Source: Armatimonadota bacterium
GTDB taxonomy: Bacteria > Armatimonadota > Fimbriimonadia > Fimbriimonadales > Fimbriimonadaceae
Assembly: GCA_037138755.1 (NCBI GenBank)
Contig: JBAXHT010000001.1
Coordinates: forward strand, 405,805 to 469,804
Length of the DNA stretch: 64,000 bases
Direction of reading: 5' to 3'
The notes under the pieces were generated by a model, which searched no databases, was not told the origin of the DNA, and saw only the letters and a program-made list of their open reading frames with translations. Of the stretch, positions 1 to 64,000 are shown in pieces (the first letter of the stretch is position 1; each line of letters opens with the position of its first letter). The position numbers and the translations under genes were made by a program.

Positions 1-43
1 CTCCGCCCGGGACTTCGATTGGCTTAATTCCGATTCGTGACAT
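1..43 (-). CDS. rplF: 50S ribosomal protein L6, N-terminal fragment (continues beyond window)
   Basis: Only the first 14 codons are inside the window. On the minus strand they read MSRIGIKPIEVPGG, the hallmark N-terminus of ribosomal protein L6, which binds 23S rRNA near the factor-binding site of the large subunit. The ATG lies 2 nt downstream of the rpsH stop, which fits the conserved order rpsN-rpsH-rplF of the spc operon. The rest of the gene lies outside. Confidence 0.85.
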   Translation of the reverse strand, partial: MSRIGIKPIEVPGG

Positions 44-45
44 GG

Positions 46-441
46 TTAGTACACCTCACAGAGGACTTCGCCACCGATCTTGCGTCGGCGCGCCTCGCGG
101 TCAGTCATCAATCCCATGTTCGTGGTCAGAATGCGCGTGGCAAGACCGTTTCGGATGGGCTTGAGTTCGGTGACGTCCGAGTAGACGCGAAGGCCGGGCT
201 TGGAAACCCGCTTCAGCTCATGAATGAGCGGTCGTCGTCGGTTGTCATATTTGAGAACAACACGAATGTTGGGAAACTTGGATTCAGTCGTGACTTCGTA
301 GCTTTCGACGTAGCCCTCCGCTTGAAGAAGTTTGACAATTTCAACTTTGATCTTCGAGTGAGGAACATCGACGCTAATCATCCGCGCCTGGCATCCGTTT
401 CGAATTCGCGTGAGGAGATCTGCAATTGGATCGCTGTGCAT
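46..441 (-). CDS. rpsH: 30S ribosomal protein S8
   Basis: The 131-residue product has the normal S8 length. It starts MHSDPIADLLTRIRNG and ends with the conserved GGEVLCEVY tail. S8 binds the central domain of 16S rRNA early in small-subunit assembly and, in well-studied bacteria, represses translation of the spc operon. The gene sits between rpsN (18 nt upstream) and rplF (2 nt downstream) and is clearly co-transcribed with them. The C-terminal motif T-N-x-G-x-M-T-x-R-x-A-R is intact. Confidence 0.97.
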   Translation of the reverse strand: MHSDPIADLLTRIRNGCQARMISVDVPHSKIKVEIVKLLQAEGYVESYEVTTESKFPNIRVVLKYDNRRRPLIHELKRVSKPGLRVYSDVTELKPIRNGLATRILTTNMGLMTDREARRRKIGGEVLCEVY

Positions 442-459
442 AATTTGAAACCTTGCTGA

Positions 460-753
460 TTACCAGCTGGACTTAGTGATGCCCGGAAGTTCACCGCGGT
501 GAGCCTTCTCCCGGAAGGACTGTCGGCAGAGGCCGAAGAAGCCGATGTAACCGTGTGCTCGACCGGTGAGGTTGCATCGGTTGTAGCGGCGAGTCTTGAA
601 CATGCGGTTCTTGATTCGCTTCGCTTTGAAAGCAGCCAAAGCCTCTTCTCGCTTCTCTTTGGGAAGTTCAAGGATAGCCTTTTCTTCCGCAATGAGCCGC
701 GCCCATTGGGCTTGCTGCACTCTGTGCTTTTGGATTAATGATTCTTTCGCCAT
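460..753 (-). CDS. rpsN: 30S ribosomal protein S14 (zinc-independent long form)
   Basis: The 97-residue product ends with the S14 signature ([15 protein letters not shown] followed by [18 protein letters not shown]). It has the length of the long form and lacks the two CxxC zinc knuckles of the short form, so it should not need zinc. S14 sits in the head of the 30S subunit. It is the first gene of this ribosomal block. In most bacteria rplE would directly precede it, but here the upstream gene is an unrelated regulator 125 nt away, so rpsN probably has its own promoter in that gap. Confidence 0.95.
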
Positions 754-878
754 ACGTGACCACCGTTGTCGAGTAGGTACAAGTCGCGGCGGCGAACCGG
801 CCTTGCGGTACTCGGGGTTAGGTTTTAGCGACTGCCGAGGCAGCCAACGAGAAATGATACCTCAAAAGGTTGCGACTT

Positions 879-1634
879 TTACTCTTCGTCATCCGTCGGC
901 TTTGGCTTGCCGAGATGCAACCGAACAGCCTGCCCGGGGAAGGGGTCGATGATGATCGAGAGCACCTTGACGGCCTGTCCTTCGACCGCAGGCTCGTAGT
1001 GATGCATCTCAGCCGCCCAAAACATGCAACTTTCCTCCTCGTCGAGGGTGATTTCTTGATCGTCAAAGACGACTCGAAGCTTGCCTGAAATGACCCAAAC
1101 GAACTCGTCGCCACGGTGCGATCTCCTGGGTGTGGGCTGAGTAAGAAGAATAACGTTGGGGTTGAACACCCCATCCTTCATCTTCGATTGAAGGATGGCA
1201 AATGGTGTCACCTCTGGCCCAAGCGCGTTTTGTGCAACTTTCTCAGAATCAAGCGGCTGATCGAGCCCAGATCCTATGAAGTTGTTCATATCCATCCACA
1301 CATAGTCATCCTTCATATGGCAGGCCCGTATGGATGCGTGAGGAGTTTCGGGCCCAACAATCGAGCTCGGCTTGGCCTTGAGAGCTTTGCAGACCGCCAC
1401 GATTGTGCTGAGATGAGTGGGATGCCCTTGTTCCAACCGTAAAAGAGTGTTCTTGCTGACTTGGGCGACGTCCGCAAGATCTCTGATTGAGTAGTTCTGG
1501 CGAGCTCGCAGGCGGCGGATCCGATGCCCGATGACATCAAGACCCGCTTGATCAACTAACTCCTGTAACGTCGGCTTCCTGCCTTTGCGTTGACTCATCA
1601 GAGGTGAGATTATGCGTCGCTTAGCCTTCAACAT
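879..1634 (-). CDS. XRE-family transcriptional regulator with C-terminal cupin domain
   Basis: A 251-residue protein with two domains. Residues about 36-92 form an XRE/Cro-type helix-turn-helix (IRDLADVAQVSKNTLLRLEQ). Residues about 145-230 form a small cupin_2 barrel with HRGDEFVWVISGKLRVVF and a second His-rich strand (MHHYEP). Proteins with this architecture are single-domain-sensor repressors or activators of nearby metabolic genes; the ligand cannot be read from the sequence. The ATG at 1634 is used, but a second Met at residue 13 could be the real start. It lies upstream of rpsN in the position where rplE is expected. Confidence 0.85.
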   Translation of the reverse strand: MLKAKRRIISPLMSQRKGRKPTLQELVDQAGLDVIGHRIRRLRARQNYSIRDLADVAQVSKNTLLRLEQGHPTHLSTIVAVCKALKAKPSSIVGPETPHASIRACHMKDDYVWMDMNNFIGSGLDQPLDSEKVAQNALGPEVTPFAILQSKMKDGVFNPNVILLTQPTPRRSHRGDEFVWVISGKLRVVFDDQEITLDEEESCMFWAAEMHHYEPAVEGQAVKVLSIIIDPFPGQAVRLHLGKPKPTDDEE

Positions 1635-1694
1635 TCACCACATCTCATTGATATGTTAAGAATAACCTCCAACTTTGGGACTAAGAACTTAGAG

Positions 1695-1775
1695 AAAATG
1701 GGACAGTGCCATCCTTTAACCTGCGAAGTGCCAGATCATGGACTGTCCCATTTTTCAGACCTTGCCTGTCCCAAT
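1695..1775. repeat. TGGGACAG/CTGTCCCA inverted-repeat element
   Basis: A 13-bp perfect inverted repeat (AAAATGGGACAGT at 1695-1707; ACTGTCCCATTTT at 1742-1754) encloses a 34-nt spacer, and a third CTGTCCCAAT lies at 1766-1775. Allowing one bulged G, CCAT/ATGG pairing extends the stem inward. TGGGACAG-type palindromes are found as dispersed short elements in several bacterial phyla, some with REP-associated transposases, but no transposase is seen here. It lies between the XRE regulator and the beta-propeller gene and could alternatively be a regulatory or terminator structure. Confidence 0.5.
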
Positions 1776-1827
1776 TTATGTATGGAAACTAGTCACTGAA
1801 ATCCCAACTCTTTGGAAAGTTGAAAAC

Positions 1828-2874
1828 ATGATTACGACCCTAATCTCAGCAATTGCTCTTAAGGCAACGTTGTCCCCACGCCCCGCTCCAATGTCCGATC
1901 TTGACCACGGAGCAGAAGTCCGCGTGATGCGAATTTTTGACGGCAAAGTCTACGTCGGTGGCCGGTTTGAACGAGCCAACCGTAAACTAGCCAACAATAT
2001 CGCCGTCTGGGACGGCATGGCATGGTCCACCCTCGGAAAAGGCGTCGATGGCCCCGTCCACGACGTCTGCGCGATTGGCAAAGATATCTATGTCTGCGGC
2101 GAGTTCAGCTACGCAAACAAGGGCAAGTCCGATGCTGGAACCGAAACTGGTCGAGTTGCCAAATGGGACGGCACCAAGTGGTCGGCTATCGCGGCTCGTC
2201 CAGTCGACCGTGAAATCTTCGCCCTGGCCACCGACGGTAAGAACCTATATCTGGGAGGCAACTTCCAGAAGATCAACGATACAACCGAAACCCGTTCCGT
2301 AGCCAAGTACGACGGAACCAAGATCACCGCAATGGGCGGCCAGTTCGACCGAGGCGTGATGAATATGGTCTGGTTCAACGGCAAGCTCTATATAGGCGGA
2401 ATCTTCAAAGAGAACGGCGATGACGAGTGCCTCAACACCGCAGTTTGGGACGGTAAGGTCTGGGCAGAATTGCCAGGAATGCCAAGCAGCTGCTACCAGA
2501 TGCGCACCGACGGCAAGGACCTCTATGCCGCTCCTTCAGGCGGAGGAGTCTTCAAACTCGATGGCGCTAAGTGGACGAAGATCGTAGAGACCGGCGGACA
2601 GGTCTTCGGGCTCCATGCCGAAGATGGGAAGCTGTACCTCGGCGGAGACTTCACTAAGGTTAACGGAAAGGACACCTACCAACTAGCCATTGTGGACGGT
2701 CAGAATACGATCACGATTCCCGAAATTCGATACGCTCGACACAGAGCTATTGTTCCTTTCGGCGGAGCCTTCCTTGTTGGGGGCAACTACTCGGACGTCC
2801 AAGGCGCCGACTACTTGGGCGGCATGCTCAAGTGGGATGGGAAGAAGGAAATCGACGCCCTCACCAAAGACTGA
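1828..2874 (+). CDS. Secreted beta-propeller (delta-60/kelch-like repeat) protein
   Basis: The chosen start (348 aa, MITTLISAIALKAT) gives a short hydrophobic signal-like N-terminus. An upstream in-frame ATG at 1738 would add 30 residues encoded across the inverted repeat and looks artefactual. The body consists of about six imperfect repeats of 45-55 residues of the form LYVGGxFxxxN...VAKWDGTKWSxL, typical of beta-propeller blades of the delta-60 or galactose-oxidase/kelch type. No catalytic residues are recognised. It is probably exported and may bind carbohydrate or protein; function unknown. The gene is monocistronic, followed by a strong hairpin. Confidence 0.75.
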   Translation: MITTLISAIALKATLSPRPAPMSDLDHGAEVRVMRIFDGKVYVGGRFERANRKLANNIAVWDGMAWSTLGKGVDGPVHDVCAIGKDIYVCGEFSYANKGKSDAGTETGRVAKWDGTKWSAIAARPVDREIFALATDGKNLYLGGNFQKINDTTETRSVAKYDGTKITAMGGQFDRGVMNMVWFNGKLYIGGIFKENGDDECLNTAVWDGKVWAELPGMPSSCYQMRTDGKDLYAAPSGGGVFKLDGAKWTKIVETGGQVFGLHAEDGKLYLGGDFTKVNGKDTYQLAIVDGQNTITIPEIRYARHRAIVPFGGAFLVGGNYSDVQGADYLGGMLKWDGKKEIDALTKD

Positions 2875-2895
2875 TCTCGCAACCAAATCGGAATC

Positions 2896-2920
2896 GCCTC
2901 GCGTAGACTCTACGCGGGGC
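2896..2920 (+). terminator. Hairpin terminator candidate after the beta-propeller gene
   Basis: A nearly perfect GC-rich palindrome centred at 2908 (CTCGCGTAGA / TCTACGCGGG) begins 21 nt after the stop codon. It is followed by GAGTTTGTT rather than a clean U-run, so it may work as a terminator or as a structured leader of the next gene, whose ATG is at 2930. Confidence 0.5.
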
Positions 2921-2929
2921 GAGTTTGTT

Positions 2930-3367
2930 ATGGCGAACGATTCGGACAAGGAGTTTTTGGGTGGATGCCTATTTGTTGCGTTCACGTCCCTGGCGACGAT
3001 CTTGCCCCCGATCATCGTTTGCATGCTAGACCAGCAGGCGCCTCCGTTCCGGGTCTATTCAAACGCTGGCCTCCAGTTCTTGTTTGGCGAGAGCGTCTTG
3101 ATCTCAGGAGTCATGGGGCTCATTCTTGCGAGGCTGGGCGGACTCGCGGGTTCCTTCGGTTCATTCGGAGGGTTTCTGTGCGGGGCAGCCTATTGGTTCA
3201 TGCATCTCCAGCAGATGGTTCCCAAATGCCTGGCCACGACAGGGGTTCCAACCGAGTACCCCGATTCGACGGTCTTCCTGGTCCCGCTTGCTTGGGCGCT
3301 CATTGGGGCGATTGTGAGTTTTCTGCCAATGTTCAAGAATCCGCGCCTGAAACATAAGGATTCCTAG
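2930..3367 (+). CDS. Small multi-pass membrane protein, function unknown
   Basis: The 145-residue product from the ATG at 2930 has about four hydrophobic segments: residues about 10-32, 46-70, 73-92 and 115-135. The third is Gly-rich (GGLAGSFGSFGGFLCGAAY). The N-terminus (MANDSDKEFLGG) is short and acidic and the C-terminus (KNPRLKHKDS) is basic, which fits a cytoplasmic tail. No family is recognised. A longer upstream reading would run through the preceding hairpin and is rejected. It lies between a beta-propeller gene and fliS, with no clear link to either. Confidence 0.65.
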   Translation: MANDSDKEFLGGCLFVAFTSLATILPPIIVCMLDQQAPPFRVYSNAGLQFLFGESVLISGVMGLILARLGGLAGSFGSFGGFLCGAAYWFMHLQQMVPKCLATTGVPTEYPDSTVFLVPLAWALIGAIVSFLPMFKNPRLKHKDS

Positions 3368-3398
3368 CTGGTTCTGCCGATATTGTTGCTAGGTCGCA

Positions 3399-3788
3399 GT
3401 GAGTTACGCAAACGGAGCTAGTGCATATCGGAAAAACGCCGCCATGGGGGCGTCACCGGTTCAATTGATCGTGATGCTTTACGATGGAGCCATTCGCTTC
3501 ATGGAAGAAGGCAAGCGTGCAATGATCGATAAGAACTATGAAGTTCAAAACGCAAAGCTCCAACGATCACAGAAGATCGTGATGGAGCTCATGGGATCCC
3601 TGGACTTCTCGCAAGGTGGAGACATTGCCAAGAACTTGTTGAAGCTCTACGAATACGTTTTGGCCGAGCTGGTCGAGGCGAACATCACCGACGATCCGAC
3701 CCGTATTGAGAACGCCCAATCAACGATGCGCGAGCTGCGCGAAGCTTGGGCAACGATTCAGAGTCAAGGAGCCCAGATTGCAGCCTAA
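3399..3788 (+). CDS. fliS: Flagellar export chaperone FliS
   Basis: The 129-residue product carries the FliS N-terminal signature (YRKNAAMGASPVQLIVMLYD) followed by a four-helix bundle, with normal family length. FliS binds flagellin in the cytoplasm, preventing premature polymerisation and delivering it to the flagellar type III export gate. It starts at GTG and overlaps the next gene, a FliT-like chaperone, by 11 nt, reproducing the common fliS-fliT pairing. No fliD or flagellin gene is in the window. Confidence 0.95.
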   Translation: MSYANGASAYRKNAAMGASPVQLIVMLYDGAIRFMEEGKRAMIDKNYEVQNAKLQRSQKIVMELMGSLDFSQGGDIAKNLLKLYEYVLAELVEANITDDPTRIENAQSTMRELREAWATIQSQGAQIAA

Positions 3789-4068
3789 CGAAGTATCAAA
3801 CTGGTTCGTACTAACCCTATCAGCTGAACAGGCAGCTCTTGACGAGGATTTTGAGCATCTGGACCAACTGCTAAGGCGTCGCGAGGAGATTCTCGAGGAG
3901 TGGGATGAGAGAAACGTTACATTCAACCTACGTCAGCAACGAGAGATCGAAGCAGCTGAAAATCGTCTCCTTGCTGCAATGGTCAAGCTACGAGACAAAG
4001 CTGGTGCGGACCTCAAACAGAGGAGTCAGCGCAACAAGGCTGTTGCCTCGTATCGGGCATCCGCATAA
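3778..4068 (+). CDS. FliT-like flagellar chaperone
   Basis: A 96-residue highly charged helical protein. The TTG at 3778 is preferred because AAGGAG lies 7-8 nt upstream, inside the end of fliS. A longer reading from 3706 would overlap fliS by 83 nt. The composition (LDEDFEHLDQLLRRREEIL, then a second Glu/Arg-rich helix) and position right after fliS match small FliT-type chaperones, which bind the filament cap FliD. Sequence similarity in this family is weak, so the call rests mostly on context. A strong terminator follows. Confidence 0.65.
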   Translation: MQPNEVSNWFVLTLSAEQAALDEDFEHLDQLLRRREEILEEWDERNVTFNLRQQREIEAAENRLLAAMVKLRDKAGADLKQRSQRNKAVASYRASA

Positions 4069-4071
4069 AGA

Positions 4072-4103
4072 AACACCTTCGGAAAAGCTTCCGAAGGTGT
4101 TTT
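4072..4103 (+). terminator. Rho-independent terminator (bidirectional)
   Basis: A perfect 13-bp stem (AACACCTTCGGAA / TTCCGAAGGTGTT) with a 4-nt AAGC loop starts 3 nt after the fliT-like stop and runs into TTTTC. On the opposite strand the same stem also ends in a T-rich tract, so it can serve the convergent gene ending at 4120. Confidence 0.9.
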
Positions 4104-4119
4104 CATCTCGCTAACTACT

Positions 4120-6120
4120 TTAGTTAAGCTGAGACGTGAGGACGTTCACTTTATCAATGGCGAACGAGAATGCTCCAGGCATTCTTCCTGAGCGGACGGG
4201 CAACGTAGCGCGAATCGTGATTGTCATTGCACCCAAACTCGAAACATACTTCGCCCTTGCTGCTGGTAGCAACTCGGTAGATCTGGTTTGGCGATCTGTC
4301 GTCAATCCAACGGAGTCAATCACCTCGTATACTCCGGTCTGCTGATTGAGTGCGAACACGCTCGCGCTGGCCCCTGGAACTCCTGCAACGGAGTAGGTGA
4401 CCCGGAGGGTGTCGATGTTTGTGTACGGAAGCGTAAACAGCATCGTCGTGCCAGCAACTTGGCCAAGACCTCGTACGGGTTCGCTTCGGACAACAAAGTT
4501 GTTCGAATCGTCGCTGAACAAGCTGACTCTATCTCCGCTTGACAGGCGACCAGCATTGACCGTCGCAGAACCCGGAAGAGTTCTGTCTAGAGCAGTGTCC
4601 GGAAGCGTAACCACGAATGACTTGATGTAAGTCTGCCAACGGTTGTTGTCGCCAGCACCCATACCCACTGCCCAGAATTTGCCAACCGAACTAGGATCTT
4701 GTTCAACATCAAAGTAGTCGCCCCAACGGGTAGTGAAACCTTGATACTGAGTTCCAGTGGAACTATCCAAAACAACCGGTGCGCTCATCGCACCAGGCGG
4801 ATCGGAAGGTCGACGACCACAGCCGATCAGCTGACCGGGAGTCGTCGTCCCGATTTTAGTGAAGGCAAGAGCGATACCGCCCCTGCTATCCAGAGCAACC
4901 GCGGGGAAATTGTATCCGTGTCCAGCTGGAGGATTGACTTGACCCGCCTGATTTAGAGTGGGAAGAGTTGCCGAAACCGGCCAGTTGTTCGTCTTGAACT
5001 CGTACCATCTCGCTGCAGGTCTCCTATCCGAAGCGCTCACGCCAGCACAGTGACTTGCTACGAGCCTTCCGTTGAGACTCGCGGCAGTCAAGATGCGCGG
5101 ATCATTGTTCTGAACCGGAATTCCACCTGGGCCTTGAATTAAGGCATCGTAGTTGAACCACTGCGGAACTCCAACGATTGTCTGCTTGACGCTAAAGGCG
5201 CTCGCGGATTGTCGTTCCACCGCAGTCACGCGAACTGAGCTGTTGGATTCCTGCGAAACCGCATAAACAACCGGCGTTGTGCTGTCGTAAGTCTTAGCAA
5301 GTTGAACAGTAAAGTCATCAGCGATTGTAAACGAGAATGGAGTCGCAGTTCCGCCATAAAGCGTAGCCTTGTCAAACGCCATGATCTGAACACCGTTGAA
5401 CCCTGTGCTTCCTTGCATGGCAAACATGTTGCCACTAAAAACGATCATGTCTTTGTTGTAGCCAAAGCCAGGATAGTCGAGCCAATAGTTATTGCTCCCA
5501 ACCGTCTGTTTATTGTTCACCTTAAAGACCGACCAGACTCCGGTGGGATCGGAATCATCCGAAACCGCAATCAGGAAGCTACTCGTGCCGCTTGAGCCGG
5601 TGTCATTCAGACCGAGATCAACAACCACAAATCGCTTTGCAATTTGATCATAGATGACCTTCGGATCAAAATCGAACGCCTCTGGAGAAACCGATGCAAA
5701 GAACTGTTGACCAGATTGTTGGAAGGTCTTGTTACCCGCTTTGGTGAAAAATGCGATGTCCGAATTGACGACTTCAACGATATGGTTGGGACCAACTGCG
5801 ATATCTGGATCAGGTGGCTCAGACCCTGTTGCTCCAATTGCAGGAAACAGAGCTCCCAGATTACCGATGCGTGGCTGCTCAAAGACCCCTCCAAGTGGGG
5901 TTGACGATCCTGGCCCGACCCCAAAAACACGTCTAAATCCGTGTTCAGGAACTTTAGCCAGCCCTTTGTGCGGGGCAACCTGAACCGCAAAGTCCTTGGT
6001 GTTGATGATGACCGCAGCCTTTGAAGCTCCGGCGCCGTGGGCGGTGACCTGACCCAAAAGTGATGCAGCTGCACCCAGCGCGAGTCCCGCGAACGCAAAT
6101 GATAGTGAAACCTTCCTCAT
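4120..6120 (-). CDS. Large secreted protein of unknown function
   Basis: A 666-residue protein with a clear Sec signal peptide (MRKVSLSFAFAGLALGAAAS, cleavage near residue 30). A segment around residues 90-190 (PPDPDIAVGPNHIVEVVNSD, then DPKVIYDQIAKRFVVVDLG) resembles secreted, probably beta-propeller, proteins of myxobacteria and planctomycetes; no enzymatic motif is seen. The C-terminal ~130 residues look like a beta-sandwich with internal Val/Thr strands. On its strand AGGAG lies about 10 nt before the ATG. It is transcribed alone and shares a divergent promoter region with prfB. Confidence 0.75.
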   Translation of the reverse strand: MRKVSLSFAFAGLALGAAASLLGQVTAHGAGASKAAVIINTKDFAVQVAPHKGLAKVPEHGFRRVFGVGPGSSTPLGGVFEQPRIGNLGALFPAIGATGSEPPDPDIAVGPNHIVEVVNSDIAFFTKAGNKTFQQSGQQFFASVSPEAFDFDPKVIYDQIAKRFVVVDLGLNDTGSSGTSSFLIAVSDDSDPTGVWSVFKVNNKQTVGSNNYWLDYPGFGYNKDMIVFSGNMFAMQGSTGFNGVQIMAFDKATLYGGTATPFSFTIADDFTVQLAKTYDSTTPVVYAVSQESNSSVRVTAVERQSASAFSVKQTIVGVPQWFNYDALIQGPGGIPVQNNDPRILTAASLNGRLVASHCAGVSASDRRPAARWYEFKTNNWPVSATLPTLNQAGQVNPPAGHGYNFPAVALDSRGGIALAFTKIGTTTPGQLIGCGRRPSDPPGAMSAPVVLDSSTGTQYQGFTTRWGDYFDVEQDPSSVGKFWAVGMGAGDNNRWQTYIKSFVVTLPDTALDRTLPGSATVNAGRLSSGDRVSLFSDDSNNFVVRSEPVRGLGQVAGTTMLFTLPYTNIDTLRVTYSVAGVPGASASVFALNQQTGVYEVIDSVGLTTDRQTRSTELLPAARAKYVSSLGAMTITIRATLPVRSGRMPGAFSFAIDKVNVLTSQLN

Positions 6121-6215
6121 ATGGGAGATACTCCTACCCTATAATAGCCCGATACGCCGCCAAACGCTCCGGCGTGTGGGTAACTCTTTACAGGTAACCT
6201 TAAGAAATGCTAACT

Positions 6216-7323
6216 ATGGAACAGCATGAAGCGCTGTCTAAGGCTCGCCCGCGCCTGGACGCTATTGGAGGTCATCTTTGACCTACCTTCACTCAAATCC
6301 CAAATAAACCAGCTCGAAGAGCAGTCGGCACAACAAGATTTCTGGAACGATCCCACAGCGGCGAACAAGGTCCAACAAAGACTGAGTCGCCTCAAAGGAA
6401 TCCTCACCCCGTTTGCGGTCCTAGATAAAACGGAAAGAGACATCGCCGAGCTCTATGAAATGCTGAAACTCGAGCCAGATGAAGCCCTTGAAAAAGAGGC
6501 AGACACGATGGCTATCCAGCTCTGTAAAGACCTGGACAACTACGAACTTCAGACCCTTCTCAACGGCGAATACGACGGGCGCAACGCGCTGCTCGAAGTC
6601 AACGCCGGTGCCGGAGGCTCGGAGGCTTGCGACTGGGCATCAATGCTCTATCGCCAGTACCTCAGATGGGCCGAGCGGCACGGGTTCAAGTGCGACCTTA
6701 TCACCGAGAACCCTGGGGATGTCACTGGGTATAGAACAGTTCAGATTCTTGTCAGCGGGATGAACGCCTACGGCTACTTGAAATGCGAAGCCGGAGTCCA
6801 CCGACTCGTCCGAATCTCACCTTTCGACTCGGCGTCAAGACGCCACACTTCGTTCTGCAAAGTCGAAGTCCTGCCCGAAATCGATGAGACAGAAGTCAAC
6901 ATCAACCCCGACGACTTGAAAGTGGAAACACTCAGAGCTGGAGGCGCAGGTGGACAGCACGTTAACAAAACCGAATCGGCCGTGCGAATCACGCACCTTC
7001 CGACCGGCATCGTTGTGAACTGTCAGAACGAGCGAAGCCAGCACAAGAACCGTGCGTCAGCGATGTCGGTTCTGCTTGGAAAGCTGATGGAGCTTGAGAA
7101 GGCGAACACTGCAGACAAGCTAAGCGACCTTAAAGGAGACGGTGGACCGGCTGCTTGGGGGCGACAAATCCGAAGCTACGTCATGCAACCCTACACCATG
7201 GTGAAAGACCACCGTACCGGTCACGAAACCGGAAACGTCACAGGTGTAATGGATGGCGACATTGATGGTTTTATCGAGGCATTCCTCAAAAAAGCTCCCT
7301 CGGAAGACAGTTATGTTGAATAG
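6216..7323 (+). CDS. prfB: Peptide chain release factor 2, expressed by programmed +1 frameshift
   Basis: RF2 ends translation at UGA and UAA. The zero frame starts at ATG 6216 and reads 21 codons ([21 protein letters not shown]) to an in-frame TGA at 6279-6281. Skipping T6279 enters the long frame ([15 protein letters not shown]...), giving about 368 residues. The RF2 selectivity tripeptide SPF is near residue 201 and the peptidyl-hydrolysis motif GGQ near residue 245. A single-frame reading from 6226 would give a false N-terminus that does not match RF2. The frameshift makes the level self-regulating: low RF2 pauses at UGA and favours the shift. Confidence 0.96.
6267..6282 (+). promoter_or_regulatory. 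prfB programmed +1 frameshift site
   Basis: The sequence GGAGGTCATCTTTGAC contains a Shine-Dalgarno-like GGAGG, a 4-nt spacer, the slippery CTT and an in-frame TGA followed by C. This is the arrangement of the canonical bacterial RF2 site (SD-like element, CUU UGA C). It explains why the gene is split between two frames. Confidence 0.95.
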
Positions 7324-7331
7324 TAAATAGC

Positions 7332-8957
7332 ATGATCTCTGCTCTCGTTTGCCTTGTCGCATTGAACCAAAAGGCTCCTGCAGCGGACTATTCAGTCCCC
7401 CTGGGAGCCTCCAGCCAGTTTCACGAAACAGTTCACCAGATCAAGACTAAGTTGGTAGCGAGGGACTTCATGGGAGCCTCCGCACTTGCAAAGGCCCTCC
7501 CTCAGTCAGTCATCACCTATCGGTTCAATTACAGTAAGGTCCCTAAGGACTTGCAAGAATCATTTAGAGACTCGACCTCCTTCGCCATCGCTTCTTGGCA
7601 GAAGAATCTGGATGGAAAAGCAACTTTGGTCGAGGCCAAGAAAGGTGTCCCTAATGTCCTAATCAGCTTCGAGCCAGTGCTCCAGAAGACGCCGGACACT
7701 AACGAGGTTCCTGGGGTTGCTCTGTTCTATGGAGCCTCCGCGTCGGAACCGAATGTCGAGGCAGTTGTCGCACTCAGACGAACGGCGCAACTGATCGAAA
7801 CAAGCGCAACCGAGGCATTCAATGAGGTCATGTATGGGATCGGGAGCTACCTGGGACTAGCCCCGTCACCTGTGCCGGGTTCGGCGATGGGACGTGTCAA
7901 CGGGCGCATGATGGGGCTAAATCTTGTCGGCAAGGACGAAAGCTTTGTAGCCGAGGCAAACCTGAAGCTAGCAAAAGCACTGAGAGTTGCCGCACTTTCG
8001 AAAACGGTCGTCAAGCCGACAAAACCCCAGCTCGCCGTATCAGATCGAGTCTTGCAGTTTAAGTCCGCGTTTCAGGGTGATACCGTATACCAGTTCGTCA
8101 CCGTGACCAACAAAGGCGATGCGCCTCTCAGAATGAAGGCATTCGGCGATTGCTCTTGCATCTCCGGAGACGTGCTCTCCGAGCTAAAACCAGGAGAGTC
8201 AACGGCGCTCAAGGGGCGGTATCGTACCGACGAGTTGGTGGGAGACGTACAACATAACGTCGTCCTAATCTCTAACGATCCCGAACAGCCTACGCAGAAG
8301 TTTCCTGCCAAGATTCACGTTGAGCCTCGTGCAGAGGTGATCTACCCGACCAGCGATACGCTTATCCTCGACGGCGGTGAACGGAAGCTCACGTTTTACA
8401 TCCACTCGGCCGAGCCGATCAAATGGAACATCCTCGCTGCCCAACTGATCCCCCTCGATAGCAAGGTCCTCTATGAGCCGTTCGAGGGAGACGTGACCGA
8501 TTGGAAGACCGGCGGACAAACTAAGCACGTCAAAGGCTATAAAGTCACCACCGACTTCACATCGCTGAAAGATGAGCAGGTGTTTGGCCGAATCGCAATG
8601 ACGGTCTACGCCGCGCTCTCCAACCCTAACCTTAAGCTCGTCCGAGCGCCGATCTTTATTCAAAAGGGGATCGTCGCCCAGCCAGAGCGCATCTACTTAG
8701 GCGCGCCGACCGGTCCCGCTGAAACCGTATTTGTGTTAAGTCGACCCGGCAAGCCGTTCAAGATCGTGAGTGCAACAAGCGACTCGAAGTACGTTTCGGT
8801 TCAAGTAGTTTCAAACAAACAGAATGGCGAGTACCGGATCTCCGTCAAATATGACGGTAAAGCCCCAGAGCACCGGCTAGATACCCAAATCCGGATCACG
8901 ACTGATTCCGAGAAGCAACCTACCATCATCATCCCGCTCACAACGGCCCAGTCATGA
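7332..8957 (+). CDS. Exported DUF1573 protein with a degenerate matrixin-like N-terminal domain
   Basis: A 541-residue protein with a short signal-like start (MISALVCLVALNQ). Residues about 60-195 resemble a matrixin metalloprotease fold: the segment YGIGSYLGLAPSPVPGSAMG aligns with the family helix HExGHxxGLxH...S.M, but the zinc ligands and catalytic Glu are replaced, so it should be inactive. Residues about 235-340 form a DUF1573/ASPM-like immunoglobulin domain (TVTNKGDAPLRMKAFGDCSC), often found in extracytoplasmic proteins. The rest is beta-rich. It overlaps the following cytochrome gene by 4 nt (ATGA), so the two are translationally coupled and probably act together. Confidence 0.75.
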   Translation: MISALVCLVALNQKAPAADYSVPLGASSQFHETVHQIKTKLVARDFMGASALAKALPQSVITYRFNYSKVPKDLQESFRDSTSFAIASWQKNLDGKATLVEAKKGVPNVLISFEPVLQKTPDTNEVPGVALFYGASASEPNVEAVVALRRTAQLIETSATEAFNEVMYGIGSYLGLAPSPVPGSAMGRVNGRMMGLNLVGKDESFVAEANLKLAKALRVAALSKTVVKPTKPQLAVSDRVLQFKSAFQGDTVYQFVTVTNKGDAPLRMKAFGDCSCISGDVLSELKPGESTALKGRYRTDELVGDVQHNVVLISNDPEQPTQKFPAKIHVEPRAEVIYPTSDTLILDGGERKLTFYIHSAEPIKWNILAAQLIPLDSKVLYEPFEGDVTDWKTGGQTKHVKGYKVTTDFTSLKDEQVFGRIAMTVYAALSNPNLKLVRAPIFIQKGIVAQPERIYLGAPTGPAETVFVLSRPGKPFKIVSATSDSKYVSVQVVSNKQNGEYRISVKYDGKAPEHRLDTQIRITTDSEKQPTIIIPLTTAQS

Positions 8958-10063
8958 AGTGGCTCCTGCCCGTCGCTGGACTCGCTTTGTTCGGCTTCGG
9001 CTTAGGCGGCCGAAATAGTGAAACGGTCTATGTCATCGTAACTGGCGGTGCCCGAGGAAGTATCGCCCCTTGCGGCTGTACGAAACCGATGACAGGGGGC
9101 CTTAGACGCATGGCGAGCATGGTCCGCGAATTAAAGACTCGGCACGGCGCGATCTGGATCGATACCGGAAACATCACCAACGCCCCCGGGCGCCAGTCAG
9201 AACTAAAAGTCGAAACCTACGCGCAGGTTCTGGGCGAATTGGGGGTTGATACCTTTGCCGTTACCCAATCCGAAAGATCCCTCGGTGAAGGCGTCGTTCT
9301 CTCCATGAAGTCTTTGGCGAAAGGAGTCGCCTTGGATCCAATAGAACGCTCTTCTATCAACTTGAAAGGATTAACGATCCTGTTGGATATTCCCGGGATT
9401 CCGCATGAGCCAGCAGAAATCACTCTCAGCGAGAGTGCGAATCATCAAGATTCAGGCTCAGTAACAGTCTTTCCCTCCGGTGGGGCCGCAATCGCGAACG
9501 GCCCCGTGGTTTCGCCTGGAGAAGCTTTGCGGGGCCTCGTCTTGTTGAAGTTTGTCGATGGCCAATTCAAAGAGTCGAAGGCGATTCCCCTCGAACCACG
9601 CGTCGCCGATGACCCCCAAGCGACGAAGGCGTTCGACAGTTACCTTTCGCGTCTGCGAGCAGAAAAGCTCGCTCAGCAAGTTCTTCGCACGGACCAAGGA
9701 CGTTTTTCAGGCTCCGCAAGTTGCACGAAATGCCATCCATCTGCGGCCAAGGTGCACCTCAAGTCTGCTCATTCCCACGCCATGAAAACCCTGACAGTAG
9801 TGAAGCATGAGGCCGATCCCGACTGTATCAGTTGCCATTCTGTGGGCTTCGAAGCGAAAGGCGGATTTTCACCTCTTCAGCCAAAGAAATTTGCCGAAGT
9901 CGGCTGTGAGTCCTGCCACGGCGCATCCGCAGACCACGCGGCGAAACCAAAGCAGTTTAGGCTCCAAAAAGTTGGAGAGAAGAAATGCCTCAGTTGCCAT
10001 ACCACACGCACAAGCCCAGCATTCAATTTTGCGAAGAATTGGGCAAGAATCAAACACCGGTAG
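8954..10063 (+). CDS. Exported four-haem c-type cytochrome with 5'-nucleotidase-like N-terminal domain
   Basis: The 369-residue product has a signal-like N-terminus (MKWLLPVAGLALFGFG). Residues about 25-150 carry the APCGC...TGGLRRM and IDTGN motifs seen in metallophosphoesterase-like domains that commonly precede cytochrome c554-type modules. The C-terminal part has four haem-binding CxxCH motifs at C257, C291, C318 and C345 (CTKCH, CISCH, CESCH, CLSCH). It is expected outside the cytoplasmic membrane in electron transfer. Its start overlaps the stop of the DUF1573 gene. Whether the phosphoesterase-like part is active is uncertain. Confidence 0.8.
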   Translation: MKWLLPVAGLALFGFGLGGRNSETVYVIVTGGARGSIAPCGCTKPMTGGLRRMASMVRELKTRHGAIWIDTGNITNAPGRQSELKVETYAQVLGELGVDTFAVTQSERSLGEGVVLSMKSLAKGVALDPIERSSINLKGLTILLDIPGIPHEPAEITLSESANHQDSGSVTVFPSGGAAIANGPVVSPGEALRGLVLLKFVDGQFKESKAIPLEPRVADDPQATKAFDSYLSRLRAEKLAQQVLRTDQGRFSGSASCTKCHPSAAKVHLKSAHSHAMKTLTVVKHEADPDCISCHSVGFEAKGGFSPLQPKKFAEVGCESCHGASADHAAKPKQFRLQKVGEKKCLSCHTTRTSPAFNFAKNWARIKHR

Positions 10064-10072
10064 TGGGCAAAA

Positions 10073-10081
10073 TGTGGATAA
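10073..10081 (-). promoter_or_regulatory. Consensus DnaA box
   Basis: TGTGGATAA is the exact complement of the strong DnaA box TTATCCACA. It lies in an AT-rich 198-bp gap, 181 nt upstream of a DnaA-family gene. Only one perfect box is visible, so autoregulation of that gene or titration is more likely than a full origin. Confidence 0.55.
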
Positions 10082-10261
10082 CTCGTTAATATTTCACTAA
10101 TCTCACTTTTTCAATAACCGCCGAAAACAAGAGTATTCACGAGCATTAACACATCATCCCGATAGAGTGACCGTGCATTTTCGGGTTGCGTTCTTAACGT
10201 TGACGCTCTACACTGTCTTCAGAAATCGATAGATTTCAATTCATTTTTTCGGCTCACAATC

Positions 10262-11245
10262 GTGGCACTCATTTCGGATAATCGGCAGGGACAATTGGTA
10301 GAAACTCGCACTCTAAGCGAGGTCTTTGCTTGCACCCGAAAGCCTTCATTTTCGACGCTGGCTCCATTGCCAAGTAACGTTGAAGCCATTGAAGCGGGAC
10401 TTCTCTTCAGTCGTCAGCTACAACCTTTCGTCAGCATTTGCGGCCCGAGCGGCGTCGGCAAAAGCGAGATTCTTGCTGCCACCAAAGCTCATTGCGAAGA
10501 CGCTTCGCTGATGAGTGCCGAGCACTATCTCAACACTCGCACCAGACTCAGCCCCCGTCAACCACTCATCATCGACGACTGTCAAGAGCTACTTGGAAAA
10601 CCTCGAAGAATGGTCATGTTTCGCAGTGCCCTCGATCGGCGTGTTCGAGGAGGTTGCCCAACGATGCTCAGCTTCACATGCGACCAAGCCCCTAAGTCGG
10701 GCTTTGTTGTGATCCCTCAAAGCAAGCGCTGGGCAAAGTATCGAATCGAAGAGCCGAGCTTTGACGAGCGGCTACAACTCATTGCCCATGTCGCGCGCCA
10801 AGAACAAATGGCGATCAGTCCAATCTTGTGCCAACTTCTCGCCAAATGGCTCGGCGGAACCGGTCGAGGAATCTTAGGCGCGCTGCACCGGCTCAAGCTC
10901 GAACAACCAAACTGGATGAACTCGCGCGACGCTCTCCGCGCGTGCGGCGTTCTAGATGCCTACTTCAGTGGAAATCCCCATTGGGATCTTCGACATCGCG
11001 TGCTCAAAACGGCGAGCGCTTGTGAAGGGATCTTCCCACGTGTGGATTGCGTGGATATGGCTTGCTACACGCTTATCCGCACTGCAGCTCTCTGTGAGCA
11101 CTCTGTCGCCCAGTTCATGTCAGAAACTCCGGGTAATTGCTACCAACGCGCGGAGCGGTTTGCTGAGCTTCGCCGCACCGAACCTTCCGTCGCACAAATT
11201 CACCATCAGTTCGTTGAACTCGTCCTAGATCGACTTCTTCGCTAA
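10262..11245 (+). CDS. Divergent DnaA-family AAA+ ATPase
   Basis: The 327-residue product starts at GTG. Walker A is GPSGVGKS (residues 61-68) and Walker B is LIIDDCQ (Asp105-Asp106). A sensor-2-like segment GTGRGILGALHRL parallels the DnaA/Hda motif RELEGALNRL. The C-terminal ~80 residues look like a DnaA domain IV fold, but where DnaA has GGRDHTTV this protein reads SETPGNCYQ, so box recognition may be lost. Domains I-II are absent. It is too divergent to be confidently the replication initiator; a paralogue with a regulatory role (compare Hda) is more likely. A perfect DnaA box lies upstream. Confidence 0.65.
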   Translation: MALISDNRQGQLVETRTLSEVFACTRKPSFSTLAPLPSNVEAIEAGLLFSRQLQPFVSICGPSGVGKSEILAATKAHCEDASLMSAEHYLNTRTRLSPRQPLIIDDCQELLGKPRRMVMFRSALDRRVRGGCPTMLSFTCDQAPKSGFVVIPQSKRWAKYRIEEPSFDERLQLIAHVARQEQMAISPILCQLLAKWLGGTGRGILGALHRLKLEQPNWMNSRDALRACGVLDAYFSGNPHWDLRHRVLKTASACEGIFPRVDCVDMACYTLIRTAALCEHSVAQFMSETPGNCYQRAERFAELRRTEPSVAQIHHQFVELVLDRLLR

Positions 11246-11296
11246 TCCTCGTATTCTTGCGAACTAAAGGGTCCGTGGTTTGCAGTTACAATCCTA

Positions 11297-12538
11297 GTGG
11301 GCCTTTTACGCATGAACGAACCTGGCGGATTGCCAATCATCAAGGTTTGGTTGCAACCGGAGCACCTCGTTTCGACAGCAAAGCTGTTGCTGAACGGTCA
11401 CAAGTTGCGTGCCCTCGGAGTGGTTGATTCAGATCGGCGACTACTCGGTCTAGTGACTCATGCTTCGCTTCAACTCGCTCCTGATGAGGCGCAACTTGCC
11501 TCGTTTCTCGCCCAAGCCGGAGAAGCGATACAGCTTCGAGCCAGTGTTCGAGAAGCAGCAAAACTTATTCAGGAGTCCACTGAAGACTATCTTCCTGTGC
11601 TCGAAGGATCCCGCTTCTGTGGCGTGCTCTCCGCCAAGGCCCTCCTCGGCCAGCTCCGTCAGTCCTTCGATCCGATGACGCAGCTGCCTTGGAGCGACGC
11701 ACTTCGCGATTGGGGAGCCGACCAACTCCTGCACTCCAACGAAATCGCAGTCATCTTTATTGATCTCAACAAATTTGGTGCGTTCAATAAGCAGTACGGA
11801 CACGTTGTCGGGGACAAAGTGTTGCAGGGCGTCGTCTCCGCGTTGCACCTCGCCATTGACCCGGCAACCGATCTGCTCGTGCGGTACGGTGGAGACGAAT
11901 TTGCAATTGGCACCCTTCGCGATCGAGATGAGGCTGACGAACTGGTCGAGCAGCTTCGTCGTCTCGGATCAGCTTTGATGGTTGAGGGCGTCCCATCGCC
12001 GATCTCCTTTTCGGTAGGCATCCACGGCGGAAGACGTTCCAAGGTTCGCAACGACATTCACGTCCAAGCGAACTTGGATAACCTGGTGAACTTGGCAAGC
12101 CAAAACTGCCTCGCGTCCAAGGCAGGTTTGCCCGAGAAGGCAGATGCCCCAACTCCAGCTAAGAACCCGATCCCGCTCCCAACGACGTTCCCAGTGGTCG
12201 AGACAATCCAGGCCGACGATGATCCCAGCAGCCTGACCTACGTCGTCCTTAGAAACGAGGCAGGACTCTCGGTTGGTACATCCTTAAAAATGGGTCGTTC
12301 GCTCGCCGAATCGGTCGCTCTTGCCACCGCAAAGGCTCTCGAAAAAGCGTTTCCCGAATCAACTGTCACTATCGACAACCTCAAACTTACTCGAGCCGGG
12401 TCGACCGAGCTCGTCACGATGGATACAACCGTGGTTCGCGACGGCTTCCAGCGGTCTGTAACAGCAGAGGTCGAAGCAAACGACGACCTTCCCGAGTCGG
12501 TGGCTACCGGAGTGATTTCCGCCTATTTCGCAGAATAG
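11297..12538 (+). CDS. CBS-pair / GGDEF domain protein (diguanylate cyclase candidate)
   Basis: A 413-residue cytoplasmic protein. Residues about 15-130 resemble a CBS pair, a common nucleotide-sensing module. Residues about 135-270 are a GGDEF domain with FIDLNKFGAFN and an intact RYGGDEF signature (GGDEF at 198-202), so it could make cyclic di-GMP. No RxxD inhibitory site is obvious just before GGDEF. The last ~105 residues form an unknown domain. GTG at 11297 is preceded by TACAAT at 11287-11292, while an ATG at 11312 is an alternative start. It lies 26 nt upstream of the proteasome-type ATPase gene. Confidence 0.8.
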   Translation: MGLLRMNEPGGLPIIKVWLQPEHLVSTAKLLLNGHKLRALGVVDSDRRLLGLVTHASLQLAPDEAQLASFLAQAGEAIQLRASVREAAKLIQESTEDYLPVLEGSRFCGVLSAKALLGQLRQSFDPMTQLPWSDALRDWGADQLLHSNEIAVIFIDLNKFGAFNKQYGHVVGDKVLQGVVSALHLAIDPATDLLVRYGGDEFAIGTLRDRDEADELVEQLRRLGSALMVEGVPSPISFSVGIHGGRRSKVRNDIHVQANLDNLVNLASQNCLASKAGLPEKADAPTPAKNPIPLPTTFPVVETIQADDDPSSLTYVVLRNEAGLSVGTSLKMGRSLAESVALATAKALEKAFPESTVTIDNLKLTRAGSTELVTMDTTVVRDGFQRSVTAEVEANDDLPESVATGVISAYFAE

Positions 12539-12553
12539 CCGTCACTCCAGGCG

Positions 12554-12559
12554 TAGTAT
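12554..12559 (+). promoter_or_regulatory. -10-like hexamer TAGTAT, leaderless start
   Basis: TAGTAT ends 5 nt before the ATG at 12565 and no Shine-Dalgarno is present, so transcription probably starts at or next to the start codon. Confidence 0.4.
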
Positions 12560-12564
12560 CAATC

Positions 12565-14244
12565 ATGCCCCGCGAATCGCTCGAAATGCTCACCTTGATC
12601 GAGGGTGAACTGCCATCGGATCAGCCCAAACTTAGGGCATACATGGGCGCGCTTCGTCAAACAATTGAGGCCGAAGAGCGCGAAGCAATTGCCAGTGCGG
12701 AAGAGCTCGCCCAGTTTAGAGCAGCCTACGAAAAGCTGACCCAGCCCGCCAACCGTATTGGAGTTTTTTTGAAATGGATAGAGACAAAGGATGTGGGTCC
12801 TTTAGCTTTCGTGCTTCTTGGCGACAGCGAGTATGTCGTCACTTGGGACCCCATCATCGATCCGGAAAAGCTCGTTCTCGGGACACGAGTTCGGCTCAAT
12901 GAGGCGTACGCCATCGTCGGCTTTGCTCCGTCAGCAGATCTGGGCTCTATCGCCAAAGTCTCCGAGGTGCTTGATGAGAATCGACTCCAGATCGGCGGAG
13001 ACCAGCCGGGGGAAGGCACCCGTCTTGTTTTCCGAGCCGAAGCTCTTGCAAGTCAAGAACTCCACTCTGGCGATCGAGTCCGGCTCGATCCTACGGGAAG
13101 ATTTGCCGTCGAACTTCTCCAGAAATCGGAAAACAAGGACTACTTCGTTGAGGAAATCCCAGCAATCAGTTGGGACCAAGTCGGTGGCCAAAAGGAGGCG
13201 ATTCGACTGATTCGTGAAACCATCGAGCAACCGCTCCTGTACCCCGAGGTGTTTGAGGCGTACGGAAAGAAGCCCATCAAAGGAATTCTCCTCTACGGCC
13301 CTCCCGGCTGCGGCAAGACCCTGCTCGGCAAAGCCACTGCCCATAATCTGGCCAAGGAGTACAGCAAGCAACTTGGCCGAGAAGTGAAGGAGTGCTTCCT
13401 CAGTATCTCGGGTCCAAAGATTCTTAATATGTGGGTCGGCGAAACCGAGCGGATGGTTCGAGAAATCTTCGCGACCGCTCGAGCTCGGGCCAAAGAAGGG
13501 CAGCTCGTTTTCATCTTCATGGACGAAGCCGAATCGCTGTTGCGAACCCGATCCTCTGGTCGCAATTTCTCGATGAGCAATACAGTCGTTCCACAATTCT
13601 GCGCCGAACTCGACGGGCTGGTGGAGCTCGAAAATGTCGTCTTGATGCTCACCTCAAACCGTCCAGATTACATTGATCCTGCCATTTTGCGTCCGGGAAG
13701 AATCGACCGAAAGGTGAAGGTAGAACGACCAGACAAGGACGCCTGCCGCCAAATTCTCAACATCTATCTCGGCGCATCGCTTCCGTTCGATCCGGAGCTA
13801 CTCACCGAAAATGACAACGAACCAGAGTGTGCAAGACGTTCTCTGGTTGAAACTGCGATGGACGAAATCTGGCGAAAGACTTCGAACCAGGAGATAGCGA
13901 CAATTTATTTGAGAAATGGCAATCACGAAGTTCTCCACCGAAGCGACCTTGTCTCCGGAGCCATTCTAGAGAGCATCATTGACCGCGCCAAAGAAATCGC
14001 CATACGACGATCACTAGAGAACCGTCAAGTCCCGACGGGTCTAAAGTCCCAAGACATCGTGATAGCCACTCAGCAAGAGTTTGATGAGAACGATATACTT
14101 CCCAAATCGGATCAAGTTGAGGATTGGGTTCAATTGCTGGACGTTAAGGCTGAAAACTGTGTTGCCGTCAAGACAAGACGGACGGATAAGGCAAAGAATC
14201 TGGAAAACGAATTTGGAACACGCAGGAATAAAGGCATCGTCTGA
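12565..14244 (+). CDS. Proteasome-associated AAA ATPase (Mpa/ARC family)
   Basis: A 559-residue ATPase of the Mpa/ARC type. The N-terminus has a charged helical stretch (residues ~20-60), then two OB-like beta domains (~65-200). One AAA domain follows: Walker A GPPGCGKT near 244-251, Walker B VFIFMDEAESL, and an arginine-finger region LRPGRIDRK. In Actinobacteria such hexamers unfold Pup-tagged proteins and feed the 20S proteasome; related systems with the Pup-like UBact are reported outside Actinobacteria. No Pup/UBact, ligase or proteasome subunit gene lies in this window, and the C-terminus (RRNKGIV) lacks a clear proteasome-docking QYL end. Function as an unfoldase is inferred. Confidence 0.85.
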   Translation: MPRESLEMLTLIEGELPSDQPKLRAYMGALRQTIEAEEREAIASAEELAQFRAAYEKLTQPANRIGVFLKWIETKDVGPLAFVLLGDSEYVVTWDPIIDPEKLVLGTRVRLNEAYAIVGFAPSADLGSIAKVSEVLDENRLQIGGDQPGEGTRLVFRAEALASQELHSGDRVRLDPTGRFAVELLQKSENKDYFVEEIPAISWDQVGGQKEAIRLIRETIEQPLLYPEVFEAYGKKPIKGILLYGPPGCGKTLLGKATAHNLAKEYSKQLGREVKECFLSISGPKILNMWVGETERMVREIFATARARAKEGQLVFIFMDEAESLLRTRSSGRNFSMSNTVVPQFCAELDGLVELENVVLMLTSNRPDYIDPAILRPGRIDRKVKVERPDKDACRQILNIYLGASLPFDPELLTENDNEPECARRSLVETAMDEIWRKTSNQEIATIYLRNGNHEVLHRSDLVSGAILESIIDRAKEIAIRRSLENRQVPTGLKSQDIVIATQQEFDENDILPKSDQVEDWVQLLDVKAENCVAVKTRRTDKAKNLENEFGTRRNKGIV

Positions 14245-14295
14245 CGTTGGGGGCAAGACCATCCACTTGGATGAGTCTCTCAAAAAGTAAATCAA

Positions 14296-15105
14296 GTGGT
14301 AACAATAGCGTCATCTTCGCAAGAACCTGGCATTCGTCTCAATTCTGATCTCGTGGGCTCAACCGCCAAGTTCCAAGTCCATTTCGATATTGAAGTCAAC
14401 TACCTTTTCGAAGGCTCAGCTCGGTACTTCTTTGGACGTACCGACTGGAACCTTCCCGAGCGCAGACTAGTTGCTTTTTGGGGAACAACACCACACCGTC
14501 TCATTGACGTGTCATCCAACGCCCGGTTGGCGACGTTGCGAATACCCCTGGTTGACTATTTGAAATGGGAGTCACCCAAGCCACTCTTCGAAGGGATCTT
14601 TGAAGGAGGAGTCATCATCGAACCGATCGAGCTCACGGCTCCTCAACGAATGGATCGATGGCTACTCGAGTATGCCGCAGAAGATCCGAACCTCAGATTG
14701 GCCGCTCTTTTGGAGATGCAAGCAGCAATGCTACGCTCTCAAGTGGCTGTTCCAGCGCGAAAGACATCCAATTCCAACTCAGAGGCAGAACCGGTAATGG
14801 TGATGTGTAAGCACATCAACGCAAATCTCCGAGAGTCACTCACTTCAAGCGATGTGGCCGACGTTGCTGGACTCCATCCGAACTACGCGATGCGGCTCTT
14901 CAAGCGACTCACAGGTATGACAATCCAAGAGTATGTCGTCCACAGCCGAATGGCCAATGCCCAGCGACTCCTTCTTCGCTCCAAAGAGAGTGTCGAGGAT
15001 ATCGGAGACAAAGCCGGTTTCCAGTGCGCTAGCCAATACTATGCGACTTTCAAGAAGGTCACGGGCTATACGCCACTCCAGTTCCGCAAAAAGCACCTAG
15101 CCTAA
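14296..15105 (+). CDS. AraC-family transcriptional regulator
   Basis: A 269-residue protein. The N-terminal ~150 residues are a cupin-like sensor (NYLFEGSARYFFGRTDWNLP). The C-terminal ~95 residues are a typical AraC double helix-turn-helix (LTSSDVADVAGLHPNYAMRL and VEDIGDKAGFQCASQYYATF, ending in GYTPLQFRKKHL). Members usually respond to sugars or other small metabolites. It starts at GTG 14296, 51 nt after the ATPase gene, and its stop overlaps by 4 nt the stop of the convergent thymidine phosphorylase gene. The target is unknown. Confidence 0.85.
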   Translation: MVTIASSSQEPGIRLNSDLVGSTAKFQVHFDIEVNYLFEGSARYFFGRTDWNLPERRLVAFWGTTPHRLIDVSSNARLATLRIPLVDYLKWESPKPLFEGIFEGGVIIEPIELTAPQRMDRWLLEYAAEDPNLRLAALLEMQAAMLRSQVAVPARKTSNSNSEAEPVMVMCKHINANLRESLTSSDVADVAGLHPNYAMRLFKRLTGMTIQEYVVHSRMANAQRLLLRSKESVEDIGDKAGFQCASQYYATFKKVTGYTPLQFRKKHLA

Positions 15106-16445
15106 GCAGGACGCACTAATATCGGACGCGGTGGGACTGGTGTTGAAACCACGCTCACCGCAAAATTGATCCGGTCGCTCGCAAACTGAATTCCCTTCTG
15201 ATCCCTTGCGTGAATCGTGACCAGAGGCTGTCCTTCGGTAACGAAGTCGCCAATCTTGGCATGAACCTCCAGCCCGACTGCTAAGTCGATCTCGTCATCC
15301 TTCGTCTTCCTCCCTGCTCCGAGTTCAAGGGCGATCTCGCCCAGTACTCGAGCATCCATCTTGGAAACACAACCGGAAACGGCGGCATTCACGGTCACCA
15401 TTTCCGGAGCTTTGATGAGCCAACTAGGATCATCCAACTGGACCGTTGCTCCTTGCGCCGAGACCCACTCCTGCGCCTTGCGAAGTGCTCTGCCTGAGCT
15501 GAGCGTCGCCTCAACTCGTTCGAGAGCATCTCCCGCCGAAGGAGACAAACCGCTGACTCGAAGTGTCAGGGCTGCCAGGTATCTCACTAGCTCCCGGAAG
15601 CGTTTCGAGGTTGAACCGAGTTGGTCCTCGGGCTTGGTCAATACCTCGATCGCCTCTTGCACTTCGAGCGCATTTCCGATGCAGCGCCCCAAAGGCTGGT
15701 CCATATCCGTGATTGCGGCAAACACGTTCAGCCCTGCCTTCTTACCAACCGACACCAAAGCATCCGCCAGTTTCTCTGCATGCTCCCTTGTCGGATTGAA
15801 CGAACCAGATCCACATTTCACATCCAATACAACCGTCTCGGCGCCACCCGCGATCTTCTTGGAGAGGATCGAGCCGACAATTAGAGGCAATGAACTCACG
15901 GTTTCCGTAACGTCCCGTAGCGCATACAACGTCTTGTCCGCCGGAGCGAGGTCCGAGGTCTGACCCGCGAGCACGATTCCGATCTTCTTGGCCTGTTCGA
16001 TCATCGCCTCCGGTTCGATCTCGGTTGTCATCCCCGGAATCGCTTTCAACTTGTCCAGCGTTCCACCAGTGATCCCGAGGCCCCGTCCGGACATCTTCAC
16101 CACGGATAAACCACATGCCGCTAGGAGAGGAGCCAGGACTAGGGTTGTCTTATCTCCGACCCCTCCTGTGCTGTGTTTGTCAACCCAGGGCTTCGGGACT
16201 CCGGTGAGATCAAGCCGTTGGCCGCTTCCTGCCATGGCAAGGGTTAGGTCGGCAGTTTCGGCGTCCGAGAGCGGTTTCAGATAAGCCGCCATGAGCCATG
16301 CGGCGAGCTGGTAGTCGGTTGCCGATCCATCCGCAGCGGCGGAGGCGAGTAAATCGAGGTCCGCTCGCGAGTGCACCCCGCCATCGCGCCGAGTCGCGAT
16401 CAGGCTCCGAATATCCGTACTTGCTTCCTTCTTCTTCCGAGCCAT
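15102..16445 (-). CDS. deoA: Thymidine / pyrimidine-nucleoside phosphorylase
   Basis: The 447-residue product has normal family length. It carries the phosphate-binding motif KHSTGGVGDK (residues 90-99) and the downstream SGRGLGITGGTLDKLKAIPG signature. The enzyme splits thymidine or uridine with phosphate to give the base and deoxyribose/ribose 1-phosphate. A C-terminal barrel-sandwich-like region (LEVHAKIGDFVTEGQPLVTI) is also typical. It stands apart from other deo genes here and converges on an AraC gene, which may or may not regulate it. Confidence 0.93.
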   Translation of the reverse strand: MARKKKEASTDIRSLIATRRDGGVHSRADLDLLASAAADGSATDYQLAAWLMAAYLKPLSDAETADLTLAMAGSGQRLDLTGVPKPWVDKHSTGGVGDKTTLVLAPLLAACGLSVVKMSGRGLGITGGTLDKLKAIPGMTTEIEPEAMIEQAKKIGIVLAGQTSDLAPADKTLYALRDVTETVSSLPLIVGSILSKKIAGGAETVVLDVKCGSGSFNPTREHAEKLADALVSVGKKAGLNVFAAITDMDQPLGRCIGNALEVQEAIEVLTKPEDQLGSTSKRFRELVRYLAALTLRVSGLSPSAGDALERVEATLSSGRALRKAQEWVSAQGATVQLDDPSWLIKAPEMVTVNAAVSGCVSKMDARVLGEIALELGAGRKTKDDEIDLAVGLEVHAKIGDFVTEGQPLVTIHARDQKGIQFASDRINFAVSVVSTPVPPRPILVRPA

Positions 16446-16463
16446 GGCAGGGTCAAAGCATAC

Positions 16464-16991
16464 TCAGAAAAGCGATTGCTGAAACCCGGCTTGCTCCTGA
16501 GCCACCAGGGTTTGGGGTTTCACTGAGTCATCACCGTCGATGTGCATCAGCTCCACCCCCCTCCGAAAAAGGGCTTCGCCGAGCAATCTTGACCGGTGGC
16601 ACGAATGCGGCTTCTTGCACCCACACATCAAACAAAGCACCCGACCAGGCACCGTAGCCGCCCTCAAGAGCACATCAAGCCCTTTTGCCAGTTCCGGCAC
16701 TTCGAACAAGGGGTTGATGTCCACAGAGTCGGGGTCTTTGCACAGGACGGGGGAATCCTGGACTCCGCCAAGGGTGTCTCCCATGTAGATGTACTTCAAC
16801 CCCGTCGGAGGAACCAGCACTTCAAGACTCTGTCTGCGAAAGTCTTCCCAATAGATCGACTGCGGCACCGAGCGAACATCCACCAAGTGCGTGATGCCGA
16901 ACCGCTCGACCAGAGCAATAAATGCGCCAAATCCCCGGTTCCCGTACCCAGCGGTGTAGATATCTGGTAATTCGCCCGTCATCCCCGCCAT
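16464..16991 (-). CDS. DUF488 family protein
   Basis: The 175-residue product matches the DUF488 pattern: YTAGYGNR near the start, LVDVRSVPQS, then the GLKYIYMGDTLGG strand and the conserved CLMCGCKKPHSCHRSRL cluster. The function of the family is not established; the conserved Arg and Cys/His residues suggest a nucleic-acid or metal-linked role. It is divergent from the next gene with only 24 bp between the two starts. A second Met at residue 4 is an alternative start. Confidence 0.8.
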   Translation of the reverse strand: MAGMTGELPDIYTAGYGNRGFGAFIALVERFGITHLVDVRSVPQSIYWEDFRRQSLEVLVPPTGLKYIYMGDTLGGVQDSPVLCKDPDSVDINPLFEVPELAKGLDVLLRAATVPGRVLCLMCGCKKPHSCHRSRLLGEALFRRGVELMHIDGDDSVKPQTLVAQEQAGFQQSLF

Positions 16992-17015
16992 CCATTATGG
17001 AAGAAGCCCAGAGCA

Positions 17016-17642
17016 ATGGAAAGCGCATGGGCTCTGTGGACCGGTTTAGGAGGAATGGTGGTAGCGACTGCTGGAACCTCTGCCTTTTGGTCTTGGAAAA
17101 ACCGGCAGCGGTTCGATGCTGAGATTGATGCATTGCAGAAGGCGATGCCTTCATCGCGAGATGGCCTAGTCGTCTCAGCCCTGGCGATCGACTTGACACC
17201 AAAGGGCCATGAACCAGCCGGTTGGTTCTCCGATTTGATACCATTGCTGGACGAGATCGTTGCGAAGACAACGCTCCGCCGAGTTGGTGCGTTTCAAGGA
17301 ACTTACATGGTGGTCGGAACTGACGAACGAGTTGCGAGCAGTGCGCTTCGCTCCGTCGCGCAAACCGCACTCGATCTGCGGGATCGCGTGATGTTGTACT
17401 CGGCCATGCGAGAGGTTCCGATGACGTGTGGGTGTGCCATCCACGCGGACATCGTGCCTACGATCGGCTTAGGTTCCACTGTAGCGTTGAGCCAACTTTG
17501 GAGCGAAACACTCGCACTTGCAGACCGGGCCAAGGACGGTCAAATCGACCTCAGTAGCCAGTCAGCTGAATGGCTTGGCACGGAGTTCGACATCAACATA
17601 CTCGGTGAGCGGCCAGTTCTGTACGCTCGAAAGGTCGCTTAG
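17016..17642 (+). CDS. Membrane-anchored degenerate nucleotide-cyclase-like protein
   Basis: A 208-residue protein with one N-terminal membrane segment (residues ~7-26) and a domain resembling the class III cyclase homology domain. LVVSALAIDLTP matches the first catalytic strand, GTYMVVG matches GDAYMVVG but lacks the second metal Asp, and TLALADRAKDG matches the TVNLASR helix with Asn replaced. A catalytic cyclase is therefore unlikely; it may be a non-enzymatic sensor, or may form half of a heterodimer. Its stop overlaps that of the convergent hydrolase by 4 nt. Confidence 0.55.
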   Translation: MESAWALWTGLGGMVVATAGTSAFWSWKNRQRFDAEIDALQKAMPSSRDGLVVSALAIDLTPKGHEPAGWFSDLIPLLDEIVAKTTLRRVGAFQGTYMVVGTDERVASSALRSVAQTALDLRDRVMLYSAMREVPMTCGCAIHADIVPTIGLGSTVALSQLWSETLALADRAKDGQIDLSSQSAEWLGTEFDINILGERPVLYARKVA

Positions 17643-18517
17643 TCACTCAAAAACTTGTTCACCTTCGGCCAAGCATCGAGTAGCGCGAACGTTACTCCGT
17701 TCTTTGTGCCGCCGTATTGCGTGGAGACGGGTGCGCCTTTCTTGAGCGAACCCGCAGGAGTGAGCAGGATGTGTCCAGCGTTTGGGTACCGCTCCCACTG
17801 CACTGCATGAGTAAAGTTCTTGGCTTTCAAACGAGCGACAGCAGCGGTTGTCAGTAACGAACTTGCCCAAACCGTGTCTCGATCTCCCGAAACAAAGAGG
17901 ATTGGACCGTTGATCTGTTCAATCGGACTCCAGGCGGCTTCATTTCGCGTGCTTGTCGCCGCGGCGTTGTACTGGTCGACGACGCTTTGAGTTGACGCGA
18001 AATCAATCGTGACATGAGGCAACGGCTTTCCTCGCCATGAAAAAGCAGAATCTTTGCATGGAGTCGAGTAGTCTACGAATCCTTGGAATCGCAGGGCTGA
18101 AGGCGAAACCGCAACGACCTTCTTAATTCGCTTATCCATTGTTGCGTAAGTCAAGGCGGCCTCCGCTCCCCGAGAGACGCCTAACAAATAGATGCGGCTA
18201 GGATCAACTTCCGGTTGTTTTGAGAGCCAATCGACACCTCGTTTCACAACTTCCAGCGGTACATTGACCAGGTTCTTGGGCTGAGACTTACCCCCAAACC
18301 ACTGTAGTGCCAAGCTCGGGAATCCTTCCCAAGCAAAGCCTTCGGCCGAAAAGCGAGTGAACGTGATGGCTCCTTCGCTACCGTGGAGTAGCAAGATCCC
18401 TGGCCGCCTAGTTGGCTGCATTGACTTGGCGTAATACTCTCCGATGACTTCGGGTTCGCTCAACCTGACGGGTGCAACTCTTGGTTGTAACTGGGCGGCA
18501 AGAAGGGCGAAGATCAC
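17639..18517 (-). CDS. Alpha/beta hydrolase, BAAT / acyl-CoA thioester hydrolase C-terminal type
   Basis: A 292-residue serine hydrolase-fold protein with the nucleophile elbow GVSRGAEAAL, an acid segment FVSGDRDTVWAS and a late His in NAGHILLTPAG. This matches the BAAT C-terminal hydrolase family. The first residues (MIFALLAAQLQP) are hydrophobic, suggesting export. It lies 25 nt behind the sugar-permease gene in the same direction. A TAGTAT hexamer exactly 6 nt before its GTG start suggests a separate leaderless promoter. Substrate unknown. Confidence 0.75.
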   Translation of the reverse strand: MIFALLAAQLQPRVAPVRLSEPEVIGEYYAKSMQPTRRPGILLLHGSEGAITFTRFSAEGFAWEGFPSLALQWFGGKSQPKNLVNVPLEVVKRGVDWLSKQPEVDPSRIYLLGVSRGAEAALTYATMDKRIKKVVAVSPSALRFQGFVDYSTPCKDSAFSWRGKPLPHVTIDFASTQSVVDQYNAAATSTRNEAAWSPIEQINGPILFVSGDRDTVWASSLLTTAAVARLKAKNFTHAVQWERYPNAGHILLTPAGSLKKGAPVSTQYGGTKNGVTFALLDAWPKVNKFLSD

Positions 18518-18523
18518 AACTAG

Positions 18524-18529
18524 ATACTA
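18524..18529 (-). promoter_or_regulatory. -10-like hexamer TAGTAT, leaderless start
   Basis: On the minus strand TAGTAT is followed by 6 nt and then the GTG at 18517. No Shine-Dalgarno lies in the short gap to the upstream permease gene. Confidence 0.4.
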
Positions 18530-18542
18530 CCGACCGTCAACC

Positions 18543-19421
18543 CTACTTGATTCCCGTCATCACGATGCCTTTCACGAAGTATCGCTGACCCAAGAGGAAT
18601 AAGATGATGATCGGAATCATGACCAGCACAGAACCCGCCATCAGCAGCTCCCAGTTGTTCGTGTTCAGCGAGCGGTAAGTCGCCAATCCAAGTTCCAGAG
18701 TCTGGTTCTGAGGACTATTCAGGATAATGAGCGGACTCATGAACTCCTTCCAGTTGTAGATGAAGCTGAAAATACCAACCGTGGCCATTGCCGGCCCCAT
18801 GTTTGGTAGCAGGAGCTTCCAGAAGATGACCGAGTGCGAAGCGCCGTCGAGCAGAGCAGCCTCATCAATATCTCTTGGAATGCCCATCAAGAACTGCCGC
18901 AACAAGAAGATATTGTAAGCTCCGCCCCCGAAAAATGCGGGGACGATGAGGGGCTTAAATGTATCGATCCATCCGAGATACTTCCATAGCGCGTACTGCG
19001 GAATCATCGTGACAATCCCTGGAAGCATCATCGTGCTCAGAAGCAGAATAAACAGTCGATCGCGACCTGGAAACTTGAGTCGCGCAAAACCGTACGCCAC
19101 GATAGACGAGCTAAACATCACCCCAAAAGTCGAAAGAGTCGCGATAATGACCGAGTTCCTGAAGAACAGAAAAAACGGTGCGTTCTGGTTTGTCAGAACT
19201 GACTTGTAGTTTTCAAAAGCCCACTCTTTAGGCAGAGCCCAAACCGAAGACCCCGCGAGTTCTCCTGCCGTCTTCAGCGACATGACGACCATGATGTAAA
19301 ACGGAAGCAGCGAGAGAACCACTCCAGCCACCAAAACAACCCAGAGCAGCGAGCGGAGAACGGCAGCCGTTCGCTGAGCTTTATCTGCCGACTGTTGCCA
19401 AATTTGTGATTGATCTTGCAT
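18543..19421 (-). CDS. Carbohydrate ABC transporter permease (MalG/CUT1 type)
   Basis: A 292-residue inner-membrane protein with about six transmembrane segments. It carries the EAA loop that contacts the ATPase (DEAALLDGASHSVIFWKLLLP, residues ~190-210), the binding-protein-dependent permease signature. It starts 3 nt after the stop of the fused binding-protein/permease gene, so the two form one importer. No ATPase subunit is encoded here. CUT1 importers often share a multitask MsmK-type ATPase encoded elsewhere, which is the likely case. Substrate is probably an oligosaccharide. Confidence 0.92.
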   Translation of the reverse strand: MQDQSQIWQQSADKAQRTAAVLRSLLWVVLVAGVVLSLLPFYIMVVMSLKTAGELAGSSVWALPKEWAFENYKSVLTNQNAPFFLFFRNSVIIATLSTFGVMFSSSIVAYGFARLKFPGRDRLFILLLSTMMLPGIVTMIPQYALWKYLGWIDTFKPLIVPAFFGGGAYNIFLLRQFLMGIPRDIDEAALLDGASHSVIFWKLLLPNMGPAMATVGIFSFIYNWKEFMSPLIILNSPQNQTLELGLATYRSLNTNNWELLMAGSVLVMIPIIILFLLGQRYFVKGIVMTGIK

Positions 19422-19424
19422 GGC

Positions 19425-21842
19425 CTACTTGGTCTCCGCTTCGTAATAAACCCACTTGTTCTGCGCCCACCACTGCACGGCAGTAATGAGCATGATGATG
19501 ATAAAAAGCACCCAGCCGAGAGCACTCGCATAGCCCATCCTCAGCGACTGGAACGCATTCCCAAACAGGTGGAATACGAAGAAACGAGTTGCATCGTTCG
19601 GACCACCGTTCGTCATGATGAACGCCTGGGTGAACGCCTGGAACGCCCCAACCATTCCGGTGATGAGCGTAAAGAAGATCGTTGGCGTAAGGAGCGGCAG
19701 GGTCACAGCTTTGAACCGCTTCATGATCCCGGCTCCGTCGAGAGTCGCCGCCTCATAGTAGTAGGTGGGAATCCCTTGGAGTCCGGCAAGGAACACGACA
19801 GTCCCACCGCCGATTCCCCAGAGCGACATGATGATCAACGCAGGAAGCGCCGTCCCTTCCGTCGCCATCCAGTCGACCGGTTTCGATGGGTCGGTCATGA
19901 TCCACGCACTCAGCATCCGCCCAACCGGCCAGTTGCCGTTAGGACCATAGAGGAAGAAGTTCAGCATTCCTGTCTCGGCGTTGAACACACGAAGCCAGAT
20001 CAGCGAAGCGGCCACTGCAGACGTAATCGAAGGCACATAGTAGAGCGTTCGGAACAGCGAGACCCCCTTCACCTTTTGATTCAACAGCAACGCCAATCCG
20101 AGCGAACCGATGATTCCCATGGGAACCGAGAAGATCACATAGATGGTGGTCACCTTCAGCGACTTCCAGAATGACGGGTCGATATTCGCCATTTCGTTGA
20201 AGTTGCCTAGCCCCCTTGCCTGAGCGGGCAAGATCATATCCCAGTTCGCAAACGCCATCATGAGAGAAAGCATCATCGGAACCAGAGTGAAAATCAAGAA
20301 TCCAAGAATCCAGGGCGATAGGAACCAGTAGGCCGAGCGCGTCTCTCCGCGCTCAAGCTGTGTTAGCTTGTGCCCGAAATGCGGCTTGTAGATCCAAACC
20401 ACAATCCCAACGAATATCGCCGAACAAATCGCAATCCCCAGGGGCCAGTTGAAGGGAGGCAAATTCTCTTCTTTGCGAAGAAAATCGAGTCTTGTTTGAG
20501 CATCAACCGCGTTTTCCTTAAGAACCGCTTCAGCCGTCTTTTGACCATTCCAAATCAGCTCCTGGCCCTTATTCACTCGGTCTGTAATTGCCTGAGCATA
20601 CTGAGATGTGGTCTGAAACTGAACATAGGGAACGGCTTCGTCGGTCAACAACCGGTTCGCGGGATATTGCTCCTCGATCGGGGTCTCAGGGCCAGGAACC
20701 CACAGTCCTGGTTTGATCGCCAACGAGCGAATCGCCGGTTGAGCGATGCCAGCTTTTGCCATGGCGATCATCCCCGGCTCACCACCCATGAACCGCGTCA
20801 GCCGCCAAGCAGCTTCCTTGTTCTTGGTCGAGCTCATGATTCCGTAGCCAGATCCACCGGTCGGGAACTTCAAAACCTTCTTGCCATCTTTTCCGGCATA
20901 CGCCGGAGCCATGGCGATATCCCAGTCAAAAAACTCTTTCGAGCCGGGCTTTAGCATCTTGCGGATGTTGGGGACCTCCCAGATACCGTTTTGATACATT
21001 GCCACCCGTTGCTGAACAAACAGCGCTTGGGCGGTTGAACCAGCAAAGGCCGAACTCTGCTCCGTCACCGAAGGAGCATAGTGATACTTGTTCATGAAGT
21101 CCGCTGCGAATTGCAACGCCTTGGCGTACTCAGGATTCCCGATCAGGACCTTCGTCGGAGACTCCATGTTGTCAAATGGCAGTAGGCCTGTCGCATAAAC
21201 GATCATGTCCGCGAACAGCCCCGTCCAGCCCGACGTGTAGCCCCACTGAACGTACTTCCCTTCCGCGTTTTGTTTCTTAAACTGGTCACACACCCATAGA
21301 AAGTCTTTCTCCTTGAGCTCGGGCCGAATCTTGAAATCCCAAGTCCAATCTCCGTTGGGATACGGAAGACCAGCCTTCTTGAACATCCCCTTGTTGTAGT
21401 AAATCAACCCCATCGGAGCGATGTCGCGTGGGAGAGCATAACACGTTCCCTGGAACGAGTGTGCATCAACAATCGGCTTGTAGTACTCCTTGATGTCAAA
21501 GCCCGGAGTTTGCTCAAAAAACGGGTTCAGTGGCAAAAGTGCTTTCCGGACTGCCAATGCTTGAAAGTGCTGGGGATCCATCATTACCACGTCTGGAGCG
21601 ACGCCGGCAGCGTAGGTCACCAACATCTTCTGGTGATAGAGGTTGTAGTCTGGATAGTTCTCCAGCTCTACCTTGATATCGGGATTCTGCTTCTCGAAAT
21701 CTTCGACCAAGCCACGAATGGTCTCCAACGCCTTGTCGCCATCCCAGACGCTAAACCTCAGCGTGGTGACGTTTGCAAAACTGGTAACCGACACCATCAG
21801 CAAAGTCACAAGCAGTAACAGGCGAAAGAGGAGTCTTGTCAT
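19425..21842 (-). CDS. Fused sugar-binding protein and MalF-type ABC permease
   Basis: An 805-residue polypeptide joining two subunits that are normally separate. Residues 1-24 are a signal peptide or anchor (LLFRLLLLVTLLMVSVTS). Residues ~25-455 are a family-1 solute-binding protein (FSVWDGDKALETIRGLVEDF, then APDVVMMDP). Residues ~463-800 are a MalF-like permease with an EAA loop near 700 (EAATLDGAGIMKRFKAVTLP). The frame is open throughout with no stop at the junction, and the linker includes one extra membrane helix (~463-482) not belonging to the usual permease core. The fusion tethers the binding protein to its translocator. Confidence 0.88.
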   Translation of the reverse strand: MTRLLFRLLLLVTLLMVSVTSFANVTTLRFSVWDGDKALETIRGLVEDFEKQNPDIKVELENYPDYNLYHQKMLVTYAAGVAPDVVMMDPQHFQALAVRKALLPLNPFFEQTPGFDIKEYYKPIVDAHSFQGTCYALPRDIAPMGLIYYNKGMFKKAGLPYPNGDWTWDFKIRPELKEKDFLWVCDQFKKQNAEGKYVQWGYTSGWTGLFADMIVYATGLLPFDNMESPTKVLIGNPEYAKALQFAADFMNKYHYAPSVTEQSSAFAGSTAQALFVQQRVAMYQNGIWEVPNIRKMLKPGSKEFFDWDIAMAPAYAGKDGKKVLKFPTGGSGYGIMSSTKNKEAAWRLTRFMGGEPGMIAMAKAGIAQPAIRSLAIKPGLWVPGPETPIEEQYPANRLLTDEAVPYVQFQTTSQYAQAITDRVNKGQELIWNGQKTAEAVLKENAVDAQTRLDFLRKEENLPPFNWPLGIAICSAIFVGIVVWIYKPHFGHKLTQLERGETRSAYWFLSPWILGFLIFTLVPMMLSLMMAFANWDMILPAQARGLGNFNEMANIDPSFWKSLKVTTIYVIFSVPMGIIGSLGLALLLNQKVKGVSLFRTLYYVPSITSAVAASLIWLRVFNAETGMLNFFLYGPNGNWPVGRMLSAWIMTDPSKPVDWMATEGTALPALIIMSLWGIGGGTVVFLAGLQGIPTYYYEAATLDGAGIMKRFKAVTLPLLTPTIFFTLITGMVGAFQAFTQAFIMTNGGPNDATRFFVFHLFGNAFQSLRMGYASALGWVLFIIIMLITAVQWWAQNKWVYYEAETK

Positions 21843-21965
21843 GGCAGCGTCGCCGGTGATGGCTCTGACATTTTATCGGTAAATCTCCCTTTTCGCTAGT
21901 GGAACTTTGCACATCGGCGTAAATACAACTAAAAGGGTAAAATCAAACCCACCTCGCGGTGCTCG

Positions 21966-23546
21966 ATGAGTGAGCGAATCAACGACTCCAAGGAGCCTTC
22001 AGCGGTTGAGCTGACAAGCGGTCCGGCGGTTCAAACGCCGACCCCTGCTTCTTCCATCATCGACGCAATTACCAGTCTCAAAGCGACTGGCCACCCCGAG
22101 ACCCAGGAGCAAACGCAAGCAATGGCAAATGAACAGTTCGACGCAGATTTGATCGTGATTGGAGCCGGCCCTGGTGGCTACTACGCTGCCATTCGAGCCG
22201 CACAAGAAGGACTGAAGGTCATTTGTGTCGAAAAGGATCAGCTGGGTGGAACCTGTCTCAACTGGGGCTGTGTGCCATCCAAGGCCATGATCGCCAGCGT
22301 CGAAATGCTCCACAAAACTAAGCACGCCGACACCTTTGGCCTCAAGAAGATTGTTAACGCTGAAATGGACTTCCCGGCGATGATGGCCCGAAAGGACAAG
22401 ATCGTCCTCACCGAACGAAACGGGATCGGCTTCCTGTTCAAGAAGAAAAACATCAACCACGTTAAGGGATTTGCAAAGTTTGTTGATGCCAACACGATTT
22501 CTGTAAAGGGCGAAGATGGCAAGGAAACTAAGTACAGAGGAAAGAACTTCATCCTCGCCATGGGATCTTCGGTCATCCACATTCCAGTTCCCGGTCTCGA
22601 AGGCGGAAAAGACGCAGGCGTCTGGACTTCCGACGAAGCCGTTTACGCACCGTTCGTTCCGAAGAAGATGGTCGTCCTTGGCGGCGGTGCCGTCGGCTGC
22701 GAATTCAGCTTCGTCTTCAACGGTCTCGGAACCGAGGTCACCCTCGTCGAGATGATGCCAACCTTGCTCAACATCATGGATGAAGAGCTAGGCAAAGAGC
22801 TCGCCAAGAACCTCACCAAGCAAGGTGTCAAGGTCAAGACAGGCGCAACCATCGAGAAAGCCGAAAAGACCAAGACCGGATGGAAGGTCACCGTCAAGCA
22901 AGGAACCGCCGAAGAGGTCATCGAGGCCGACGTTGTTCTGCTCGGAGTCGGACGAAAGGCAAACACCGAAGGCATGAACCTGGAGGGCATCGGCGTCAAG
23001 ATGCATCGACGCGGCGTCGAAATCCTCGACGACACCCTCAAAACCCACGTTCCAAACATCTGGGCAATCGGCGACGTCACTGGCCGAATCCAGCTCGCTC
23101 ACGTGGCTCAGCAAGAGGGTCTCACCGCCGTCCACAACATTCTTCACCCCGAGTCGCCTAAGAAGCTCGATTACCGTTTCGTTCCGAACGCGGTCTACAC
23201 CTCGCCCGAAGTCGCGTCGTGCGGACTTACGGAAAGCGAAGCCCAGGCCAAGGGTTACGACGTCGTCGTCGGACGATCCAAGTTCCAGATCTTCGCCAAA
23301 GCGATGGCAAACAACGAAACCGAAGGATTCGTTAAAGTCGTCGCTGACAAAAAGTACGGCGAAATCCTCGGCGTCCATATGATCGGCGGACACGTCACCG
23401 ACCTCATCCACGAAGCCGTCGTTGCCCTCGTCCATGAAGCAACCCTCGACTCCATGGAAACCGTCATCCACGCCCACCCAACCATGGCCGAAGCCGTTAT
23501 CGAAGCCTTCGAAGACGCCATGGGCCACGCGATTCACAAAGCGTAA
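21966..23546 (+). CDS. lpdA: Dihydrolipoamide dehydrogenase (E3), with N-terminal extension
   Basis: The 526-residue flavoenzyme oxidises dihydrolipoamide of 2-oxoacid dehydrogenase or glycine-cleavage complexes and reduces NAD+. FAD-binding GAGPGG is at residues ~66-71, the redox disulfide is C97/C102 in GGTCLNWGCVPSK, the NAD Rossmann motif is VLGGGAVGCEF, and the C-terminal active-site HAHPTMAE is present. A ~52-residue Ser/Pro/Thr/Gln-rich extension precedes the canonical start. Met53 (position 22122, GGAG about 11 nt upstream) may be the true start. No E1/E2 genes are adjacent. Confidence 0.94.
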   Translation: MSERINDSKEPSAVELTSGPAVQTPTPASSIIDAITSLKATGHPETQEQTQAMANEQFDADLIVIGAGPGGYYAAIRAAQEGLKVICVEKDQLGGTCLNWGCVPSKAMIASVEMLHKTKHADTFGLKKIVNAEMDFPAMMARKDKIVLTERNGIGFLFKKKNINHVKGFAKFVDANTISVKGEDGKETKYRGKNFILAMGSSVIHIPVPGLEGGKDAGVWTSDEAVYAPFVPKKMVVLGGGAVGCEFSFVFNGLGTEVTLVEMMPTLLNIMDEELGKELAKNLTKQGVKVKTGATIEKAEKTKTGWKVTVKQGTAEEVIEADVVLLGVGRKANTEGMNLEGIGVKMHRRGVEILDDTLKTHVPNIWAIGDVTGRIQLAHVAQQEGLTAVHNILHPESPKKLDYRFVPNAVYTSPEVASCGLTESEAQAKGYDVVVGRSKFQIFAKAMANNETEGFVKVVADKKYGEILGVHMIGGHVTDLIHEAVVALVHEATLDSMETVIHAHPTMAEAVIEAFEDAMGHAIHKA

Positions 23547-23551
23547 CACGC

Positions 23552-23600
23552 TCCGGCGCCCCCTCTCCAATTGTGGAGAGGGGGTTGGGGGGTGAGGACG
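23552..23600. repeat. Dispersed palindromic repeat, copy 1
   Basis: The core CCCCCTCTCC...GGAGAGGGGGTTGGGGGGTGAGGACG forms a hairpin (CCCCTCTCCA / TGGAGAGGGG) with a G-rich tail. A second copy with the same tail lies at 25651-25699. It lies right after lpdA and may act as its transcription terminator. Confidence 0.8.
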
Positions 23601-23746
23601 CTATGGTACCAACCGAAATCCGGGAGGATATCAGCTCTGGATATTCAACCCACCCCCACACCAGAAGAAGCTTGGGTTCCAGGAGCTAACTGCGGATCCA
23701 TGTTTTTTGGAACTGAGGTTCCTGCCGGCCTCGTAAGCACTAGCAG

Positions 23747-25594
23747 ATGCTTTCCATTGCCCTCGCGAGCGCGATTTTACAATCGCAGAAATACACGGTC
23801 GTTACACACCCCAAGCTCCAGTCGGAACAAAGTTTTGATGTCCAGATCACCCAACTGCCCGCCCTGCTTGACTCAATTTCGAAGTCAACGGGCATCGAAA
23901 TCCGCGCAATCAACCCGCTATACAACCTCAAACTAGACATTTTTACGGGCAAAACCAGAGTCGGAACGGTTCTCGCCAAAATCGCTGAGACCCTCAATGC
24001 CGAATGGGAACAGACCTCCACCGGATTCGTCCTCACCCAGCAGCCCAAAGCCCAGAACGACGAGCGCAACTACCTTCAGGCTGAGATTGACTACGCCCGC
24101 CAGAACGCGGATTTCGAGATCGCCGTCTGCAAACGAATCGCCCAAATCGTTCCCCCAACAACCGACCAAAGAATCGACCCGAAAATGCTGGCCGCCTGGA
24201 AAGAAGCCAAGGTCACCGGGATCGGGAACGGCGGCGACAAAAACTTCTTCGAAGAATACAAACCGGCAAGCCAAAATGCTAAGAGAGAACTTGATCAGGC
24301 GATCGCCCAGAAAAAGTCTCCCGAGGAGATTCGATCACTCCGCATAGAAGCGGAAGCCTTCAGCCGCATCGCGGCAGGCAGTCCGCCGCTCATCAAATCC
24401 AGGCTTCTCTCCAACCTCACTGTCAAGGAACTTGAGAGTTACCGTTCCGGTCTTCCCTTTGCCTGCTCTACTGAAGGAAATGGGAAATCCAAAATCTACG
24501 CTGGCGACATCGTTGGCGGCTTTGTTGCGTTCAAAAACGGCGAACCAAAACCCTGTAAAGCGTTCGGGCTCACCCAAATCATCCCTGAAACTTTTGAATT
24601 GGCATATGTCGAGTACGCGTACGGCGACGGCGGAACCGGAATCAGCGGCGGAGCTGGAAGAACCTCGCCTGTGAGTGGTATTCCTGATCTCCTGGAATCC
24701 CACCCGTTCATTCAAAGTCTTCGAAACTGGGAGCAAAATGCTCAACTGCAACCCACTTTCGGTCAGCTCCTCGACACAACTAAGGCCAAGCCCACCCCTT
24801 CACCCTATTTCGTCAAGGGTTACAGATTCGGAGACCATCTCCGCTGGTTCCACCAGTCAACCGGTATCCCGGTTGTCGCAATCGCTAATCGCAAAATGCA
24901 CAAATGGGCCAAGCTTGAGCGACAATTCCGAACTGCCGGTGACTACCTGACTGCCTTCCAAAAGGCAGGAGGAGGATTCTTCCGAAAATCAGGAGACTTT
25001 GTTCTTGCCCGCACCGGCGCCTACTGGCGCGACCGTCAAACCGAGCTCCCCGAGTCCTGGTATGCCCCACTCGAAGCGCAACCCAAGCTCGACTACCGAG
25101 CCTACTGCCGCGCCGCTTTACCGCTCACTCGGATCCAGAGCATGCTCCTCTCCTCCCGTGAAGGTTTCCTAACAAAATTTGATCCCACCCCGTTCCAAGG
25201 TTCAATCTTAGCCCTAAAACTCATCGGAGGACTCTCGGATACTCAAGTCAACCAGGCGCTCAAGCCAGAAGGGCTCTCCATCTCCAACATGTCCACTACC
25301 CAAGTGCAACAAGTCCAAACAACCATTCTCCAAAGCGTTCTCGAAGGTACCTATGTCAAACCTGACTTCCTGGTTGAGATCATCGACAAAGGCTTCGACC
25401 CCCGAACGTACGCCGGAGTGAGCTTCGCGATCAAGCCGAACAGCAAGTCAAACATGATGGTCGGCGCGACCGTCGTCGACGATGGCGAAACCGTCGTGCA
25501 ACCCCAGAAGGACTACAAAGATGTGCTCATGACCGACTTTGTGTTCACTCGAAACGGCCAAGAAATCATGCGCTTCCACGGCTACGGAGCCTGA
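23747..25594 (+). CDS. Secreted protein with STN-like N-terminal domain
   Basis: A 615-residue protein with a short signal-like start (MLSIALASAILQSQ). Residues ~25-95 resemble the STN/secretin-N fold (LPALLDSISKSTGIEIRAIN, ending FVLTQQ), which in other proteins sits in the periplasm and interacts with partners. The remaining 500 residues match no family I recognise and have no membrane segments or catalytic motif. The gene is bracketed by the two G-rich palindromic repeats. Confidence 0.65.
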   Translation: MLSIALASAILQSQKYTVVTHPKLQSEQSFDVQITQLPALLDSISKSTGIEIRAINPLYNLKLDIFTGKTRVGTVLAKIAETLNAEWEQTSTGFVLTQQPKAQNDERNYLQAEIDYARQNADFEIAVCKRIAQIVPPTTDQRIDPKMLAAWKEAKVTGIGNGGDKNFFEEYKPASQNAKRELDQAIAQKKSPEEIRSLRIEAEAFSRIAAGSPPLIKSRLLSNLTVKELESYRSGLPFACSTEGNGKSKIYAGDIVGGFVAFKNGEPKPCKAFGLTQIIPETFELAYVEYAYGDGGTGISGGAGRTSPVSGIPDLLESHPFIQSLRNWEQNAQLQPTFGQLLDTTKAKPTPSPYFVKGYRFGDHLRWFHQSTGIPVVAIANRKMHKWAKLERQFRTAGDYLTAFQKAGGGFFRKSGDFVLARTGAYWRDRQTELPESWYAPLEAQPKLDYRAYCRAALPLTRIQSMLLSSREGFLTKFDPTPFQGSILALKLIGGLSDTQVNQALKPEGLSISNMSTTQVQQVQTTILQSVLEGTYVKPDFLVEIIDKGFDPRTYAGVSFAIKPNSKSNMMVGATVVDDGETVVQPQKDYKDVLMTDFVFTRNGQEIMRFHGYGA

Positions 25595-25650
25595 GCGATC
25601 GGAAGCCCTGCTCACAGAAGGACCAAATCCATCCCGCGAAGCGGCATGAC

Positions 25651-25699
25651 TCCGGCTCCCCCTCTCCACTCGTAGAGAGGGGGTTGGGGGGTGAGGACG
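25651..25699. repeat. Dispersed palindromic repeat, copy 2
   Basis: This copy shares with 23552-23600 the flank TCCGGC, the CCCCCTCTCC arm, the GAGAGGGGG arm and the identical tail GGTTGGGGGGTGAGGACG, while the loop differs. Compensating loop differences with conserved arms argue for a structured, dispersed element rather than simple local duplication. Confidence 0.8.
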
Positions 25700-25949
25700 A
25701 CCACCGAACGGCTAGTTCCAAGCCGAAGTCTCAAAAATCAAGATGTAAGGTTGACAAACCCCCGGTTTCGTTGCCTAGTAATTGAGGATCTAATGATCTA
25801 GACTGCTGGGTCTTCAGCACAGCTCTGTTCAGCTCGCTTCAACGAGCGTGGAGACACCGAGATCTCTCGTCTACATGCGGAAATGCGAAACTCCACAACC
25901 GCTCTCCCGCCTGGAAGAATTCCCCACCAGAGGATGAGACTTATACTGC
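25700..25949. other. Intergenic stretch with no recognised gene
   Basis: Together with the repeat at 25651-25699 this forms a gap of about 355 bp between the STN-like gene and the small minus-strand ORF. I see no coding signature, tRNA or convincing terminator in it; moderately AT-rich. Confidence 0.5.
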
Positions 25950-26270
25950 TCAAAACAGTAGTTCAGGTTCAAATGGATACGAAAAACTCGCGATCCACAC
26001 GCCGTCTTTCTTATCCAATCTCCGGCAAGACTCTATCTCTCCATCATTAACTGCGTACAAACGAAACGTCAAAGAATCATTCCCCGCAGAATGAACACAC
26101 GATTTCGACCCAAACTCCAGGTTTGAACCTGAAATGAACACTTCTTTCCGGGGGCGCACCCCAGAAGATGTGTTACAAATCCGACGAAGGCTGTACTCAG
26201 GACCACGATGACCCACGACGAAAAGAAAGATGAAACAACTCCACAACAAACCGCGAAGAGCTAGAACCAA
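25950..26270 (-). CDS. Small exported or membrane-anchored hypothetical protein
   Basis: A 106-residue ORF beginning at TTG. An N-terminal hydrophobic helix (LALRGLLWSCFIFLFVVG) is followed by a short soluble region with three Cys. The C-terminal half has plausible protein-like composition (NDSLTFRLYAVNDGEIESC). It has no recognised family. It is divergent from the creatininase gene, with 20 nt between starts. The TTG start and lack of homologues known to me keep confidence low; it could be a chance ORF. Confidence 0.4.
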   Translation of the reverse strand: MVLALRGLLWSCFIFLFVVGHRGPEYSLRRICNTSSGVRPRKEVFISGSNLEFGSKSCVHSAGNDSLTFRLYAVNDGEIESCRRLDKKDGVWIASFSYPFEPELLF

Positions 26271-26290
26271 AAACCTGCCAAACTCAATCT

Positions 26291-27037
26291 ATGATTCTCG
26301 CCGAAATGACCTGGAGGGAAGTCGACGCCCTGAGTCGCGACACCATCGTGGTCATCCCTACCGGGTCGATTGAGCAGCACGGGCCGTTCCTTCCAACCGC
26401 GACCGACACGCTGATCGCAACTGCGGTCACCGACGCCGTCGAAAAGCAGACCCGCGAGAGAGTTCTCGTCACGCCCACGGTTTGGTTAGGCGCCAGCGGT
26501 CACCACCTCCCGTTCGCGGGAACCTTGTCTGCAAGCGTCACGGGCTACATTGAAACACTGACCTCGACAATCCAATCGCTGGCCAGGCACCGCTTCCATC
26601 GCTTCCTGATCATCAACGGGCACGGCGGAAACAACGAACCAAACGGAGTAACACTTCGACAGATCAAAGAGTCGCAACCGAACCTTACACTTGGCCACCG
26701 CGGCTACTACCAGTTTGCTGAGCAAGTCATCGCCGATACCCTCGAAGGATCGATCAAAGGCATCCAGCATGCCTGCGAAGCTGAAGTGTCGCTGATGCTC
26801 CATCTCCACCCGGAGAAAGTGCGAAAAGAGCTCGTCCGAGATGATGGGCTGCGACCCGTCAACCCGGTTCAAAGCCTCGTTAAGGGTTGGGATGAGATCA
26901 GCGAAGAAGGCTCGTTCGGCTTTGCGACTCTTGGCAACGCCGAAAAGGGCAAGCGAATCTTCGACGCCTGTGTGGATGGCATCGTCCAAGAAGTCGAAGC
27001 GATCCACGCTGGGGTCGTCTACCGAGGGATCTTTTAA
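26291..27037 (+). CDS. Creatininase family amidohydrolase
   Basis: A 248-residue protein with the creatininase-fold metal motifs: VVIPTGSIEQHGPFLP (Glu and His ligands), TATDTLIA, and INGHGGNNEPN in the middle. The family includes creatininase, the mycofactocin protease MftE and FAPy-deformylase-like enzymes that cleave cyclic or linear amides. The exact substrate cannot be assigned. No mycofactocin genes are nearby. Its stop directly abuts the TTG start of hflX. Confidence 0.85.
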   Translation: MILAEMTWREVDALSRDTIVVIPTGSIEQHGPFLPTATDTLIATAVTDAVEKQTRERVLVTPTVWLGASGHHLPFAGTLSASVTGYIETLTSTIQSLARHRFHRFLIINGHGGNNEPNGVTLRQIKESQPNLTLGHRGYYQFAEQVIADTLEGSIKGIQHACEAEVSLMLHLHPEKVRKELVRDDGLRPVNPVQSLVKGWDEISEEGSFGFATLGNAEKGKRIFDACVDGIVQEVEAIHAGVVYRGIF

Positions 27038-28294
27038 TTGTCAGGCAAACTCGAAACCACGATCGAAACCGCCGTCCTCGTCTGCGTGAACGAGGATGAA
27101 GCCGAAGATCAACTTGTCGAAGACGAGTTGATCGGGCTGTGCGAAGCCGCAGGGGTCGAGCCGCTCACAACGATTCGGCAACGCCTCGACCGTCCCTTCA
27201 AAGGCACCTACGTAGGAACCGGAAAAGTCGAGGAAATCACCGTCCTCGCCCAGGACCTCAGCGCAGACATTGTCCTCATCGACGGCGAAGTCAGTGGGAT
27301 GCAACAACGCAACCTGGAGGAAGCCTTTGGTCGCAAGGTCGTCGACCGCACCCAACTCATTCTCGACATCTTTGCACGCCGCGCGCGAACGAAAGAAGGC
27401 ATGCTCCAAGTCGAGCTCGCCCAGCTAACCTACATGATGCCAAAGCTCATGTCGGTGTACACCAAGTTTGAAAGGCAGAAGGGCGGAATTGGAATGCGCG
27501 GACCCGGCGAAACTAAGCTTGAAACCGATAAGCGGATGGTTCGTGACCGAATCGCTCGCCTCAAGGGAGAAATACTAGACGTCAAGCGCGTCCGCGACCA
27601 ACAGCGCACTAGCCGAAGGAAACACCCCTTCCCGTTCGCCTCCATCGTTGGCTATACATCCGCTGGAAAATCGACGTTGATGAACCGGATGTCCGGCACT
27701 GATCTCCTTGCGGACGCAATGCCCTTCGCCACGCTTGATCCGACCACCCGAAAGATCGACCTTCCAGACGGCTATGCGCTATTCCTTACCGACACCGTCG
27801 GCTTCATCCGAAACCTTCCGACCCACTTGGTCGCCGCCTTTCAATCAACACTGGAAGAAGTCACGTTCAGCGATTTCATCATCCACCTCGTCGACGTCAG
27901 TCACCCCAACTGGGAAGCGCAGTGCGATGCCGTTGCCGAAACCCTTAAGCGTCTCAAGGCCGACGACAAACCCGCGATCACCGTCTTCAACAAGATCGAC
28001 GCTATCACCGATCCGACCGTGCGTCGCGACCTCGTGGCAGAGTTCCCCAACTCCGTCGCAATCTCCGCGCTAACCGGCGAAGGAATGAATGACCTGATGA
28101 ATGCGATTCGCCGCCAGGTACAAGATTTGCTCGGTTTTGTAAAGGCTCTGATTCCATACAATCAATCCCACCTTTTGCAGGACTGCTACAACTTCGGGCG
28201 AGTTCACAAAGAAGAGTACCGAGATGGCGGAATCTACGTTGAAGCCGAGCTAGTTTCCGAAATGAGGCACCTGTTAGAGAATTACGCGATCTAA
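27038..28294 (+). CDS. hflX: GTPase HflX
   Basis: A 418-residue protein starting at TTG directly after the creatininase stop. The N-terminal HflX domain contains FKGTYVGTGKVEEI and the glycine-rich GIGMRGPGETKLETD signature, followed by a coiled region. The G domain starts near residue 205 (GYTSAGKSTLMN), with DTVGFI (G3) and FNKID (G4). HflX binds the ribosome and splits stalled or hibernating 70S particles under stress. Normal family length. Confidence 0.95.
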   Translation: MSGKLETTIETAVLVCVNEDEAEDQLVEDELIGLCEAAGVEPLTTIRQRLDRPFKGTYVGTGKVEEITVLAQDLSADIVLIDGEVSGMQQRNLEEAFGRKVVDRTQLILDIFARRARTKEGMLQVELAQLTYMMPKLMSVYTKFERQKGGIGMRGPGETKLETDKRMVRDRIARLKGEILDVKRVRDQQRTSRRKHPFPFASIVGYTSAGKSTLMNRMSGTDLLADAMPFATLDPTTRKIDLPDGYALFLTDTVGFIRNLPTHLVAAFQSTLEEVTFSDFIIHLVDVSHPNWEAQCDAVAETLKRLKADDKPAITVFNKIDAITDPTVRRDLVAEFPNSVAISALTGEGMNDLMNAIRRQVQDLLGFVKALIPYNQSHLLQDCYNFGRVHKEEYRDGGIYVEAELVSEMRHLLENYAI

Positions 28295-28306
28295 ACAGGG
28301 TGGTAG

Positions 28307-28312
28307 TAAACT
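28307..28312 (+). promoter_or_regulatory. -10-like hexamer TAAACT, leaderless start
   Basis: TAAACT is followed by exactly 6 nt and the ATG at 28319 of the hexosaminidase gene. There is no Shine-Dalgarno. Confidence 0.4.
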
Positions 28313-28318
28313 GCGAAA

Positions 28319-30181
28319 ATGCTCGCAACCGCCGCAGCCCTTGCCGCCGCAACTCGCTACGCAATCATCCCGCAGCCCGTCGTTCTGATTCCTCAAGAAG
28401 GCGAGTTTGAGCTGTCTCAGTCGACCCCAATCGTCGCATCCAAAGAGTTGGCAGGTGTCGCTAGTTTTGCAAAGGAGATTGTTGCTACCGCCAACAACTC
28501 CGCAACTCCTGCGAGCGCAAGCATTCGCCTGAAGCTAAACAAGAAGCAGGAAAGAATCGGTGACGAAGGCTACACTCTAGACGTCAGCCCAGACAGCATC
28601 GAGATTTCAGCAAGGACTCCAGCCGGAGCGTTTTACGGAATCCAGACACTTCGCCAGCTTGTACAAAATGGGAAGGTTCCCAGCGTCATTATCGAAGATA
28701 CTCCCCGTTTTGGTTGGCGCGGTGCGATGCTCGATACTGGCCGTCACTACATGCCAATGTCGGCCATCAAGAAGTTCATCGACACACTCGCGTTCCACAA
28801 AATGAACTCCTTCCACTGGCACCTCACCGAGGACCAAGGATGGCGATTGGAGATCAAGAAGTATCCAAAGCTTACTGAGATCGGCTCCAAGCGATCCAAG
28901 ACGATGCTGAAGTATAGTCCAGCAACCTTTGAGGACAAGGAGTACGGCGGCTTCTACACTCAAGCGGAAGCCAAAGAGATCGTCGCTTACGCAAAGGCTC
29001 GATTTATCAACGTCGTTCCAGAGATCGAGATGCCGGGCCACGCCCAAGCCGCAATCGCCGCATACCCCGAACTCGGGAACGGTGAGAAGGTTCCTGTAGC
29101 AACGACTTGGGGTGTCATCAAGCACGTTTACAATCCCGAGGAATCGACGATCAAGTTCCAAAAGGATGTTCTGGATGAGGTCATGGCAATATTTCCTTCA
29201 AAGTTCATCCACGTGGGCGGTGACGAATGCCCGAAAGATGAGTGGAAAGCATCATCCCGGGTTCAACAACTGATGAAGGAGCGAGGTCTGAAGGATGAGC
29301 ACGAGATGCAATCCTGGTTCATCCGCCAGATCGACTCCTACTTGGCTTCAAAGGGCCGCCGACTGATCGGCTGGGATGAAATTCTTGAGGGGGGACTCGC
29401 ACCAGGTGCCGCTGTGATGAGCTGGCGTGGTGAAGCAGGCGGAATCGCTGCGGCAAAGGAAGGCCACGATGTGGTCATGGCCTCGACAAATGCTCTCTAT
29501 TTCGACTACTACCAAGCCGATCCAAAGACCGAGCCGCACGCAATCGGAGGTTTACTCCCGCTCCGGAAGGTCTACGATTTTGAAATCGTTCCGAAAGAGA
29601 TCACCACCGAGCAAAGCAAGCACATCCTGGGTGGACAGTTCCAACTCTGGACCGAATACATCCGAACTCCGGAGTATCTTGAATACATGGCTTGGCCACG
29701 CGGAGTGGCAGTTTCCGAAATCCTTTGGTCGCCGAAGTCAAAGCGCAACTTCCGTTCGTTTGTCGATCGGCTCGGAGTACACATGGGCCGGTTGAAGGCA
29801 TTAGGAGTCAATGCCCGCCCACTTGACGCAAATCTTGGATTACCGACTGCGGAGTGGAAGTCTGGTCAAGTTTCGAATGACTACCAAACCAAAGAGTGGG
29901 ACATCACGAGTGCCTTTGCTGGAAATGGCAAGTACACAGTGCGCTTTCAGTACACTTCAGGTGGGATCCGGCTGGATATCGACGGGATCGAGATCGTCGT
30001 GGGCGGCAATGTTGTCGCGGCGGATTCTCACTACGGTCGCACGGGCAACGTACATGTCGACAATGTCTGGACGGTTGAACTCAAGGGAGTTCCCGCGGGT
30101 TCAAAAGTGACCCTCAGAGCCAAAGTTCGAGGCGACGGAGGTTCCGACTCGAACGGTGACATCACGGTCTCCAAGATCTAG
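28319..30181 (+). CDS. Beta-N-acetylhexosaminidase, GH20
   Basis: A 620-residue exported glycosidase (Ala-rich N-terminus). An N-terminal GH20b domain leads into the catalytic barrel, which starts with DTGRHYMPMSAIKKFID and HWHLTEDQGWRLEI. The catalytic Asp-Glu pair is D302-E303 in HVGGDECPKDEW. The C-terminal ~140 residues form a beta-sandwich (chitobiase C-terminal-like). The enzyme removes terminal GlcNAc/GalNAc from chitin or glycan oligosaccharides by substrate-assisted catalysis. It fits the carbohydrate-degrading profile of the window. Confidence 0.93.
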   Translation: MLATAAALAAATRYAIIPQPVVLIPQEGEFELSQSTPIVASKELAGVASFAKEIVATANNSATPASASIRLKLNKKQERIGDEGYTLDVSPDSIEISARTPAGAFYGIQTLRQLVQNGKVPSVIIEDTPRFGWRGAMLDTGRHYMPMSAIKKFIDTLAFHKMNSFHWHLTEDQGWRLEIKKYPKLTEIGSKRSKTMLKYSPATFEDKEYGGFYTQAEAKEIVAYAKARFINVVPEIEMPGHAQAAIAAYPELGNGEKVPVATTWGVIKHVYNPEESTIKFQKDVLDEVMAIFPSKFIHVGGDECPKDEWKASSRVQQLMKERGLKDEHEMQSWFIRQIDSYLASKGRRLIGWDEILEGGLAPGAAVMSWRGEAGGIAAAKEGHDVVMASTNALYFDYYQADPKTEPHAIGGLLPLRKVYDFEIVPKEITTEQSKHILGGQFQLWTEYIRTPEYLEYMAWPRGVAVSEILWSPKSKRNFRSFVDRLGVHMGRLKALGVNARPLDANLGLPTAEWKSGQVSNDYQTKEWDITSAFAGNGKYTVRFQYTSGGIRLDIDGIEIVVGGNVVAADSHYGRTGNVHVDNVWTVELKGVPAGSKVTLRAKVRGDGGSDSNGDITVSKI

Positions 30182-31012
30182 TTAACGACGGCCAAACAAG
30201 TAAGTAAAAATTGACATCATCCGACGTGACCAGGCGAGCTCGTTATGCTCGGCATTCCCGTCGATGACCAGGGTGATGTCCCTTCCTTCTTTCCAACCTG
30301 CGGCTTTGTAAGCATCAAACAGCGCCCGTGCGTCGGCTACGGCGCCCGGGCCCTCTTTGGTGCCCATATCAATCCAGATTCGCTGGCGGTTCTTTATCGG
30401 CTTGACCGTTCTAAGCAACTGCCGTTCGCTCACCCAAACTGATGGTGAGACGATTCCGAGCTTGCCAAAAACGTCCGGACAGGTGATGCCAAGATAGCTG
30501 GTAATCACCCCGCCCAACGATGATCCCATGAGACCGGTGTTCGCAGGACCAGTCTTAGTTCGATACTTGGCGTTCACCATCGGCATGATCTCGTCGGTGA
30601 GCATCTTGCCATACAGGTCAGCCTTACCACCGCCCTCACTGTTTCCCATTTTGATCTTCCAGGGTAAATATTCGTCGGCGCGGGCCGCCTGACCGTTATC
30701 AATGCCGACGATGATGATCGGCTCTATCAACCCGGCCGAAATCAGTGCCTCGGCGGCCTCATCGGCACGCCACTCCTGGTTCGGAATGTAGCTGGTGGCT
30801 CCATCAAAGACGTTCTGACCGTCGTGCATGTACAGAACCGGAAACCGTCGAGTATTAGCCACCTCATACTGCGGCGGCAGGTAAACGCTGATGTTCCGAC
30901 GGTTCTGAAGAACCTTTGACTCGAATCCTACGAGCTTCTCAATATTTCCGGTTAGACTAGCGACTCTTTGAGTTTGGAGGGCAAGCCCGGCGGCGATGAT
31001 TGCGAATGGCAT
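30182..31012 (-). CDS. Exported esterase, enterochelin-esterase/esterase-D-like fold
   Basis: From the ATG at 31012 the product has 276 residues with a signal-like start (MPFAIIAAGLALQTQRVA). It contains VYLPPQY, FPVLYMHDGQNVFD, the nucleophile motif GSSLGG and a late AEHNELAW His, all typical of the putative-esterase (D-type) alpha/beta hydrolases. A longer reading to 31231 would overlap the upstream gene by 212 nt and is rejected. It is the last gene of a four-gene operon (yebC, rhomboid, acyltransferase, esterase), 7 nt after the acyltransferase stop. Substrate unknown. Confidence 0.8.
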   Translation of the reverse strand: MPFAIIAAGLALQTQRVASLTGNIEKLVGFESKVLQNRRNISVYLPPQYEVANTRRFPVLYMHDGQNVFDGATSYIPNQEWRADEAAEALISAGLIEPIIIVGIDNGQAARADEYLPWKIKMGNSEGGGKADLYGKMLTDEIMPMVNAKYRTKTGPANTGLMGSSLGGVITSYLGITCPDVFGKLGIVSPSVWVSERQLLRTVKPIKNRQRIWIDMGTKEGPGAVADARALFDAYKAAGWKEGRDITLVIDGNAEHNELAWSRRMMSIFTYLFGRR

Positions 31013-31019
31013 GTGCCAA

Positions 31020-31673
31020 TTATGCCCAATTGGCCGCGAGTTGATCCAAGCGTTCGATCTCTGTTTCAAATGCCAACCGAATCGACTCAATCTCAGCCTC
31101 AGTTGCCTTTTCGGGAACCGTGAAGGGCTCACCAAAAACCATTCGGGCTTTTGAAAAGGGCATTGGGAACATGTACGAATCCCAACTCCCGGCGTACCAA
31201 GCCCGCTTTGCTGAGATCCCAACAGGGACAAGCTTTGCGCCCGACTTTCGCGCCATCAGCATCACACCACCTTGCACAACTTTCGACGGTCCCCGAGGGC
31301 CGTCCGGAGTAATCGCCATCGTCCCACCTTCTTTTAGGGATTGAATTCCTTGAAGGGCTGCCTTGATCCCACCGCGATCTTGCCCTGTCGAGCCACGTAT
31401 CGTGCGGAAGCCGAGCGAACGGAACACTTTATCCTGGATATCCCCGTCGTTCGAGTTACTGATGATCACCCAGTATCCCCGCTTGCGGAACTGATTAGCG
31501 AAGATGAACGACTTGCCGTGCCAGCCGCAGAAGATGAGCTTCTGGTCGGCGTTTGCGTATTGGTCCCACCCTTGGAGTTCGAGCCGAAGGGTAGTGCTGA
31601 TCGAACGGATGAGCCCGACTGCGATCTTGGAGAGAACGACCTTCTTGATCTTCAGCGACAGTCGATCGCTCAA
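31020..31673 (-). CDS. DUF374 lysophospholipid-acyltransferase-family protein
   Basis: A 217-residue membrane-associated protein with the DUF374 pattern: FCGWHGKSFI early, then ISNSNDGDIQDKV, RTIRGSTGQDRGGIKA, AITPDGPRGPSKVVQGGV and SWDSYMFPMPFS. DUF374 proteins belong to the LPLAT superfamily and are found near lipid A or KDO genes, so an acyl transfer to an envelope lipid is likely but unproven. The start overlaps the rhomboid stop by 4 nt (ATGA). Confidence 0.88.
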   Translation of the reverse strand: MSDRLSLKIKKVVLSKIAVGLIRSISTTLRLELQGWDQYANADQKLIFCGWHGKSFIFANQFRKRGYWVIISNSNDGDIQDKVFRSLGFRTIRGSTGQDRGGIKAALQGIQSLKEGGTMAITPDGPRGPSKVVQGGVMLMARKSGAKLVPVGISAKRAWYAGSWDSYMFPMPFSKARMVFGEPFTVPEKATEAEIESIRLAFETEIERLDQLAANWA

Positions 31674-32755
31674 CTAAGCCACCCGCGCTGCTTGGCGAGT
31701 TCGGTGGCTGAGTGAATCGGATATTGCTCGGCGAGCTCCTTGAGAACCATCTCGCTCGCCTCAGGCTCATCAGCTCTCAGTAGCGTAGCTAAGTCGAGCA
31801 TCGCCTCTGGTCGCTGGGGTTCACTCTTTGAACCTTGAATGATCGAGGTAAGCAATCGATGAGCCGCTGCTGGGGGAAGACCATCCGCAAGTTGTCGCCG
31901 CCGCACGGCACTGATTTTGCCTAGTCCATCAAGTTCCTCGAGCCGAGCAACAGCCTCGACTTGGGCATCTCCTTTGAGCCGAAACACCAATGCCTGAAGG
32001 TGTTCGATCTCTGCCTGCTTGTCGCCCAGCCGCGCCAATTCTTCTCCCAACCGCATTTGCATCGGCAGATCTCCGGGATGAGATTTCAGGTGCGAGCGGA
32101 TGAAGGCAACTTGCTGCTCCGGATTCGTCTCGTTCAGTGCGTCCAGAACGGCGTGGCCCAGCTTCATTCCTCCAAGATCGGGCGCCCGCAGAATGAGTCC
32201 CAAAACCAAACCGCAAACCGCCCCACCGAGGTGGGCAAAAAATCCGGACGCCTGAACCGGCTGACCAACATTGACCAACGCTCCCGCCAACTGAAGTAGG
32301 AGCCACAGGACCGTAATAAACGCAACCGAGGCTGACTTCTTAGGTGCGAGGGAAACACGCAGTTTTGTATAACGAAGCGAGTAGTAACCGGCACACCCCG
32401 CGATCGCTCCGCTCGCCCCAACCAGAGCCGGGGCCTCGGTCATCCGCCGCGTTGCCATCCAGTACAAAGCGACTCCGACAAGCCCCGACAGGAAATACAC
32501 CAGCGAAAAGCGACCTGAACCCGTCGCGATCTCGACGGCTACGCCGACTGCAGCAAGAAACACCATGTTCCCCATCAAATGCAATGCGTTTGCATGTACA
32601 AAAAGGGAGGTAATTGGAGTATAGACCGACGGCAACGATGCACGAAAACCGTATTCGTCGATCCAATCGGGGCGCACCAAAACGGCGAACGCCGCAAGAA
32701 TATTTGCGGCGATCAGGAGGAGGGTAACTATCGGAGGTCGCGAGCGTTCGCTCAA
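31670..32755 (-). CDS. Rhomboid intramembrane serine protease with helical-repeat C-terminus
   Basis: A 361-residue protein. Six transmembrane segments lie in residues ~10-195. The catalytic dyad is Ser115 in LVGASGAIAG and His175 in FFAHLGGAV, with the HANALHLMGN loop before it. Residues ~205-361 form a soluble alpha-helical region with TPR-like pairs (FIRSHLKSHPGDLPMQMRLG). Rhomboids cleave membrane-spanning substrates in the bilayer. The gene overlaps yebC upstream and DUF374 downstream by 4 nt each, so it is translationally coupled in the operon. Confidence 0.92.
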   Translation of the reverse strand: MSERSRPPIVTLLLIAANILAAFAVLVRPDWIDEYGFRASLPSVYTPITSLFVHANALHLMGNMVFLAAVGVAVEIATGSGRFSLVYFLSGLVGVALYWMATRRMTEAPALVGASGAIAGCAGYYSLRYTKLRVSLAPKKSASVAFITVLWLLLQLAGALVNVGQPVQASGFFAHLGGAVCGLVLGLILRAPDLGGMKLGHAVLDALNETNPEQQVAFIRSHLKSHPGDLPMQMRLGEELARLGDKQAEIEHLQALVFRLKGDAQVEAVARLEELDGLGKISAVRRRQLADGLPPAAAHRLLTSIIQGSKSEPQRPEAMLDLATLLRADEPEASEMVLKELAEQYPIHSATELAKQRGWLS

Positions 32756-33495
32756 GCCTCTTCGTATAGCTCCTCGGGAATATCCACGTTGATGTAGGTG
32801 TCCTGAACGTCGTCAAGATCTTCAAGTGCATCAAGTAACTTGAGCAACTTCCGCATCTCGTCTTCGGACGGATTCGCTTTGTTCGTCGCCAAATAGGTGA
32901 GCGAAGCCTCAGCAGACTGGTAGCCAGCGGCAATCAGGCCGTCGTTCACCTTGTGGAGGTCCGCCATCGCAGTGATGATATTAATCGACTCACCGTCGTT
33001 GTTCACGTCTTCAGCTCCGGCCTCAAGGGCGGCCATAGTGATCTCGTCTTCGTCGAGTCCTTCAGCGGCAAACTGAATTTGACCGACATACTTGAACTGC
33101 CAGCTCACCGCACCGTTGTCGGACATGCTTCCTCCGTTCTTGTTGAAGGCATTGCGTACCTCGCTAACGGTTCGGTTTCGGTTCTCGGAGTAGCACTGAA
33201 GGATGATTCCGGTTCCGCCGGGGCCTACGCCCTCGTAGATAATCTCTTCGTAATTACCTCCCTCAATTTCGCCGGTGCCCTTCTTGATCGCTCGCTCGAT
33301 GTTGTCCTTCGGGAGCGATGCGGCCTTCGCCTTTTCAACGGCAACCCGCAGCCGGGGGTTCATGCCAGGGTCTCCGCCGCCCGCTTTTGCGGCGACAGTG
33401 ATCTCTCGAGCCAGCTTCGTAAACGTGTTTCCGCGAAGGGCGTCCTGTTTGCCTTTGCGAATCTTGATGTTCTTCCATTTACTGTGTCCGGCCAT
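32752..33495 (-). CDS. YebC/PmpR family protein
   Basis: The 247-residue product starts with the family hallmark MAGHSKWKNIKIRKGKQDA and has normal length. YebC-type proteins have been described both as transcriptional regulators (PmpR) and as ribosome-associated factors that help translate difficult proline stretches. The sequence does not separate the two roles. It is the first gene of a four-gene minus-strand operon ending at 30182. Confidence 0.95.
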   Translation of the reverse strand: MAGHSKWKNIKIRKGKQDALRGNTFTKLAREITVAAKAGGGDPGMNPRLRVAVEKAKAASLPKDNIERAIKKGTGEIEGGNYEEIIYEGVGPGGTGIILQCYSENRNRTVSEVRNAFNKNGGSMSDNGAVSWQFKYVGQIQFAAEGLDEDEITMAALEAGAEDVNNDGESINIITAMADLHKVNDGLIAAGYQSAEASLTYLATNKANPSEDEMRKLLKLLDALEDLDDVQDTYINVDIPEELYEEA

Positions 33496-33563
33496 GTTCG
33501 TTCATTTTGGCACAGACGGGAAATTCGTTGGAACGATCTCGTTAGGTTTCTCATCTGCCGTTC

Positions 33564-34154
33564 ATGCTCGAACTCCTGACCCCCGCAGCTTTCACGCTTT
33601 ATCCGAAGGATCAGAAGGATGAGAAATCGCAAGTCTTCTGCCCAATCTGCGTTGCGAATGGTTACGCAAGTGGCGTTATTAGCGACAAGGATTGGTTTTT
33701 TGCGGCGAACTCAAGCGGCGGCGCACTCTGGTACCGAGGCATCGATCGCGTCCAGCTTGGAGCTGTTTATCACCAAGGTAGTCGCGGGCTTCGGGCACTC
33801 GCTGGCTATCAGCTTCTCCAGGAAGCAGCCGGAGCTCCGGCCCTGAACATCTCCTACGGAGTTCAGAGCCAGGAAACTGGCTCCACGGGTACTTCACTAA
33901 CCCTTGAGAAAAATTTTTTCCGTGGCATCGAAAGCTTGAACGTCTTTGCTGGTGTTTCTCGGCGAACCGGTGAGACTCAGAACCGAGCAGTTTATGGTTT
34001 TAAATGGTCGCCAGATGATCGATGGTTCATTGGCAACCAATTCGACGGCATCGACCACAACCCGTTCTTCCAGATTGTTCGTGGAGACAAGTCCTACGGC
34101 CTGCTCTACACGGCCACGAAGAAGGTTAGCTTGACGTTTGGAATTTCGTTCTGA
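33564..34154 (+). CDS. Hypothetical beta-barrel-like protein
   Basis: A 196-residue protein without a classical signal peptide but rich in alternating beta strands (RAVYGFKWSPDDRWFIGNQF). It ends in Phe (SLTFGISF), a typical last residue of outer-membrane barrels recognised by the Bam machinery. A CPIC pair lies near residues 26-29. No family is recognised. Its 3' end overlaps the convergent hydrolase gene by 29 nt. Confidence 0.5.
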   Translation: MLELLTPAAFTLYPKDQKDEKSQVFCPICVANGYASGVISDKDWFFAANSSGGALWYRGIDRVQLGAVYHQGSRGLRALAGYQLLQEAAGAPALNISYGVQSQETGSTGTSLTLEKNFFRGIESLNVFAGVSRRTGETQNRAVYGFKWSPDDRWFIGNQFDGIDHNPFFQIVRGDKSYGLLYTATKKVSLTFGISF

Positions 34155-34725
34155 CCTTTTCGAGCCACTCTTTTGTGCAAAGGAAGTCGGCTTGAGTCAG
34201 GCCGTGGCCACCCGGAAGTTCGACTTGCTCGACTTCCGCGCCGCCCGCGCGGAATACTTCGGCTTGGTTCCGCGCAGATTCGAGAGGGGCCATTGGGTCG
34301 TTTTGACCGTTAACCATCAGAATCTCTTTTCCTATTAACTGCGGTTCAGCTGGTAGTGGGGTCATGCCACGCCACATCACCAACCCATCCAAAACGTCGG
34401 GATGGAGCAATACGAGGGCGGCACCAATGTTTGCGCCGTTGCTGTACCCAATGCCGATCATCGGCCCTTCCTTTTTCGATCTCAAGAATTCAGCTAGCTC
34501 TGCGGCTTGGCGTCGAATGTCTTCGTCATCGAAAACGCCTTCTGCGAAGCGGCGAAACCAGCGGTTCATTCCATGTTCATTTACCTTGCCTCTTGGGGAA
34601 ATGATTCTGGCCCCCGGCAGCAGGTCCTGCCCCAGCTGGACAAGGTCGTTCTCCGTGCCCCCTGTGCCGTGTAAGAGCACAAGCGTCGGACTTTCGCCAG
34701 CAACTTCGACGTGCTGAAAACTCAC
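34126..34725 (-). CDS. mhqD: Carboxylesterase of the MhqD type
   Basis: A 199-residue alpha/beta hydrolase with LLHGTGGTENDLV, nucleophile GIGYSNGAN, acid in NGQNDPMAP and late His in GGHGLTQAD. It overlaps by 4 nt the 3' end of the MhqO/MhqA-like dioxygenase gene, the same pairing as mhqO-mhqD in Firmicutes, where the pair gives resistance to quinones and methylhydroquinone. The symbol is given by context and family resemblance; the true substrate is unverified. Confidence 0.75.
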   Translation of the reverse strand: MSFQHVEVAGESPTLVLLHGTGGTENDLVQLGQDLLPGARIISPRGKVNEHGMNRWFRRFAEGVFDDEDIRRQAAELAEFLRSKKEGPMIGIGYSNGANIGAALVLLHPDVLDGLVMWRGMTPLPAEPQLIGKEILMVNGQNDPMAPLESARNQAEVFRAGGAEVEQVELPGGHGLTQADFLCTKEWLEKVRTKFQTSS

Positions 34726-35669
34726 CGAGTCACTCCTGGAATGCTCAGCTTTGGCAGCACGGTCTCGAGATGCTCCCGTCGGTGGACGTGCATTTGCGGT
34801 ACTTGAAGAGTTTCACCCAAGGTTTCCTCAGGTTCATCGATCATCATGCCGGGTTGGTCGGTTGCGAATTCAAACAAGACTCCTCCAGGTTCGCGGAAGT
34901 AGATTGATCTGAAGTAGTCGCGCTCCATGATCGGTGATGTATGAAAACCGCTTCGACTTAGTTCCAAAAGCCACTGCTCGTGTATCTCATGGTTTTTGAT
35001 TCGAAAGGCAACGTGGTGAACCGTGCCAGCTGAGCTTCGGGCCAGGGGCTCGTTTGGAGCGTCGATCACGTCGACTTCAGACACGCCGAGGCAGAACCGG
35101 GTTCGACCATCTTCAGTAGCGGTTTGCTCGGCATTGAACTTCCGGGTGAGAGTGTCTTCGGTTGTGGCAAAGTCCCCAATCGATCGTCCTCTCATCGGCA
35201 TCAATGAGACACGTCGGATCGCTCGGATCGCATATTCGGCGGGAACCGGTGAGTGCTTCCAGAAGGTGAAATCCGTAGATGTTTCCACTTCTTCAAGCTC
35301 GATTCTGAGCCCGTCTGGATCGTGGGCCCAAATGACTCGCTTGCCGAAGATCATGTCTTCGCCGCTAGTCTTTGTTTCGATGGCAAGCCGGGTTACCCAG
35401 AAATCTAACGAGCCGACAGGAACCTCAAACGTGATAGATGCCGTTTCGCCACGGCCCCGCTTTCCCGGCAGGATATGACCGTAGGGAAAGGTGGTCATCA
35501 GGGTTCCGGGGCGGCCTATGCCGTCACCGTAGTATAGGTGGTAAACAGTGGGATCGTCGAAGTTGACGGTCTGCTTAACCAGTCGCAGGCCCAGCACCCC
35601 GACGTAGAAGTCGACGTTTTGCTGTGCATCGCCGGAGATCGCAGTGACGTGGTGAATTCCTAAAACCAT
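34722..35669 (-). CDS. mhqO: Ring-cleaving dioxygenase, VOC family (MhqO/MhqA-like)
   Basis: A 315-residue protein with two VOC repeats. The start GIHHVTAISGDAQQNVDFY supplies the first metal His, TVHHVAFRI supplies the second, and FREPGGVLFEF the Glu ligand. Such Fe(II) enzymes cleave hydroquinone-type rings. It lies between cutC (21 nt upstream) and the MhqD-like esterase (4-nt overlap), which suggests one operon for detoxifying quinones and possibly copper-linked stress. Confidence 0.87.
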   Translation of the reverse strand: MVLGIHHVTAISGDAQQNVDFYVGVLGLRLVKQTVNFDDPTVYHLYYGDGIGRPGTLMTTFPYGHILPGKRGRGETASITFEVPVGSLDFWVTRLAIETKTSGEDMIFGKRVIWAHDPDGLRIELEEVETSTDFTFWKHSPVPAEYAIRAIRRVSLMPMRGRSIGDFATTEDTLTRKFNAEQTATEDGRTRFCLGVSEVDVIDAPNEPLARSSAGTVHHVAFRIKNHEIHEQWLLELSRSGFHTSPIMERDYFRSIYFREPGGVLFEFATDQPGMMIDEPEETLGETLQVPQMHVHRREHLETVLPKLSIPGVTR

Positions 35670-35690
35670 GCTTCTATTTACGCATCCCAG

Positions 35691-36416
35691 CTACTTGGAA
35701 TCTGTATGCGACGATACACCTTTTGCGGCTTGTACGAATCGGCGCACTTCCTCCGCGAGCACCCTTGGTGCCGGTCCAAAGTCGACCGGTTTTGGAGTAT
35801 GTGGTTGCATGGCGGCGACGACGCTGGCGTGGATTTGTGAGACTCCCGTGGCCGCGATGAGGGCTTGTACGTTATGGTAACGGATTCCGGCTGCAGGAGC
35901 TATCTCGATGTCCTTCCCCGCGAGTTTGATAAGTCTCGCGATCATGTCCGCCCCTTCGGCGGCTGTCTTTCTGGCACCACTGGTTAGGGTTCGCCGGTAG
36001 CCAAGCTGGACCAGTTGTTCCAATGCTTTTTCGAGGTCCGGAGTCTGGTCGAAGACCCTATGGCAGACCATCGGGGTTCCCGTTGCTGCGTCTTGAAAAT
36101 GCTTCATGGCTTCAAGATTAAGTGTGTCGTCCGGGTTCGACGCGCCGACGACAATGAAGTCAGCGCCCCGCTCAGCAAACCAACTGATCTCACGGCACAT
36201 GAAATCAATTTCACCCTGACTATACTGATAGCCCCCCGTTCTAGGTCGAACCATTACGGCGACCGGAACATCGCCTTCAATCGCCATCTCAGAGAGAGCT
36301 TTGCTAGGAGTCAGCCCTCCGACTTCGAGTGCGCAGCAGAGCTCAATCCGATCGGCCCCTCCTTCTTGGACCGCAACAACCTCCTCTGGAGAGCAAGCAA
36401 TGACTTCAACGAGCAT
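35691..36416 (-). CDS. cutC: CutC family protein
   Basis: A 241-residue TIM-barrel protein with the family features: VIACSPEEVVAVQEGGADRI at the start, VMVRPRTGGYQYS, FIVVGASNPDDTLN and VCHRVFDQTPD. CutC was named for copper tolerance, though its biochemical role is not settled. It is the first gene of the cutC-mhqO-mhqD operon and has a TAAACT hexamer 6 nt before its ATG. Confidence 0.92.
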   Translation of the reverse strand: MLVEVIACSPEEVVAVQEGGADRIELCCALEVGGLTPSKALSEMAIEGDVPVAVMVRPRTGGYQYSQGEIDFMCREISWFAERGADFIVVGASNPDDTLNLEAMKHFQDAATGTPMVCHRVFDQTPDLEKALEQLVQLGYRRTLTSGARKTAAEGADMIARLIKLAGKDIEIAPAAGIRYHNVQALIAATGVSQIHASVVAAMQPHTPKPVDFGPAPRVLAEEVRRFVQAAKGVSSHTDSK

Positions 36417-36422
36417 GGCGGT

Positions 36423-36428
36423 AGTTTA
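36423..36428 (-). promoter_or_regulatory. -10-like hexamer TAAACT, leaderless start
   Basis: On the minus strand TAAACT is followed by ACCGCC (6 nt) and the cutC ATG at 36416. No Shine-Dalgarno fits in the gap. Confidence 0.45.
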
Positions 36429-36467
36429 TCGCTTCGTCGCCCGCTCGCCCGGTAACCTTAGTCGCAA

Positions 36468-37427
36468 ATGCCAACTCTGCCCCGCATCACCGGAACGTTT
36501 CTCGACGAAATCACTCATGACATCCCGAGTCAGAACTGGACGGAGCGGCACTGGCGGCGCGAATTCGAGCTTTATAGCAAGATCGGTCTCGACACCCTGA
36601 TCATCATTCGGGCCGGTTACAAGAACAAGTGCATCTACCCCTCGCAGGTGATTCCGTCACTGCTTCCGGTTTACGACGACATTGGAGAGATGTTTTTCTC
36701 ATTGGCCGATGAGTTTAATCTGAAGCTATTCTTTGGAACCTACGACAGTGGGTTCTACTGGTGGCGGCGAACTTGGTGGAAGGAAGTCGATCTGAACAAG
36801 GCATTCATCGACGAAGCTTACAACCGATACGGTCATCACAAAAGCTTTGCCGGTTGGTACCTAACACACGAGACGGGGAAGAACGATGCGCACATCATCG
36901 AGATCCACAACCACATCGGCCAGCATTGCAAGTCAAAAGCCGATCTGCCCGTTCTGATCTCGCCTTATCCCCAGGGCGCAAAGCAAAGCGGTGAAAACGC
37001 GCTTGCGCTCGAAGAGAGCTTTGATCACTGGGATCGGGTTTTCGCCGAGACAAACAAATCGTTCGACCTCTGCGCCTTTCAAGACGGTCAGGTGCATTAC
37101 GAAGAACTTCCGAAGTTCATCGAGGGTATCGCCGCTCTCGGCAAGAAGTACGGGATCACCATCTGGTCGAACCTCGAAACCTTTGACCGAGACATGCCCA
37201 TCAAGTTCCCTCCGGCAGATTGGCGCTACCTGCGCTTTAAGCTAGAAACCGCCGCCCAGATCGCAGAAAAGATCATCACGTTTGAGTTCCCACACTTCGT
37301 CTCGCCGTTCAGCTGCTACCCCTCGGCGCATAACCTGTTCGAGCGCTACATGACCTACGAAGGTGCAAAATGGAACCAAGGATTCGACCGAGAAATCCTC
37401 GATTGGGTGAAGTCGCAACGAGACTGA
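36468..37427 (+). CDS. DUF4434 TIM-barrel protein
   Basis: A 319-residue protein with the DUF4434 look: ITGTFLDEITHDIPSQNW, then LIIIRAGYKNK, FGTYDSGFYWW and FAGWYLTHETG. The family is predicted to be a glycoside-hydrolase-like TIM barrel, with Glu residues (YLTHETG; WSNLETFDRD) as possible catalytic groups, but no activity is established. There is no signal peptide, so it is likely cytoplasmic. It is divergent from cutC. Confidence 0.8.
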   Translation: MPTLPRITGTFLDEITHDIPSQNWTERHWRREFELYSKIGLDTLIIIRAGYKNKCIYPSQVIPSLLPVYDDIGEMFFSLADEFNLKLFFGTYDSGFYWWRRTWWKEVDLNKAFIDEAYNRYGHHKSFAGWYLTHETGKNDAHIIEIHNHIGQHCKSKADLPVLISPYPQGAKQSGENALALEESFDHWDRVFAETNKSFDLCAFQDGQVHYEELPKFIEGIAALGKKYGITIWSNLETFDRDMPIKFPPADWRYLRFKLETAAQIAEKIITFEFPHFVSPFSCYPSAHNLFERYMTYEGAKWNQGFDREILDWVKSQRD

Positions 37428-37448
37428 ACGCGGAAAGACTAATCGTGA

Positions 37449-37454
37449 TAAAGT
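37449..37454 (+). promoter_or_regulatory. -10-like hexamer TAAAGT, leaderless start
   Basis: TAAAGT is followed by GTGGTC (6 nt) and the ATG at 37461. It supports that ATG over the GTG at 37455. Confidence 0.4.
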
Positions 37455-37460
37455 GTGGTC

Positions 37461-37823
37461 ATGAAGAAGACAATCTCAGCCTTCATCGCCGGACTCGTCG
37501 TTGCCTCGATTCCCTACATCCTGCTCGCTCGAGCTGATGCCCAAGGTGCCGGTCCAGGTAGAGCACCCCAAGGACAATTCCAAGGCGGCCCAGCTCAACT
37601 TCCTCCGGGGCAATCCGTTCCTGGCGGCCCAGGAGGATTCCAACAAGGCTTCGCGCCAATCACTACCATCACGGTTGACGGCGATTACGTTTACGCCGGT
37701 GCCGGAAACTGGCTGTACAAGATCACAAAGAGCGATATGCGAGTGATCCAGCAGGTTTCGGTCCGACCACCGCAGAGAGCCGAGCGACAACCAGGCGGAG
37801 GCCCCGGCGGTGGGCAGAAGTAA
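37461..37823 (+). CDS. Small exported Gly/Pro/Gln-rich protein
   Basis: A 120-residue protein with a signal peptide (MKKTISAFIAGLVVASIPY, cleavage after ARADA). The mature part has low-complexity Gly/Pro/Gln stretches at both ends flanking a compact segment (ITVDGDYVYAGAGNWLYKIT) that resembles a single PQQ/propeller-type strand motif. This style occurs in small secreted proteins of Armatimonadota and Planctomycetes, but no function is known. It converges on the TlpA-like gene with 2 nt between stops. Confidence 0.65.
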   Translation: MKKTISAFIAGLVVASIPYILLARADAQGAGPGRAPQGQFQGGPAQLPPGQSVPGGPGGFQQGFAPITTITVDGDYVYAGAGNWLYKITKSDMRVIQQVSVRPPQRAERQPGGGPGGGQK

Positions 37824-37825
37824 CC

Positions 37826-38905
37826 CTAGTTCTCCGCTAACAGCTCCTCGATGACCTTCCGGCGATCAGCCGGACGGTCAGTGTAGCGAAGGATCCCTTT
37901 CTTGTCAACCAGGAACTGGGTTGGCCAGCTGCTGATGCCCCACTCGCGGGCAATGCCCCCGTTGGGTCCTTTTCCATCCCAAAGATTCGGCCATGTGATG
38001 GACTGCTGCTGGATATAGTCACTAAGCATTTTCTTTCCCTCATCTCCGGGAACATCGCCGCTGATCCCTACAATCTCAAATCCTCTGGGCCGTAGCTCCT
38101 TATACATCGCCAGCATTTCGTTTTCGATGTCTCGTCGACACGGGCCGCACCAAGTCGCCCAAAAGTCAACAAGAACAACTTTGCCTCTCAGCTCTTTGAA
38201 ATTCACATCTCGGCCGGTTGTGAAATCCTTGAAGTTCATCTCAAACGGTTTTCCGACGGCATCGAGGATTCTTAGTTTTCCGGCAGCTCCTTTGCCTAAG
38301 TTTGAGTTCGGATAGAACTTTGCCAGGTAGCCAATCGCAGTTCGTTCGCGAGAAGTGCCAGCGCACATGTCGCTGTACTTGTAGAAGTTGTAGACCCCCG
38401 ACTCTTCATTTGGATAAACACGTTGAAAGTCCAAGCATGCCTTCTCTGCTTTGTCCAGCAATGGCTTAGCTTGAGGGTCACTCAACTTCAGCTTGCGATC
38501 CAGGGCAATTCGCCACTGCCGCATCAAGACTTCCTTTGCGTCATAGTTTTTGGCGATTGCCAGGTTCGCTTTCGAAGGCTTCGTTCTGTAAAACTCGTTA
38601 ATATCCTTTCGGATCATGTCAAGCCGAGGCATCTTTGGAACCCGCACATGGCCAATGAAATCTTCCCACCGGGAGACCAGCAACTTTGGAGTCCGCTCAT
38701 GGTCCGGATACTTCTTGTAGAACTCAAGGACGAGTTTGCCTCGCTTGTCCGCGAGAACGTAGCACTCGTCGACCCATTTCATGATGTCGGTCTCTGGGCC
38801 AGGAATGGCTTCTTTGATGGAGTCGATTTCCGCCAATCGAACCTGAACATCACTTTGACCGGAGCCCGGAAAGCAGAGAAAAGCGGTTAGGGCAAGAATG
38901 CTCAT
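37826..38905 (-). CDS. TlpA/ResA-like exported thioredoxin-fold protein
   Basis: A 359-residue protein. It has a short signal-like N-terminus, about 200 residues of alpha-helical, repeat-like sequence, and then a thioredoxin domain from about residue 218. The active site is WCGPC (C253/C256) in VVLVDFWATWCGPCRRDI, and the cis-Pro loop is SSWPTQFLVD. These proteins reduce or exchange disulfides outside the cytoplasm, for example during cytochrome c maturation. The long helical extension may bind a partner. Confidence 0.87.
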   Translation of the reverse strand: MSILALTAFLCFPGSGQSDVQVRLAEIDSIKEAIPGPETDIMKWVDECYVLADKRGKLVLEFYKKYPDHERTPKLLVSRWEDFIGHVRVPKMPRLDMIRKDINEFYRTKPSKANLAIAKNYDAKEVLMRQWRIALDRKLKLSDPQAKPLLDKAEKACLDFQRVYPNEESGVYNFYKYSDMCAGTSRERTAIGYLAKFYPNSNLGKGAAGKLRILDAVGKPFEMNFKDFTTGRDVNFKELRGKVVLVDFWATWCGPCRRDIENEMLAMYKELRPRGFEIVGISGDVPGDEGKKMLSDYIQQQSITWPNLWDGKGPNGGIAREWGISSWPTQFLVDKKGILRYTDRPADRRKVIEELLAEN

Positions 38906-38984
38906 TGACGGGGAATTACCGCCAAACGTACAAGAATGGTTCCCGAGCGCGGTGCAAATGATACGCCATAATAAAAGAGTCCGC

Positions 38985-39060
38985 GGCTCCGTAGCTCAGG
39001 GGATAGAGCGCCTCCGTCCTAAGGAGGGCGTCGGGGGTTCGAGTCCCTCCGGGGCCGCCA
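38985..39060 (+). tRNA. tRNA-Arg (anticodon CCT)
   Basis: A complete 76-nt cloverleaf. The acceptor arm GGCTCCG pairs with CGGGGCC, the D arm contains GCTCAGGGGATAGAGC, the anticodon stem CCTCC/GGAGG encloses GTCCTAA with anticodon CCT (reads AGG), the T arm contains GGTTCGAGTCC, and CCA is encoded. Its 3' half from the anticodon loop (39016) to CCA (39060) recurs three times downstream, marking it as an insertion target. Confidence 0.97.
39016..39060 (+). repeat. Attachment-site core in the tRNA-Arg gene (copy 1)
   Basis: This 45-bp segment, from the anticodon loop GTCCTAA to the terminal CCA, is the reference for the downstream copies at 40731-40775, 45509-45553 and 48314-48358. Tyrosine recombinases commonly use the anticodon loop or T loop of tRNA genes as crossover sites, so it is read as the chromosomal attachment core. 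Confidence 0.8.
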
Positions 39061-39264
39061 GGGTTTTGATTGTCCGATCCAGAGACAGAGTCTGCAATTT
39101 TTTCCATAGATGCAGTTGACACCATCGGGAGGTGAGGTCAGGTTCTTCTGGTAATCGGAAATGGTTCTGGCAGAGTTTGATGAATATTGCAGGATTTTGA
39201 GGCATCGTCAACCTGCGCCAAGCACTCGTTTTGCCATAAACAAAACAAAACTGCGTTCTCTAGG

Positions 39265-39298
39265 TTGACAAACACTCGATACAGCAGCCTTATATAGT
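39265..39298 (+). promoter_or_regulatory. Promoter candidate of cassette 1
   Basis: TTGACA at 39265-39270 and TATATAGT at 39291-39298 form sigma-70-like boxes with a spacer of about 20 nt, slightly long. The start site would fall just inside the annotated GTG, which hints that the downstream GTG at 39323 could be the real start. Confidence 0.4.
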
Positions 39299-40063
39299 GT
39301 GTTTGAAAACTTTTACAAATCGGTGTGGGAATCACTTGAGAAGAACGAGAAGATCAAGTGGCTACTTCGGCAACACGGAGATGACTTTGACTCGCATGTT
39401 AGCAACGAGCTTCTCGGACGCGGTCAAACAGTTTGCGATACTGCTCTTCTAGGTCAACTCTATGCGTACCGTTATGCCCCAATGCATTTCTTTGCGCTGA
39501 GAAAGGTTCTCCCCTGCATGAAATGCGAGACTAGGTTGATCGACTTTGGAACGGGGCCTGGAACCGCATTGTTAGCGATTGCAGACAAAACAAACCAGAT
39601 AATCCATCACGTTGGACTGGAGATTGCCGAGGGAATGCGACTTGTTTGCGAAGATGCGATAACTCTTCTCGCAAGTCATATCGGAGAAAGCGTTTCTCAC
39701 GCACTCCCTGGAAAAGCATTCTGGGAAGACGCAGAAGGCTCATCACCAGAGCAACAGAGGGTCTTTATGTTCTCATACTTTTTCGGTCAAGATCTCAACG
39801 CCTCATTTGTTCAGGCAGTAGCAAGAACGATAAAATCCATCAAAAGAACAAACATGACACTTATATACACAAACCCCGTCGGACCGTATGCGAGTTGGAT
39901 GCCTAACAATGATATTCATCACTGGTATCGCCGGTTCTGTGAAGTCCTAGGTCATGAACCGAAGATTAGAACGACATCATACTCTTATGAAGCACTCTCG
40001 AATCTTGCCAAGCGAACCAAGAGAAGAGGCGAATGTGCGTATGAAGTCTGGAGTCTAACTTGA
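39299..40063 (+). CDS. SAM-dependent methyltransferase, Rsm22-like
   Basis: A 254-residue protein (GTG start; GTG 39323 is an alternative). Residues ~50-110 read YAYRYAPMHFFALRKVL, then RLIDFGTGPGTALLAIAD, the SAM-binding motif I. The Tyr/Arg-rich helix before that motif resembles the Rsm22 family of ribosome-associated methyltransferases. The 4-nt overlap with the AlkB-like gene shows coupled translation. In eukaryotic ALKBH8 an AlkB domain and a methyltransferase act together on tRNA wobble uridine, so an RNA-modification role is plausible but inferred. Codon use is AT-richer than neighbours. Confidence 0.65.
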   Translation: MFENFYKSVWESLEKNEKIKWLLRQHGDDFDSHVSNELLGRGQTVCDTALLGQLYAYRYAPMHFFALRKVLPCMKCETRLIDFGTGPGTALLAIADKTNQIIHHVGLEIAEGMRLVCEDAITLLASHIGESVSHALPGKAFWEDAEGSSPEQQRVFMFSYFFGQDLNASFVQAVARTIKSIKRTNMTLIYTNPVGPYASWMPNNDIHHWYRRFCEVLGHEPKIRTTSYSYEALSNLAKRTKRRGECAYEVWSLT

Positions 40064-40647
40064 GTCTTTTCGAATCGAAGGGTACAGCGCCAGTCGGATT
40101 ACAGATAATCAATCAGTTCCTATCATTATCGGAAGCCATGGTTGTTCTTGAGAAAATAGACTCTAATCTTTGGCTTTCCGATTTATCCCGAAGGGTTCAG
40201 CATTATGGATGGCGTTATGACTACCGGACAAGGAAATTGCATCCAGATTCTTATCTCGGACCACTTCCGGATTTTCTCTCAGGTCTTTGCCAACGAATCA
40301 AGCAAGAGCAATTGATGGAGGTTGTTCCGGATCAGGTGATCGTCAACGAATACTTGCCTGGTCAAGGGATTGCGCCTCACATCGATTGTGAGCCTTGCTT
40401 TGGTCCCGAGATTGCGACGATCTCGCTAGGTGACGAGTATCCGATGAATTTTCGGCACACGATCACAAACGAAGAGTTTCAACTGTTTCTTCCCGTCGGG
40501 TCGATCTGTGTTCTAAGTGGAGAGTCGCGATACTTGTGGACACATGAGATTGCGAAGCGCAAAAGCGATTTACTTCCAGGTGGTGGTCGGAAAGCTAGAT
40601 TGCGTCGAGTCTCAGTAACCTTTCGCTCTGTGTTGGTCTCTCTCTAA
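40060..40647 (+). CDS. AlkB-family 2-oxoglutarate/Fe(II) dioxygenase, ALKBH8-like
   Basis: A 195-residue oxygenase. Fe ligands are H107 and D109 in GIAPHID and H162 in SRYLWTHEI; the 2-oxoglutarate-binding Arg lies in the final RRVSVTFR. The strings EYLPGQGIAPHID, ATISLG and SGESRYLWTHEIAKRK are much closer to the ALKBH8 oxygenase domain than to E. coli AlkB, pointing to an RNA (tRNA) rather than DNA-repair substrate. This is an inference from motif similarity. It pairs with the upstream methyltransferase. Confidence 0.85.
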   Translation: MSLFESKGTAPVGLQIINQFLSLSEAMVVLEKIDSNLWLSDLSRRVQHYGWRYDYRTRKLHPDSYLGPLPDFLSGLCQRIKQEQLMEVVPDQVIVNEYLPGQGIAPHIDCEPCFGPEIATISLGDEYPMNFRHTITNEEFQLFLPVGSICVLSGESRYLWTHEIAKRKSDLLPGGGRKARLRRVSVTFRSVLVSL

Positions 40648-40671
40648 GTCTCTCAGTTAGGGTGGATTTTG

Positions 40672-40696
40672 GGAGACATCCAGAGACGTCCGTAGA
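40672..40696 (+). repeat. GAGAC-core direct repeats and GTAGA motif before copy 2
   Basis: GGAGACATCC (40672-40681) is followed directly by AGAGACGTCC (40682-40691) and GTAGA (40692-40696). GTAGA starts exactly 39 nt before the 45-bp tRNA-derived copy. An inverted AAGTCTCTCA lies at 40646-40655. The arrangement recurs at the other cassette ends and may be recombinase or accessory-protein binding sites. Confidence 0.55.
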
Positions 40697-40730
40697 TTCA
40701 AAATCGAGTTTTTTTACCCAACTTATTTCA

Positions 40731-40775
40731 GTCCTAAGGAGGGCGTCGGAGGTTCGAGTCCCTCCGGGGCCGCCA
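40731..40775 (+). repeat. tRNA-Arg 3'-half copy 2 (attachment-site repeat)
   Basis: 45 bp matching the tRNA from GTCCTAA to CCA with a single difference (44/45; GTCGGAGG instead of GTCGGGGG). The 5' half of the tRNA is absent, so it cannot be a functional tRNA. It marks the junction between cassette 1 and cassette 2. Confidence 0.85.
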
Positions 40776-40849
40776 GGGTTCTCAGCCAGAAAAGGTAGTC
40801 TTTCACTTCGGATTAGTCCTGATGGAACCCTGTTGTGGAAGGGGCGTAC

Positions 40850-40855
40850 TAAGTT
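40850..40855 (+). promoter_or_regulatory. -10-like hexamer TAAGTT of cassette 2
   Basis: TAAGTT is followed by ATTAGG (6 nt) and the ATG at 40862, the same spacing as other leaderless starts in the window. It lies 75 nt inside the cassette, so the cassette carries its own promoter. Confidence 0.4.
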
Positions 40856-40861
40856 ATTAGG

Positions 40862-41359
40862 ATGCGAGACTTGAAGCTCATCAAGCGATGTTTGATTCTT
40901 CTTGCACTGGTTTGGGCTCAGATCCCTGCCAGTGTGCTCGCTCAGCTTTGCCAGCCAACAGTCACTTGCGCGATGCCATGCTGTGTGGCCAAAGCGATTC
41001 ATCCTACGGCTAAAGCGAAGCCCGTTTGTGCGATGTGTCCTGATGAGGGTGCCACTGATTCTAAAGATTCGAGCAAATCCCACGAGACTGAGATTTCATC
41101 AAAATCCACCTCAGAATCGTGCCCTTGCAAAATCGCACCTCGAACCTATCCCGCAGAGCATTCCTTTACTGCTTGTTTCACAAACGCTTCAGGCCATGAT
41201 CAGGCGTTTTACGCGTGCACGGACGTAAAGCCGCTCAGGTTTGAACTGGCTATTTTTACGACAATGCGCCCTGGAATCATTGGATCCGATTCGGGTCCGC
41301 CAATTCGAGGACCAAGTTGCGTCTGGCTTGGCCGCGCTCCTCCTACTGCAGTTGCTTAA
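40862..41359 (+). CDS. Exported Cys-rich small protein, possible metal binder
   Basis: A 165-residue protein with a signal peptide (KRCLILLALVWAQIPASVLA). The mature region is rich in Cys, arranged as CAMPCC, CAMC and CPC, with a Ser/Lys/Glu-rich linker between. Such spacing suits soft-metal binding (copper or mercury). No family is recognised. It heads the metal-handling operon of cassette 2, 71 nt before the next gene. Confidence 0.6.
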   Translation: MRDLKLIKRCLILLALVWAQIPASVLAQLCQPTVTCAMPCCVAKAIHPTAKAKPVCAMCPDEGATDSKDSSKSHETEISSKSTSESCPCKIAPRTYPAEHSFTACFTNASGHDQAFYACTDVKPLRFELAIFTTMRPGIIGSDSGPPIRGPSCVWLGRAPPTAVA

Positions 41360-41430
41360 TCTAGCTGTGCTCCATCACTGAGCCGGTCACTTTGCGTCTC
41401 ATCGTACTTATCAACCCATTAGGAAAACAC

Positions 41431-42648
41431 ATGTTAACAACCATCGCTCTATCGGCGGTTTTGATCGGACGGGCCCCCTCACTCTTGGGCCCTGCCGTTG
41501 CAGAATCGACCTCATTCAATTCGATTCACACTGGATTCACGCCACAGAATTTAGCTACTCAAACGAACAAGGTCACGTTCGGCAAGTATCAAGCCGAACT
41601 CCGTATTCCAGAAGGCGGGCTCTTCGCTGGAGAGGAGCTCGATGTTGAGTTTCGGGTGACCGATACCACTCAGAAGGATGCCGTAGAAGAAGGCTTCAAA
41701 GGCGTGGGAGCGATCGAAGCAACCGCAGTGATGACGATGCCGAGCATGATGGGAATGCCAGAGGTGAGACCCAAAGTTCATCGTGAGGGAGTGCCGGGTG
41801 ACTACGGCATGGAACTGTACTTCGCCCACGGCGGAGAGTACAAGATCGACCTGGCTCTGAACATTCCGGGAGAGGGTGTGAAGAACATCTCGTTTTTGGT
41901 AGATGTCAAAGATGAAAAGCCAGCGACCATCAAAGCTCAGCCGTACAAACTGAAAGTCGTTAACTGGCCGAAAAATGCCAATGCTGGAGTAAGAACCAAC
42001 CTTAAATTGCAAGTCATAGACTCAAAGACCGGCGCTGTACAAACGTCGTTTGACGAAGCCCATACGAAGCTCTTTCACCTGCTTATCGCTAGTAAGGATT
42101 TGAACTGGTTCGTACACGAACACCCGGTCATGGATGCCAAGGGCACCTGGTCCGTTCCGATCACGTTCCCAGCTGGGACAAAGTATTGGGTCTACGGCGA
42201 CGTCGCTCCGACGGGCAAAGGCTCTCGTGTGCTCATCACTTCCGTCCAAGTTCAAGGTGCTAAGCCTGCTTGGAACACGAAGTTGAGCCTCAGTCGAACT
42301 GGCTCGGATGGTGGTCTAAAGGGACTCCTCTCTACGTTGGAGCCTATTGAAACTGGCCGCAAGGCGACCCTCCAAGTGAAGCTCTTTGACACTAAAACCG
42401 GGATTCCGGCTGGAAATACCGTTAAATGGCTGGGAGCCGCGGGTCATATGATGATCTTTCACAAAGATGGTCAAACCGTTGTCCACAGCCACCCAGCCGA
42501 AGATGCTGAGAATGAGGCGTTGGTAAAACGTGGCATTGTGCGGTTTACCGGGAGATTCCCGAAGGTCGGAACTTATAAAGTCTACGCCCAGTTTGACTGG
42601 AACGGAAAAGTCCGAACTCTGCCTTTTGCCGTCGAGGTCACAGAATGA
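41431..42648 (+). CDS. Exported protein with duplicated H-D-H-H domain (YtkA/FixH-like), metal resistance candidate
   Basis: A 405-residue protein. The ATG at 41431 has AGGA 6-7 nt upstream and starts a signal peptide (MLTTIALSAVLIG); an earlier TTG at 41392 is less likely. Residues ~45-150 resemble a YtkA/FixH-like beta domain with MTMPSMMGMP (Met-rich). Two later domains carry the same pattern H-x6-D-x5-H-x-H-P with identical spacing: HLLIASKDLNWFVHEHP from His216 and HMMIFHKDGQTVVHSHP from His339. The His and Met richness suggests copper binding in the periplasm. Its stop overlaps the next start. Confidence 0.7.
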   Translation: MLTTIALSAVLIGRAPSLLGPAVAESTSFNSIHTGFTPQNLATQTNKVTFGKYQAELRIPEGGLFAGEELDVEFRVTDTTQKDAVEEGFKGVGAIEATAVMTMPSMMGMPEVRPKVHREGVPGDYGMELYFAHGGEYKIDLALNIPGEGVKNISFLVDVKDEKPATIKAQPYKLKVVNWPKNANAGVRTNLKLQVIDSKTGAVQTSFDEAHTKLFHLLIASKDLNWFVHEHPVMDAKGTWSVPITFPAGTKYWVYGDVAPTGKGSRVLITSVQVQGAKPAWNTKLSLSRTGSDGGLKGLLSTLEPIETGRKATLQVKLFDTKTGIPAGNTVKWLGAAGHMMIFHKDGQTVVHSHPAEDAENEALVKRGIVRFTGRFPKVGTYKVYAQFDWNGKVRTLPFAVEVTE

Positions 42649-43109
42649 AACGAATCCTAGTTGCCCTTCTTTTCATGATTTCCGCTTTTGCATTCTCTCA
42701 CGAGGGCGATTGTCCACACTGCAAGATGCCATTGCTCCAAAACACAAAGGATCAGGACAACGAGGTTGTGGTCAAGTTTGGGAACAAGCGGATTGAGTAC
42801 CGATGTGTCTATTGCGTTTTCAAAGACCAGAAGCGATACAAGAGCGACCTGATTGTTTACGCTCCCGGCGAAAAAGTCGGTGAGCCGATTGTTCTCAAGC
42901 GAACAGACGGCAAATGGTCGGCTCCAGAAGGCGCGGTTTTTCTGAATACATTCAAGAAGCACTCCGAATGCGCCGAGCTCTCGCGGGCGTTTAGCTCTAA
43001 AGCAGCCTTCGAAAAGTATGTTGCGGATAAGAAAGTTGTCGACGCAAAACCACTATCGCTCACCGAGTTCATTGATCTGGTGATGAAGCCAGTTGGAACT
43101 GACAAATGA
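42645..43109 (+). CDS. NosL-like exported metal-binding protein
   Basis: A 154-residue protein with a signal peptide (RILVALLFMISAFAFS) followed by two CxxC pairs: C23-P-H-C26 and C54-V-Y-C57. The C-terminal part (HSECAELSRAFSSKAAFEKY) matches the C-terminal domain of the next gene's product (HPNCSVWSRVFTSRSAFDKF), so the two are paralogous. NosL proteins are copper-binding periplasmic or lipoprotein chaperones; the resemblance here is moderate. Coupled by 4-nt overlaps on both sides. Confidence 0.65.
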   Translation: MKRILVALLFMISAFAFSHEGDCPHCKMPLLQNTKDQDNEVVVKFGNKRIEYRCVYCVFKDQKRYKSDLIVYAPGEKVGEPIVLKRTDGKWSAPEGAVFLNTFKKHSECAELSRAFSSKAAFEKYVADKKVVDAKPLSLTEFIDLVMKPVGTDK

Positions 43110-44605
43110 GCGTCACGGCCCTTCTTTTGGGCGCGAGCCTTCTCGCCCAGGAGACTCCTCGATTGCAATCGGAGATGCCTGTACCTCCGAAAAATCTGCC
43201 TCGCTGGCTCGACGGTCGCGGGGCGGATCACTTGTTTTATCGGACTGCTCCGTACAACTGGGCGATCAATCGGATCCCGGATTTTGCGAAGGACATGTTT
43301 GCCACGGGCGTTGGCCACGCCATGGCCTATGAAGCACTTGTTACGGGAAAACAACGAGAGCTGGAAGGCAAGACATTTGCGACGATCGACTACGTTCTGA
43401 GGCATCCGCCCTCAAAGCCAGTTGATGAGGCGGCGATCTCTCCGCGATTTGTTCAGAAGTTTGGCTACTTGGAGAAAGTATTTGACTGGGCGCACACACT
43501 GCACTTTCAGACCATCGATGTTTTCATGCACCCTGGCTGGACCGAAGCCCAGAAGGAAGCCGCGATCGAGCGGCTTTGGACGTTTTATTCGGCTGAGCCC
43601 TATGCTATCTCGGGTCTTCCGATGAACATGGAGTACTTGGATAGCTTCCCGTACAGCGGAGCATTTCGTCAGAACTATCCGAAGGTCAACGGTCTCTTCT
43701 GGGGTTACCACTGGCTCCAGACCGTGAACTACGACATGCTTTTCCGGGTTCCTGTAAGCGACCAAAAGCCACAGTACAGCTTGGTCGGCCAGAGATATCA
43801 CGAAACCGAGCTCTACAAAACGGATCGCGATTTCATGCCGATGACGGCGGAGATGAGCCCACGATTTGCTCGTCGCTTTCCTCAGATTGCCAACGCTTTT
43901 GACAATCTGCACATGCTTCACGACAACGTGAACGACATTCTTGCCCAGACCAATCTGTCGGATGCCGAGAAGGAGACACAGGTGAAGATCGCGATCTACC
44001 GCGTTCTGGATTCGACGCACAAAGGCGAAGAACCAGGCGACGGAGAACCAAGAACCGTGCATGACCACCGATTTCCAAATGGGATGCCCGGCATGGGAAT
44101 GATGGTGGGCAGTGATGAAGACACTATGTACATGTCCGGTATGGGCTGGATGGACATGAGCGGGTGCGCCCACTGCTCGATCTCCCTTCCTGAAGAGGGT
44201 CCGTGGGGAGCAACGGTTTCTGCCGAAGGCTGGACAATGACCGTGCGGTGCATGATGTGCGCTCGGGATATGGCCGCCGAGACTCCGGGGCGTGCCATTA
44301 TTAGGGCTGCCACCGAAGACGAGAATCGTCTCCTTGTGATGATCTCGGATGAAGAAGGAAACTGGAGCTCGAATATCAAGGGAATCGTGTTCTTGGAGGT
44401 CTTTGGCGAGCACCCGAACTGCTCGGTGTGGTCAAGGGTGTTCACCTCTCGATCTGCCTTCGACAAGTTTGTCGCAACCGTCCCCGAACTCAAAGGAGCG
44501 AAAGCACTGAGCCTCGAGGAGTGGGCCAAACTGAACCACGGAACTCCTGACACTTACACGAAGATTAACAAGCCAAACCCCTACCGAAAGGGTGGTGCAA
44601 AGTGA
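43106..44605 (+). CDS. Large exported protein with C-terminal NosL-like domain
   Basis: A 499-residue protein with a short signal-like start (SVTALLLGASLLAQ). Residues ~20-330 form a helical region with many Trp, Tyr and His that I do not recognise. A Met-rich segment (NGMPGMGMMVGSDEDTMYMS, residues ~325-345) follows. The C-terminal ~140 residues carry GCAHCS and RCMMCARDM (two CxxC pairs) and match the preceding 154-residue protein. The Met and Cys clusters suggest copper capture. It overlaps both neighbours by 4 nt. Confidence 0.6.
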   Translation: MSVTALLLGASLLAQETPRLQSEMPVPPKNLPRWLDGRGADHLFYRTAPYNWAINRIPDFAKDMFATGVGHAMAYEALVTGKQRELEGKTFATIDYVLRHPPSKPVDEAAISPRFVQKFGYLEKVFDWAHTLHFQTIDVFMHPGWTEAQKEAAIERLWTFYSAEPYAISGLPMNMEYLDSFPYSGAFRQNYPKVNGLFWGYHWLQTVNYDMLFRVPVSDQKPQYSLVGQRYHETELYKTDRDFMPMTAEMSPRFARRFPQIANAFDNLHMLHDNVNDILAQTNLSDAEKETQVKIAIYRVLDSTHKGEEPGDGEPRTVHDHRFPNGMPGMGMMVGSDEDTMYMSGMGWMDMSGCAHCSISLPEEGPWGATVSAEGWTMTVRCMMCARDMAAETPGRAIIRAATEDENRLLVMISDEEGNWSSNIKGIVFLEVFGEHPNCSVWSRVFTSRSAFDKFVATVPELKGAKALSLEEWAKLNHGTPDTYTKINKPNPYRKGGAK

Positions 44606-45369
44606 AGCACATTGGACCTGGAATCTGCGTTAGCCTTCTCGGTTCTGCAACGGCCTTTGGGAGCGATCATAACAATATCGACAAGGAGCGTCCGCTGCGA
44701 TTCGATGACGCTTACTCGATTGCTTATCGTTCGTTCGAGTTTCAGAGTGGATTCAGGCTAGACACGTTCAACCGGGAAAGACCCGTCTATAACTTCAGAA
44801 CGGAGGTTCAGTATGGCTTCGCCAAAAACAAGGACTTTTCCATCGGACTGGAGCCGTTTGTGAGTAATCAAAGTGGAAAGCTCATCGGGAACGTGCTGGA
44901 GCTGAGCTACTTCGAAGGAGTTTCAAGGGAGATTGGGAACAACCCAGCCTTTGGATATCGAATCGACGCGGGTCTGCCGGTCTCGGGTGGGAATGGAACC
45001 GAGTTTCGAGTGCGAGGAATTCTAACAAAAACTGTGAGCCACTACGACAGGCTCCACCTAAACGTCGATTTCTACAACTCGACATCGGGCTTAAGCAGTG
45101 AGCGATCAAAGCGGATAGGATTCATCCTTGGTTATTCCAATCCGGTGGGATATCCGACAAGTTTTGACCAAACTTTTTTGGCAGAGCTTGGCTTTGAGCA
45201 GGGGCGGCTGACCGGCTCAGGATATAACAGTTGGGTCGGATTGGGAATCCGAAGGCAACTCTCGGCGACCGGGGTTCTCGACCTTGGGGTTCAGCTTGAC
45301 CTGCAAGGAGCTGGTTCAGAGCCACTCTCACCGTTTCGGCTTTCGGTTGGTTACTCGAAGAGCTTCTGA
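44602..45369 (+). CDS. Outer-membrane beta-barrel candidate of the metal operon
   Basis: A 255-residue protein with a signal-like start (GPGICVSLLGSATAFG). Its body is made of alternating-hydrophobicity strands (FRTEVQYGFAKNKDFSIGLE; RIGFILGYSNPVGYP) and it ends in Phe (LSVGYSKSF), as outer-membrane proteins do. It overlaps the upstream gene by 4 nt, so it is likely the outer-membrane partner of the operon, similar in position to CopB in copper systems. Sequence relation to CopB is not evident. Confidence 0.65.
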   Translation: MKHIGPGICVSLLGSATAFGSDHNNIDKERPLRFDDAYSIAYRSFEFQSGFRLDTFNRERPVYNFRTEVQYGFAKNKDFSIGLEPFVSNQSGKLIGNVLELSYFEGVSREIGNNPAFGYRIDAGLPVSGGNGTEFRVRGILTKTVSHYDRLHLNVDFYNSTSGLSSERSKRIGFILGYSNPVGYPTSFDQTFLAELGFEQGRLTGSGYNSWVGLGIRRQLSATGVLDLGVQLDLQGAGSEPLSPFRLSVGYSKSF

Positions 45370-45373
45370 AATA

Positions 45374-45474
45374 TGAGAGACTGCTATCAAGCAAGCTCCA
45401 AGTTCACATTGAGAGACTTGTCGGAAGTTGCTTCGCAAGGGGCCAGGTCTCTCAATAGCCAGCGCGTCGGTAGA
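45374..45474 (+). repeat. GAGAC-core repeats and GTAGA motif before copy 3
   Basis: TGAGAGACT occurs at 45374-45382 and 45410-45418, and its inverse GGTCTCTCA at 45446-45454. GTAGATTCAAA starts at 45470, exactly 39 nt before the tRNA-derived copy and nearly identical to the GTAGATTCAAA before copy 2. Confidence 0.55.
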
Positions 45475-45508
45475 TTCAAATCAGAATTTTTGAACCTATT
45501 TTTCTTCA

Positions 45509-45553
45509 GTCCTATGGAGGGCGTCAGGGGTTCGAGTCCCTCCGGGGCCGCCA
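45509..45553 (+). repeat. tRNA-Arg 3'-half copy 3 (attachment-site repeat)
   Basis: 45 bp matching the tRNA 3' half at 43 of 45 positions (GTCCTATGG for GTCCTAAGG; GTCAGG for GTCGGG). The 5' half is missing. It separates cassette 2 from cassette 3. Confidence 0.85.
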
Positions 45554-45563
45554 AGATTTGAAC

Positions 45564-48077
45564 TTAGCGTGGTTTCGAAACAGGGGTCATAGTCGCCATC
45601 TGCATTCGAAAGAACCAATGTTTAGCAAGCTCGGCACACAAAACGTAGGAAGCCACAATGCCCAGCAATCCGCCAATCATCGGCACGGGGAGCTGAGTGA
45701 ATCCGAGGGAAATCGACAGAGCTGTAAACGGAAGGACAAGCACCGCAATGCAAGTAGCAATCGTGGTGAAGAGCAAAGCAATTGAAGGACGGGACTGGCC
45801 CAGCCAGCGCCGAGATCGAAAAACGAGCACGATCAAACTCGCAGAGATGACGGATTCCGTAAACCATGCCGTTCGAAAGACTTCTGGAGTGGTCTTGAGC
45901 CAAATCAACAATCCGAAAGTTGCAAAATCGAAGACCGAGCTGAGTAAGCCGAAAATTAGCATAAACCTTCGCAAAAATCCTAAATCCCACTTCTGCCGTT
46001 GCTGAAGCACCTCATCGTCCACGTTATCGCCCGCAATGGTCATTTCTGGGAGGTCTGTCAGAAGGTTAGTCAGAAGCACTTGCTTCGCGAGAAGTGGTAG
46101 GAACGGAATCAGAAGGCTTGCTCCGGCAAGACTGAACATGTTTCCGAAGTTCGCACTGGTTGCCATGAAGATGTACTTCATCGTGTTCGAAAACGTTCTC
46201 CGACCCTCCAGTACAGCACCGACGAGAACCCCAATATCTGGCTTCAACATAACGAAGTCGGCTGCTTCTTTGGCTACATCAGCGGCGTTGGCGACAGAGA
46301 TGCTTACGTCTGCACTGTGAAGGGCTGGACCGTCGTTGACTCCGTCGCCGATGTAACCCACAACAGAACCGCCTCGTTTGAGGGCCAAGATGATACGCTG
46401 CTTCTGACGTGGCTCTATTTCGGCAAAGACAGAGACGTTCTTGGCTCTCACCAGTAGAGCGTCATCTGAGAGTCCATCCAGCTCAGTACCAGTGATGAGT
46501 TGTCTGTTCAGGGCAAGGGTTGTTGCGATATAGGCGGCAACGTGTGCGTTGTCTCCTGTAATCATCTTGAGCTCAATTCCAATATCGGCAAGTCTCTTGA
46601 TCGTAGCAGCACTCTCCGCCCGGAGCGGATCATGGAGCAGGAGCATCCCCTCAAAGGTCATACGTACCTCGCTCATATCAGTCTGTTCAGACTCATTCGC
46701 TAGTTCGCGACTTGCAACACCAAGAACGCGAAAACCTTGTTCACTGAAGGTCTTAAAGCTGGCTTCGATCAAAGGTCGCACATCCGATATCTCAACCATC
46801 CCATTGGCCGTGCGCACCTCAGAGCAACATTCTAAAACTGTGATCAACGCTCCTTTCATGATGAGTGTAAGCGTTGCCTGAGAGCGAACCAAGACACTGA
46901 TTCGTTTTCGCTGGAAATCGTAAGGCGTTTCTCCCAACTTCTCATATCCCTGTTGAACCCCTGGAGATGCACTCTTTCGTAGGGCTTCATCAATTGGATT
47001 CACGTAGCCAGATTCAAAAATTGCGTTCAGCTGACTGAGTTTTAGCACGTTTGGCGAGTCGTTACTCAGTGCATCTACCGCTCGGGCCACTTCGACAGTG
47101 CCTAGAGTGAGAGTCCCAGTTTTATCCGAGCAAAGAACATCCATTGATCCAAAGTTTTCGATGGAGGACAGTCTCTTCACGATCACGCAATCTTTGGACA
47201 TCGCCATTGCGCCACGAGACAAGTTTAAGCTTACAATCGCTGGTAGAAGTTGAGGGGTGAGTCCCACCGCTAAGGCCAGGGAAAACATGAATGACTCAAG
47301 CACCGGCCGGTGGGCAATTAGATTCACCATCAGTACAAAGAGAGTCAAGAAGATCGTCAATTGAATGAGCATCGCTCCGAGCTGCTTGATCCCCTTTTGA
47401 AAGTCTCCCTCAGGACGCTTAAGACTAAGCGCACTTGCGATGCCGCCTAGTCTCGTGGCTGAGCCTACGTTTACGACAAGCATCTTGGCTCTCCCGCTAA
47501 CCACGTTTGTGCCCGCGAAGACCTGGTTTCCTGCGGACTCAACTGACTTTTCGACCGGAAAACTCTCACCAGTCAGACTAGATTGGTCTACGAAGAGTGA
47601 GTCTTCCTCGAGCAGCAAGCCATCACCCGGGATGACTGAGCCTGCCGATAAAATGGCAATATCGCCACGAACAACCGAGGTAAAAGGGACATCTTTTTCA
47701 CAACCATCTCTAAGCACCACGGCTTTTGTTTCCACGAGTTTCATCAGCTCTGCGACTTCGTTACCAGCTCTGAACTCTTGGACAAAACTCAACAAGCCAC
47801 TGGCCACAAGGATAAAGACGATAATGAGGCAGTCCGTCATCTCTCCAAAAAATGCACTCAAGATCGCAGCTACGATAAGCAGGATTTGGATGGGATTGAT
47901 GAATTGCGCAATGAGACCCAAAAAGATTGAATTAGATCTTCCACCGGGGCTGGGCAACTCTGAGTGTCGCCTCTCGGCCTCCTTAGTTGTCAGGCCCTCC
48001 GAAACCGTTTGGCAACGTCTCAACTGCTCCAGCACGTTCAAGGATGAATCTAGATCAGGAATATTGACTTTGTCCAT
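45564..48077 (-). CDS. mgtA: Magnesium-translocating P-type ATPase (MgtA/MgtB family)
   Basis: 837 residues from the ATG at 48077 (TTG 48155 would add 26 residues of unlikely sequence). The actuator domain has SLTGESFPVEK, the phosphorylation site is SDKTGTLT, and the nucleotide and hinge motifs are MKGA and GDGVNDGPALHSAD. The MgtA-specific NPIQ and ANFGNMFS segments and about ten transmembrane helices are present. The pump imports Mg2+ across the inner membrane. It is carried as single cargo in a tRNA-bounded cassette and lies 10 nt inside its boundary. Confidence 0.92.
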   Translation of the reverse strand: MDKVNIPDLDSSLNVLEQLRRCQTVSEGLTTKEAERRHSELPSPGGRSNSIFLGLIAQFINPIQILLIVAAILSAFFGEMTDCLIIVFILVASGLLSFVQEFRAGNEVAELMKLVETKAVVLRDGCEKDVPFTSVVRGDIAILSAGSVIPGDGLLLEEDSLFVDQSSLTGESFPVEKSVESAGNQVFAGTNVVSGRAKMLVVNVGSATRLGGIASALSLKRPEGDFQKGIKQLGAMLIQLTIFLTLFVLMVNLIAHRPVLESFMFSLALAVGLTPQLLPAIVSLNLSRGAMAMSKDCVIVKRLSSIENFGSMDVLCSDKTGTLTLGTVEVARAVDALSNDSPNVLKLSQLNAIFESGYVNPIDEALRKSASPGVQQGYEKLGETPYDFQRKRISVLVRSQATLTLIMKGALITVLECCSEVRTANGMVEISDVRPLIEASFKTFSEQGFRVLGVASRELANESEQTDMSEVRMTFEGMLLLHDPLRAESAATIKRLADIGIELKMITGDNAHVAAYIATTLALNRQLITGTELDGLSDDALLVRAKNVSVFAEIEPRQKQRIILALKRGGSVVGYIGDGVNDGPALHSADVSISVANAADVAKEAADFVMLKPDIGVLVGAVLEGRRTFSNTMKYIFMATSANFGNMFSLAGASLLIPFLPLLAKQVLLTNLLTDLPEMTIAGDNVDDEVLQQRQKWDLGFLRRFMLIFGLLSSVFDFATFGLLIWLKTTPEVFRTAWFTESVISASLIVLVFRSRRWLGQSRPSIALLFTTIATCIAVLVLPFTALSISLGFTQLPVPMIGGLLGIVASYVLCAELAKHWFFRMQMATMTPVSKPR

Positions 48078-48254
48078 TTGGGTAGTAGTCCACCTTAGCA
48101 TCTTTGATTGACTCAAGAGTTCTCCCAAAATGGCCAATAGACGGTTCAAAAACAATTACTAGTCGGATCAAAGCGGGATGATCTAAGCGCTTATCGGCAC
48201 CATCGATCAATGTGGAGACCCGCCGTTTACGGTTTACGAACGCTGAGTATAGAA

Positions 48255-48279
48255 GGAGACGTTCGGAGACGTTCGTAGA
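48255..48279 (+). repeat. Tandem GGAGACGTTC repeats and GTAGA motif before copy 4
   Basis: GGAGACGTTC occurs twice in tandem (48255-48264 and 48265-48274), immediately followed by GTAGA (48275-48279), which starts exactly 39 nt before the tRNA-derived copy. A third GGAGAC lies at 48214-48219. Confidence 0.6.
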
Positions 48280-48313
48280 GCTGAACAGCCGTTTTCAATG
48301 CAGTTTGTCTTCG

Positions 48314-48358
48314 GTTCCAAAGAGGGCGTCGGGGGTTCGAGTCCCTCCGGGGGCGCCA
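48314..48358 (+). repeat. tRNA-Arg 3'-half copy 4 (outermost attachment-site repeat)
   Basis: 45 bp with 41 matches to the tRNA 3' half; differences lie in the anticodon loop (GTTCCAAAG for GTCCTAAGG) and acceptor (GGGGGCGCCA for GGGGCCGCCA). The T-arm block is identical. It closes the array; chromosomal genes resume with the M23 peptidase. Confidence 0.8.
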
Positions 48359-48545
48359 AGGTTTTGTTTTGTCAATACTGGTACATGCTCGAAAAGTCTT
48401 AACTCATTTTTCACGCCGACTCGCCTTGTCAGCGAGGCAGTGTCGCACTTCCGGTTGCAAATTACTCACATTTTTCTCCAACCCCATAGAGGAGGAAGGC
48501 CGTTTGGAAACCACTAGCCGTACGTTTACAGGTAATCCTAGCGAG

Positions 48546-49379
48546 TTACTCAACCCACCTCATGAAGGTGAAGACCTCCGACAACTCCTCTCGCGTCAGC
48601 CGATTCCGGACCACCAACAGAGCCTTTGGCTCCATGCCTTTGCTGACCGCGGGAATCTTGCCGATCACTAGGCAGAAGTCACCGACCGAGGGCACCTTCT
48701 CGCACGAACTATATTTCAGAAATCGCCGTGTGAACTTAGAAATCCCCTTTGCGCTACCGGAAGAATCAACCGTCCCTGCAATGTCGATCTTCACGTAGTT
48801 CTTCTCCTGGTTCACCTCCCGAACTTCGCCGTCCCAGCGAATCTCATCTTCGTGCAACGGCACGAACTCAGGAAACTCTGGGTAATGAATCGACTCGGCT
48901 AAGTGAGTTGCTGTCATCAGAGAAGGTGCGGCATTGATCGCCCCAACATCCTTGAGCCAAAGCTCAAAGTGGAGGTGAGGTATCGTGTCTTCGGCATTCC
49001 CACTATCTCCCAGATAGGCAACAAATTGACCAGCCCGAACCGGGACTCCCGCCCACACCCCCGGCGCCATCGCATACTCGTCACCACCCAAACCGTCGTC
49101 GGTCCCCGGCGTGTCGTTGTTGATGTGATAGTAGTTTAGTGTCGTTCCATCCGGACACCGGATACCCGAACCATTCAGTGCCGAGCCGTACCAGACCCCA
49201 TCTCGAGCCGCCACCAACGGTCGCATCTTCTCAGCCGGCAAGTCCTGGCCAATATGCCTCCGAGCTCCGCCTTCCCGTTCCGCGCCCCAAGTATCCGTCC
49301 AGACAACCTTTCCCAAAACCGGAAAGGTCAACGGAACCTCCTGTCGCGCCAAAACCAACCCAGCCGTCCATGGCAACAT
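48546..49379 (-). CDS. M23-family metallopeptidase (LytM-like)
   Basis: A 277-residue protein with a hydrophobic N-terminus (LPWTAGLVLARQ). The M23 fold is marked by RHIGQDL (first zinc His and Asp) and HLHFELW (second His pair) with AGQFVAYLGDSGNA between. Such enzymes cut peptidoglycan cross-bridges, or have lost activity; the zinc residues here look intact. The last ~100 residues form an extra beta-rich domain. It has a TAGAAT hexamer 6 nt before its start and is divergent from the DUF1080 gene. Confidence 0.87.
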   Translation of the reverse strand: MLPWTAGLVLARQEVPLTFPVLGKVVWTDTWGAEREGGARRHIGQDLPAEKMRPLVAARDGVWYGSALNGSGIRCPDGTTLNYYHINNDTPGTDDGLGGDEYAMAPGVWAGVPVRAGQFVAYLGDSGNAEDTIPHLHFELWLKDVGAINAAPSLMTATHLAESIHYPEFPEFVPLHEDEIRWDGEVREVNQEKNYVKIDIAGTVDSSGSAKGISKFTRRFLKYSSCEKVPSVGDFCLVIGKIPAVSKGMEPKALLVVRNRLTREELSEVFTFMRWVE

Positions 49380-49385
49380 TCTTCT

Positions 49386-49391
49386 ATTCTA
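49386..49391 (-). promoter_or_regulatory. -10-like hexamer TAGAAT, leaderless start
   Basis: On the minus strand TAGAAT is followed by AGAAGA (6 nt) and the ATG at 49379 of the M23 peptidase gene. Confidence 0.4.
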
Positions 49392-49423
49392 AAGGAAATC
49401 CAAGCGAGTAAGATGGACAAACG

Positions 49424-50164
49424 ATGCTTTTCGCCCTCGCTTTAGCCCTTACTCAACCAGACGAGAAGTGGATCAAGCTCTTCAACGAGCGAAACTTAGC
49501 CGGTTGGAAGCCCAAGATCACTGGCTACAAATACGGCGAAAACTTCGGGAACACGTTTCGGGTGAAGGACAAAGCGATCCAGGTCGGCTATGAAGCCTAC
49601 GCGGACGGCTTCAACGGCCGCTTCGGACACCTGTTCTACAAAACGCCGTTCTCGAACTACATCCTGAAACTCGAATACCGATTCACCGGCGACCAGTGCA
49701 AAGGCGGCCCCGGCTGGGCATACCGCAACAGCGGAGTGATGATTCACGGCCAAGACCCTGCCACGATGGGCCTTAAACAAGAGTTCCCGGTCAGTGCCGA
49801 AGTCCAGATGCTGGGAGGCGATCCGACTGGGATCCGGCACACCGGCAACCTGTGCACCCCCGGCACCAACGTCGTGAGGAACGGCAAGCTGTGGACACCC
49901 CACTGCCTCGATTCAACATCCGAGACATTCCGGGGCGAGACTTGGGTGCAGCTAGAGGTCGAGGTTCACGGCTACGGCGAGGTCATTCACCGCGTTAATG
50001 GGGCCGAGGTCATGCGTTACGAGCAAATCCAGCTTGATCCAAACGATAACGATGCCAAGACACTGATCAAAAACGGTAACCTTAAGATTGAAGGTGGAAC
50101 GATCAGCCTCCAATCCGAGAGCCACCCGGTTGAGTTCCGCAACATCTTCCTGCGCAAGCTGTGA
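49424..50164 (+). CDS. DUF1080 (3-keto-disaccharide hydrolase family) protein
   Basis: A 246-residue exported protein ([11 protein letters not shown]). It has the DUF1080 pattern: [16 protein letters not shown] at the start, [34 protein letters not shown] and a final [20 protein letters not shown]. These jelly-roll domains are related to concanavalin-like lectins and include 3-keto-disaccharide hydrolases. They are abundant in Planctomycetes and related groups. Upstream TAAGAT lies 9 nt from the ATG. Confidence 0.85.
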
Positions 50165-50279
50165 ACTCCCGCCTTCAACTGGCCCTCAATCTATACAACA
50201 AAGTAAACTATCTCAGCGTAGAATTACGCAGAGCAAAGGTGATGCTGGTGATGCCAGGTGGACCCGCGCAGGATACAAC

Positions 50280-51818
50280 ATGTCAGAGAAGGTTTTGGAC
50301 GAGTCAACGGCTCTATTAGAGCAATTTGCCAATCGCGAGTACGAGCACGGGTGGGAGACCACCATTGAGACCGAGACCATTGAGCCTGGCCTCAACGAGG
50401 ACACGGTTCGCCGAATCTCTGCGAAGAAGAACGAGCCGCAATGGTTGCTCGACTGGCGACTGAAGGCTTACCGACACTTCTTGACGATGACGGAGCCAAC
50501 CTGGCCGAACGTCCACTACAAGCCAGCTGATCTCCAGGCGATCTCCTACTACTCATCACCCAAGATGAAGCCGCTGCTGGACTCCCTTGAGGATGCCGAC
50601 CCCGAAATCCTCCGCACCTTCCAAAAACTAGGAATCCCGGTCGAGGAGCAAAAGGTTCTGCTGAATGTCAAGGGCGCTGCCTCTTCTGCCGCCGATGCGC
50701 TGGCTAAGCCAACCGACTGGTCTGAGCTAGAAGGCAAGGTAGCTGTCGACGCCGTCTTCGATTCGGTTTCGGTTGTCACGACCTTTAAAAAGAAGCTCGC
50801 GGAACTCGGAATCATCTTCTGCTCCATCTCCGAAGCCGTCCACGAGCACCCCGAGCTGGTTCAGAAGTATCTCGGCTCAGTCGTGCCCTACAGCGACAAC
50901 TACTACGCGACCCTGAACTCAGCAGTCTTCTCCGACGGCTCCTTCGTCTACATCCCTAAGGGTGTCCGATGCCCGATGGAGCTCAGCACCTACTTCCGAA
51001 TCAACGCCGAAAACACCGGTCAATTCGAGCGAACCCTCATCGTCTGCGAAGAAGGCGGTTACGTCAGCTACTTGGAAGGTTGCACCGCGCCGATGCGCGA
51101 TGAGAACCAGCTCCACGCCGCCGTCGTCGAGCTCTACGCCGCCGGCGATAATGCGACGATCAAGTACAGCACCGTCCAAAACTGGTATCCCGGCGACCCC
51201 AAGACCGGCATCGGCGGAATCTTCAACTTCGTCACCAAGCGAGCCATTTGCGCCGGCCGAGCTTCCAAGGTCACCTGGACCCAGGTCGAAACCGGGTCCG
51301 CAATCACCTGGAAGTACCCATCGGTCATCCTCAAAGGCGACGACTCCGTCGGCGAATTCTACAGCGTCGCTCTCACCGCCGGAAAGCAACAAGCCGACAC
51401 TGGCACCAAGATGATCCACATCGGCAAGCGCACCAAGTCGACCATTGTCGCCAAAGGAATCTCCGCCGGAAACGGTCAGAACACCTACCGTGGGCTCGTC
51501 AAAATCAACCCCGGCGCCGACAACGCCCGCAACTACTCCCAGTGCGACTCCATGCTCATGGGCGACCGCTGCGGAGCCCACACCTTCCCCTACATTGAGG
51601 TGAAGAACCCCTCGGCAACCGTCGAGCACGAAGCTTCCACGTCGAAGATTGGCGAAGACCAAATCTTCTACTGCAACCAACGCGGAATCCCCACCGAAGA
51701 CGCCGTCAACATGATCGTCAGCGGCTTCTGCAAAGACGTCTTCCGAGAACTCCCCATGGAATTCGCGGTTGAGGCTCAGAAGTTGCTCGGTGTTAGCTTG
51801 GAAGGCTCAGTCGGCTAA
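50280..51818 (+). CDS. sufB: Fe-S cluster assembly scaffold SufB
   Basis: 512 residues from the ATG at 50280, which has AGGA 6-9 nt upstream; a longer in-frame reading from 50088 is non-coding. Hallmarks include [51 protein letters not shown] and the C-terminal [17 protein letters not shown]. SufB, with SufC and SufD, forms the scaffold on which Fe-S clusters are built. No sufC, sufD or sufS is adjacent, although this gene normally sits in a suf operon. Confidence 0.95.
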
Positions 51819-51827
51819 GCTAGCTGA

Positions 51828-52697
51828 GTGGAGTTTTCCCTCGCGGATGACCTAATCGCCGCCCTGGATGGAGTAGGTCTGATGCTGTCTGCTCAGATCA
51901 GGCAGGATGCTGACTTCCGGACAATCGTCTGGAAGTCAGGCAACCCAAGTGTTAGCGAAGATTTGGAACTGCGGCTGTCCGCGTATCCAAGCTTGTATTG
52001 GTTCGGCGGCTACGTGTACGACTTCCCGGGTCATGCAAGAGATGCGATCCCAGAAGTGGTCAAGTTTCTTCAAGGTTTCTTTCGGGAGCGGATTCTTCGC
52101 GGTATCGATCCGAACGGCGGCGGTGGTCCGATATGGATGAATGAAGTTGCGTATCCAGAATTCATCAACTGGGAACGCGAACCGGGCACTGAGATCCGTT
52201 CTTGGCTTGGAACACATGACACCACCGTCACCGGTAAGAGCACCCTCCTCTGGCTCCGTTCAATCCGCCCACTCCGCCTCGAAGAAGTCCCCGAAGTCGC
52301 CGCCTTCTACATCGACATCCAAGTCGATACCGTCCCGACGATCCACCCACTCCACGAAGTGATCGAATACATCACAGACGTCCGGGTGGCCAGCGGCTCA
52401 AGCTACGTCCTCGAACAAAACGGCAAAATCCTCGGCTGGCTCGACGTCGCCGACGGCTGGGTCCATCACCTTTGCGTCCGCCGAGGCGAAAATGGCAAGG
52501 GAATCGGCAAGGAACTTCTCGACTACGCGAAACTCAAATCTCCCCAAGGCCTCCAGCTTTGGACCTTCCAAGTCAACGACGGCGCTCGCCGCTTCTACGC
52601 CCGCGAAGGTTTCCAGGAAGTCGAACTCACCAACGGCGAAAACTGCGAGGAAAAACAGCCTGACGTCCGCCTGGCTTGGGCTCCGAAGACCCTATAA
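51828..52697 (+). CDS. GNAT acetyltransferase fused to an unknown N-terminal domain
   Basis: A 289-residue protein starting at GTG, 9 nt after sufB. Residues ~1-135 match no family I know (LRLSAYPSLYWFGGYVYDFP). Residues ~140-285 are a GNAT domain with IRPLRLEEVPEVAAFY at the start, the acetyl-CoA loop HHLCVRRGENGKGIGKELLD and the final ARRFYAREGFQEVELTNGEN. The two halves differ in codon use: from about 52215 the third positions become strongly C-rich. Substrate unknown. Confidence 0.75.
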   Translation: MEFSLADDLIAALDGVGLMLSAQIRQDADFRTIVWKSGNPSVSEDLELRLSAYPSLYWFGGYVYDFPGHARDAIPEVVKFLQGFFRERILRGIDPNGGGGPIWMNEVAYPEFINWEREPGTEIRSWLGTHDTTVTGKSTLLWLRSIRPLRLEEVPEVAAFYIDIQVDTVPTIHPLHEVIEYITDVRVASGSSYVLEQNGKILGWLDVADGWVHHLCVRRGENGKGIGKELLDYAKLKSPQGLQLWTFQVNDGARRFYAREGFQEVELTNGENCEEKQPDVRLAWAPKTL

Positions 52698-52698
52698 T
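52693..52698 (+). promoter_or_regulatory. -10 hexamer TATAAT, leaderless start
   Basis: A perfect TATAAT is followed by AAGATC (6 nt) and the ATG at 52705. No Shine-Dalgarno fits, so this is the clearest leaderless start in the window. Confidence 0.5.
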
Positions 52699-52704
52699 AA
52701 GATC

Positions 52705-52938
52705 ATGCCGGAAGTCACGCAAGGGATGAAAAACGGGAGACCGAGCACGCTTCATGTCCAGCCAATCGAAGACGGCACCGAAGACTTTGATCTCGAGTTC
52801 TGGCAGGCGCAGGGCCCCGCTGCGATCTTCGCGGCCGCATGGGAAATGGCAGTTCTTGCCCACAAAATGAAAGGAGGCACCGAGGATGAACTCAGACTTC
52901 GTCGAACTCCTGTCGTTGTTCAACCAATTCGGCATTAG
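52705..52938 (+). CDS. Small protein preceding a nucleotidyltransferase remnant
   Basis: A 77-residue protein (MPEVTQGMKNGRPSTLHVQP). The segment LEFWQAQGPAAIFAAAWEM resembles AAYWATQTPEQRLEHMVNI of the 62-residue protein downstream, so both belong to one small family. In each case the gene overlaps the start of a nucleotidyltransferase reading frame, here a 25-codon remnant. The pairing looks like a toxin-antitoxin or MNT-type module, but this family's role is not established. A longer reading from 52492 lies inside the GNAT gene and is rejected. Confidence 0.6.
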   Translation: MPEVTQGMKNGRPSTLHVQPIEDGTEDFDLEFWQAQGPAAIFAAAWEMAVLAHKMKGGTEDELRLRRTPVVVQPIRH

Positions 52939-52963
52939 GTTCAAAAAGGTAAAATGGTCTTAA
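52886..52963 (+). pseudogene. Truncated nucleotidyltransferase remnant
   Basis: A 25-codon ORF (MNSDFVELLSLFNQFGIRFK) that aligns with the first ~20 residues of the intact downstream nucleotidyltransferase (MNDEFRELISCLKSHNVEFM) and then stops. It overlaps the 3' end of the 77-residue gene as the intact pair does. It is read as the leftover of the first copy of a duplicated two-gene module. Confidence 0.6.
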
Positions 52964-53142
52964 TGGAAAAGATGGTGCAACTCTTCCAGTCTCCAGAGGA
53001 AGCCGACGCAGCAACGGCCGCCTACTGGGCTACCCAGACCCCCGAGCAGCGTCTTGAGCACATGGTCAATATCCGGCACCAGTGGGTCAAGGAAGATGAA
53101 CGACGAATTCCGCGAACTTATCAGTTGCTTGAAGTCGCATAA
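52954..53142 (+). CDS. Small protein paired with a nucleotidyltransferase
   Basis: A 62-residue protein (start 52954 with AAAGG a few nt upstream, or 52963 where TAATG overlaps the remnant's stop). It is related to the 77-residue protein 250 nt upstream. Its 3' end overlaps the nucleotidyltransferase start by 47 nt, which is consistent with tightly coupled expression of a two-component module. No known domain. Confidence 0.55.
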   Translation: MVLMEKMVQLFQSPEEADAATAAYWATQTPEQRLEHMVNIRHQWVKEDERRIPRTYQLLEVA

Positions 53143-53560
53143 CGTCGAGTTCATGGTCGTCGGAGCGTACGCTCTTGCAATCTATCTTGAGCCACGAGCA
53201 ACCCAAGACTTGGACTTGTGGCTAAAGCAGTCGAAAGAGAACATCGAGGCCTTTGGGAAAGCGATGGCAGAATTTGGAATTCCGATTCCTGGCTCGGGGT
53301 TGACGGACTTTCTTGAAGGAAGGAAACTGATACGGATCGGTGTTCCGCCTAACCAAGTCGACTTCTTGTCGTTCTTAGGTCCGGTAGGCGGCGAATACGC
53401 TTTCGACGAGCTTGCCACACGCCAAGTCGAGTCAAACTTCTACGGGGTTACCGCGCGCTTCCCGTCCGCTGAGGATATTCTCGCTTCCAAACTCGCCGCA
53501 AACCGTCCCAAGGACCAAGGCGATATTGCTCAGTTAAAGCAACTACTCGACAGAGCTTAA
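53096..53560 (+). CDS. Nucleotidyltransferase-fold protein (AbiEii/DUF6036-like)
   Basis: A 154-residue protein from the ATG at 53096. The N-terminal MVVGAYALAIYLEPRATQDLDLWL matches the nucleotidyltransferase core (Gly-rich turn, then the D-x-D metal pair), as in AbiEii-type toxins and MNT proteins. A C-terminal SAEDILASKLAANRPKDQGD is also typical. Such proteins often act as toxin or regulator in paired modules, transferring a nucleotide to RNA or a partner. Its stop overlaps by 4 nt that of convergent msrB. Confidence 0.75.
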   Translation: MNDEFRELISCLKSHNVEFMVVGAYALAIYLEPRATQDLDLWLKQSKENIEAFGKAMAEFGIPIPGSGLTDFLEGRKLIRIGVPPNQVDFLSFLGPVGGEYAFDELATRQVESNFYGVTARFPSAEDILASKLAANRPKDQGDIAQLKQLLDRA

Positions 53561-54084
53561 AGACCCTCGTGCCCCTTCTCGCCCTTCTTCGGAACGAATT
53601 TCAACACCTTTCCGTTCATGCAGAAGCGCAAACCGGTCGGTGCTGGGCCGTCGTTGAAAACGTGTCCAAGGTGCCCATCGCATCGAGCGCAGTTCACCTC
53701 AGTTCGAATAGTTCCGTACGAGCGGTCTGTCTGGAACCAGATTCGGTCGCGGTCAATCGGCTTGTAGAAGGAGGGCCAACCAGTGCCAGAGTTGAACTTC
53801 GAATTCGCGTAGAACAAATCGAGCCCGCAGCCAACGCAGTAGTAGGTACCCTCTCCCTTCTGGTCAAGGTTCACCCCGCAGAAGGCGGGCTCGGTGCCTT
53901 TGGCTCGAAGGATCTCGTACTGCTCCTTGGTCAGCTTCTTCTGCCACTGCGCGTCCGTCATCACAACCTTATCTTTGCGGGCCGGACTTACGTTGGAGAC
54001 CCCAGGAATCTTGATGTCCTGAGCCAACACAATTCCGCTAATGAGCAAAGCGGCGGGAACGACGAGCAAAGATGCGAGCTTCAT
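53557..54084 (-). CDS. msrB: Exported peptide-methionine (R)-S-oxide reductase
   Basis: A 175-residue protein with a signal peptide (KLASLLVVPAALLISGIVLA). MsrB motifs are complete: zinc Cys at C83/C86 (YYCVGCGLDLF) and C132/C135 (VNCARCDGHLGH), GTGWPSF, and the catalytic C155 in GLRFCMNG. It reduces the R-isomer of oxidised methionine; the signal peptide places it outside the cytoplasm, where it would repair envelope proteins. Confidence 0.93.
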   Translation of the reverse strand: MKLASLLVVPAALLISGIVLAQDIKIPGVSNVSPARKDKVVMTDAQWQKKLTKEQYEILRAKGTEPAFCGVNLDQKGEGTYYCVGCGLDLFYANSKFNSGTGWPSFYKPIDRDRIWFQTDRSYGTIRTEVNCARCDGHLGHVFNDGPAPTGLRFCMNGKVLKFVPKKGEKGHEGL

Positions 54085-54135
54085 ACTTCTCTCTATGAGA
54101 ATCAGACGTACAAAGTTCCTGAACGTTTAGTCAGA

Positions 54136-54726
54136 TCAGTGAGGCTTGCCAAAATAGAGCGGCAGGCCGAACTGTTTGAACTCATCCCACGGGAAGTTTG
54201 TCGGATCGCTCTTGCGACCGTAGGGCTGCGCAATGTACTCGTGCGAGGCGATCTGAACGATTGGAAACCGTCTTTTCAATACAACAATGATTGCTTTCAA
54301 CGCATCCAGCTGAGCTGCAGGGTAAGGGTCTTTTCCGTCATTGAGGTTGACGAGCTCGATTCCGACAGAGAAGTGATTAAGATTCTCTTTACCTCTTACG
54401 TCTTTGCTCACGCCGGCATGCCAAGCGCGATCAAAGGTGCTGACATTCTGGACGATTGAACCGTCTTTCCCAATTGTATAGTGGGCACTGACTTGGGAAG
54501 ACTCTCGCTGAAACGCCTCGGTCGTGGCTTTGAGAGTTGGAATCACGGTGCTGTGGATGATGATGGTGTCCACGACAACTCCTTCGGGACGGGGGCCAAA
54601 GTTGGGGGACTGAATCCAAACCAGCTTCATGTAACCGGGATCTTTCCACGGATTAGGCATGGGCGATTTGCCGTCGCCTTGGGTCATCGAGATCAGTGCG
54701 TAAGTGCAAGTAATAGCAGGAATCAT
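54136..54726 (-). CDS. N-acetylmuramoyl-L-alanine amidase (Amidase_2)
   Basis: A 196-residue protein with a signal-like N-terminus (IPAITCTYALISM). Amidase_2 features: TIIIHSTV (first zinc His), SAHYTIGKDGSIVQNV, HAGVS, HFSVGIELVN and IASHEYIAQP (later zinc His). It would cleave the bond between muramic acid and the stem peptide, probably in peptidoglycan recycling or remodelling. Similar to AmiD-type enzymes. Confidence 0.9.
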   Translation of the reverse strand: MIPAITCTYALISMTQGDGKSPMPNPWKDPGYMKLVWIQSPNFGPRPEGVVVDTIIIHSTVIPTLKATTEAFQRESSQVSAHYTIGKDGSIVQNVSTFDRAWHAGVSKDVRGKENLNHFSVGIELVNLNDGKDPYPAAQLDALKAIIVVLKRRFPIVQIASHEYIAQPYGRKSDPTNFPWDEFKQFGLPLYFGKPH

Positions 54727-54828
54727 ACGATCCTTTTACCCTGCTTTGAAAACTGCCTGATCGTTGTGCTGAGGCGGATGGAACTATCGAATGTCTCCGT
54801 TAACCTCACCAGGTAAAATGAACCTATC

Positions 54829-55752
54829 GTGGCAAAGATATTGATCACCGGAGGAGCAGGTCTCATTGGGACAAACCTCGCGAAAGAGTTGCGAGGACGT
54901 GGACATAGCGTCCAAACCGCAGATATCAAGTTCAGTTCTGAGCCAGAGCATTTCCGAATCGACACTGGCGAGTTTCGTCAGATCGAAGAGGTGATTCAAT
55001 CCACGAAGCCAGATTTCGTTTACCACCTGGCCGCCGAATACGGTCGATGGAACGGCGAGGACCACTACGAAAACCTTTGGCGAACAAACGTGGTTGGCAC
55101 GAAGCACGTCCTGAAGCTTGCGAAGGAGCACAAATTTAAGACCATCTTCTTTTCCAGCGCGGAAGTCTATGGCGATTACGATGGGGTGATGACGGAAGAC
55201 ATCATGGAGAAGATCCCCATCAAACAGATGAACGACTACGCCATTTCAAAATGGGCTGGCGAACTCCAATGCCTCAATGCAGCCGAAATGTGGGGAGCCG
55301 AGGTCGTGCGAACGCGACCCGTCATGTGTTATGGTGAGCACGAGCCTTACAACCCGTATCGTGGGGTCATGCCAATTTTTATCTATAGCGCCCTGACTGG
55401 TAAGCCGTTTAAGTGCCACCGTGGGCATAAGCGCATTTTTGACTACGTCACAGACTCCTGTCGAACGTGGGCAAACATCGTTGACAACTTCAAGCCCGGC
55501 GAGGTGTACAACGTCGGTGGTCGCGAAGAGTGGGTTGTGACCATCGAAGAGCTGGCGCAGATCATCATCGAAGTCACCGGTTGCGATCCCAATCTCTGCG
55601 AGGTCCACGGCGAAGAGGCATTCACGACCCGCATCAAGACCGTCGACTTTAGCAAGGCCCGGGCCGACCTGAAGCACAACCCAACGATCGATACTCGAGA
55701 GGGCGTGAAGCTTTACGTCGAGTGGATGAAGAAGCACTACGGATTCAACTAA
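54829..55752 (+). CDS. NAD-dependent sugar-nucleotide epimerase/dehydratase
   Basis: A 307-residue extended SDR starting at GTG. NAD motif ILITGGAGLIGTNLAKEL at the start; FSSAEVYGDYDG and YAISKWAGEL give the catalytic Ser/Tyr-xxx-Lys. It is followed after 2 nt by a second SDR and then a glycosyltransferase, so the three probably build or attach a deoxy- or epimerised sugar for a surface glycan. Exact reaction unknown. Confidence 0.88.
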   Translation: MAKILITGGAGLIGTNLAKELRGRGHSVQTADIKFSSEPEHFRIDTGEFRQIEEVIQSTKPDFVYHLAAEYGRWNGEDHYENLWRTNVVGTKHVLKLAKEHKFKTIFFSSAEVYGDYDGVMTEDIMEKIPIKQMNDYAISKWAGELQCLNAAEMWGAEVVRTRPVMCYGEHEPYNPYRGVMPIFIYSALTGKPFKCHRGHKRIFDYVTDSCRTWANIVDNFKPGEVYNVGGREEWVVTIEELAQIIIEVTGCDPNLCEVHGEEAFTTRIKTVDFSKARADLKHNPTIDTREGVKLYVEWMKKHYGFN

Positions 55753-55754
55753 TC

Positions 55755-56795
55755 ATGGAACAGTATCAATCGCATTACAAAGACAAAGTGATTCTCGTCA
55801 CTGGCGGCGGAGGCGCAATTGGAACCAACCTTGTGCGAACCCTGGCGACACTCGGGGCCAAGAAGGTCATCATCCTTGACGACTTCTCCGCAGCTTACGA
55901 TTGGAACATCCCGAACTTGCCGAATGTGATGCTCGTTAAGGGGTCGATCACAGACGAGATCGTGCTCAAACGATGCTTCAACGAGCGACCCGAGATCGTC
56001 TTCCACCTCGCAGCGTTCTTTGCCAACCAGAACTCAGTTGACTACCCTCAAAAGGACCTTCACGTAAACGGGGTTGGCACTTTGCTGATCCTGCAGTACT
56101 GCCAGATGACAAATGTGGGACGTCTAGTTTACGCATCTTCGGGTTGCTCGATCTACGGCTCGGCGGCGCCCCTGCCCCTCAAGGAAGACTTCGTTTCGCT
56201 GCACCTCACCACGCCATATCAGATCACGAAGATGCTGGGCGAGCTCTACGGAAACTTCTTCCACCACCACTTCGGTCTCCCGGTCGTCAAAGCCCGTTTC
56301 TTCAACTCCTTCGGCCCCGGTGAAGTCCCCGGTCAATACAGAAACGTCATTCCTAACTTCATTTATTATGCGTTGAAGGGAATCCCGCTTCCGTTCACCG
56401 GAACTCCGGAGGCTAGCCGAGATTTCACCTACGTCGATGATCTCGTTGATGGTCTTCTGCGCTGCGGTTACTTCGAACAGGCAATCGGTGCCGAAATGAA
56501 CCTCGCCGGCGGACGAGAGACGAAAATTCTCGACATGGCCAACAAGGTTCTTGAACTCACCGGCAGCAAGGCCGGGATCATTGAGGCTCCCCAGCGCGTG
56601 TGGGACACCAAGAAACGGCTGCTAGCCAGCATCGATAAAGCTCGCGACCTCATCGGCTACGAACCGAAAGGTGTTTTCGACGAGGGCCTTCAAACAACGG
56701 TCGAGTGGTTCCAGGAGAATTGGGACGCGATCCAGCGAGACGCCGAATTCCCGAGAGGAATGTCTTCCGCCGCTCAAGGCGTCGTCAGCAAATAA
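55755..56795 (+). CDS. NAD-dependent sugar-nucleotide epimerase/dehydratase (second SDR)
   Basis: 346 residues from the ATG at 55755 (a longer reading overlaps the previous gene and is rejected). NAD motif ILVTGGGGAIGTNLVRTL; catalytic region ASSGCSIYGS and TPYQITKMLGELYGN (Tyr-xxx-Lys); HFGLPVVKARFFNSFGPGE is typical of UDP-sugar epimerases. Second gene of the three-gene operon; its stop TAA overlaps the next ATG (TAATG). Confidence 0.88.
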   Translation: MEQYQSHYKDKVILVTGGGGAIGTNLVRTLATLGAKKVIILDDFSAAYDWNIPNLPNVMLVKGSITDEIVLKRCFNERPEIVFHLAAFFANQNSVDYPQKDLHVNGVGTLLILQYCQMTNVGRLVYASSGCSIYGSAAPLPLKEDFVSLHLTTPYQITKMLGELYGNFFHHHFGLPVVKARFFNSFGPGEVPGQYRNVIPNFIYYALKGIPLPFTGTPEASRDFTYVDDLVDGLLRCGYFEQAIGAEMNLAGGRETKILDMANKVLELTGSKAGIIEAPQRVWDTKKRLLASIDKARDLIGYEPKGVFDEGLQTTVEWFQENWDAIQRDAEFPRGMSSAAQGVVSK

Positions 56796-58033
56796 TGCGC
56801 ATCCTCTTCGTTTCCAACTACTGGCCGCCCGAAAAAGGTGCGGCAAGCCGGTTGGGGATTGAATTGTGCAAAGCGCTTGCGGCGCAGGGTCATCAGATTG
56901 AGGTCGTCACCGGATTCCCTCGATACAAGCTCAAGGAAATGCCTGCCGAGTATTCAGGGAAACCCCATCTCGTTGAAGATGTCCAGGGAATTCGCACCAT
57001 TCGTGTCCCCCTCCCCCATGCCTCAGGCGACCGTGCGCTGAAGCGCGGCTTCGACTGGCTCCTTCTTCCCCGGGCGTTCAAGAAAGGTATCAAGATGGCT
57101 GGTGAGGCCGACGTGGTTTACACGGTTCTGCCACCCATAACAATGGCTCACGCAGGGGCCTACGCAGCTAAGCTCAAAGGTACGCCGCTTGTCACTATGT
57201 ACGGCGACATCTTCCCGAACAACGTCATCGAACTCGGCGCGCTGAGCAACCCACTTCTGATCAAGTTCTGTCGAAAGCTCGAACAGTTCGCCTACCGAGT
57301 GGCGAACAAGATCATCGTGCATAGCGATTGTTACAAAGACTACATGGTTCGCGAAGCTAAAGTGCCTGCGGAAAAGGTGAACGTGGTTTTCAACTGGGCA
57401 GATACTGAAGCAATCCAACCCCGAGAGCGTGAAAATGAGTTCCGAGCCGAGCATGAGCTTCAACGAAAGTTCGTTGTCTCTTATGCGGGAACCATGGGGC
57501 CAGCCCAAGGCCTACAAGTCGCATTTGAGGCCGCGGAACTTCTCAAAGACCATCCGGACATTCATTTCTTGATTGCCGGAGACGGACAAGATCGGGAGCG
57601 ATTGGTCCGTTTGCTCGATTCGAGCAGGCTCACAAATGTGACGTTTCTTCCGTCGCAGCCACTTCCGAAGTACATTCAACTCATGGCCGCCAGCGATGTC
57701 TGCCTGGTGACTCTGGATCCCAAAGTCAAGGCTCCGACCGTCCCTTCAAAGATTTGGGAAATCATGGCTTCGGGGCGTCCGGTTCTTGCTTCTGTTGCGC
57801 TTGACGGAGACGCACCAAAGATCATCGAGCAAGCGAAAGCAGGAATCACGGTTGAACCAGGGGATGCGCGGGCTATGGCCAACGCAATTCTGAGACTCAG
57901 AGACGAAGCAGGGCTAGCTGAATTGCTGGGTTCCTCGGGAAGAAAATTCGTCGAGGAATTTGCAAGCGTCACGCCTTGTTCGCAAGCTTATCTGCGGGTA
58001 TTCGAAGAAGCACTCTCAAACAAGAAGTCGTAA
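56795..58033 (+). CDS. Family 4 glycosyltransferase (WbuB-like)
   Basis: 412 residues from the ATG at 56795. It opens with LFVSNYWPPEKGAASRLGIE, the usual N-terminal fold of GT4 enzymes, and has the donor-side segment VSYAGTMGPAQGLQVAFEAA plus PSKIWEIMASGRPVLASV (conserved Glu near the donor). It likely adds a sugar to a lipid- or polysaccharide-linked acceptor at the inner membrane, following the two upstream sugar-modifying enzymes. Confidence 0.9.
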   Translation: MRILFVSNYWPPEKGAASRLGIELCKALAAQGHQIEVVTGFPRYKLKEMPAEYSGKPHLVEDVQGIRTIRVPLPHASGDRALKRGFDWLLLPRAFKKGIKMAGEADVVYTVLPPITMAHAGAYAAKLKGTPLVTMYGDIFPNNVIELGALSNPLLIKFCRKLEQFAYRVANKIIVHSDCYKDYMVREAKVPAEKVNVVFNWADTEAIQPRERENEFRAEHELQRKFVVSYAGTMGPAQGLQVAFEAAELLKDHPDIHFLIAGDGQDRERLVRLLDSSRLTNVTFLPSQPLPKYIQLMAASDVCLVTLDPKVKAPTVPSKIWEIMASGRPVLASVALDGDAPKIIEQAKAGITVEPGDARAMANAILRLRDEAGLAELLGSSGRKFVEEFASVTPCSQAYLRVFEEALSNKKS

Positions 58034-58054
58034 ATGCTTCATCATAGAGGGTAG

Positions 58055-59212
58055 ATGCCTAAAAAAGAGCCACCTGAGCCCCTGCTGAAAGCTGCGGAAA
58101 CGCTCTTTACTGATCCTGCCGAGCGCACCGATTTCGTTGATGCGATGATGGCTGGCGACGCCCGTGATCAGGCGATCATTATTCTCAACGATCGTATCGA
58201 GATCAAGGCGTTCCCTCGGCATCGCCGCCTCAAGTGGCAGCCAGACTTCGTCGAGCGAATCTCCGACGACTTTCGCCCTTCCAAACATCCGCTGTATGAG
58301 AAAGGAGCTTACTACTCACTCGACTTCTCCTCAGTGTTCTCGGCAAGTGCCATGCTCGCGATCCCTCGCGATCCGGTTCGCGTCCTCGACATGTGCTCTT
58401 CTCCAGGCGGAAAGGCCATCTTCGCCTATCGCGCGTTCGAACCCGAACTTCTGTACTGCAACGAGTCGATTCGAAAGCGCGCTGGTGCTCTGATTGCCAA
58501 CCTAGACCGTTGCAAGATCGAGCGCAGTCGTGTCTGGTCCGCAGACCCTTCGGTCTACTCCAAGGAGTTCAAAGAGACTTTCGACCTCGTCATTTGCGAT
58601 GTGCCCTGCTCAGGGCAGTCATTGATGGCAAAAGGCGAAGACGCACATGAGAGCTTCTTTCCTAATGAGATCGACAAAAACGTCGGTCGCCAGCGCCGCA
58701 TCCTCGGGAACGCCGTGCGAACCTTGATGCCCGGTGGGCACATGCTCTACGCCACCTGCACCTTCACGACACGCGAGAACGAGCGGGTCATCGAGTGGTT
58801 CCTAAAGAACCACGCCAGTATGGAAGCCGTCGAGGTTCCGCATCTGGCCGACTTCCGATCCCCCCTCTCAACCTTCCCGTCTTACCGCCTGTACCCCCAC
58901 CAAAACCTCGGTGCCGGAGCCTTCGTCTGCCTCCTCAAAAAGAAGGGCGAAGTCTTGATTGAAGAAAGAGACTTAGACTTCCCCTACCTTTGGAAATTCG
59001 GCGACGAAGTCCTTAGCCGTCGTCCGCACGAGGCGGAGGATGAGCCGGTCGAAGAAGAAAAACCTCCGGTAGAACTGACGGCGAGGCAAATTGTTAGAGC
59101 CGCAACCGCGAAACCCAAACCCGAAAAACGACCACGAAGACCGCTGGGTCCAAGAGGCCGCTCTGGTGCTCGGCAAAACAAGCCACCGAGCGGAAAGCGG
59201 AAGCGAGGATGA
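58055..59212 (+). CDS. RNA m5C methyltransferase, NOL1/NOP2/Sun (RsmB/RsmF-like)
   Basis: A 385-residue protein with SAM motif I VLDMCSSPGGKAIFAYRAF, motif IV DVPCSGQSLMAKG and motif VI LYATCTFTTRENERVIEWF, the two Cys of the Sun family. The C-terminal ~70 residues are a basic Arg/Lys/Pro-rich tail (RPRRPLGPRGRSGARQ) that could bind RNA. It methylates a cytosine in rRNA or tRNA; the site is unknown. The N-terminal RNA-binding domain of RsmB is not present. Confidence 0.9.
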   Translation: MPKKEPPEPLLKAAETLFTDPAERTDFVDAMMAGDARDQAIIILNDRIEIKAFPRHRRLKWQPDFVERISDDFRPSKHPLYEKGAYYSLDFSSVFSASAMLAIPRDPVRVLDMCSSPGGKAIFAYRAFEPELLYCNESIRKRAGALIANLDRCKIERSRVWSADPSVYSKEFKETFDLVICDVPCSGQSLMAKGEDAHESFFPNEIDKNVGRQRRILGNAVRTLMPGGHMLYATCTFTTRENERVIEWFLKNHASMEAVEVPHLADFRSPLSTFPSYRLYPHQNLGAGAFVCLLKKKGEVLIEERDLDFPYLWKFGDEVLSRRPHEAEDEPVEEEKPPVELTARQIVRAATAKPKPEKRPRRPLGPRGRSGARQNKPPSGKRKRG

Positions 59213-59233
59213 TTCCAGTTATCTCTAAAAGCA

Positions 59234-59833
59234 ATGGAGCAGCCAGCTAACTTCGCGAACCCACAAGAGATGGTGGCTTTCGCCTGGAAGCTGCTCCTCG
59301 AAGCCTGCCACCAGCGCCGACACCCTTTCCATACGCCAACACTCTGCACAGTCAGTGCAAGAGGGCCGGAGGCAAGGTCGGTAATCCTGAGGGACGCAGG
59401 AGAGGCTGATTGGACTCTTCGGGCGAACGCGGATGTTCGCTCACCCAAAGTCAAACAGCTTGAAACGGACGGTCGTTCAACCTGGCAGTTCTACTCCTTT
59501 CCAGACTATCTCCAAGTACGGTGTTTCGGTCACACTCAAGTCCACCATCTCGACGAAATCGCTAACGAGGCTTGGAAAAGGAGCCAGCTTCTTTCTAGAC
59601 GTTGTTATCTAGCTCCCCTCCCGCCATCCGCTCCCTTGGAGAAGCTCGAGTCAAATATGCCTCCAGACCTCGCGGGACGCGAGCCGACCGAAGAGGAATC
59701 TCGAGCAGGCTTCCAAAACTTTGCCGTCCTCCAATGTCACGTTGAGGAGATGGACATCCTTTCACTCCGATACGAAGGCAATCTCCGGCTGCGGGCAATC
59801 CGAAACCAATCACCAATTTGGACCGCCCCGTAA
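59234..59833 (+). CDS. Pyridoxamine 5'-phosphate oxidase-like flavoprotein
   Basis: A 199-residue protein of the PNPOx-like/Alr4036 type: PHTLCT-like strand (FHTPTLCTVSARGPEARSVI), the FMN-binding RSVILRD and LRANADVRSPKVKQL, and a C-terminal RLRAIRNQSPIW resembling the PNPOx dimerisation domain. Members bind FMN; many are not true pyridoxal-phosphate synthases. It lies 21 nt after the methyltransferase. Confidence 0.8.
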   Translation: MEQPANFANPQEMVAFAWKLLLEACHQRRHPFHTPTLCTVSARGPEARSVILRDAGEADWTLRANADVRSPKVKQLETDGRSTWQFYSFPDYLQVRCFGHTQVHHLDEIANEAWKRSQLLSRRCYLAPLPPSAPLEKLESNMPPDLAGREPTEEESRAGFQNFAVLQCHVEEMDILSLRYEGNLRLRAIRNQSPIWTAP

Positions 59834-59847
59834 CGTTGAGTCAGGGC

Positions 59848-60624
59848 TCAAGCCCAGCGCTTTCGGAGACGGTTGGTCATCCACAACGCCACATCCTCAA
59901 TATCTGCCAGCGGCTTACCCGTTTGGGGATTCGACCACTGGTAATGGGGCGGGCCGAACTCAGGATCAAAGGTCGTCATTCGCCCAGCTTTCTCGTTGTT
60001 GCCGTGAATCGTGTCCCACCACTTTTCAAATTTAGGAATGTATCCCTCCCAGTTCTTCTCCCTTGGGTCGGGGACTTGTGGGCCTTCCTCAAAGCCGATC
60101 CGGGCATGGATATGCCTTGATCTCGTCAGAACGAGATCAAGCTGACTGCTGAAGCCGCCGAGCATCGACTCAGTCACCACCGTCCAGTGGCTCAAGTCGG
60201 CGCAGAGATACAAGTCAGGTAGGTCATTCAAATAACGTGCAGTTGACATTGGCTCGTACAAGAGCCGTCCCCGGTGGGTCTCGAAGTTCACCGGGAACGG
60301 AACCTGCTTTGTCGCCTCAATCAGTTGTCCAAGGAAATCTAAGCCCTGTTCGTAGGTCATCCATGGTCGTCCAGCGTGAATCGTTGCGCCAACGGCGCCG
60401 TTGTCGTAGGCCTCGCCGAGCCCGCGTTTGAACGCCTCAAGCTCGTCTCCGGCAACCATTGCCATGTACTTTAGCCCAGACTTCTCAATCTCCGGTTTCA
60501 GCGTAAAGTGCGGCTGAACCCAATCCTCAAACCCTTCGTAACCCTTGTCTCGAACCCAACGGAGTTTGTCTTCCATTGTCCCAGGGAGACCCCACAGGGT
60601 TTTGTACACTTCGACTTTCGCCAT
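59848..60624 (-). CDS. Sugar phosphate isomerase/epimerase-like TIM barrel
   Basis: 258 residues from Met at 60624; a longer start at 60642 adds six residues. The xylose-isomerase-like TIM barrel is marked by early GLPGTMEDKLRWVRDKGYEG, FETHRGRLL (metal-binding region), DLYLCADLSHWT and SRHIHARIGFEEGPQ. Proteins of this type isomerise or epimerise sugars or inositol derivatives; substrate unknown. It is divergent from osmC with 80 nt between starts. Confidence 0.8.
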   Translation of the reverse strand: MAKVEVYKTLWGLPGTMEDKLRWVRDKGYEGFEDWVQPHFTLKPEIEKSGLKYMAMVAGDELEAFKRGLGEAYDNGAVGATIHAGRPWMTYEQGLDFLGQLIEATKQVPFPVNFETHRGRLLYEPMSTARYLNDLPDLYLCADLSHWTVVTESMLGGFSSQLDLVLTRSRHIHARIGFEEGPQVPDPREKNWEGYIPKFEKWWDTIHGNNEKAGRMTTFDPEFGPPHYQWSNPQTGKPLADIEDVALWMTNRLRKRWA

Positions 60625-60691
60625 TCCCAGAATCTTACGCAAGTTCGTTAAAGAAATGGATCGAGTCGCGAATCTTTGATGCGAAGAGGCG

Positions 60692-60697
60692 TAACCT
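60692..60697 (+). promoter_or_regulatory. -10-like hexamer TAACCT, leaderless start
   Basis: TAACCT is followed by GTATGTG (7 nt) and the ATG at 60705, which supports this start over upstream alternatives. Confidence 0.35.
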
Positions 60698-60704
60698 GTA
60701 TGTG

Positions 60705-61130
60705 ATGGTACGCACAGGCAGCGCCGAATGGAACGGCGGAATTATCGACGGCAAAGGCACAGTTTCAACCGAGACAGGAACCTTAAACAACGCCCCCTAC
60801 TCGTTCACTTCTCGTTTTGAGGATGGAAAAGGCACTAACCCCGAAGAGCTTCTTGGAGCCGCCCACGCCGGTTGCTTCAGCATGGCCCTCAGCGGAGTCC
60901 TCGGCGGGCACAAGCTCGTAGCCGACTACATCCGAACTTCGGCTGCTGTCAGCGTGGTCAAGGTTGAAGGCGGCTTCGCCATCGACAAAATCCACCTCAC
61001 CGTCGAAGCCTCAATCCCCGGTGCCACTGCCGAGCAGTTCGCCGAATGCGCCGCCACGGCAAAGGCCGGATGCCCAGTCTCAAAGCTCTTCACCGGTGCC
61101 GAAATCACCCTTGACGCTAAGCTGGCGTAA
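60705..61130 (+). CDS. osmC: OsmC-family peroxiredoxin
   Basis: 141 residues from the ATG at 60705. It has the OsmC hallmarks: GTNPEELLGAAHAGCFSMAL with the first redox Cys, and AAATAKAGCPVSKLF-like second Cys region (ATAKAGCPVSKLFTG). These enzymes reduce organic hydroperoxides with a Cys pair. A longer reading from 60576 lacks support. Confidence 0.93.
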   Translation: MVRTGSAEWNGGIIDGKGTVSTETGTLNNAPYSFTSRFEDGKGTNPEELLGAAHAGCFSMALSGVLGGHKLVADYIRTSAAVSVVKVEGGFAIDKIHLTVEASIPGATAEQFAECAATAKAGCPVSKLFTGAEITLDAKLA

Positions 61131-61174
61131 ACCAAATCCCGGGGCGAACCGGAGAAGAATCATTCAGAATCAAT

Positions 61175-61180
61175 TAAACT
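61175..61180 (+). promoter_or_regulatory. -10-like hexamer TAAACT, possible leaderless start
   Basis: TAAACT is followed by AAAGGGA (7 nt) and the ATG at 61188. The intervening AAAGGGA could alternatively serve as a Shine-Dalgarno. Confidence 0.3.
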
Positions 61181-61187
61181 AAAGGGA

Positions 61188-63500
61188 ATGTTCTTCTCCA
61201 AATCGCCCCACCCGGCGAATTTTCGATTCCTCAACAGCTTCAACGTCGAAACTGGAGAACTCAAAGACGCACAAAAGACCTTCCGAGCTCGACTAAGTAG
61301 CTTTGCGGGAGATGTCTTCCATCTCCAGGTATCTCATGAAACTTGGGGTGAGAACCGCGCGATTGTCGCTCTGAACGAGCCGGCTCACCACGACAGCAAG
61401 AAGGTCGAACTTACTTCCGACGGCCACATCGTCGTTCGCGGTCCCAAGAACAAGGTTCTGCTCAAGGGTCATTTTGGAGTGCTTGGTGAGAACTCCCTCT
61501 GGTCGTTCGAACTCTCTGACCAAGCCCAGTTCTTCGGCATGGGCGAGAAGTACTTCGGCCAGCAAGAGCTCTCCGGCTACCGCGCCAAGTTCTGGAACAC
61601 CGACGTCTGGTCGGACTTCCACTGGGCGCAATGGGGAAACAACCCCGCGGATCCGCCCTATTACACCGCCCCCTACGTCGCGGCCCGCATCGCCGACACC
61701 TACGTCGGCTTCCTTCTCCACAACCCCTCGCCCGCCTTCATCGAAACCCCCGGCGTCGACGACAGCCGCGTCTTCGTCGAGTGGCAGCGCACCTCTCCTA
61801 ACCTCATCCTCGGCAACGAAGGCGGCGAACCGAACCTGTGGATCATCGTCGGCCCAACCCTCCCCGAGCTCACCCGCAAGCTCCAAAAGCTCGTCGGCGT
61901 CACCCCGCTCCCGCCCCTCTGGAGCCTTGGCTACCATCAATCCAAGTGGGGCTATGAAGGCCACGACGACCTCCTCAAGCTCGACGCCGAGTTCACCAAA
62001 CACCAAATCCCCTGCGACGGCCTTTGGCTCGATCTCGACTACATGCGCGACTACCGCATCTTCACCGTCAGCAAAGACAAGTTCCCCAACGGCCCTCAAG
62101 AAACCGCCGACGAACTCACCAAAACCGGCAGAAGAATCGTCCCGATCATCGACCCGGGCGTCAAAAAGGACCCCGGCTACGATGTCTACGATGACGGTCT
62201 GAAGAACAACGCCTTCTGCCAAACCAGCGAAGGCAGCCCATACGTCGGCCTTGTCTGGCCCGGCGAAACCGTCTTCCCAGACTTCACCCAAGACAAGGTC
62301 CGCCAATGGTGGGCAGGATACGCCAAACAATTCCGATCATCAGGCTTTGGAGCCTGCTGGGTCGATATGAACGACCCCTCCACCGGCCCCGTTGACCCCT
62401 ACGAGATGTGGTTCCAAAACGGCAAAGACCACCACAACAAGCATCGAAACCAATACGCCCTCGGCATGCAACTCGCAACCTTCGAAGGGTTCAAACAAGC
62501 CAAACCGAACGAGCGCCCGTTCATCCTCTCCCGATCCGGCTTCATTGGCACCAGCCGATACGCTGCCATCTGGACCGGCGATAACTGCAGCAACTACTTC
62601 TATCTCGCCAACTCAATCCCCTGCAGCATCGGCCTCAGTCTCAGCGGACAGCCGTTCGCCGGAATGGACATCGGCGGCTTCGGCGGCGACGTCACCGACG
62701 AGCTCATGGTCGATTGGATCAAGCTCGCCTTCCTCTTCCCATTCGCAAGAAACCACAACGGAAAAGGGAACCGCGACCAAGAGCCGTTCGCCTTCAAGGC
62801 CCCGGTCATGTCGGTCATCCGCCGCTACATCCGCCTGCGCTACAAGCTCCTGCCCTACATTTACAACCTGTTCATCCAGCAGGAAGAAGCCGGCGACCCG
62901 ATTCTCCGGCCGGTTTTGTATCACTACCCGGAAGCCGGAAACGAGAAGCTCGACGACCAGTTCATGATCGGCGACGCCATCCTCCAGGCCCCCTTCGTCA
63001 ACGAAGAGAAGTCACGTAAGGTCACCCTTCCCGGAACCGACAAGTGGTACGACGCCCGCACCGGCGAATGGCTCGCTCCTGGTTCGCATATCATCAAGCG
63101 AAGCCGGGAAGAAACCGCCCTCTTCATCCGCGAAGGCGCAATCCTCCCCATGCAGCCCGGAACTCCGACCACCACCGAGAAGGAGATGCATAACGTCAAC
63201 TTCCACATCTTCGTCCCCGAAGACTGGACGGGCGAAACCACCTACACCTACAAAGCCGATGACGGCCTCACCTACGACTACCAAAAAGGCATCCGCTCCG
63301 CGGTCCGCCTCACCGTGGTCGGCGCCAAAGGCCACCTCATCCTCAACCTCGAAGAACTAGCCGACGACCACGGCCCCATCAACCCCACGTTTGTGTTGCA
63401 CGGTAATCCGAAGAGCGTCAAACTCAAAGGCCAAAACCTGCCGACCAAGCCCGGACGAGTGATGCTGACGGGACGAGGTTTAAGTGTTCAGGTGAGTTGA
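61188..63500 (+). CDS. Alpha-glucosidase-type glycoside hydrolase, GH31
   Basis: A 770-residue enzyme. An N-terminal beta domain precedes the catalytic barrel. The nucleophile is D393 in CWVDMNDPS (usual WxDMNEP; here Asp replaces Glu after Asn), and the acid/base is D465 in WTGDN. LWSLGYHQSKWGYEGHDDLL and GLSGQPFAGMDIGGFGG-like stretches are typical. Distal beta domains end the protein. It would release glucose or xylose from alpha-linked oligosaccharides. Without a signal peptide it is probably cytoplasmic, acting on imported sugars. Confidence 0.92.
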   Translation: MFFSKSPHPANFRFLNSFNVETGELKDAQKTFRARLSSFAGDVFHLQVSHETWGENRAIVALNEPAHHDSKKVELTSDGHIVVRGPKNKVLLKGHFGVLGENSLWSFELSDQAQFFGMGEKYFGQQELSGYRAKFWNTDVWSDFHWAQWGNNPADPPYYTAPYVAARIADTYVGFLLHNPSPAFIETPGVDDSRVFVEWQRTSPNLILGNEGGEPNLWIIVGPTLPELTRKLQKLVGVTPLPPLWSLGYHQSKWGYEGHDDLLKLDAEFTKHQIPCDGLWLDLDYMRDYRIFTVSKDKFPNGPQETADELTKTGRRIVPIIDPGVKKDPGYDVYDDGLKNNAFCQTSEGSPYVGLVWPGETVFPDFTQDKVRQWWAGYAKQFRSSGFGACWVDMNDPSTGPVDPYEMWFQNGKDHHNKHRNQYALGMQLATFEGFKQAKPNERPFILSRSGFIGTSRYAAIWTGDNCSNYFYLANSIPCSIGLSLSGQPFAGMDIGGFGGDVTDELMVDWIKLAFLFPFARNHNGKGNRDQEPFAFKAPVMSVIRRYIRLRYKLLPYIYNLFIQQEEAGDPILRPVLYHYPEAGNEKLDDQFMIGDAILQAPFVNEEKSRKVTLPGTDKWYDARTGEWLAPGSHIIKRSREETALFIREGAILPMQPGTPTTTEKEMHNVNFHIFVPEDWTGETTYTYKADDGLTYDYQKGIRSAVRLTVVGAKGHLILNLEELADDHGPINPTFVLHGNPKSVKLKGQNLPTKPGRVMLTGRGLSVQVS

Positions 63501-63548
63501 TTCGGTTGGTCGAGTGTCTATATTCGGTATCTCACGGGCAATCGATCG

Positions 63549-63992
63549 CTAGCAGAAGTCACCTAGGTAGAACTTCGAGTTCCAATCCATAATGTTTTTT
63601 TCCATTTGATAACATTCTTCAAATACTTCCCTTGCAGGTAAGCGTTGGTGCCATAAATTTAGTGTTTGATACTCCACAGAAGCCACTTCCAATTTGGCGA
63701 ATCTGATAAGTTCGTCTATGTTACGCTCGGTCCATATTCTGCAGTCGTTTGTATAACGCTTCAGATCAGGTTTCCGGAGTAACTCTGAAAACTTGGCATC
63801 AACGATCAGATCTGTTGTTGCGCCGAGGAGAACGCTGATTCGTTTTGCGTCGTTCAGATCTCCTCGAACTTGCCTCACCTTTTTTTCGGAAGGCTGCTGG
63901 TAGGCCTCAGCTGCACTGGCCTGTTCGGCGAGATGGCTCACGAGTAGCCCAAAGATCTTTAGACTGGGAATGTTCGCCCAGTATCGAGACAT
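63549..63992 (-). CDS. Hypothetical protein
   Basis: A 147-residue ORF whose start (MSRYWANIPSLKIFGLLVSH) lies 8 nt from the window edge, so it may be longer in reality. The sequence is mostly helical and charged (LNDAKRISVLLGATTDLIVD; TERNIDELIRFAKLEV), without signal peptide or membrane segment. I do not recognise a family. Convergent with the GH31 gene. Confidence 0.5.
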   Translation of the reverse strand: MSRYWANIPSLKIFGLLVSHLAEQASAAEAYQQPSEKKVRQVRGDLNDAKRISVLLGATTDLIVDAKFSELLRKPDLKRYTNDCRIWTERNIDELIRFAKLEVASVEYQTLNLWHQRLPAREVFEECYQMEKNIMDWNSKFYLGDFC

Positions 63993-64000
63993 TACGAAGT

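Follow-up and report, generated by a model that had tools for sequence, protein, structure and literature searches.

What process stacked three gene-bearing modules behind a single tRNA gene in this genome of the Fimbriimonadaceae, and from what kind of element do they descend? The window, a 64,000-nucleotide stretch of contig JBAXHT010000001.1, contains an intact tRNA-Arg(CCT) (38985-39060, forward strand) that serves as the integration site. The original prediction placed three modules of 1.7, 4.8 and 2.8 kb behind it, each closed by a copy of the tRNA 3' half, and both the layout and the lengths were confirmed. The 45 bp at 39016-39060 recur on the forward strand at 40731-40775 (44 of 45 positions identical), 45509-45553 (43/45) and 48314-48358 (41/45), and elsewhere in the window no position reaches 28 of 45. 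The proposed search for further copies across the whole 3.27-Mb genome returned only the four sites of the array, against none for a reversed control pattern. At none of the three copies is a 5' half present, element sequence occupying its place. Halves of a tRNA in tandem could also be left by decayed duplications of the whole gene, the outcome named beforehand as contrary to the prediction, or by faulty assembly. However, a conserved terminus replaces the 5' half before every copy, contradicting duplication, while an artefact is at odds with the position of the array in the interior of a 2.02-Mb contig and with the recurrence of one module in an independent genome (G024). We consider the probability of either origin to be negligible.

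Module 1 (39061-40775, forward strand), the youngest by position, carries a gene for a SAM-methyltransferase-like protein of 254 aa (39299-40063, forward; DFGTGPGT motif, no Pfam match) and one for an AlkB-like 2OG-Fe(II) oxygenase of 195 aa (40060-40647, forward; PF13532, 1.6e-21), followed by the terminus and the core copy. That this pair acts in RNA modification is no more than a guess. Module 2 (40776-45553, forward) is a five-gene operon encoding a Cys-rich protein of 165 aa, a YtkA-like protein of 418 aa and proteins of 154, 499 and 255 aa, a cargo that is probably copper-related. Module 3 (45554-48358, forward), the oldest by position, encodes on the reverse strand (45564-48155) an 863-aa Mg2+-translocating P-type ATPase (MgtA-like; TIGR01524, 672.6 bits for a cut-off of 610.75). 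The modules had been described as integrase-less, and this holds: Pfam and NCBIfam searches of all cargo genes found neither integrase nor conjugation or mobilization genes, searches with the backbone genes of complete elements (see below) found no homologue, and no remnant of an integrase was detectable in the three modules, looser limits included. No recombinase lies within the array, no Phage_integrase-family gene adjoins it, and a PADLOC search of the cargo detected no defence genes.

The conserved terminus, of approximately 73 bp, precedes each 3'-half copy and can be aligned between the array modules and those of the congeners G001, G004 and G011. A 39-nt upstream block had been predicted here; it exists but is a portion of this longer unit. 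The terminus of module 1 (40648-40719, forward) is complete and scores 68.1 bits, that of module 2 (45447-45497, forward) has a 21-bp internal deletion (33.7 bits), and that of module 3 (48249-48301, forward) is decayed, spanning model positions 19-71 (31.5 bits). A sequence-only model of the terminus (R1), built from nine ends, found matches in 20 of 41 related genomes at E<=1, often several per contig, the weakest being at chance level; some weak matches (e.g., G000:C1:795188, E 0.02) were judged to be chance. In a phylum sample of 201 genomes, mostly metagenome assemblies as throughout the comparison, strong matches occurred in 12, all of them Fimbriimonadaceae, with none in the sampled genomes outside this family. 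The regions examined hold 40 strong sites, nine of which are training ends and 31 independent. A tRNA 3' half lies at most 70 bp away in 29 of the 40, and at 11-12 bp in 27 of these 29 (random positions, 2/400). The other strong sites, inspected by eye, mostly adjoin truncated, interrupted or decayed halves with the correct anticodon-loop start bases. The linked halves derive from at least seven tRNAs: Arg(CCT), Leu(GAG), Val(TAC), Val(GAC), Pro(GGG), Thr(GGT) and Arg(CCG).

At the end facing the tRNA, TTTGAACCT (or its reverse complement) stands directly 3' of CCA in complete elements and in many modules, with GTCTCTCAA occurring twice approximately 40-60 bp beyond it. These repeats and the distal block have the look of attP arms for a lambda-type integrase. 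Both ends are intact in several integrase-less modules, namely module 1 of G001, modules 1 and 2 at tRNA-Thr in G005, and those at tRNA-Pro in G012 and tRNA-Arg(CCG) in G021. In modules 1, 2 and 3 of the array the tRNA-side arm is degenerate, TTTGAAC being retained by module 3 alone, and the three are probably relics.

In elements of 28-52 kb closed by the same terminus, a conserved tyrosine recombinase is encoded close to the tRNA. Two such elements reside in the host genome, at tRNA-Leu(GAG) (C1:313631-353616, 40.0 kb) and tRNA-Val(GAC) (C1:1211512-1256180, 44.7 kb), and others at tRNA-Leu in G002 (38.6 kb), tRNA-Val in G003 (41.7 kb) and tRNA-Arg(CCT) in G186 (42.4 kb) and G201 (51.7 kb). 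Their backbone comprises Replic_Relax, a TrwB/TraG-like ATPase, ArdC, a serine recombinase, HTH and Mrr-like proteins. Eight backbone queries (1e-5) found no such gene in the integrase-less modules bearing the family-A terminus; at looser limits an N-terminal remnant of the recombinase appeared in two modules only (G026 and G032), with marginal matches elsewhere. The recombinases near tRNAs are 51-63% identical to L006, and the catalytic R, HxxR (QxxR in two), H and Y positions are kept in 13 of 13 aligned sequences. Among named genomes the family occurs almost only in Fimbriimonadaceae/Armatimonadota assemblies; one further carrier, an assembly labelled as an archaeon, is probably mis-binned, and plasmid or phage records yielded no match. 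The tRNAs nearest to the recombinase genes are Arg(CCT), Val, Leu, Pro and Thr. On the recombinase tree the target label changes 7 times versus 16 with shuffled labels, so that target specificity is partly inherited, yet switching. The 34.6-kb contig JADLGZ010000010.1 has three family recombinase genes (L237, L240 and L243) approximately 11 kb apart, the first beside tRNA-Val(GAC), apparently in tandem elements, and the tRNA-Leu(GAG) array of G003, of approximately 122 kb (L114-L120, C56:223389-345707), combines two integrase-bearing elements with several integrase-less modules.

The modules had been proposed to move in trans, and a genome-wide recombinase search had been suggested. Both full elements of the host have the terminus and an intact recombinase, but their sites are tRNA-Leu(GAG) and tRNA-Val(GAC); among the recombinases of the L006/L007 family in its genome none targets Arg(CCT), and the arms of the modules are degenerate. 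Movement of the modules in trans is plausible as a hypothesis.

The orthologous tRNA in relatives provides additional clues on how the array was assembled. An upstream anchor gene (36468-37427, forward, 319 aa) is 95% identical beside the tRNA in G001 and G024, and the tRNA sites are therefore orthologous. Directly 3' of the tRNA, G024 has the module 2 operon (56-88% aa identity), with its own 3'-half copy at the end, and neither module 1 nor module 3, while G001 has modules of 14.8 and 2.1 kb and none of the three found in the host. This is the opposite of the same modules in the same order, the result that was to count against the original prediction, and it supports site-specific stacking at the tRNA. 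Module 1 lies between the tRNA and module 2 in the host species alone; its position matches what stacking would predict, or else module 1 was lost from G024. In G004 the 3' half of the tRNA itself is strongly different from the three displaced copies downstream, a direct sign that the half has been replaced, in line with its exchange upon insertion. Gene order near the tRNA is not conserved, and for this reason the flanking genes of most congeners did not reveal classical empty sites: the upstream gene is common to G001 and G024 only, and right-flank synteny fails in both, M23/DUF1080 being located elsewhere.

The overall pattern suggests that the array is, in all likelihood, an accretion stack of three old, integrase-less, att-flanked islands, similar to cis-mobilizable elements of the CIME type and belonging to a tRNA-targeting element family of the Fimbriimonadaceae. 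In the mechanism that we put forward, a tyrosine recombinase of the L006/L007 family would bind the repeated arm sites (GTCTCTCAA / GAGAC, and TTTGAACCT beside the core), and the element core would recombine with the anticodon loop of the tRNA, the anticodon stem acting as inverted core sites and the loop as the presumed overlap. The incoming element would provide a new tRNA 3' half and displace the old one. With the old half pushed away, each insertion would fall between the tRNA and the previous module, so that order gives relative age, here from three modules, with module 3 the oldest and module 1 the youngest. Decay grows with distance from the tRNA, in the core (44 > 43 > 41) as in the terminus (68 > 34 > 31.5 bits). 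The integrase-less modules would have lost, or never had, the recombinase and the transfer backbone, retaining ends and cargo; both recombinase specificity and deletion origin are here what we infer. Modules with an integrase remnant show that a deletion route exists, and modules 1 and 3, with no such remnant detectable in either, may have arisen in the same manner.

For module 2 the cargo itself points to an origin. In the closed genome CP021423.1 (Uphvl-Ar1; G186), of another genus, the operon resides in the distal part of the 42.4-kb element at tRNA-Arg(CCT), in the same orientation and with 61-78% aa identity for four of the five genes, accompanied by a metal-sensing repressor and a heavy-metal ATPase; it is also found inside the complete element of G201. 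The metal genes beside these homologues make copper handling the likely role of module 2, and the presence of its cargo inside a complete element makes deletion from such an element its likely source; module 2 thus probably derives from a full element with the same copper-type cargo. Behind the G186 element lies an integrase-less module of 18.9 kb, which encodes an MFS transporter and a molybdopterin oxidoreductase that is probably a nitrate reductase and also carries molybdenum-cofactor genes.

An alternative scenario would make the integrase-less modules independent satellites, stable cargo-only cassettes that complete elements, through their recombinases, would routinely excise and insert in trans, a single terminus being used for many tRNAs. 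The clean divide between integrase-bearing elements of 28-52 kb and backbone-free modules favors it, as do the modules with both ends intact listed above and the nitrate module, whose borders are identical in G186 and G201 (86-88% nt). The latter may nevertheless be vertically inherited, since it occupies the same site at 86-90% nt, like its flanks. Also in its favor, the methyltransferase and AlkB pair forms a 2.7-kb terminus-flanked cassette at tRNA-Pro(GGG) in G256, and a pair of this type adjoins tRNA-Ala(TGC) in G012 and G231. However, the cargo in G256 is inverted relative to the tRNA when compared with the host, indicating re-packaging rather than simple re-insertion, and the three host modules are without good tRNA-side arms. 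We find this scenario possible, at somewhat below even chances. Its extension to a family-wide system, in which a terminus with interchangeable tRNA cores lets several related recombinases load integrase-less cassettes in trans, is to us equally tentative; if true, each tRNA would be an ordered, growing archive of acquired functions.

The distribution of these cargoes offers some further observations. All four full-length methyltransferase and AlkB pairs found in the family (window 39299-40647; L276, L277 and L278) lie just 3' of a tRNA gene, the tRNAs being Arg, Ala, Ala and Pro. A six-gene operon with a multicopper oxidase is shared, at 63-94% identity, by G002 (L121:9586-15586) and G003 (L119/L120), two species in which it occupies different tRNA arrays in opposite orientation. 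That a single moving circle carried the cargo of G002/G003 and of G256 was considered and rejected, its orientation being inverted in each, and this inversion argues equally against satellites as one re-inserted circle.

Inverted cargo, near-identical repeats and a metal-efflux block whose order differs between G186 and G201 would also suit homologous recombination between repeated tRNA halves or termini, shuffling cargo independently of recombinase action. Yet this explains neither the anticodon-loop start of every copy nor the conserved arm architecture and linked recombinase, and no homology is available for core switching between tRNAs; we therefore deem it unlikely. Returning to accretion, the cargo of module 2 is also carried by a complete element that another genus has at this tRNA, so that decay of full elements along the CIME route is no less likely than movement as independent satellites.

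Other elements share this target. The tRNA-Arg(CCT) island of G186 contains a second, divergent but intact tRNA-Arg(CCT) (CP021423.1:1679957-1680032; L260) where the backbone meets the copper cargo; it may be a spare target gene. Tiny integrase-less modules at tRNA-Arg(CCT) bear a second type of terminus (GGCAGACACACCGATATTAGG...TTTAGGTTCAAA), for which no linked recombinase was identified (L034:1797-13052 in G004, L035/L036 in G008 and L040 in G005). In G011 a different tyrosine recombinase of 424 aa (L037:6722-7405) directly precedes a tRNA-Arg(CCT) half, in an element with AAGAACCCC repeats at both ends; unrelated integrases thus converge on this tRNA.

The literature searched holds no account of elements of this kind in Armatimonadota. 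As a simple marker, the 73-bp terminus finds recombinase-free islands that integrase-based methods overlook, and a common terminus with switched cores makes target change of tRNA-specific recombinases directly testable. The arrays, in which nitrate reduction, copper handling and AlkB-type genes travel, record the relative order of gene gain and show how copper, nitrate and repair genes gathered in the Fimbriimonadaceae, little-studied bacteria of soil and water.

Among known systems, integron cassette arrays, with attC sites between cassettes and IntI alongside, differ from the present array, in which 3' halves of a tRNA, each with a terminus, divide the modules and beside which there is no Phage_integrase gene. 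IMEs combine an integrase with a relaxase or coupling protein and lack full transfer machinery; in gene content the complete elements resemble them in their tyrosine integrase, coupling-like protein (T4CP-like), Replic_Relax and anti-restriction gene. The original prediction compared the modules with tycheposons, described in Prochlorococcus as tRNA-bordered cargo islands with nutrient cargo and, in the complete element, a tyrosine recombinase (PMC10872708). The likeness, drawn from the layout as the source presents it, extends to tRNA-bordered islands, the recombinase of complete elements and the nitrate cargo; in contrast, the three modules have no recombinase of their own, and the full elements, which do, add coupling-protein and Replic_Relax genes. 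The same source describes in Ca. Methylopumilus an additive flexible island at tRNA-Lys, with cassettes separated by tRNA 3'-end repeats much as here; there the repeats are 20 bp and a terminus is unreported in the account given, whereas here halves of approximately 45-54 bp accompany the 73-bp terminus (PMC10872708). CIMEs are islands of 1-13 kb at the 3' end of a target gene, with cargo such as metal resistance, which have lost integration and transfer genes by deletion, keep their att sites and accrete in tandem, the most decayed lying farthest from the target (PMC5704250; PMC7563491). The array modules share with them the lack of recombinase and transfer genes, the tandem stacking, the distal decay, metal-type cargo and putative flanking att sites, with the core on both sides and the distal terminus present, although the tRNA-side arms are degenerate. 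They differ in belonging to another phylum and using another recombinase family, in a terminus common to elements for at least seven tRNAs, in arrays of up to approximately 122 kb (G003), and in a deletion origin visible in some modules only. CIME accretion is the closer model, and tycheposons remain a fair comparison; the novelty lies in the group of bacteria that hosts the elements, in their recombinase family, in one terminus used across many tRNAs, and in how large and numerous the arrays are.

Follow-up and report, generated by a model that had tools for sequence, protein, structure and literature searches.

The window, a 64,000-nt stretch of an Armatimonadota genome, contains an intact tRNA-Arg(CCT) gene with the anticodon loop GTCCTAA, followed by three copies of its own 3' half. 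These copies bound three intervals, E1, E2, and E3 (Table 1), and the stack runs from the intact tRNA at one end to a 3' fragment of it at the other. One of the two E1 proteins is presumably methyltransferase-like, judging from a motif (Pfam gave no match), and the best solved relative of the other, an oxygenase, is ALKBH8. The five-gene cluster of E2 includes a protein that we take to be NosL-like (again no Pfam match) and a protein with a YtkA match below the cut-off. The genes of E1 and E2 lie on the plus strand and that of E3 on the minus strand. Within E1-E3, there was no Phage_integrase match, and no integration or transfer genes were found among the cargo. The gene upstream of the stack (36468-37427) also lies near the tRNA in genomes G016 and G001 (95-96% protein identity); in an empty-site comparison, the downstream flank of the window was not found in the searched parts of these two genomes.

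Table 1. Features of the tRNA-Arg(CCT) locus in window coordinates
Feature	Position	Strand	Remarks
Native tRNA-Arg(CCT), putative insertion target	38985..39060	+	ARAGORN; Rfam tRNA match
Element E1, 1715 bp, no integrase	39061..40775	+	Native tRNA to next 3' half; no Phage_integrase match
E1 cargo	39299..40647	+	254-aa protein, presumably methyltransferase-like; 195-aa 2OG-Fe(II) oxygenase
E1 right-end module, 62 nt	40669..40730	+	Model match C1:446474-446533
E1 module, GAGAC 10-bp direct repeats	40673, 40683
E1 module, GTAGATTCAAA	40692-40702
E1 module, degenerate inner site	40711-40721
tRNA-Arg 3' half, copy 1	40731..40775	+	1 mismatch in last 41 nt
Element E2, 4778 bp, no integrase	40776..45553	+	Five-gene cluster
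E2 right-end module	45447..45508	+	GTAGATTCAAA 45470-45480; inverted TTTGAACCTA 45489-45498
tRNA-Arg 3' half, copy 2	45509..45553	+	2 mismatches in last 41 nt
Element E3, 2805 bp, no integrase	45554..48358	+
E3 left end, inverted half-site TTTGAACTTA	45557-45566		9/10 kept
E3 cargo, 863-aa magnesium-type P-type ATPase	45564..48155	-	NCBIfam TIGR01524 (672.6 bits; cut-off 610.75), Pfam
E3 right-end module, decayed	48252..48313	+	GAGAC repeats 48256, 48266; GTAGA 48275
tRNA-Arg 3' half, copy 3, most decayed	48314..48358	+	3 mismatches in last 41 nt

The three halves begin at 40731, 45509, and 48314, and GTAGA stands exactly 39 nt upstream of each (40692, 45470, and 48275), which confirmed the coordinates in the earlier note. 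When the three 150-nt upstream stretches were put through dinucleotide shuffling, 2 of 20,000 trials produced a 5-mer common to all three at one offset, and 1 of 20,000 produced a pairwise run of 11 nt or more. The claim of a fixed spacing held, but conservation reached wider than the earlier note had it: the copies agreed pairwise at 35, 33, and 27 of the 62 nt before the repeat, compared with 23, 20, and 21 of the 88 nt farther out, respectively, and GAGACGTyCGTAGA is likewise common to copies 1 and 3. As had been stated, the native tRNA lacks GTAGA at that distance, because its own 5' half occupies the position. Three direct copies of a tRNA 3' half on one strand within 10 kb could also have been made by segmental duplication of the tRNA region instead of insertion. 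We give this reading almost no credence: the block common to the copies is absent at the native tRNA, the three intervals differ in content, and a single element homologous to E2 over most of its length lies directly behind tRNA-Arg in G016. Further, the same block precedes the halves of other tRNAs in related genomes, which refutes a simple duplication.

As the earlier note had proposed, the upstream profile was scanned through relatives. A loose pattern, GTAGAN{50,65}GTTCRANYC, gave 13 matches in the window's own genome and 13 in the reversed control, and only the window's three and one at tRNA-Leu resembled real ends; as it performed no better than the control, a tighter pattern and a model were used. 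The exact end pattern had 13 matches in 6 of 201 genomes, with none for the reversed pattern. A model of the 62-nt end, built without tRNA sequence, gave 53 matches in 22 of 113 related genomes, 29 of them outside the training set. Directly after 15 of these 29 lay a full 3' half of a Pro, Val, Leu, or Thr tRNA (at most 4 mismatches in 36 nt, a level reached in 2 of 150 random 130-mers); the other 14 comprised four decayed or truncated halves (8-13 mismatches), nine traces recognized by eye, and one match with none. The 62-nt end recurs at seven tRNA genes, and this success out of sample bears out the proposal that a conserved element end defines the family. Its spacing is nearly fixed, GTAGA standing at -39 or -40, once at -37, in the relatives. 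Among the 49 halves for which the retrieved stretch reached 150 nt or more upstream, GTAGA lay at -37 to -40 in 22 and elsewhere within the 150 nt in one; among 37 Arg halves, found by tRNA similarity without use of the motif, it lay at -37 to -40 in 11.

GTAGA belongs to the outer half of the 62-nt end, in which 10-bp GAGAC repeats are followed by GTAGATTCAAA-N8-TTTGAACCTAC, 10-14 bp, and the anticodon loop, from which onward the sequence matches the tRNA (alignment A2 comprised 25 ends picked from tRNA halves, excluding a second Arg arm type and any half that lacked a clear end). The earlier note had called the motif a likely core or arm site. By its inverted symmetry and spacer length, GTAGATTCAAA-N8-TTTGAACCTAC would fit a dif- or lox-like crossover site with two 11-bp arms and an 8-bp spacer, and 71.6% of cells pair at the true register compared with 25-45% when slid. 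Nevertheless, we consider a core improbable: the native tRNA region has no such inverted pair, and the left-end site behind CCA is usually a lone half-site in either orientation. Identity between the native tRNA and the orphan halves, and with it the likely crossover, sets in at the anticodon loop, 39 nt from the motif, and for this reason we retain the arm alternative.

Large elements that carry a tyrosine integrase adjoining the target tRNA terminate in the same type of end. In the window's own genome, GTAGATTCAAA...TTTGAACC and a tRNA-Leu 3' half at C1:353523 close a 39,986-bp element that has its integrase some 185 nt beyond the native tRNA-Leu. One shared recombinase, as first supposed, was not supported; the integrases fall largely into tRNA-specific clades. 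In a tree of 23 of 25 matches (one truncated and one divergent match were left out), the six Arg integrases make up a single clade, as do the four Leu and the two Pro integrases, while clade and tRNA are not one to one for Val targets. Alignment A1 covered 19 of 30 loci, distant or truncated loci being left out along with L125, which dropped out because of its reading frame, and alignment A3 covered 21 of 22. R215, K254, R322, H347, and Y357 are invariant, and the predicted structure of the Arg integrase of G021 has an N-terminal domain of three strands and one helix. Considering the same end on integrase-bearing elements, the clades largely following the tRNA, and this sheet-plus-helix domain, the most likely reading of the GTAGA motif is an arm-type site, one of an inverted pair, for putative integrase binding. 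The arm-site type of the window is tied to the G020/G021 integrase clade through one genome, G021; the window's genome (G000) has Leu-type and Val-type family integrases only, and an Arg-type integrase was not found in it.

In integrons and CALINs, the cassettes share one orientation relative to the site. If the inverted repeat acted as a single-stranded hairpin like attC, the array would be integron-like in chemistry, and integrase-less cassette arrays with an inverted repeat at each junction do resemble CALINs as outlined in PMC11389934. This is very unlikely, and the hairpin reading was rejected, as covariation did not rise above shuffles: the four pairs changed on both sides were equalled by 66 of 500 shuffles and the covariation score by 81 of 500. 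Moreover, the cargo of E1-E3 lies in either orientation, and the G021 integrase model, the catalytic part of which resembles Tn1549 and lambda integrases, matches these better than an integron integrase.

Among the 39 intervals examined, eight carry an integrase, all with arm sites at both ends, and 31 carry none. The latter have a right arm site in 26 cases (missing in five) and a left one in 14, against 34 and 24 of 2000 controls, respectively; many are short and compact, in a family whose elements reach about 50 kb. In the window, tRNA halves stand at every border of E1-E3, and clear half-sites were found on the right in E1 and E2 only and on the left in E3 only. With no recognizable left half-site found in E1 and E2, and GTAGA of the decayed right module of E3 keeping 7 of 11 positions of the half-site, none of the three has both ends intact. 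Integrase-less DNA of the family has been transferred horizontally. A 9087-bp integrase-less element shows 98.3% identity between G039 and G048, members of two genera with 74.6% identity in sufB, and moved recently between them, perhaps inside a 30-kb composite. The halves that were displaced in G048 have the 3' half sequence of the tRNA in G039. The two genomes share a collinear 30-kb stack, an arrangement that would fit CIME mobilization together with an adjacent related element.

E1-E3 might also be fixed relics, once integrase-bearing islands that lost the integrase by deletion after insertion and are now immobile. Their partly decayed ends and the lack of an Arg-type integrase in searches of this genome agree with it, as does the description of CIMEs as decayed ICEs or IMEs (PMC5704250), while the integrase-less majority, often short and compact, and the recent crossing between genera speak against it. 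We put it at somewhat under an even chance. It shares the anatomy with our preferred explanation and differs from it on the origin of the integrase-less state and on continued movement.

Our preferred explanation, which we hold with good confidence, is that GTAGA is the outer arm-type half-site in the right end of integrative elements that use the tRNA anticodon loop, and that E1-E3 are integrase-less, CIME-like members. We infer integrase binding, the position of strand exchange, the order of insertion, and the route of mobilization as follows. The excised circle would carry an att site of GAGAC repeats, GTAGATTCAAA-N8-TTTGAACCTAC, anticodon-loop core, tRNA 3' half, and a further TAGGTTCAAA-type site. 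The N-terminal domain of the tyrosine integrase would grip the arm sites while strands are exchanged in the anticodon loop. The tRNA would be completed by the incoming 3' half, and the old half would be displaced to the far end. Repeated insertion at one tRNA would build a stack with the newest element adjoining the tRNA. E1-E3 resemble cis-mobilizable elements that accumulated through serial insertion. An Arg-type family integrase presumably mobilized them at an earlier time, in trans or with an integrase-bearing neighbor, and they are now partly decayed. The integrase for such small cassettes is probably encoded elsewhere.

A bolder version, which we offer as tentative and rather doubtful, is a CALIN-like cassette system on a tRNA platform, in which a portable 62-nt arm module and a tRNA 3' half together would suffice to turn a gene into a mobile cassette, a family of integrases from the same bacterial family would act in trans, and cargo would be re-targeted by swapping halves. 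An example would be the E1 gene pair, which lies at tRNA-Arg here and at tRNA-Pro in G072, both with the 62-nt end. In four other genomes the pair adjoins a tRNA-Ala or tRNA-Ser gene, and a second tRNA half or a family integrase was not found in the surrounding 20-60 kb.

The family occurs in Fimbriimonadaceae-like Armatimonadota, where its cargo includes a gene cluster that we take to be NosL-like, RND-type efflux genes, the magnesium-type ATPase, and the ALKBH8-like oxygenase. With cassettes inserting into the anticodon loop and the integrase probably encoded elsewhere, accessory genes would accumulate behind a tRNA in this little-known group. The recognizable end module makes integrase-less stacks findable from sequence alone, ties each stack to a candidate integrase clade, and renders movement in trans directly testable. 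The family was undescribed in the open-access literature searched.

Several known systems share parts of this organization. Islander islands, which have a tyrosine integrase and lie at tRNA genes, likewise terminate distally in a 3' fragment of the tRNA, and the anticodon-loop crossover corresponds to their class A (2083 islands); that survey, as described, requires an integrase gene within each island and lists only four tandems with at least three members, so short integrase-less stacks would be invisible to it (PMC4383910). In Dehalococcoides, a single RNA gene, ssrA, has 31 islands in tandem, 16 of which possess an integration module and the others none; they too show accessory cargo and direct repeats of the 3' end of ssrA, closely preceded by a conserved 15-bp motif. 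Their recombinase is the serine recombinase DsiB acting at the tmRNA T-loop, whereas here a tyrosine integrase would use the anticodon loop of several tRNA genes with a longer upstream module (PMC3146451). CALIN arrays are similarly integrase-less cassettes potentially mobilized by an integrase elsewhere, as summarized in PMC11389934; unlike them, the present elements have no attC-like hairpin signal, no fixed orientation, tRNA genes as targets, and sizes up to about 50 kb. Tycheposons of marine bacteria, compared through brief descriptions only, likewise are cargo islands at several tRNA targets with a tyrosine recombinase (PMC10872708, PMC11389934). CIMEs formed by site-specific accretion, in the account of PMC5704250, possess both attL and attR without integration or transfer genes and stand, next to other elements, in tandem behind the 3' end of a tRNA gene; the present family differs in its 62-nt end module across seven tRNA targets and in its integrase-less majority (31/39).

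Analysis of the genome that contains the window (G000; 3.27 Mb, 20 contigs; the window is C1:405805-469804) proceeded from the sequence to the whole genome and then to related genomes. According to the earlier note, three partial tRNA repeats each have a GTAGA motif 39 nt ahead of them. The coordinates bear this out: GTAGA lies at 40692, 45470 and 48275, ahead of the three tRNA-Arg(CCT) 3ʹ halves that close the integrase-less elements E1, E2 and E3 (1.7, 4.8 and 2.8 kb), stacked behind the native gene. A 5-mer common to the three 150-nt upstream stretches at one offset arose in 2 of 20,000 shuffles of these stretches. Identity of the first copy to the native tRNA sets in with the anticodon loop, GTCCTAA, from its first nucleotide on, and copies 2 and 3 keep the same register, with decay. 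The conserved block upstream of the halves is about 62 nt long; in an alignment of 25 sequences, it comprises two GAGAC repeats, GTAGATTCAAA, 8 nt, TTTGAACCTAC and 10–14 nt, followed by the anticodon loop.

Coordinates of the tRNA genes, tRNA halves and elements discussed (bare positions are window coordinates; C, contig; L, locus in another record)
Feature	Location	Remark
Native tRNA-Arg(CCT)	38985-39060	
tRNA-Arg(CCT) 3ʹ halves	start 40731, 45509, 48314	sequence comparison
Native tRNA-Leu	C1:313545-313630	G000
E1 gene pair, methyltransferase-like + ALKBH8-like	window 39299-40647; L303, L304, L305, L306; G072 C4:66061-68834	
RND-type efflux element	G048C19 81534-89795; G011C4 7406-15181	genes named by eye

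A tight pattern of this end occurred 13 times in 6 of 201 genomes, and the reversed-pattern control gave 0. A model made from the sequence of these 62 nt alone, without any tRNA sequence, found 53 matches in 22 of 113 genomes, comprising 24 training sequences (the 25th comes from G072, a genome outside the 113) and 29 new ones. The profile scan proposed in the earlier note, for such ends at other tRNA genes, was successful: when the sequence downstream of all 29 new matches was inspected, 15 directly preceded a full tRNA 3ʹ half (at most 4 mismatches of 36), namely Pro(GGG) (8), Val(GAC) (2), Val(TAC) (2), Val(CAC) (1), Leu(GAG) (1) and Thr(GGT) (1). In four others the half that followed had 8 to 13 mismatches; nine had only traces of a half, judged by eye, and one, in G014, had no tRNA half downstream. 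Among 150 random 130-mers, 2 contained a full half and the others had at least 12 mismatches. Including Arg(CCT), seven tRNA genes are targeted.

The claim that this is a conserved element end thus held, both in the relatives and through a fourth copy of the block in G000 (C1:353523), behind which lies the 3ʹ half of tRNA-Leu(GAG). The interval back to the native tRNA-Leu spans 39,986 bp and, about 185 nt past that tRNA, holds the gene of a tyrosine integrase; a replication-relaxation protein and a coupling ATPase of the conjugation type are also encoded in it. The two integrases of this family in G000 are 378–391 aa long. The family matches Pfam Phage_integrase, and its invariant residues R215, K254, R322, H347 and Y357 are read as the putative catalytic set. 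The structure predicted for the Arg integrase of G021 (mean pLDDT 80.1, pTM 0.61) has Tn1549 and lambda integrases as top fold matches and an N-terminal domain of three strands plus a helix, which we take to be the layout of arm-binding domains. In a tree of 23 members, a single branch held the 6 integrases of Arg, another the 4 of Leu and a third the 2 of Pro; those of Val were mixed. A scan of 84,980 species genomes returned 22 integrase loci, with record titles including Armatimonadetes, Fimbriimonadaceae, Chthonomonas sp. and one methanogen. In L232 (JADZEW010000013.1), titled Methanoregulaceae archaeon, the contig is as long as G030:C13, from a genome of the same bacterial family, and the integrase is placed as it is there; this record is probably a mislabelled bin.

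Most integrase-bearing elements have one TAGGTTCAAA-type left site directly behind CCA at a fixed place (Leu, position 10 forward; Val(TAC), 7 forward; Arg, 4–5 inverted). A family integrase was present in 8 of 39 intervals, all 8 with both end sites. The 31 integrase-less intervals had the right site in 26 and the left in 14 cases; random stretches passed the same tests in 34 (right) and 24 (left) of 2000. The non-Arg intervals were partly found via the motif, so their right-end count is not independent; the 27 integrase-less Arg intervals were found via tRNA similarity, and 22 of them had the right site. Pfam Phage_integrase matched 0 of the 30 integrase-less intervals so tested, and the 31st, in G072, was checked with the family integrase profile only. 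Arg targets have two arm types: that of the window occurs alongside an Arg integrase from the G020/G021 branch in G021 only, and the second ends those elements of G026 and G048 that carry an integrase. Since G000 has no Arg-type integrase, E1 and E2 show no clear left site and the right site of E3 is decayed, the three elements may now be fixed in place.

The inverted pair within the end is flanked by 10-bp repeats and lies outside the likely crossover, as in arm-type sites, which is what it most likely represents. No compensatory changes were seen in the pair, which argues for two protein-binding half-sites rather than a folded strand. The recombinase site that the earlier note proposed for the element end stands in narrower form, as candidate arm-type half-sites outside the likely crossover. 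An arriving circle would recombine with the tRNA gene inside the anticodon loop, bringing a new tRNA 3ʹ half and displacing the old one outwards. Such displacement fits both the decay of the halves in the window with distance (1, 2 and 3 mismatches) and two displaced halves in G048. Both of these match the 3ʹ half found in the tRNA gene of G039, one of them without a difference over the compared stretch, and neither matches that of the gene now in place in G048. The positions at issue are G039:C2:863511 and G048:C19:128238 and 117701, and the match crosses genera. From this resemblance we infer that insertions may rewrite the tRNA 3ʹ half, the displaced halves being a putative fossil record of replacement by mobile elements. 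In G051 (C1:1493143-1496576), two complete tRNA-Arg(CCT) genes are separated by 3.3 kb, and between them lie two decayed halves.

Integrase-less elements also recur between genomes. E2 (4778 bp) is the first element behind the same tRNA in G016, with 76.4% identity over 4542 bp, compared to 90.9% between the two genomes for sufB; on these identities, separate arrivals fit better than common descent. G039 (808153-817239) and G048 (108614-117700) share a 9087-bp element at 98.3% identity, with sufB at 74.6%. Identity continues at 95.8% over 30 kb, past the element borders, so the shared DNA may have moved as one composite. An integrase-less tRNA-Arg element with RND-type metal-efflux-like genes is common to G011 and G048, of two genera. 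The gene pair of E1 is also, inverted, the cargo at tRNA-Pro in G072, in an element that has the same end. Of the 113 genomes searched, 5 (G000 counted) have this pair, as does G072, and it adjoins a tRNA gene in 6 of 6 places (Arg, Pro, Ala three times, Ser), not always within a tRNA-flanked element. The top PDB match of its ALKBH8-like gene is ALKBH8 (E 8.7e-28). As ALKBH8 modifies tRNA wobble bases, a functional link with the tRNA-adjacent location is possible.

The general type (stacked islands, CIMEs and accretion) is already known; what is new here is the element family, its portable end module common to seven tRNA targets and the integrase-less majority in the set examined. CIMEs and accretion have been reviewed (PMC5704250). 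Islander lists 2083 anticodon-loop islands, having accepted none without an integrase, and just 4 of its tandems reach three or more members (PMC4383910). In Dehalococcoides, islands are stacked behind one RNA gene both with and without integration genes (PMC3146451).
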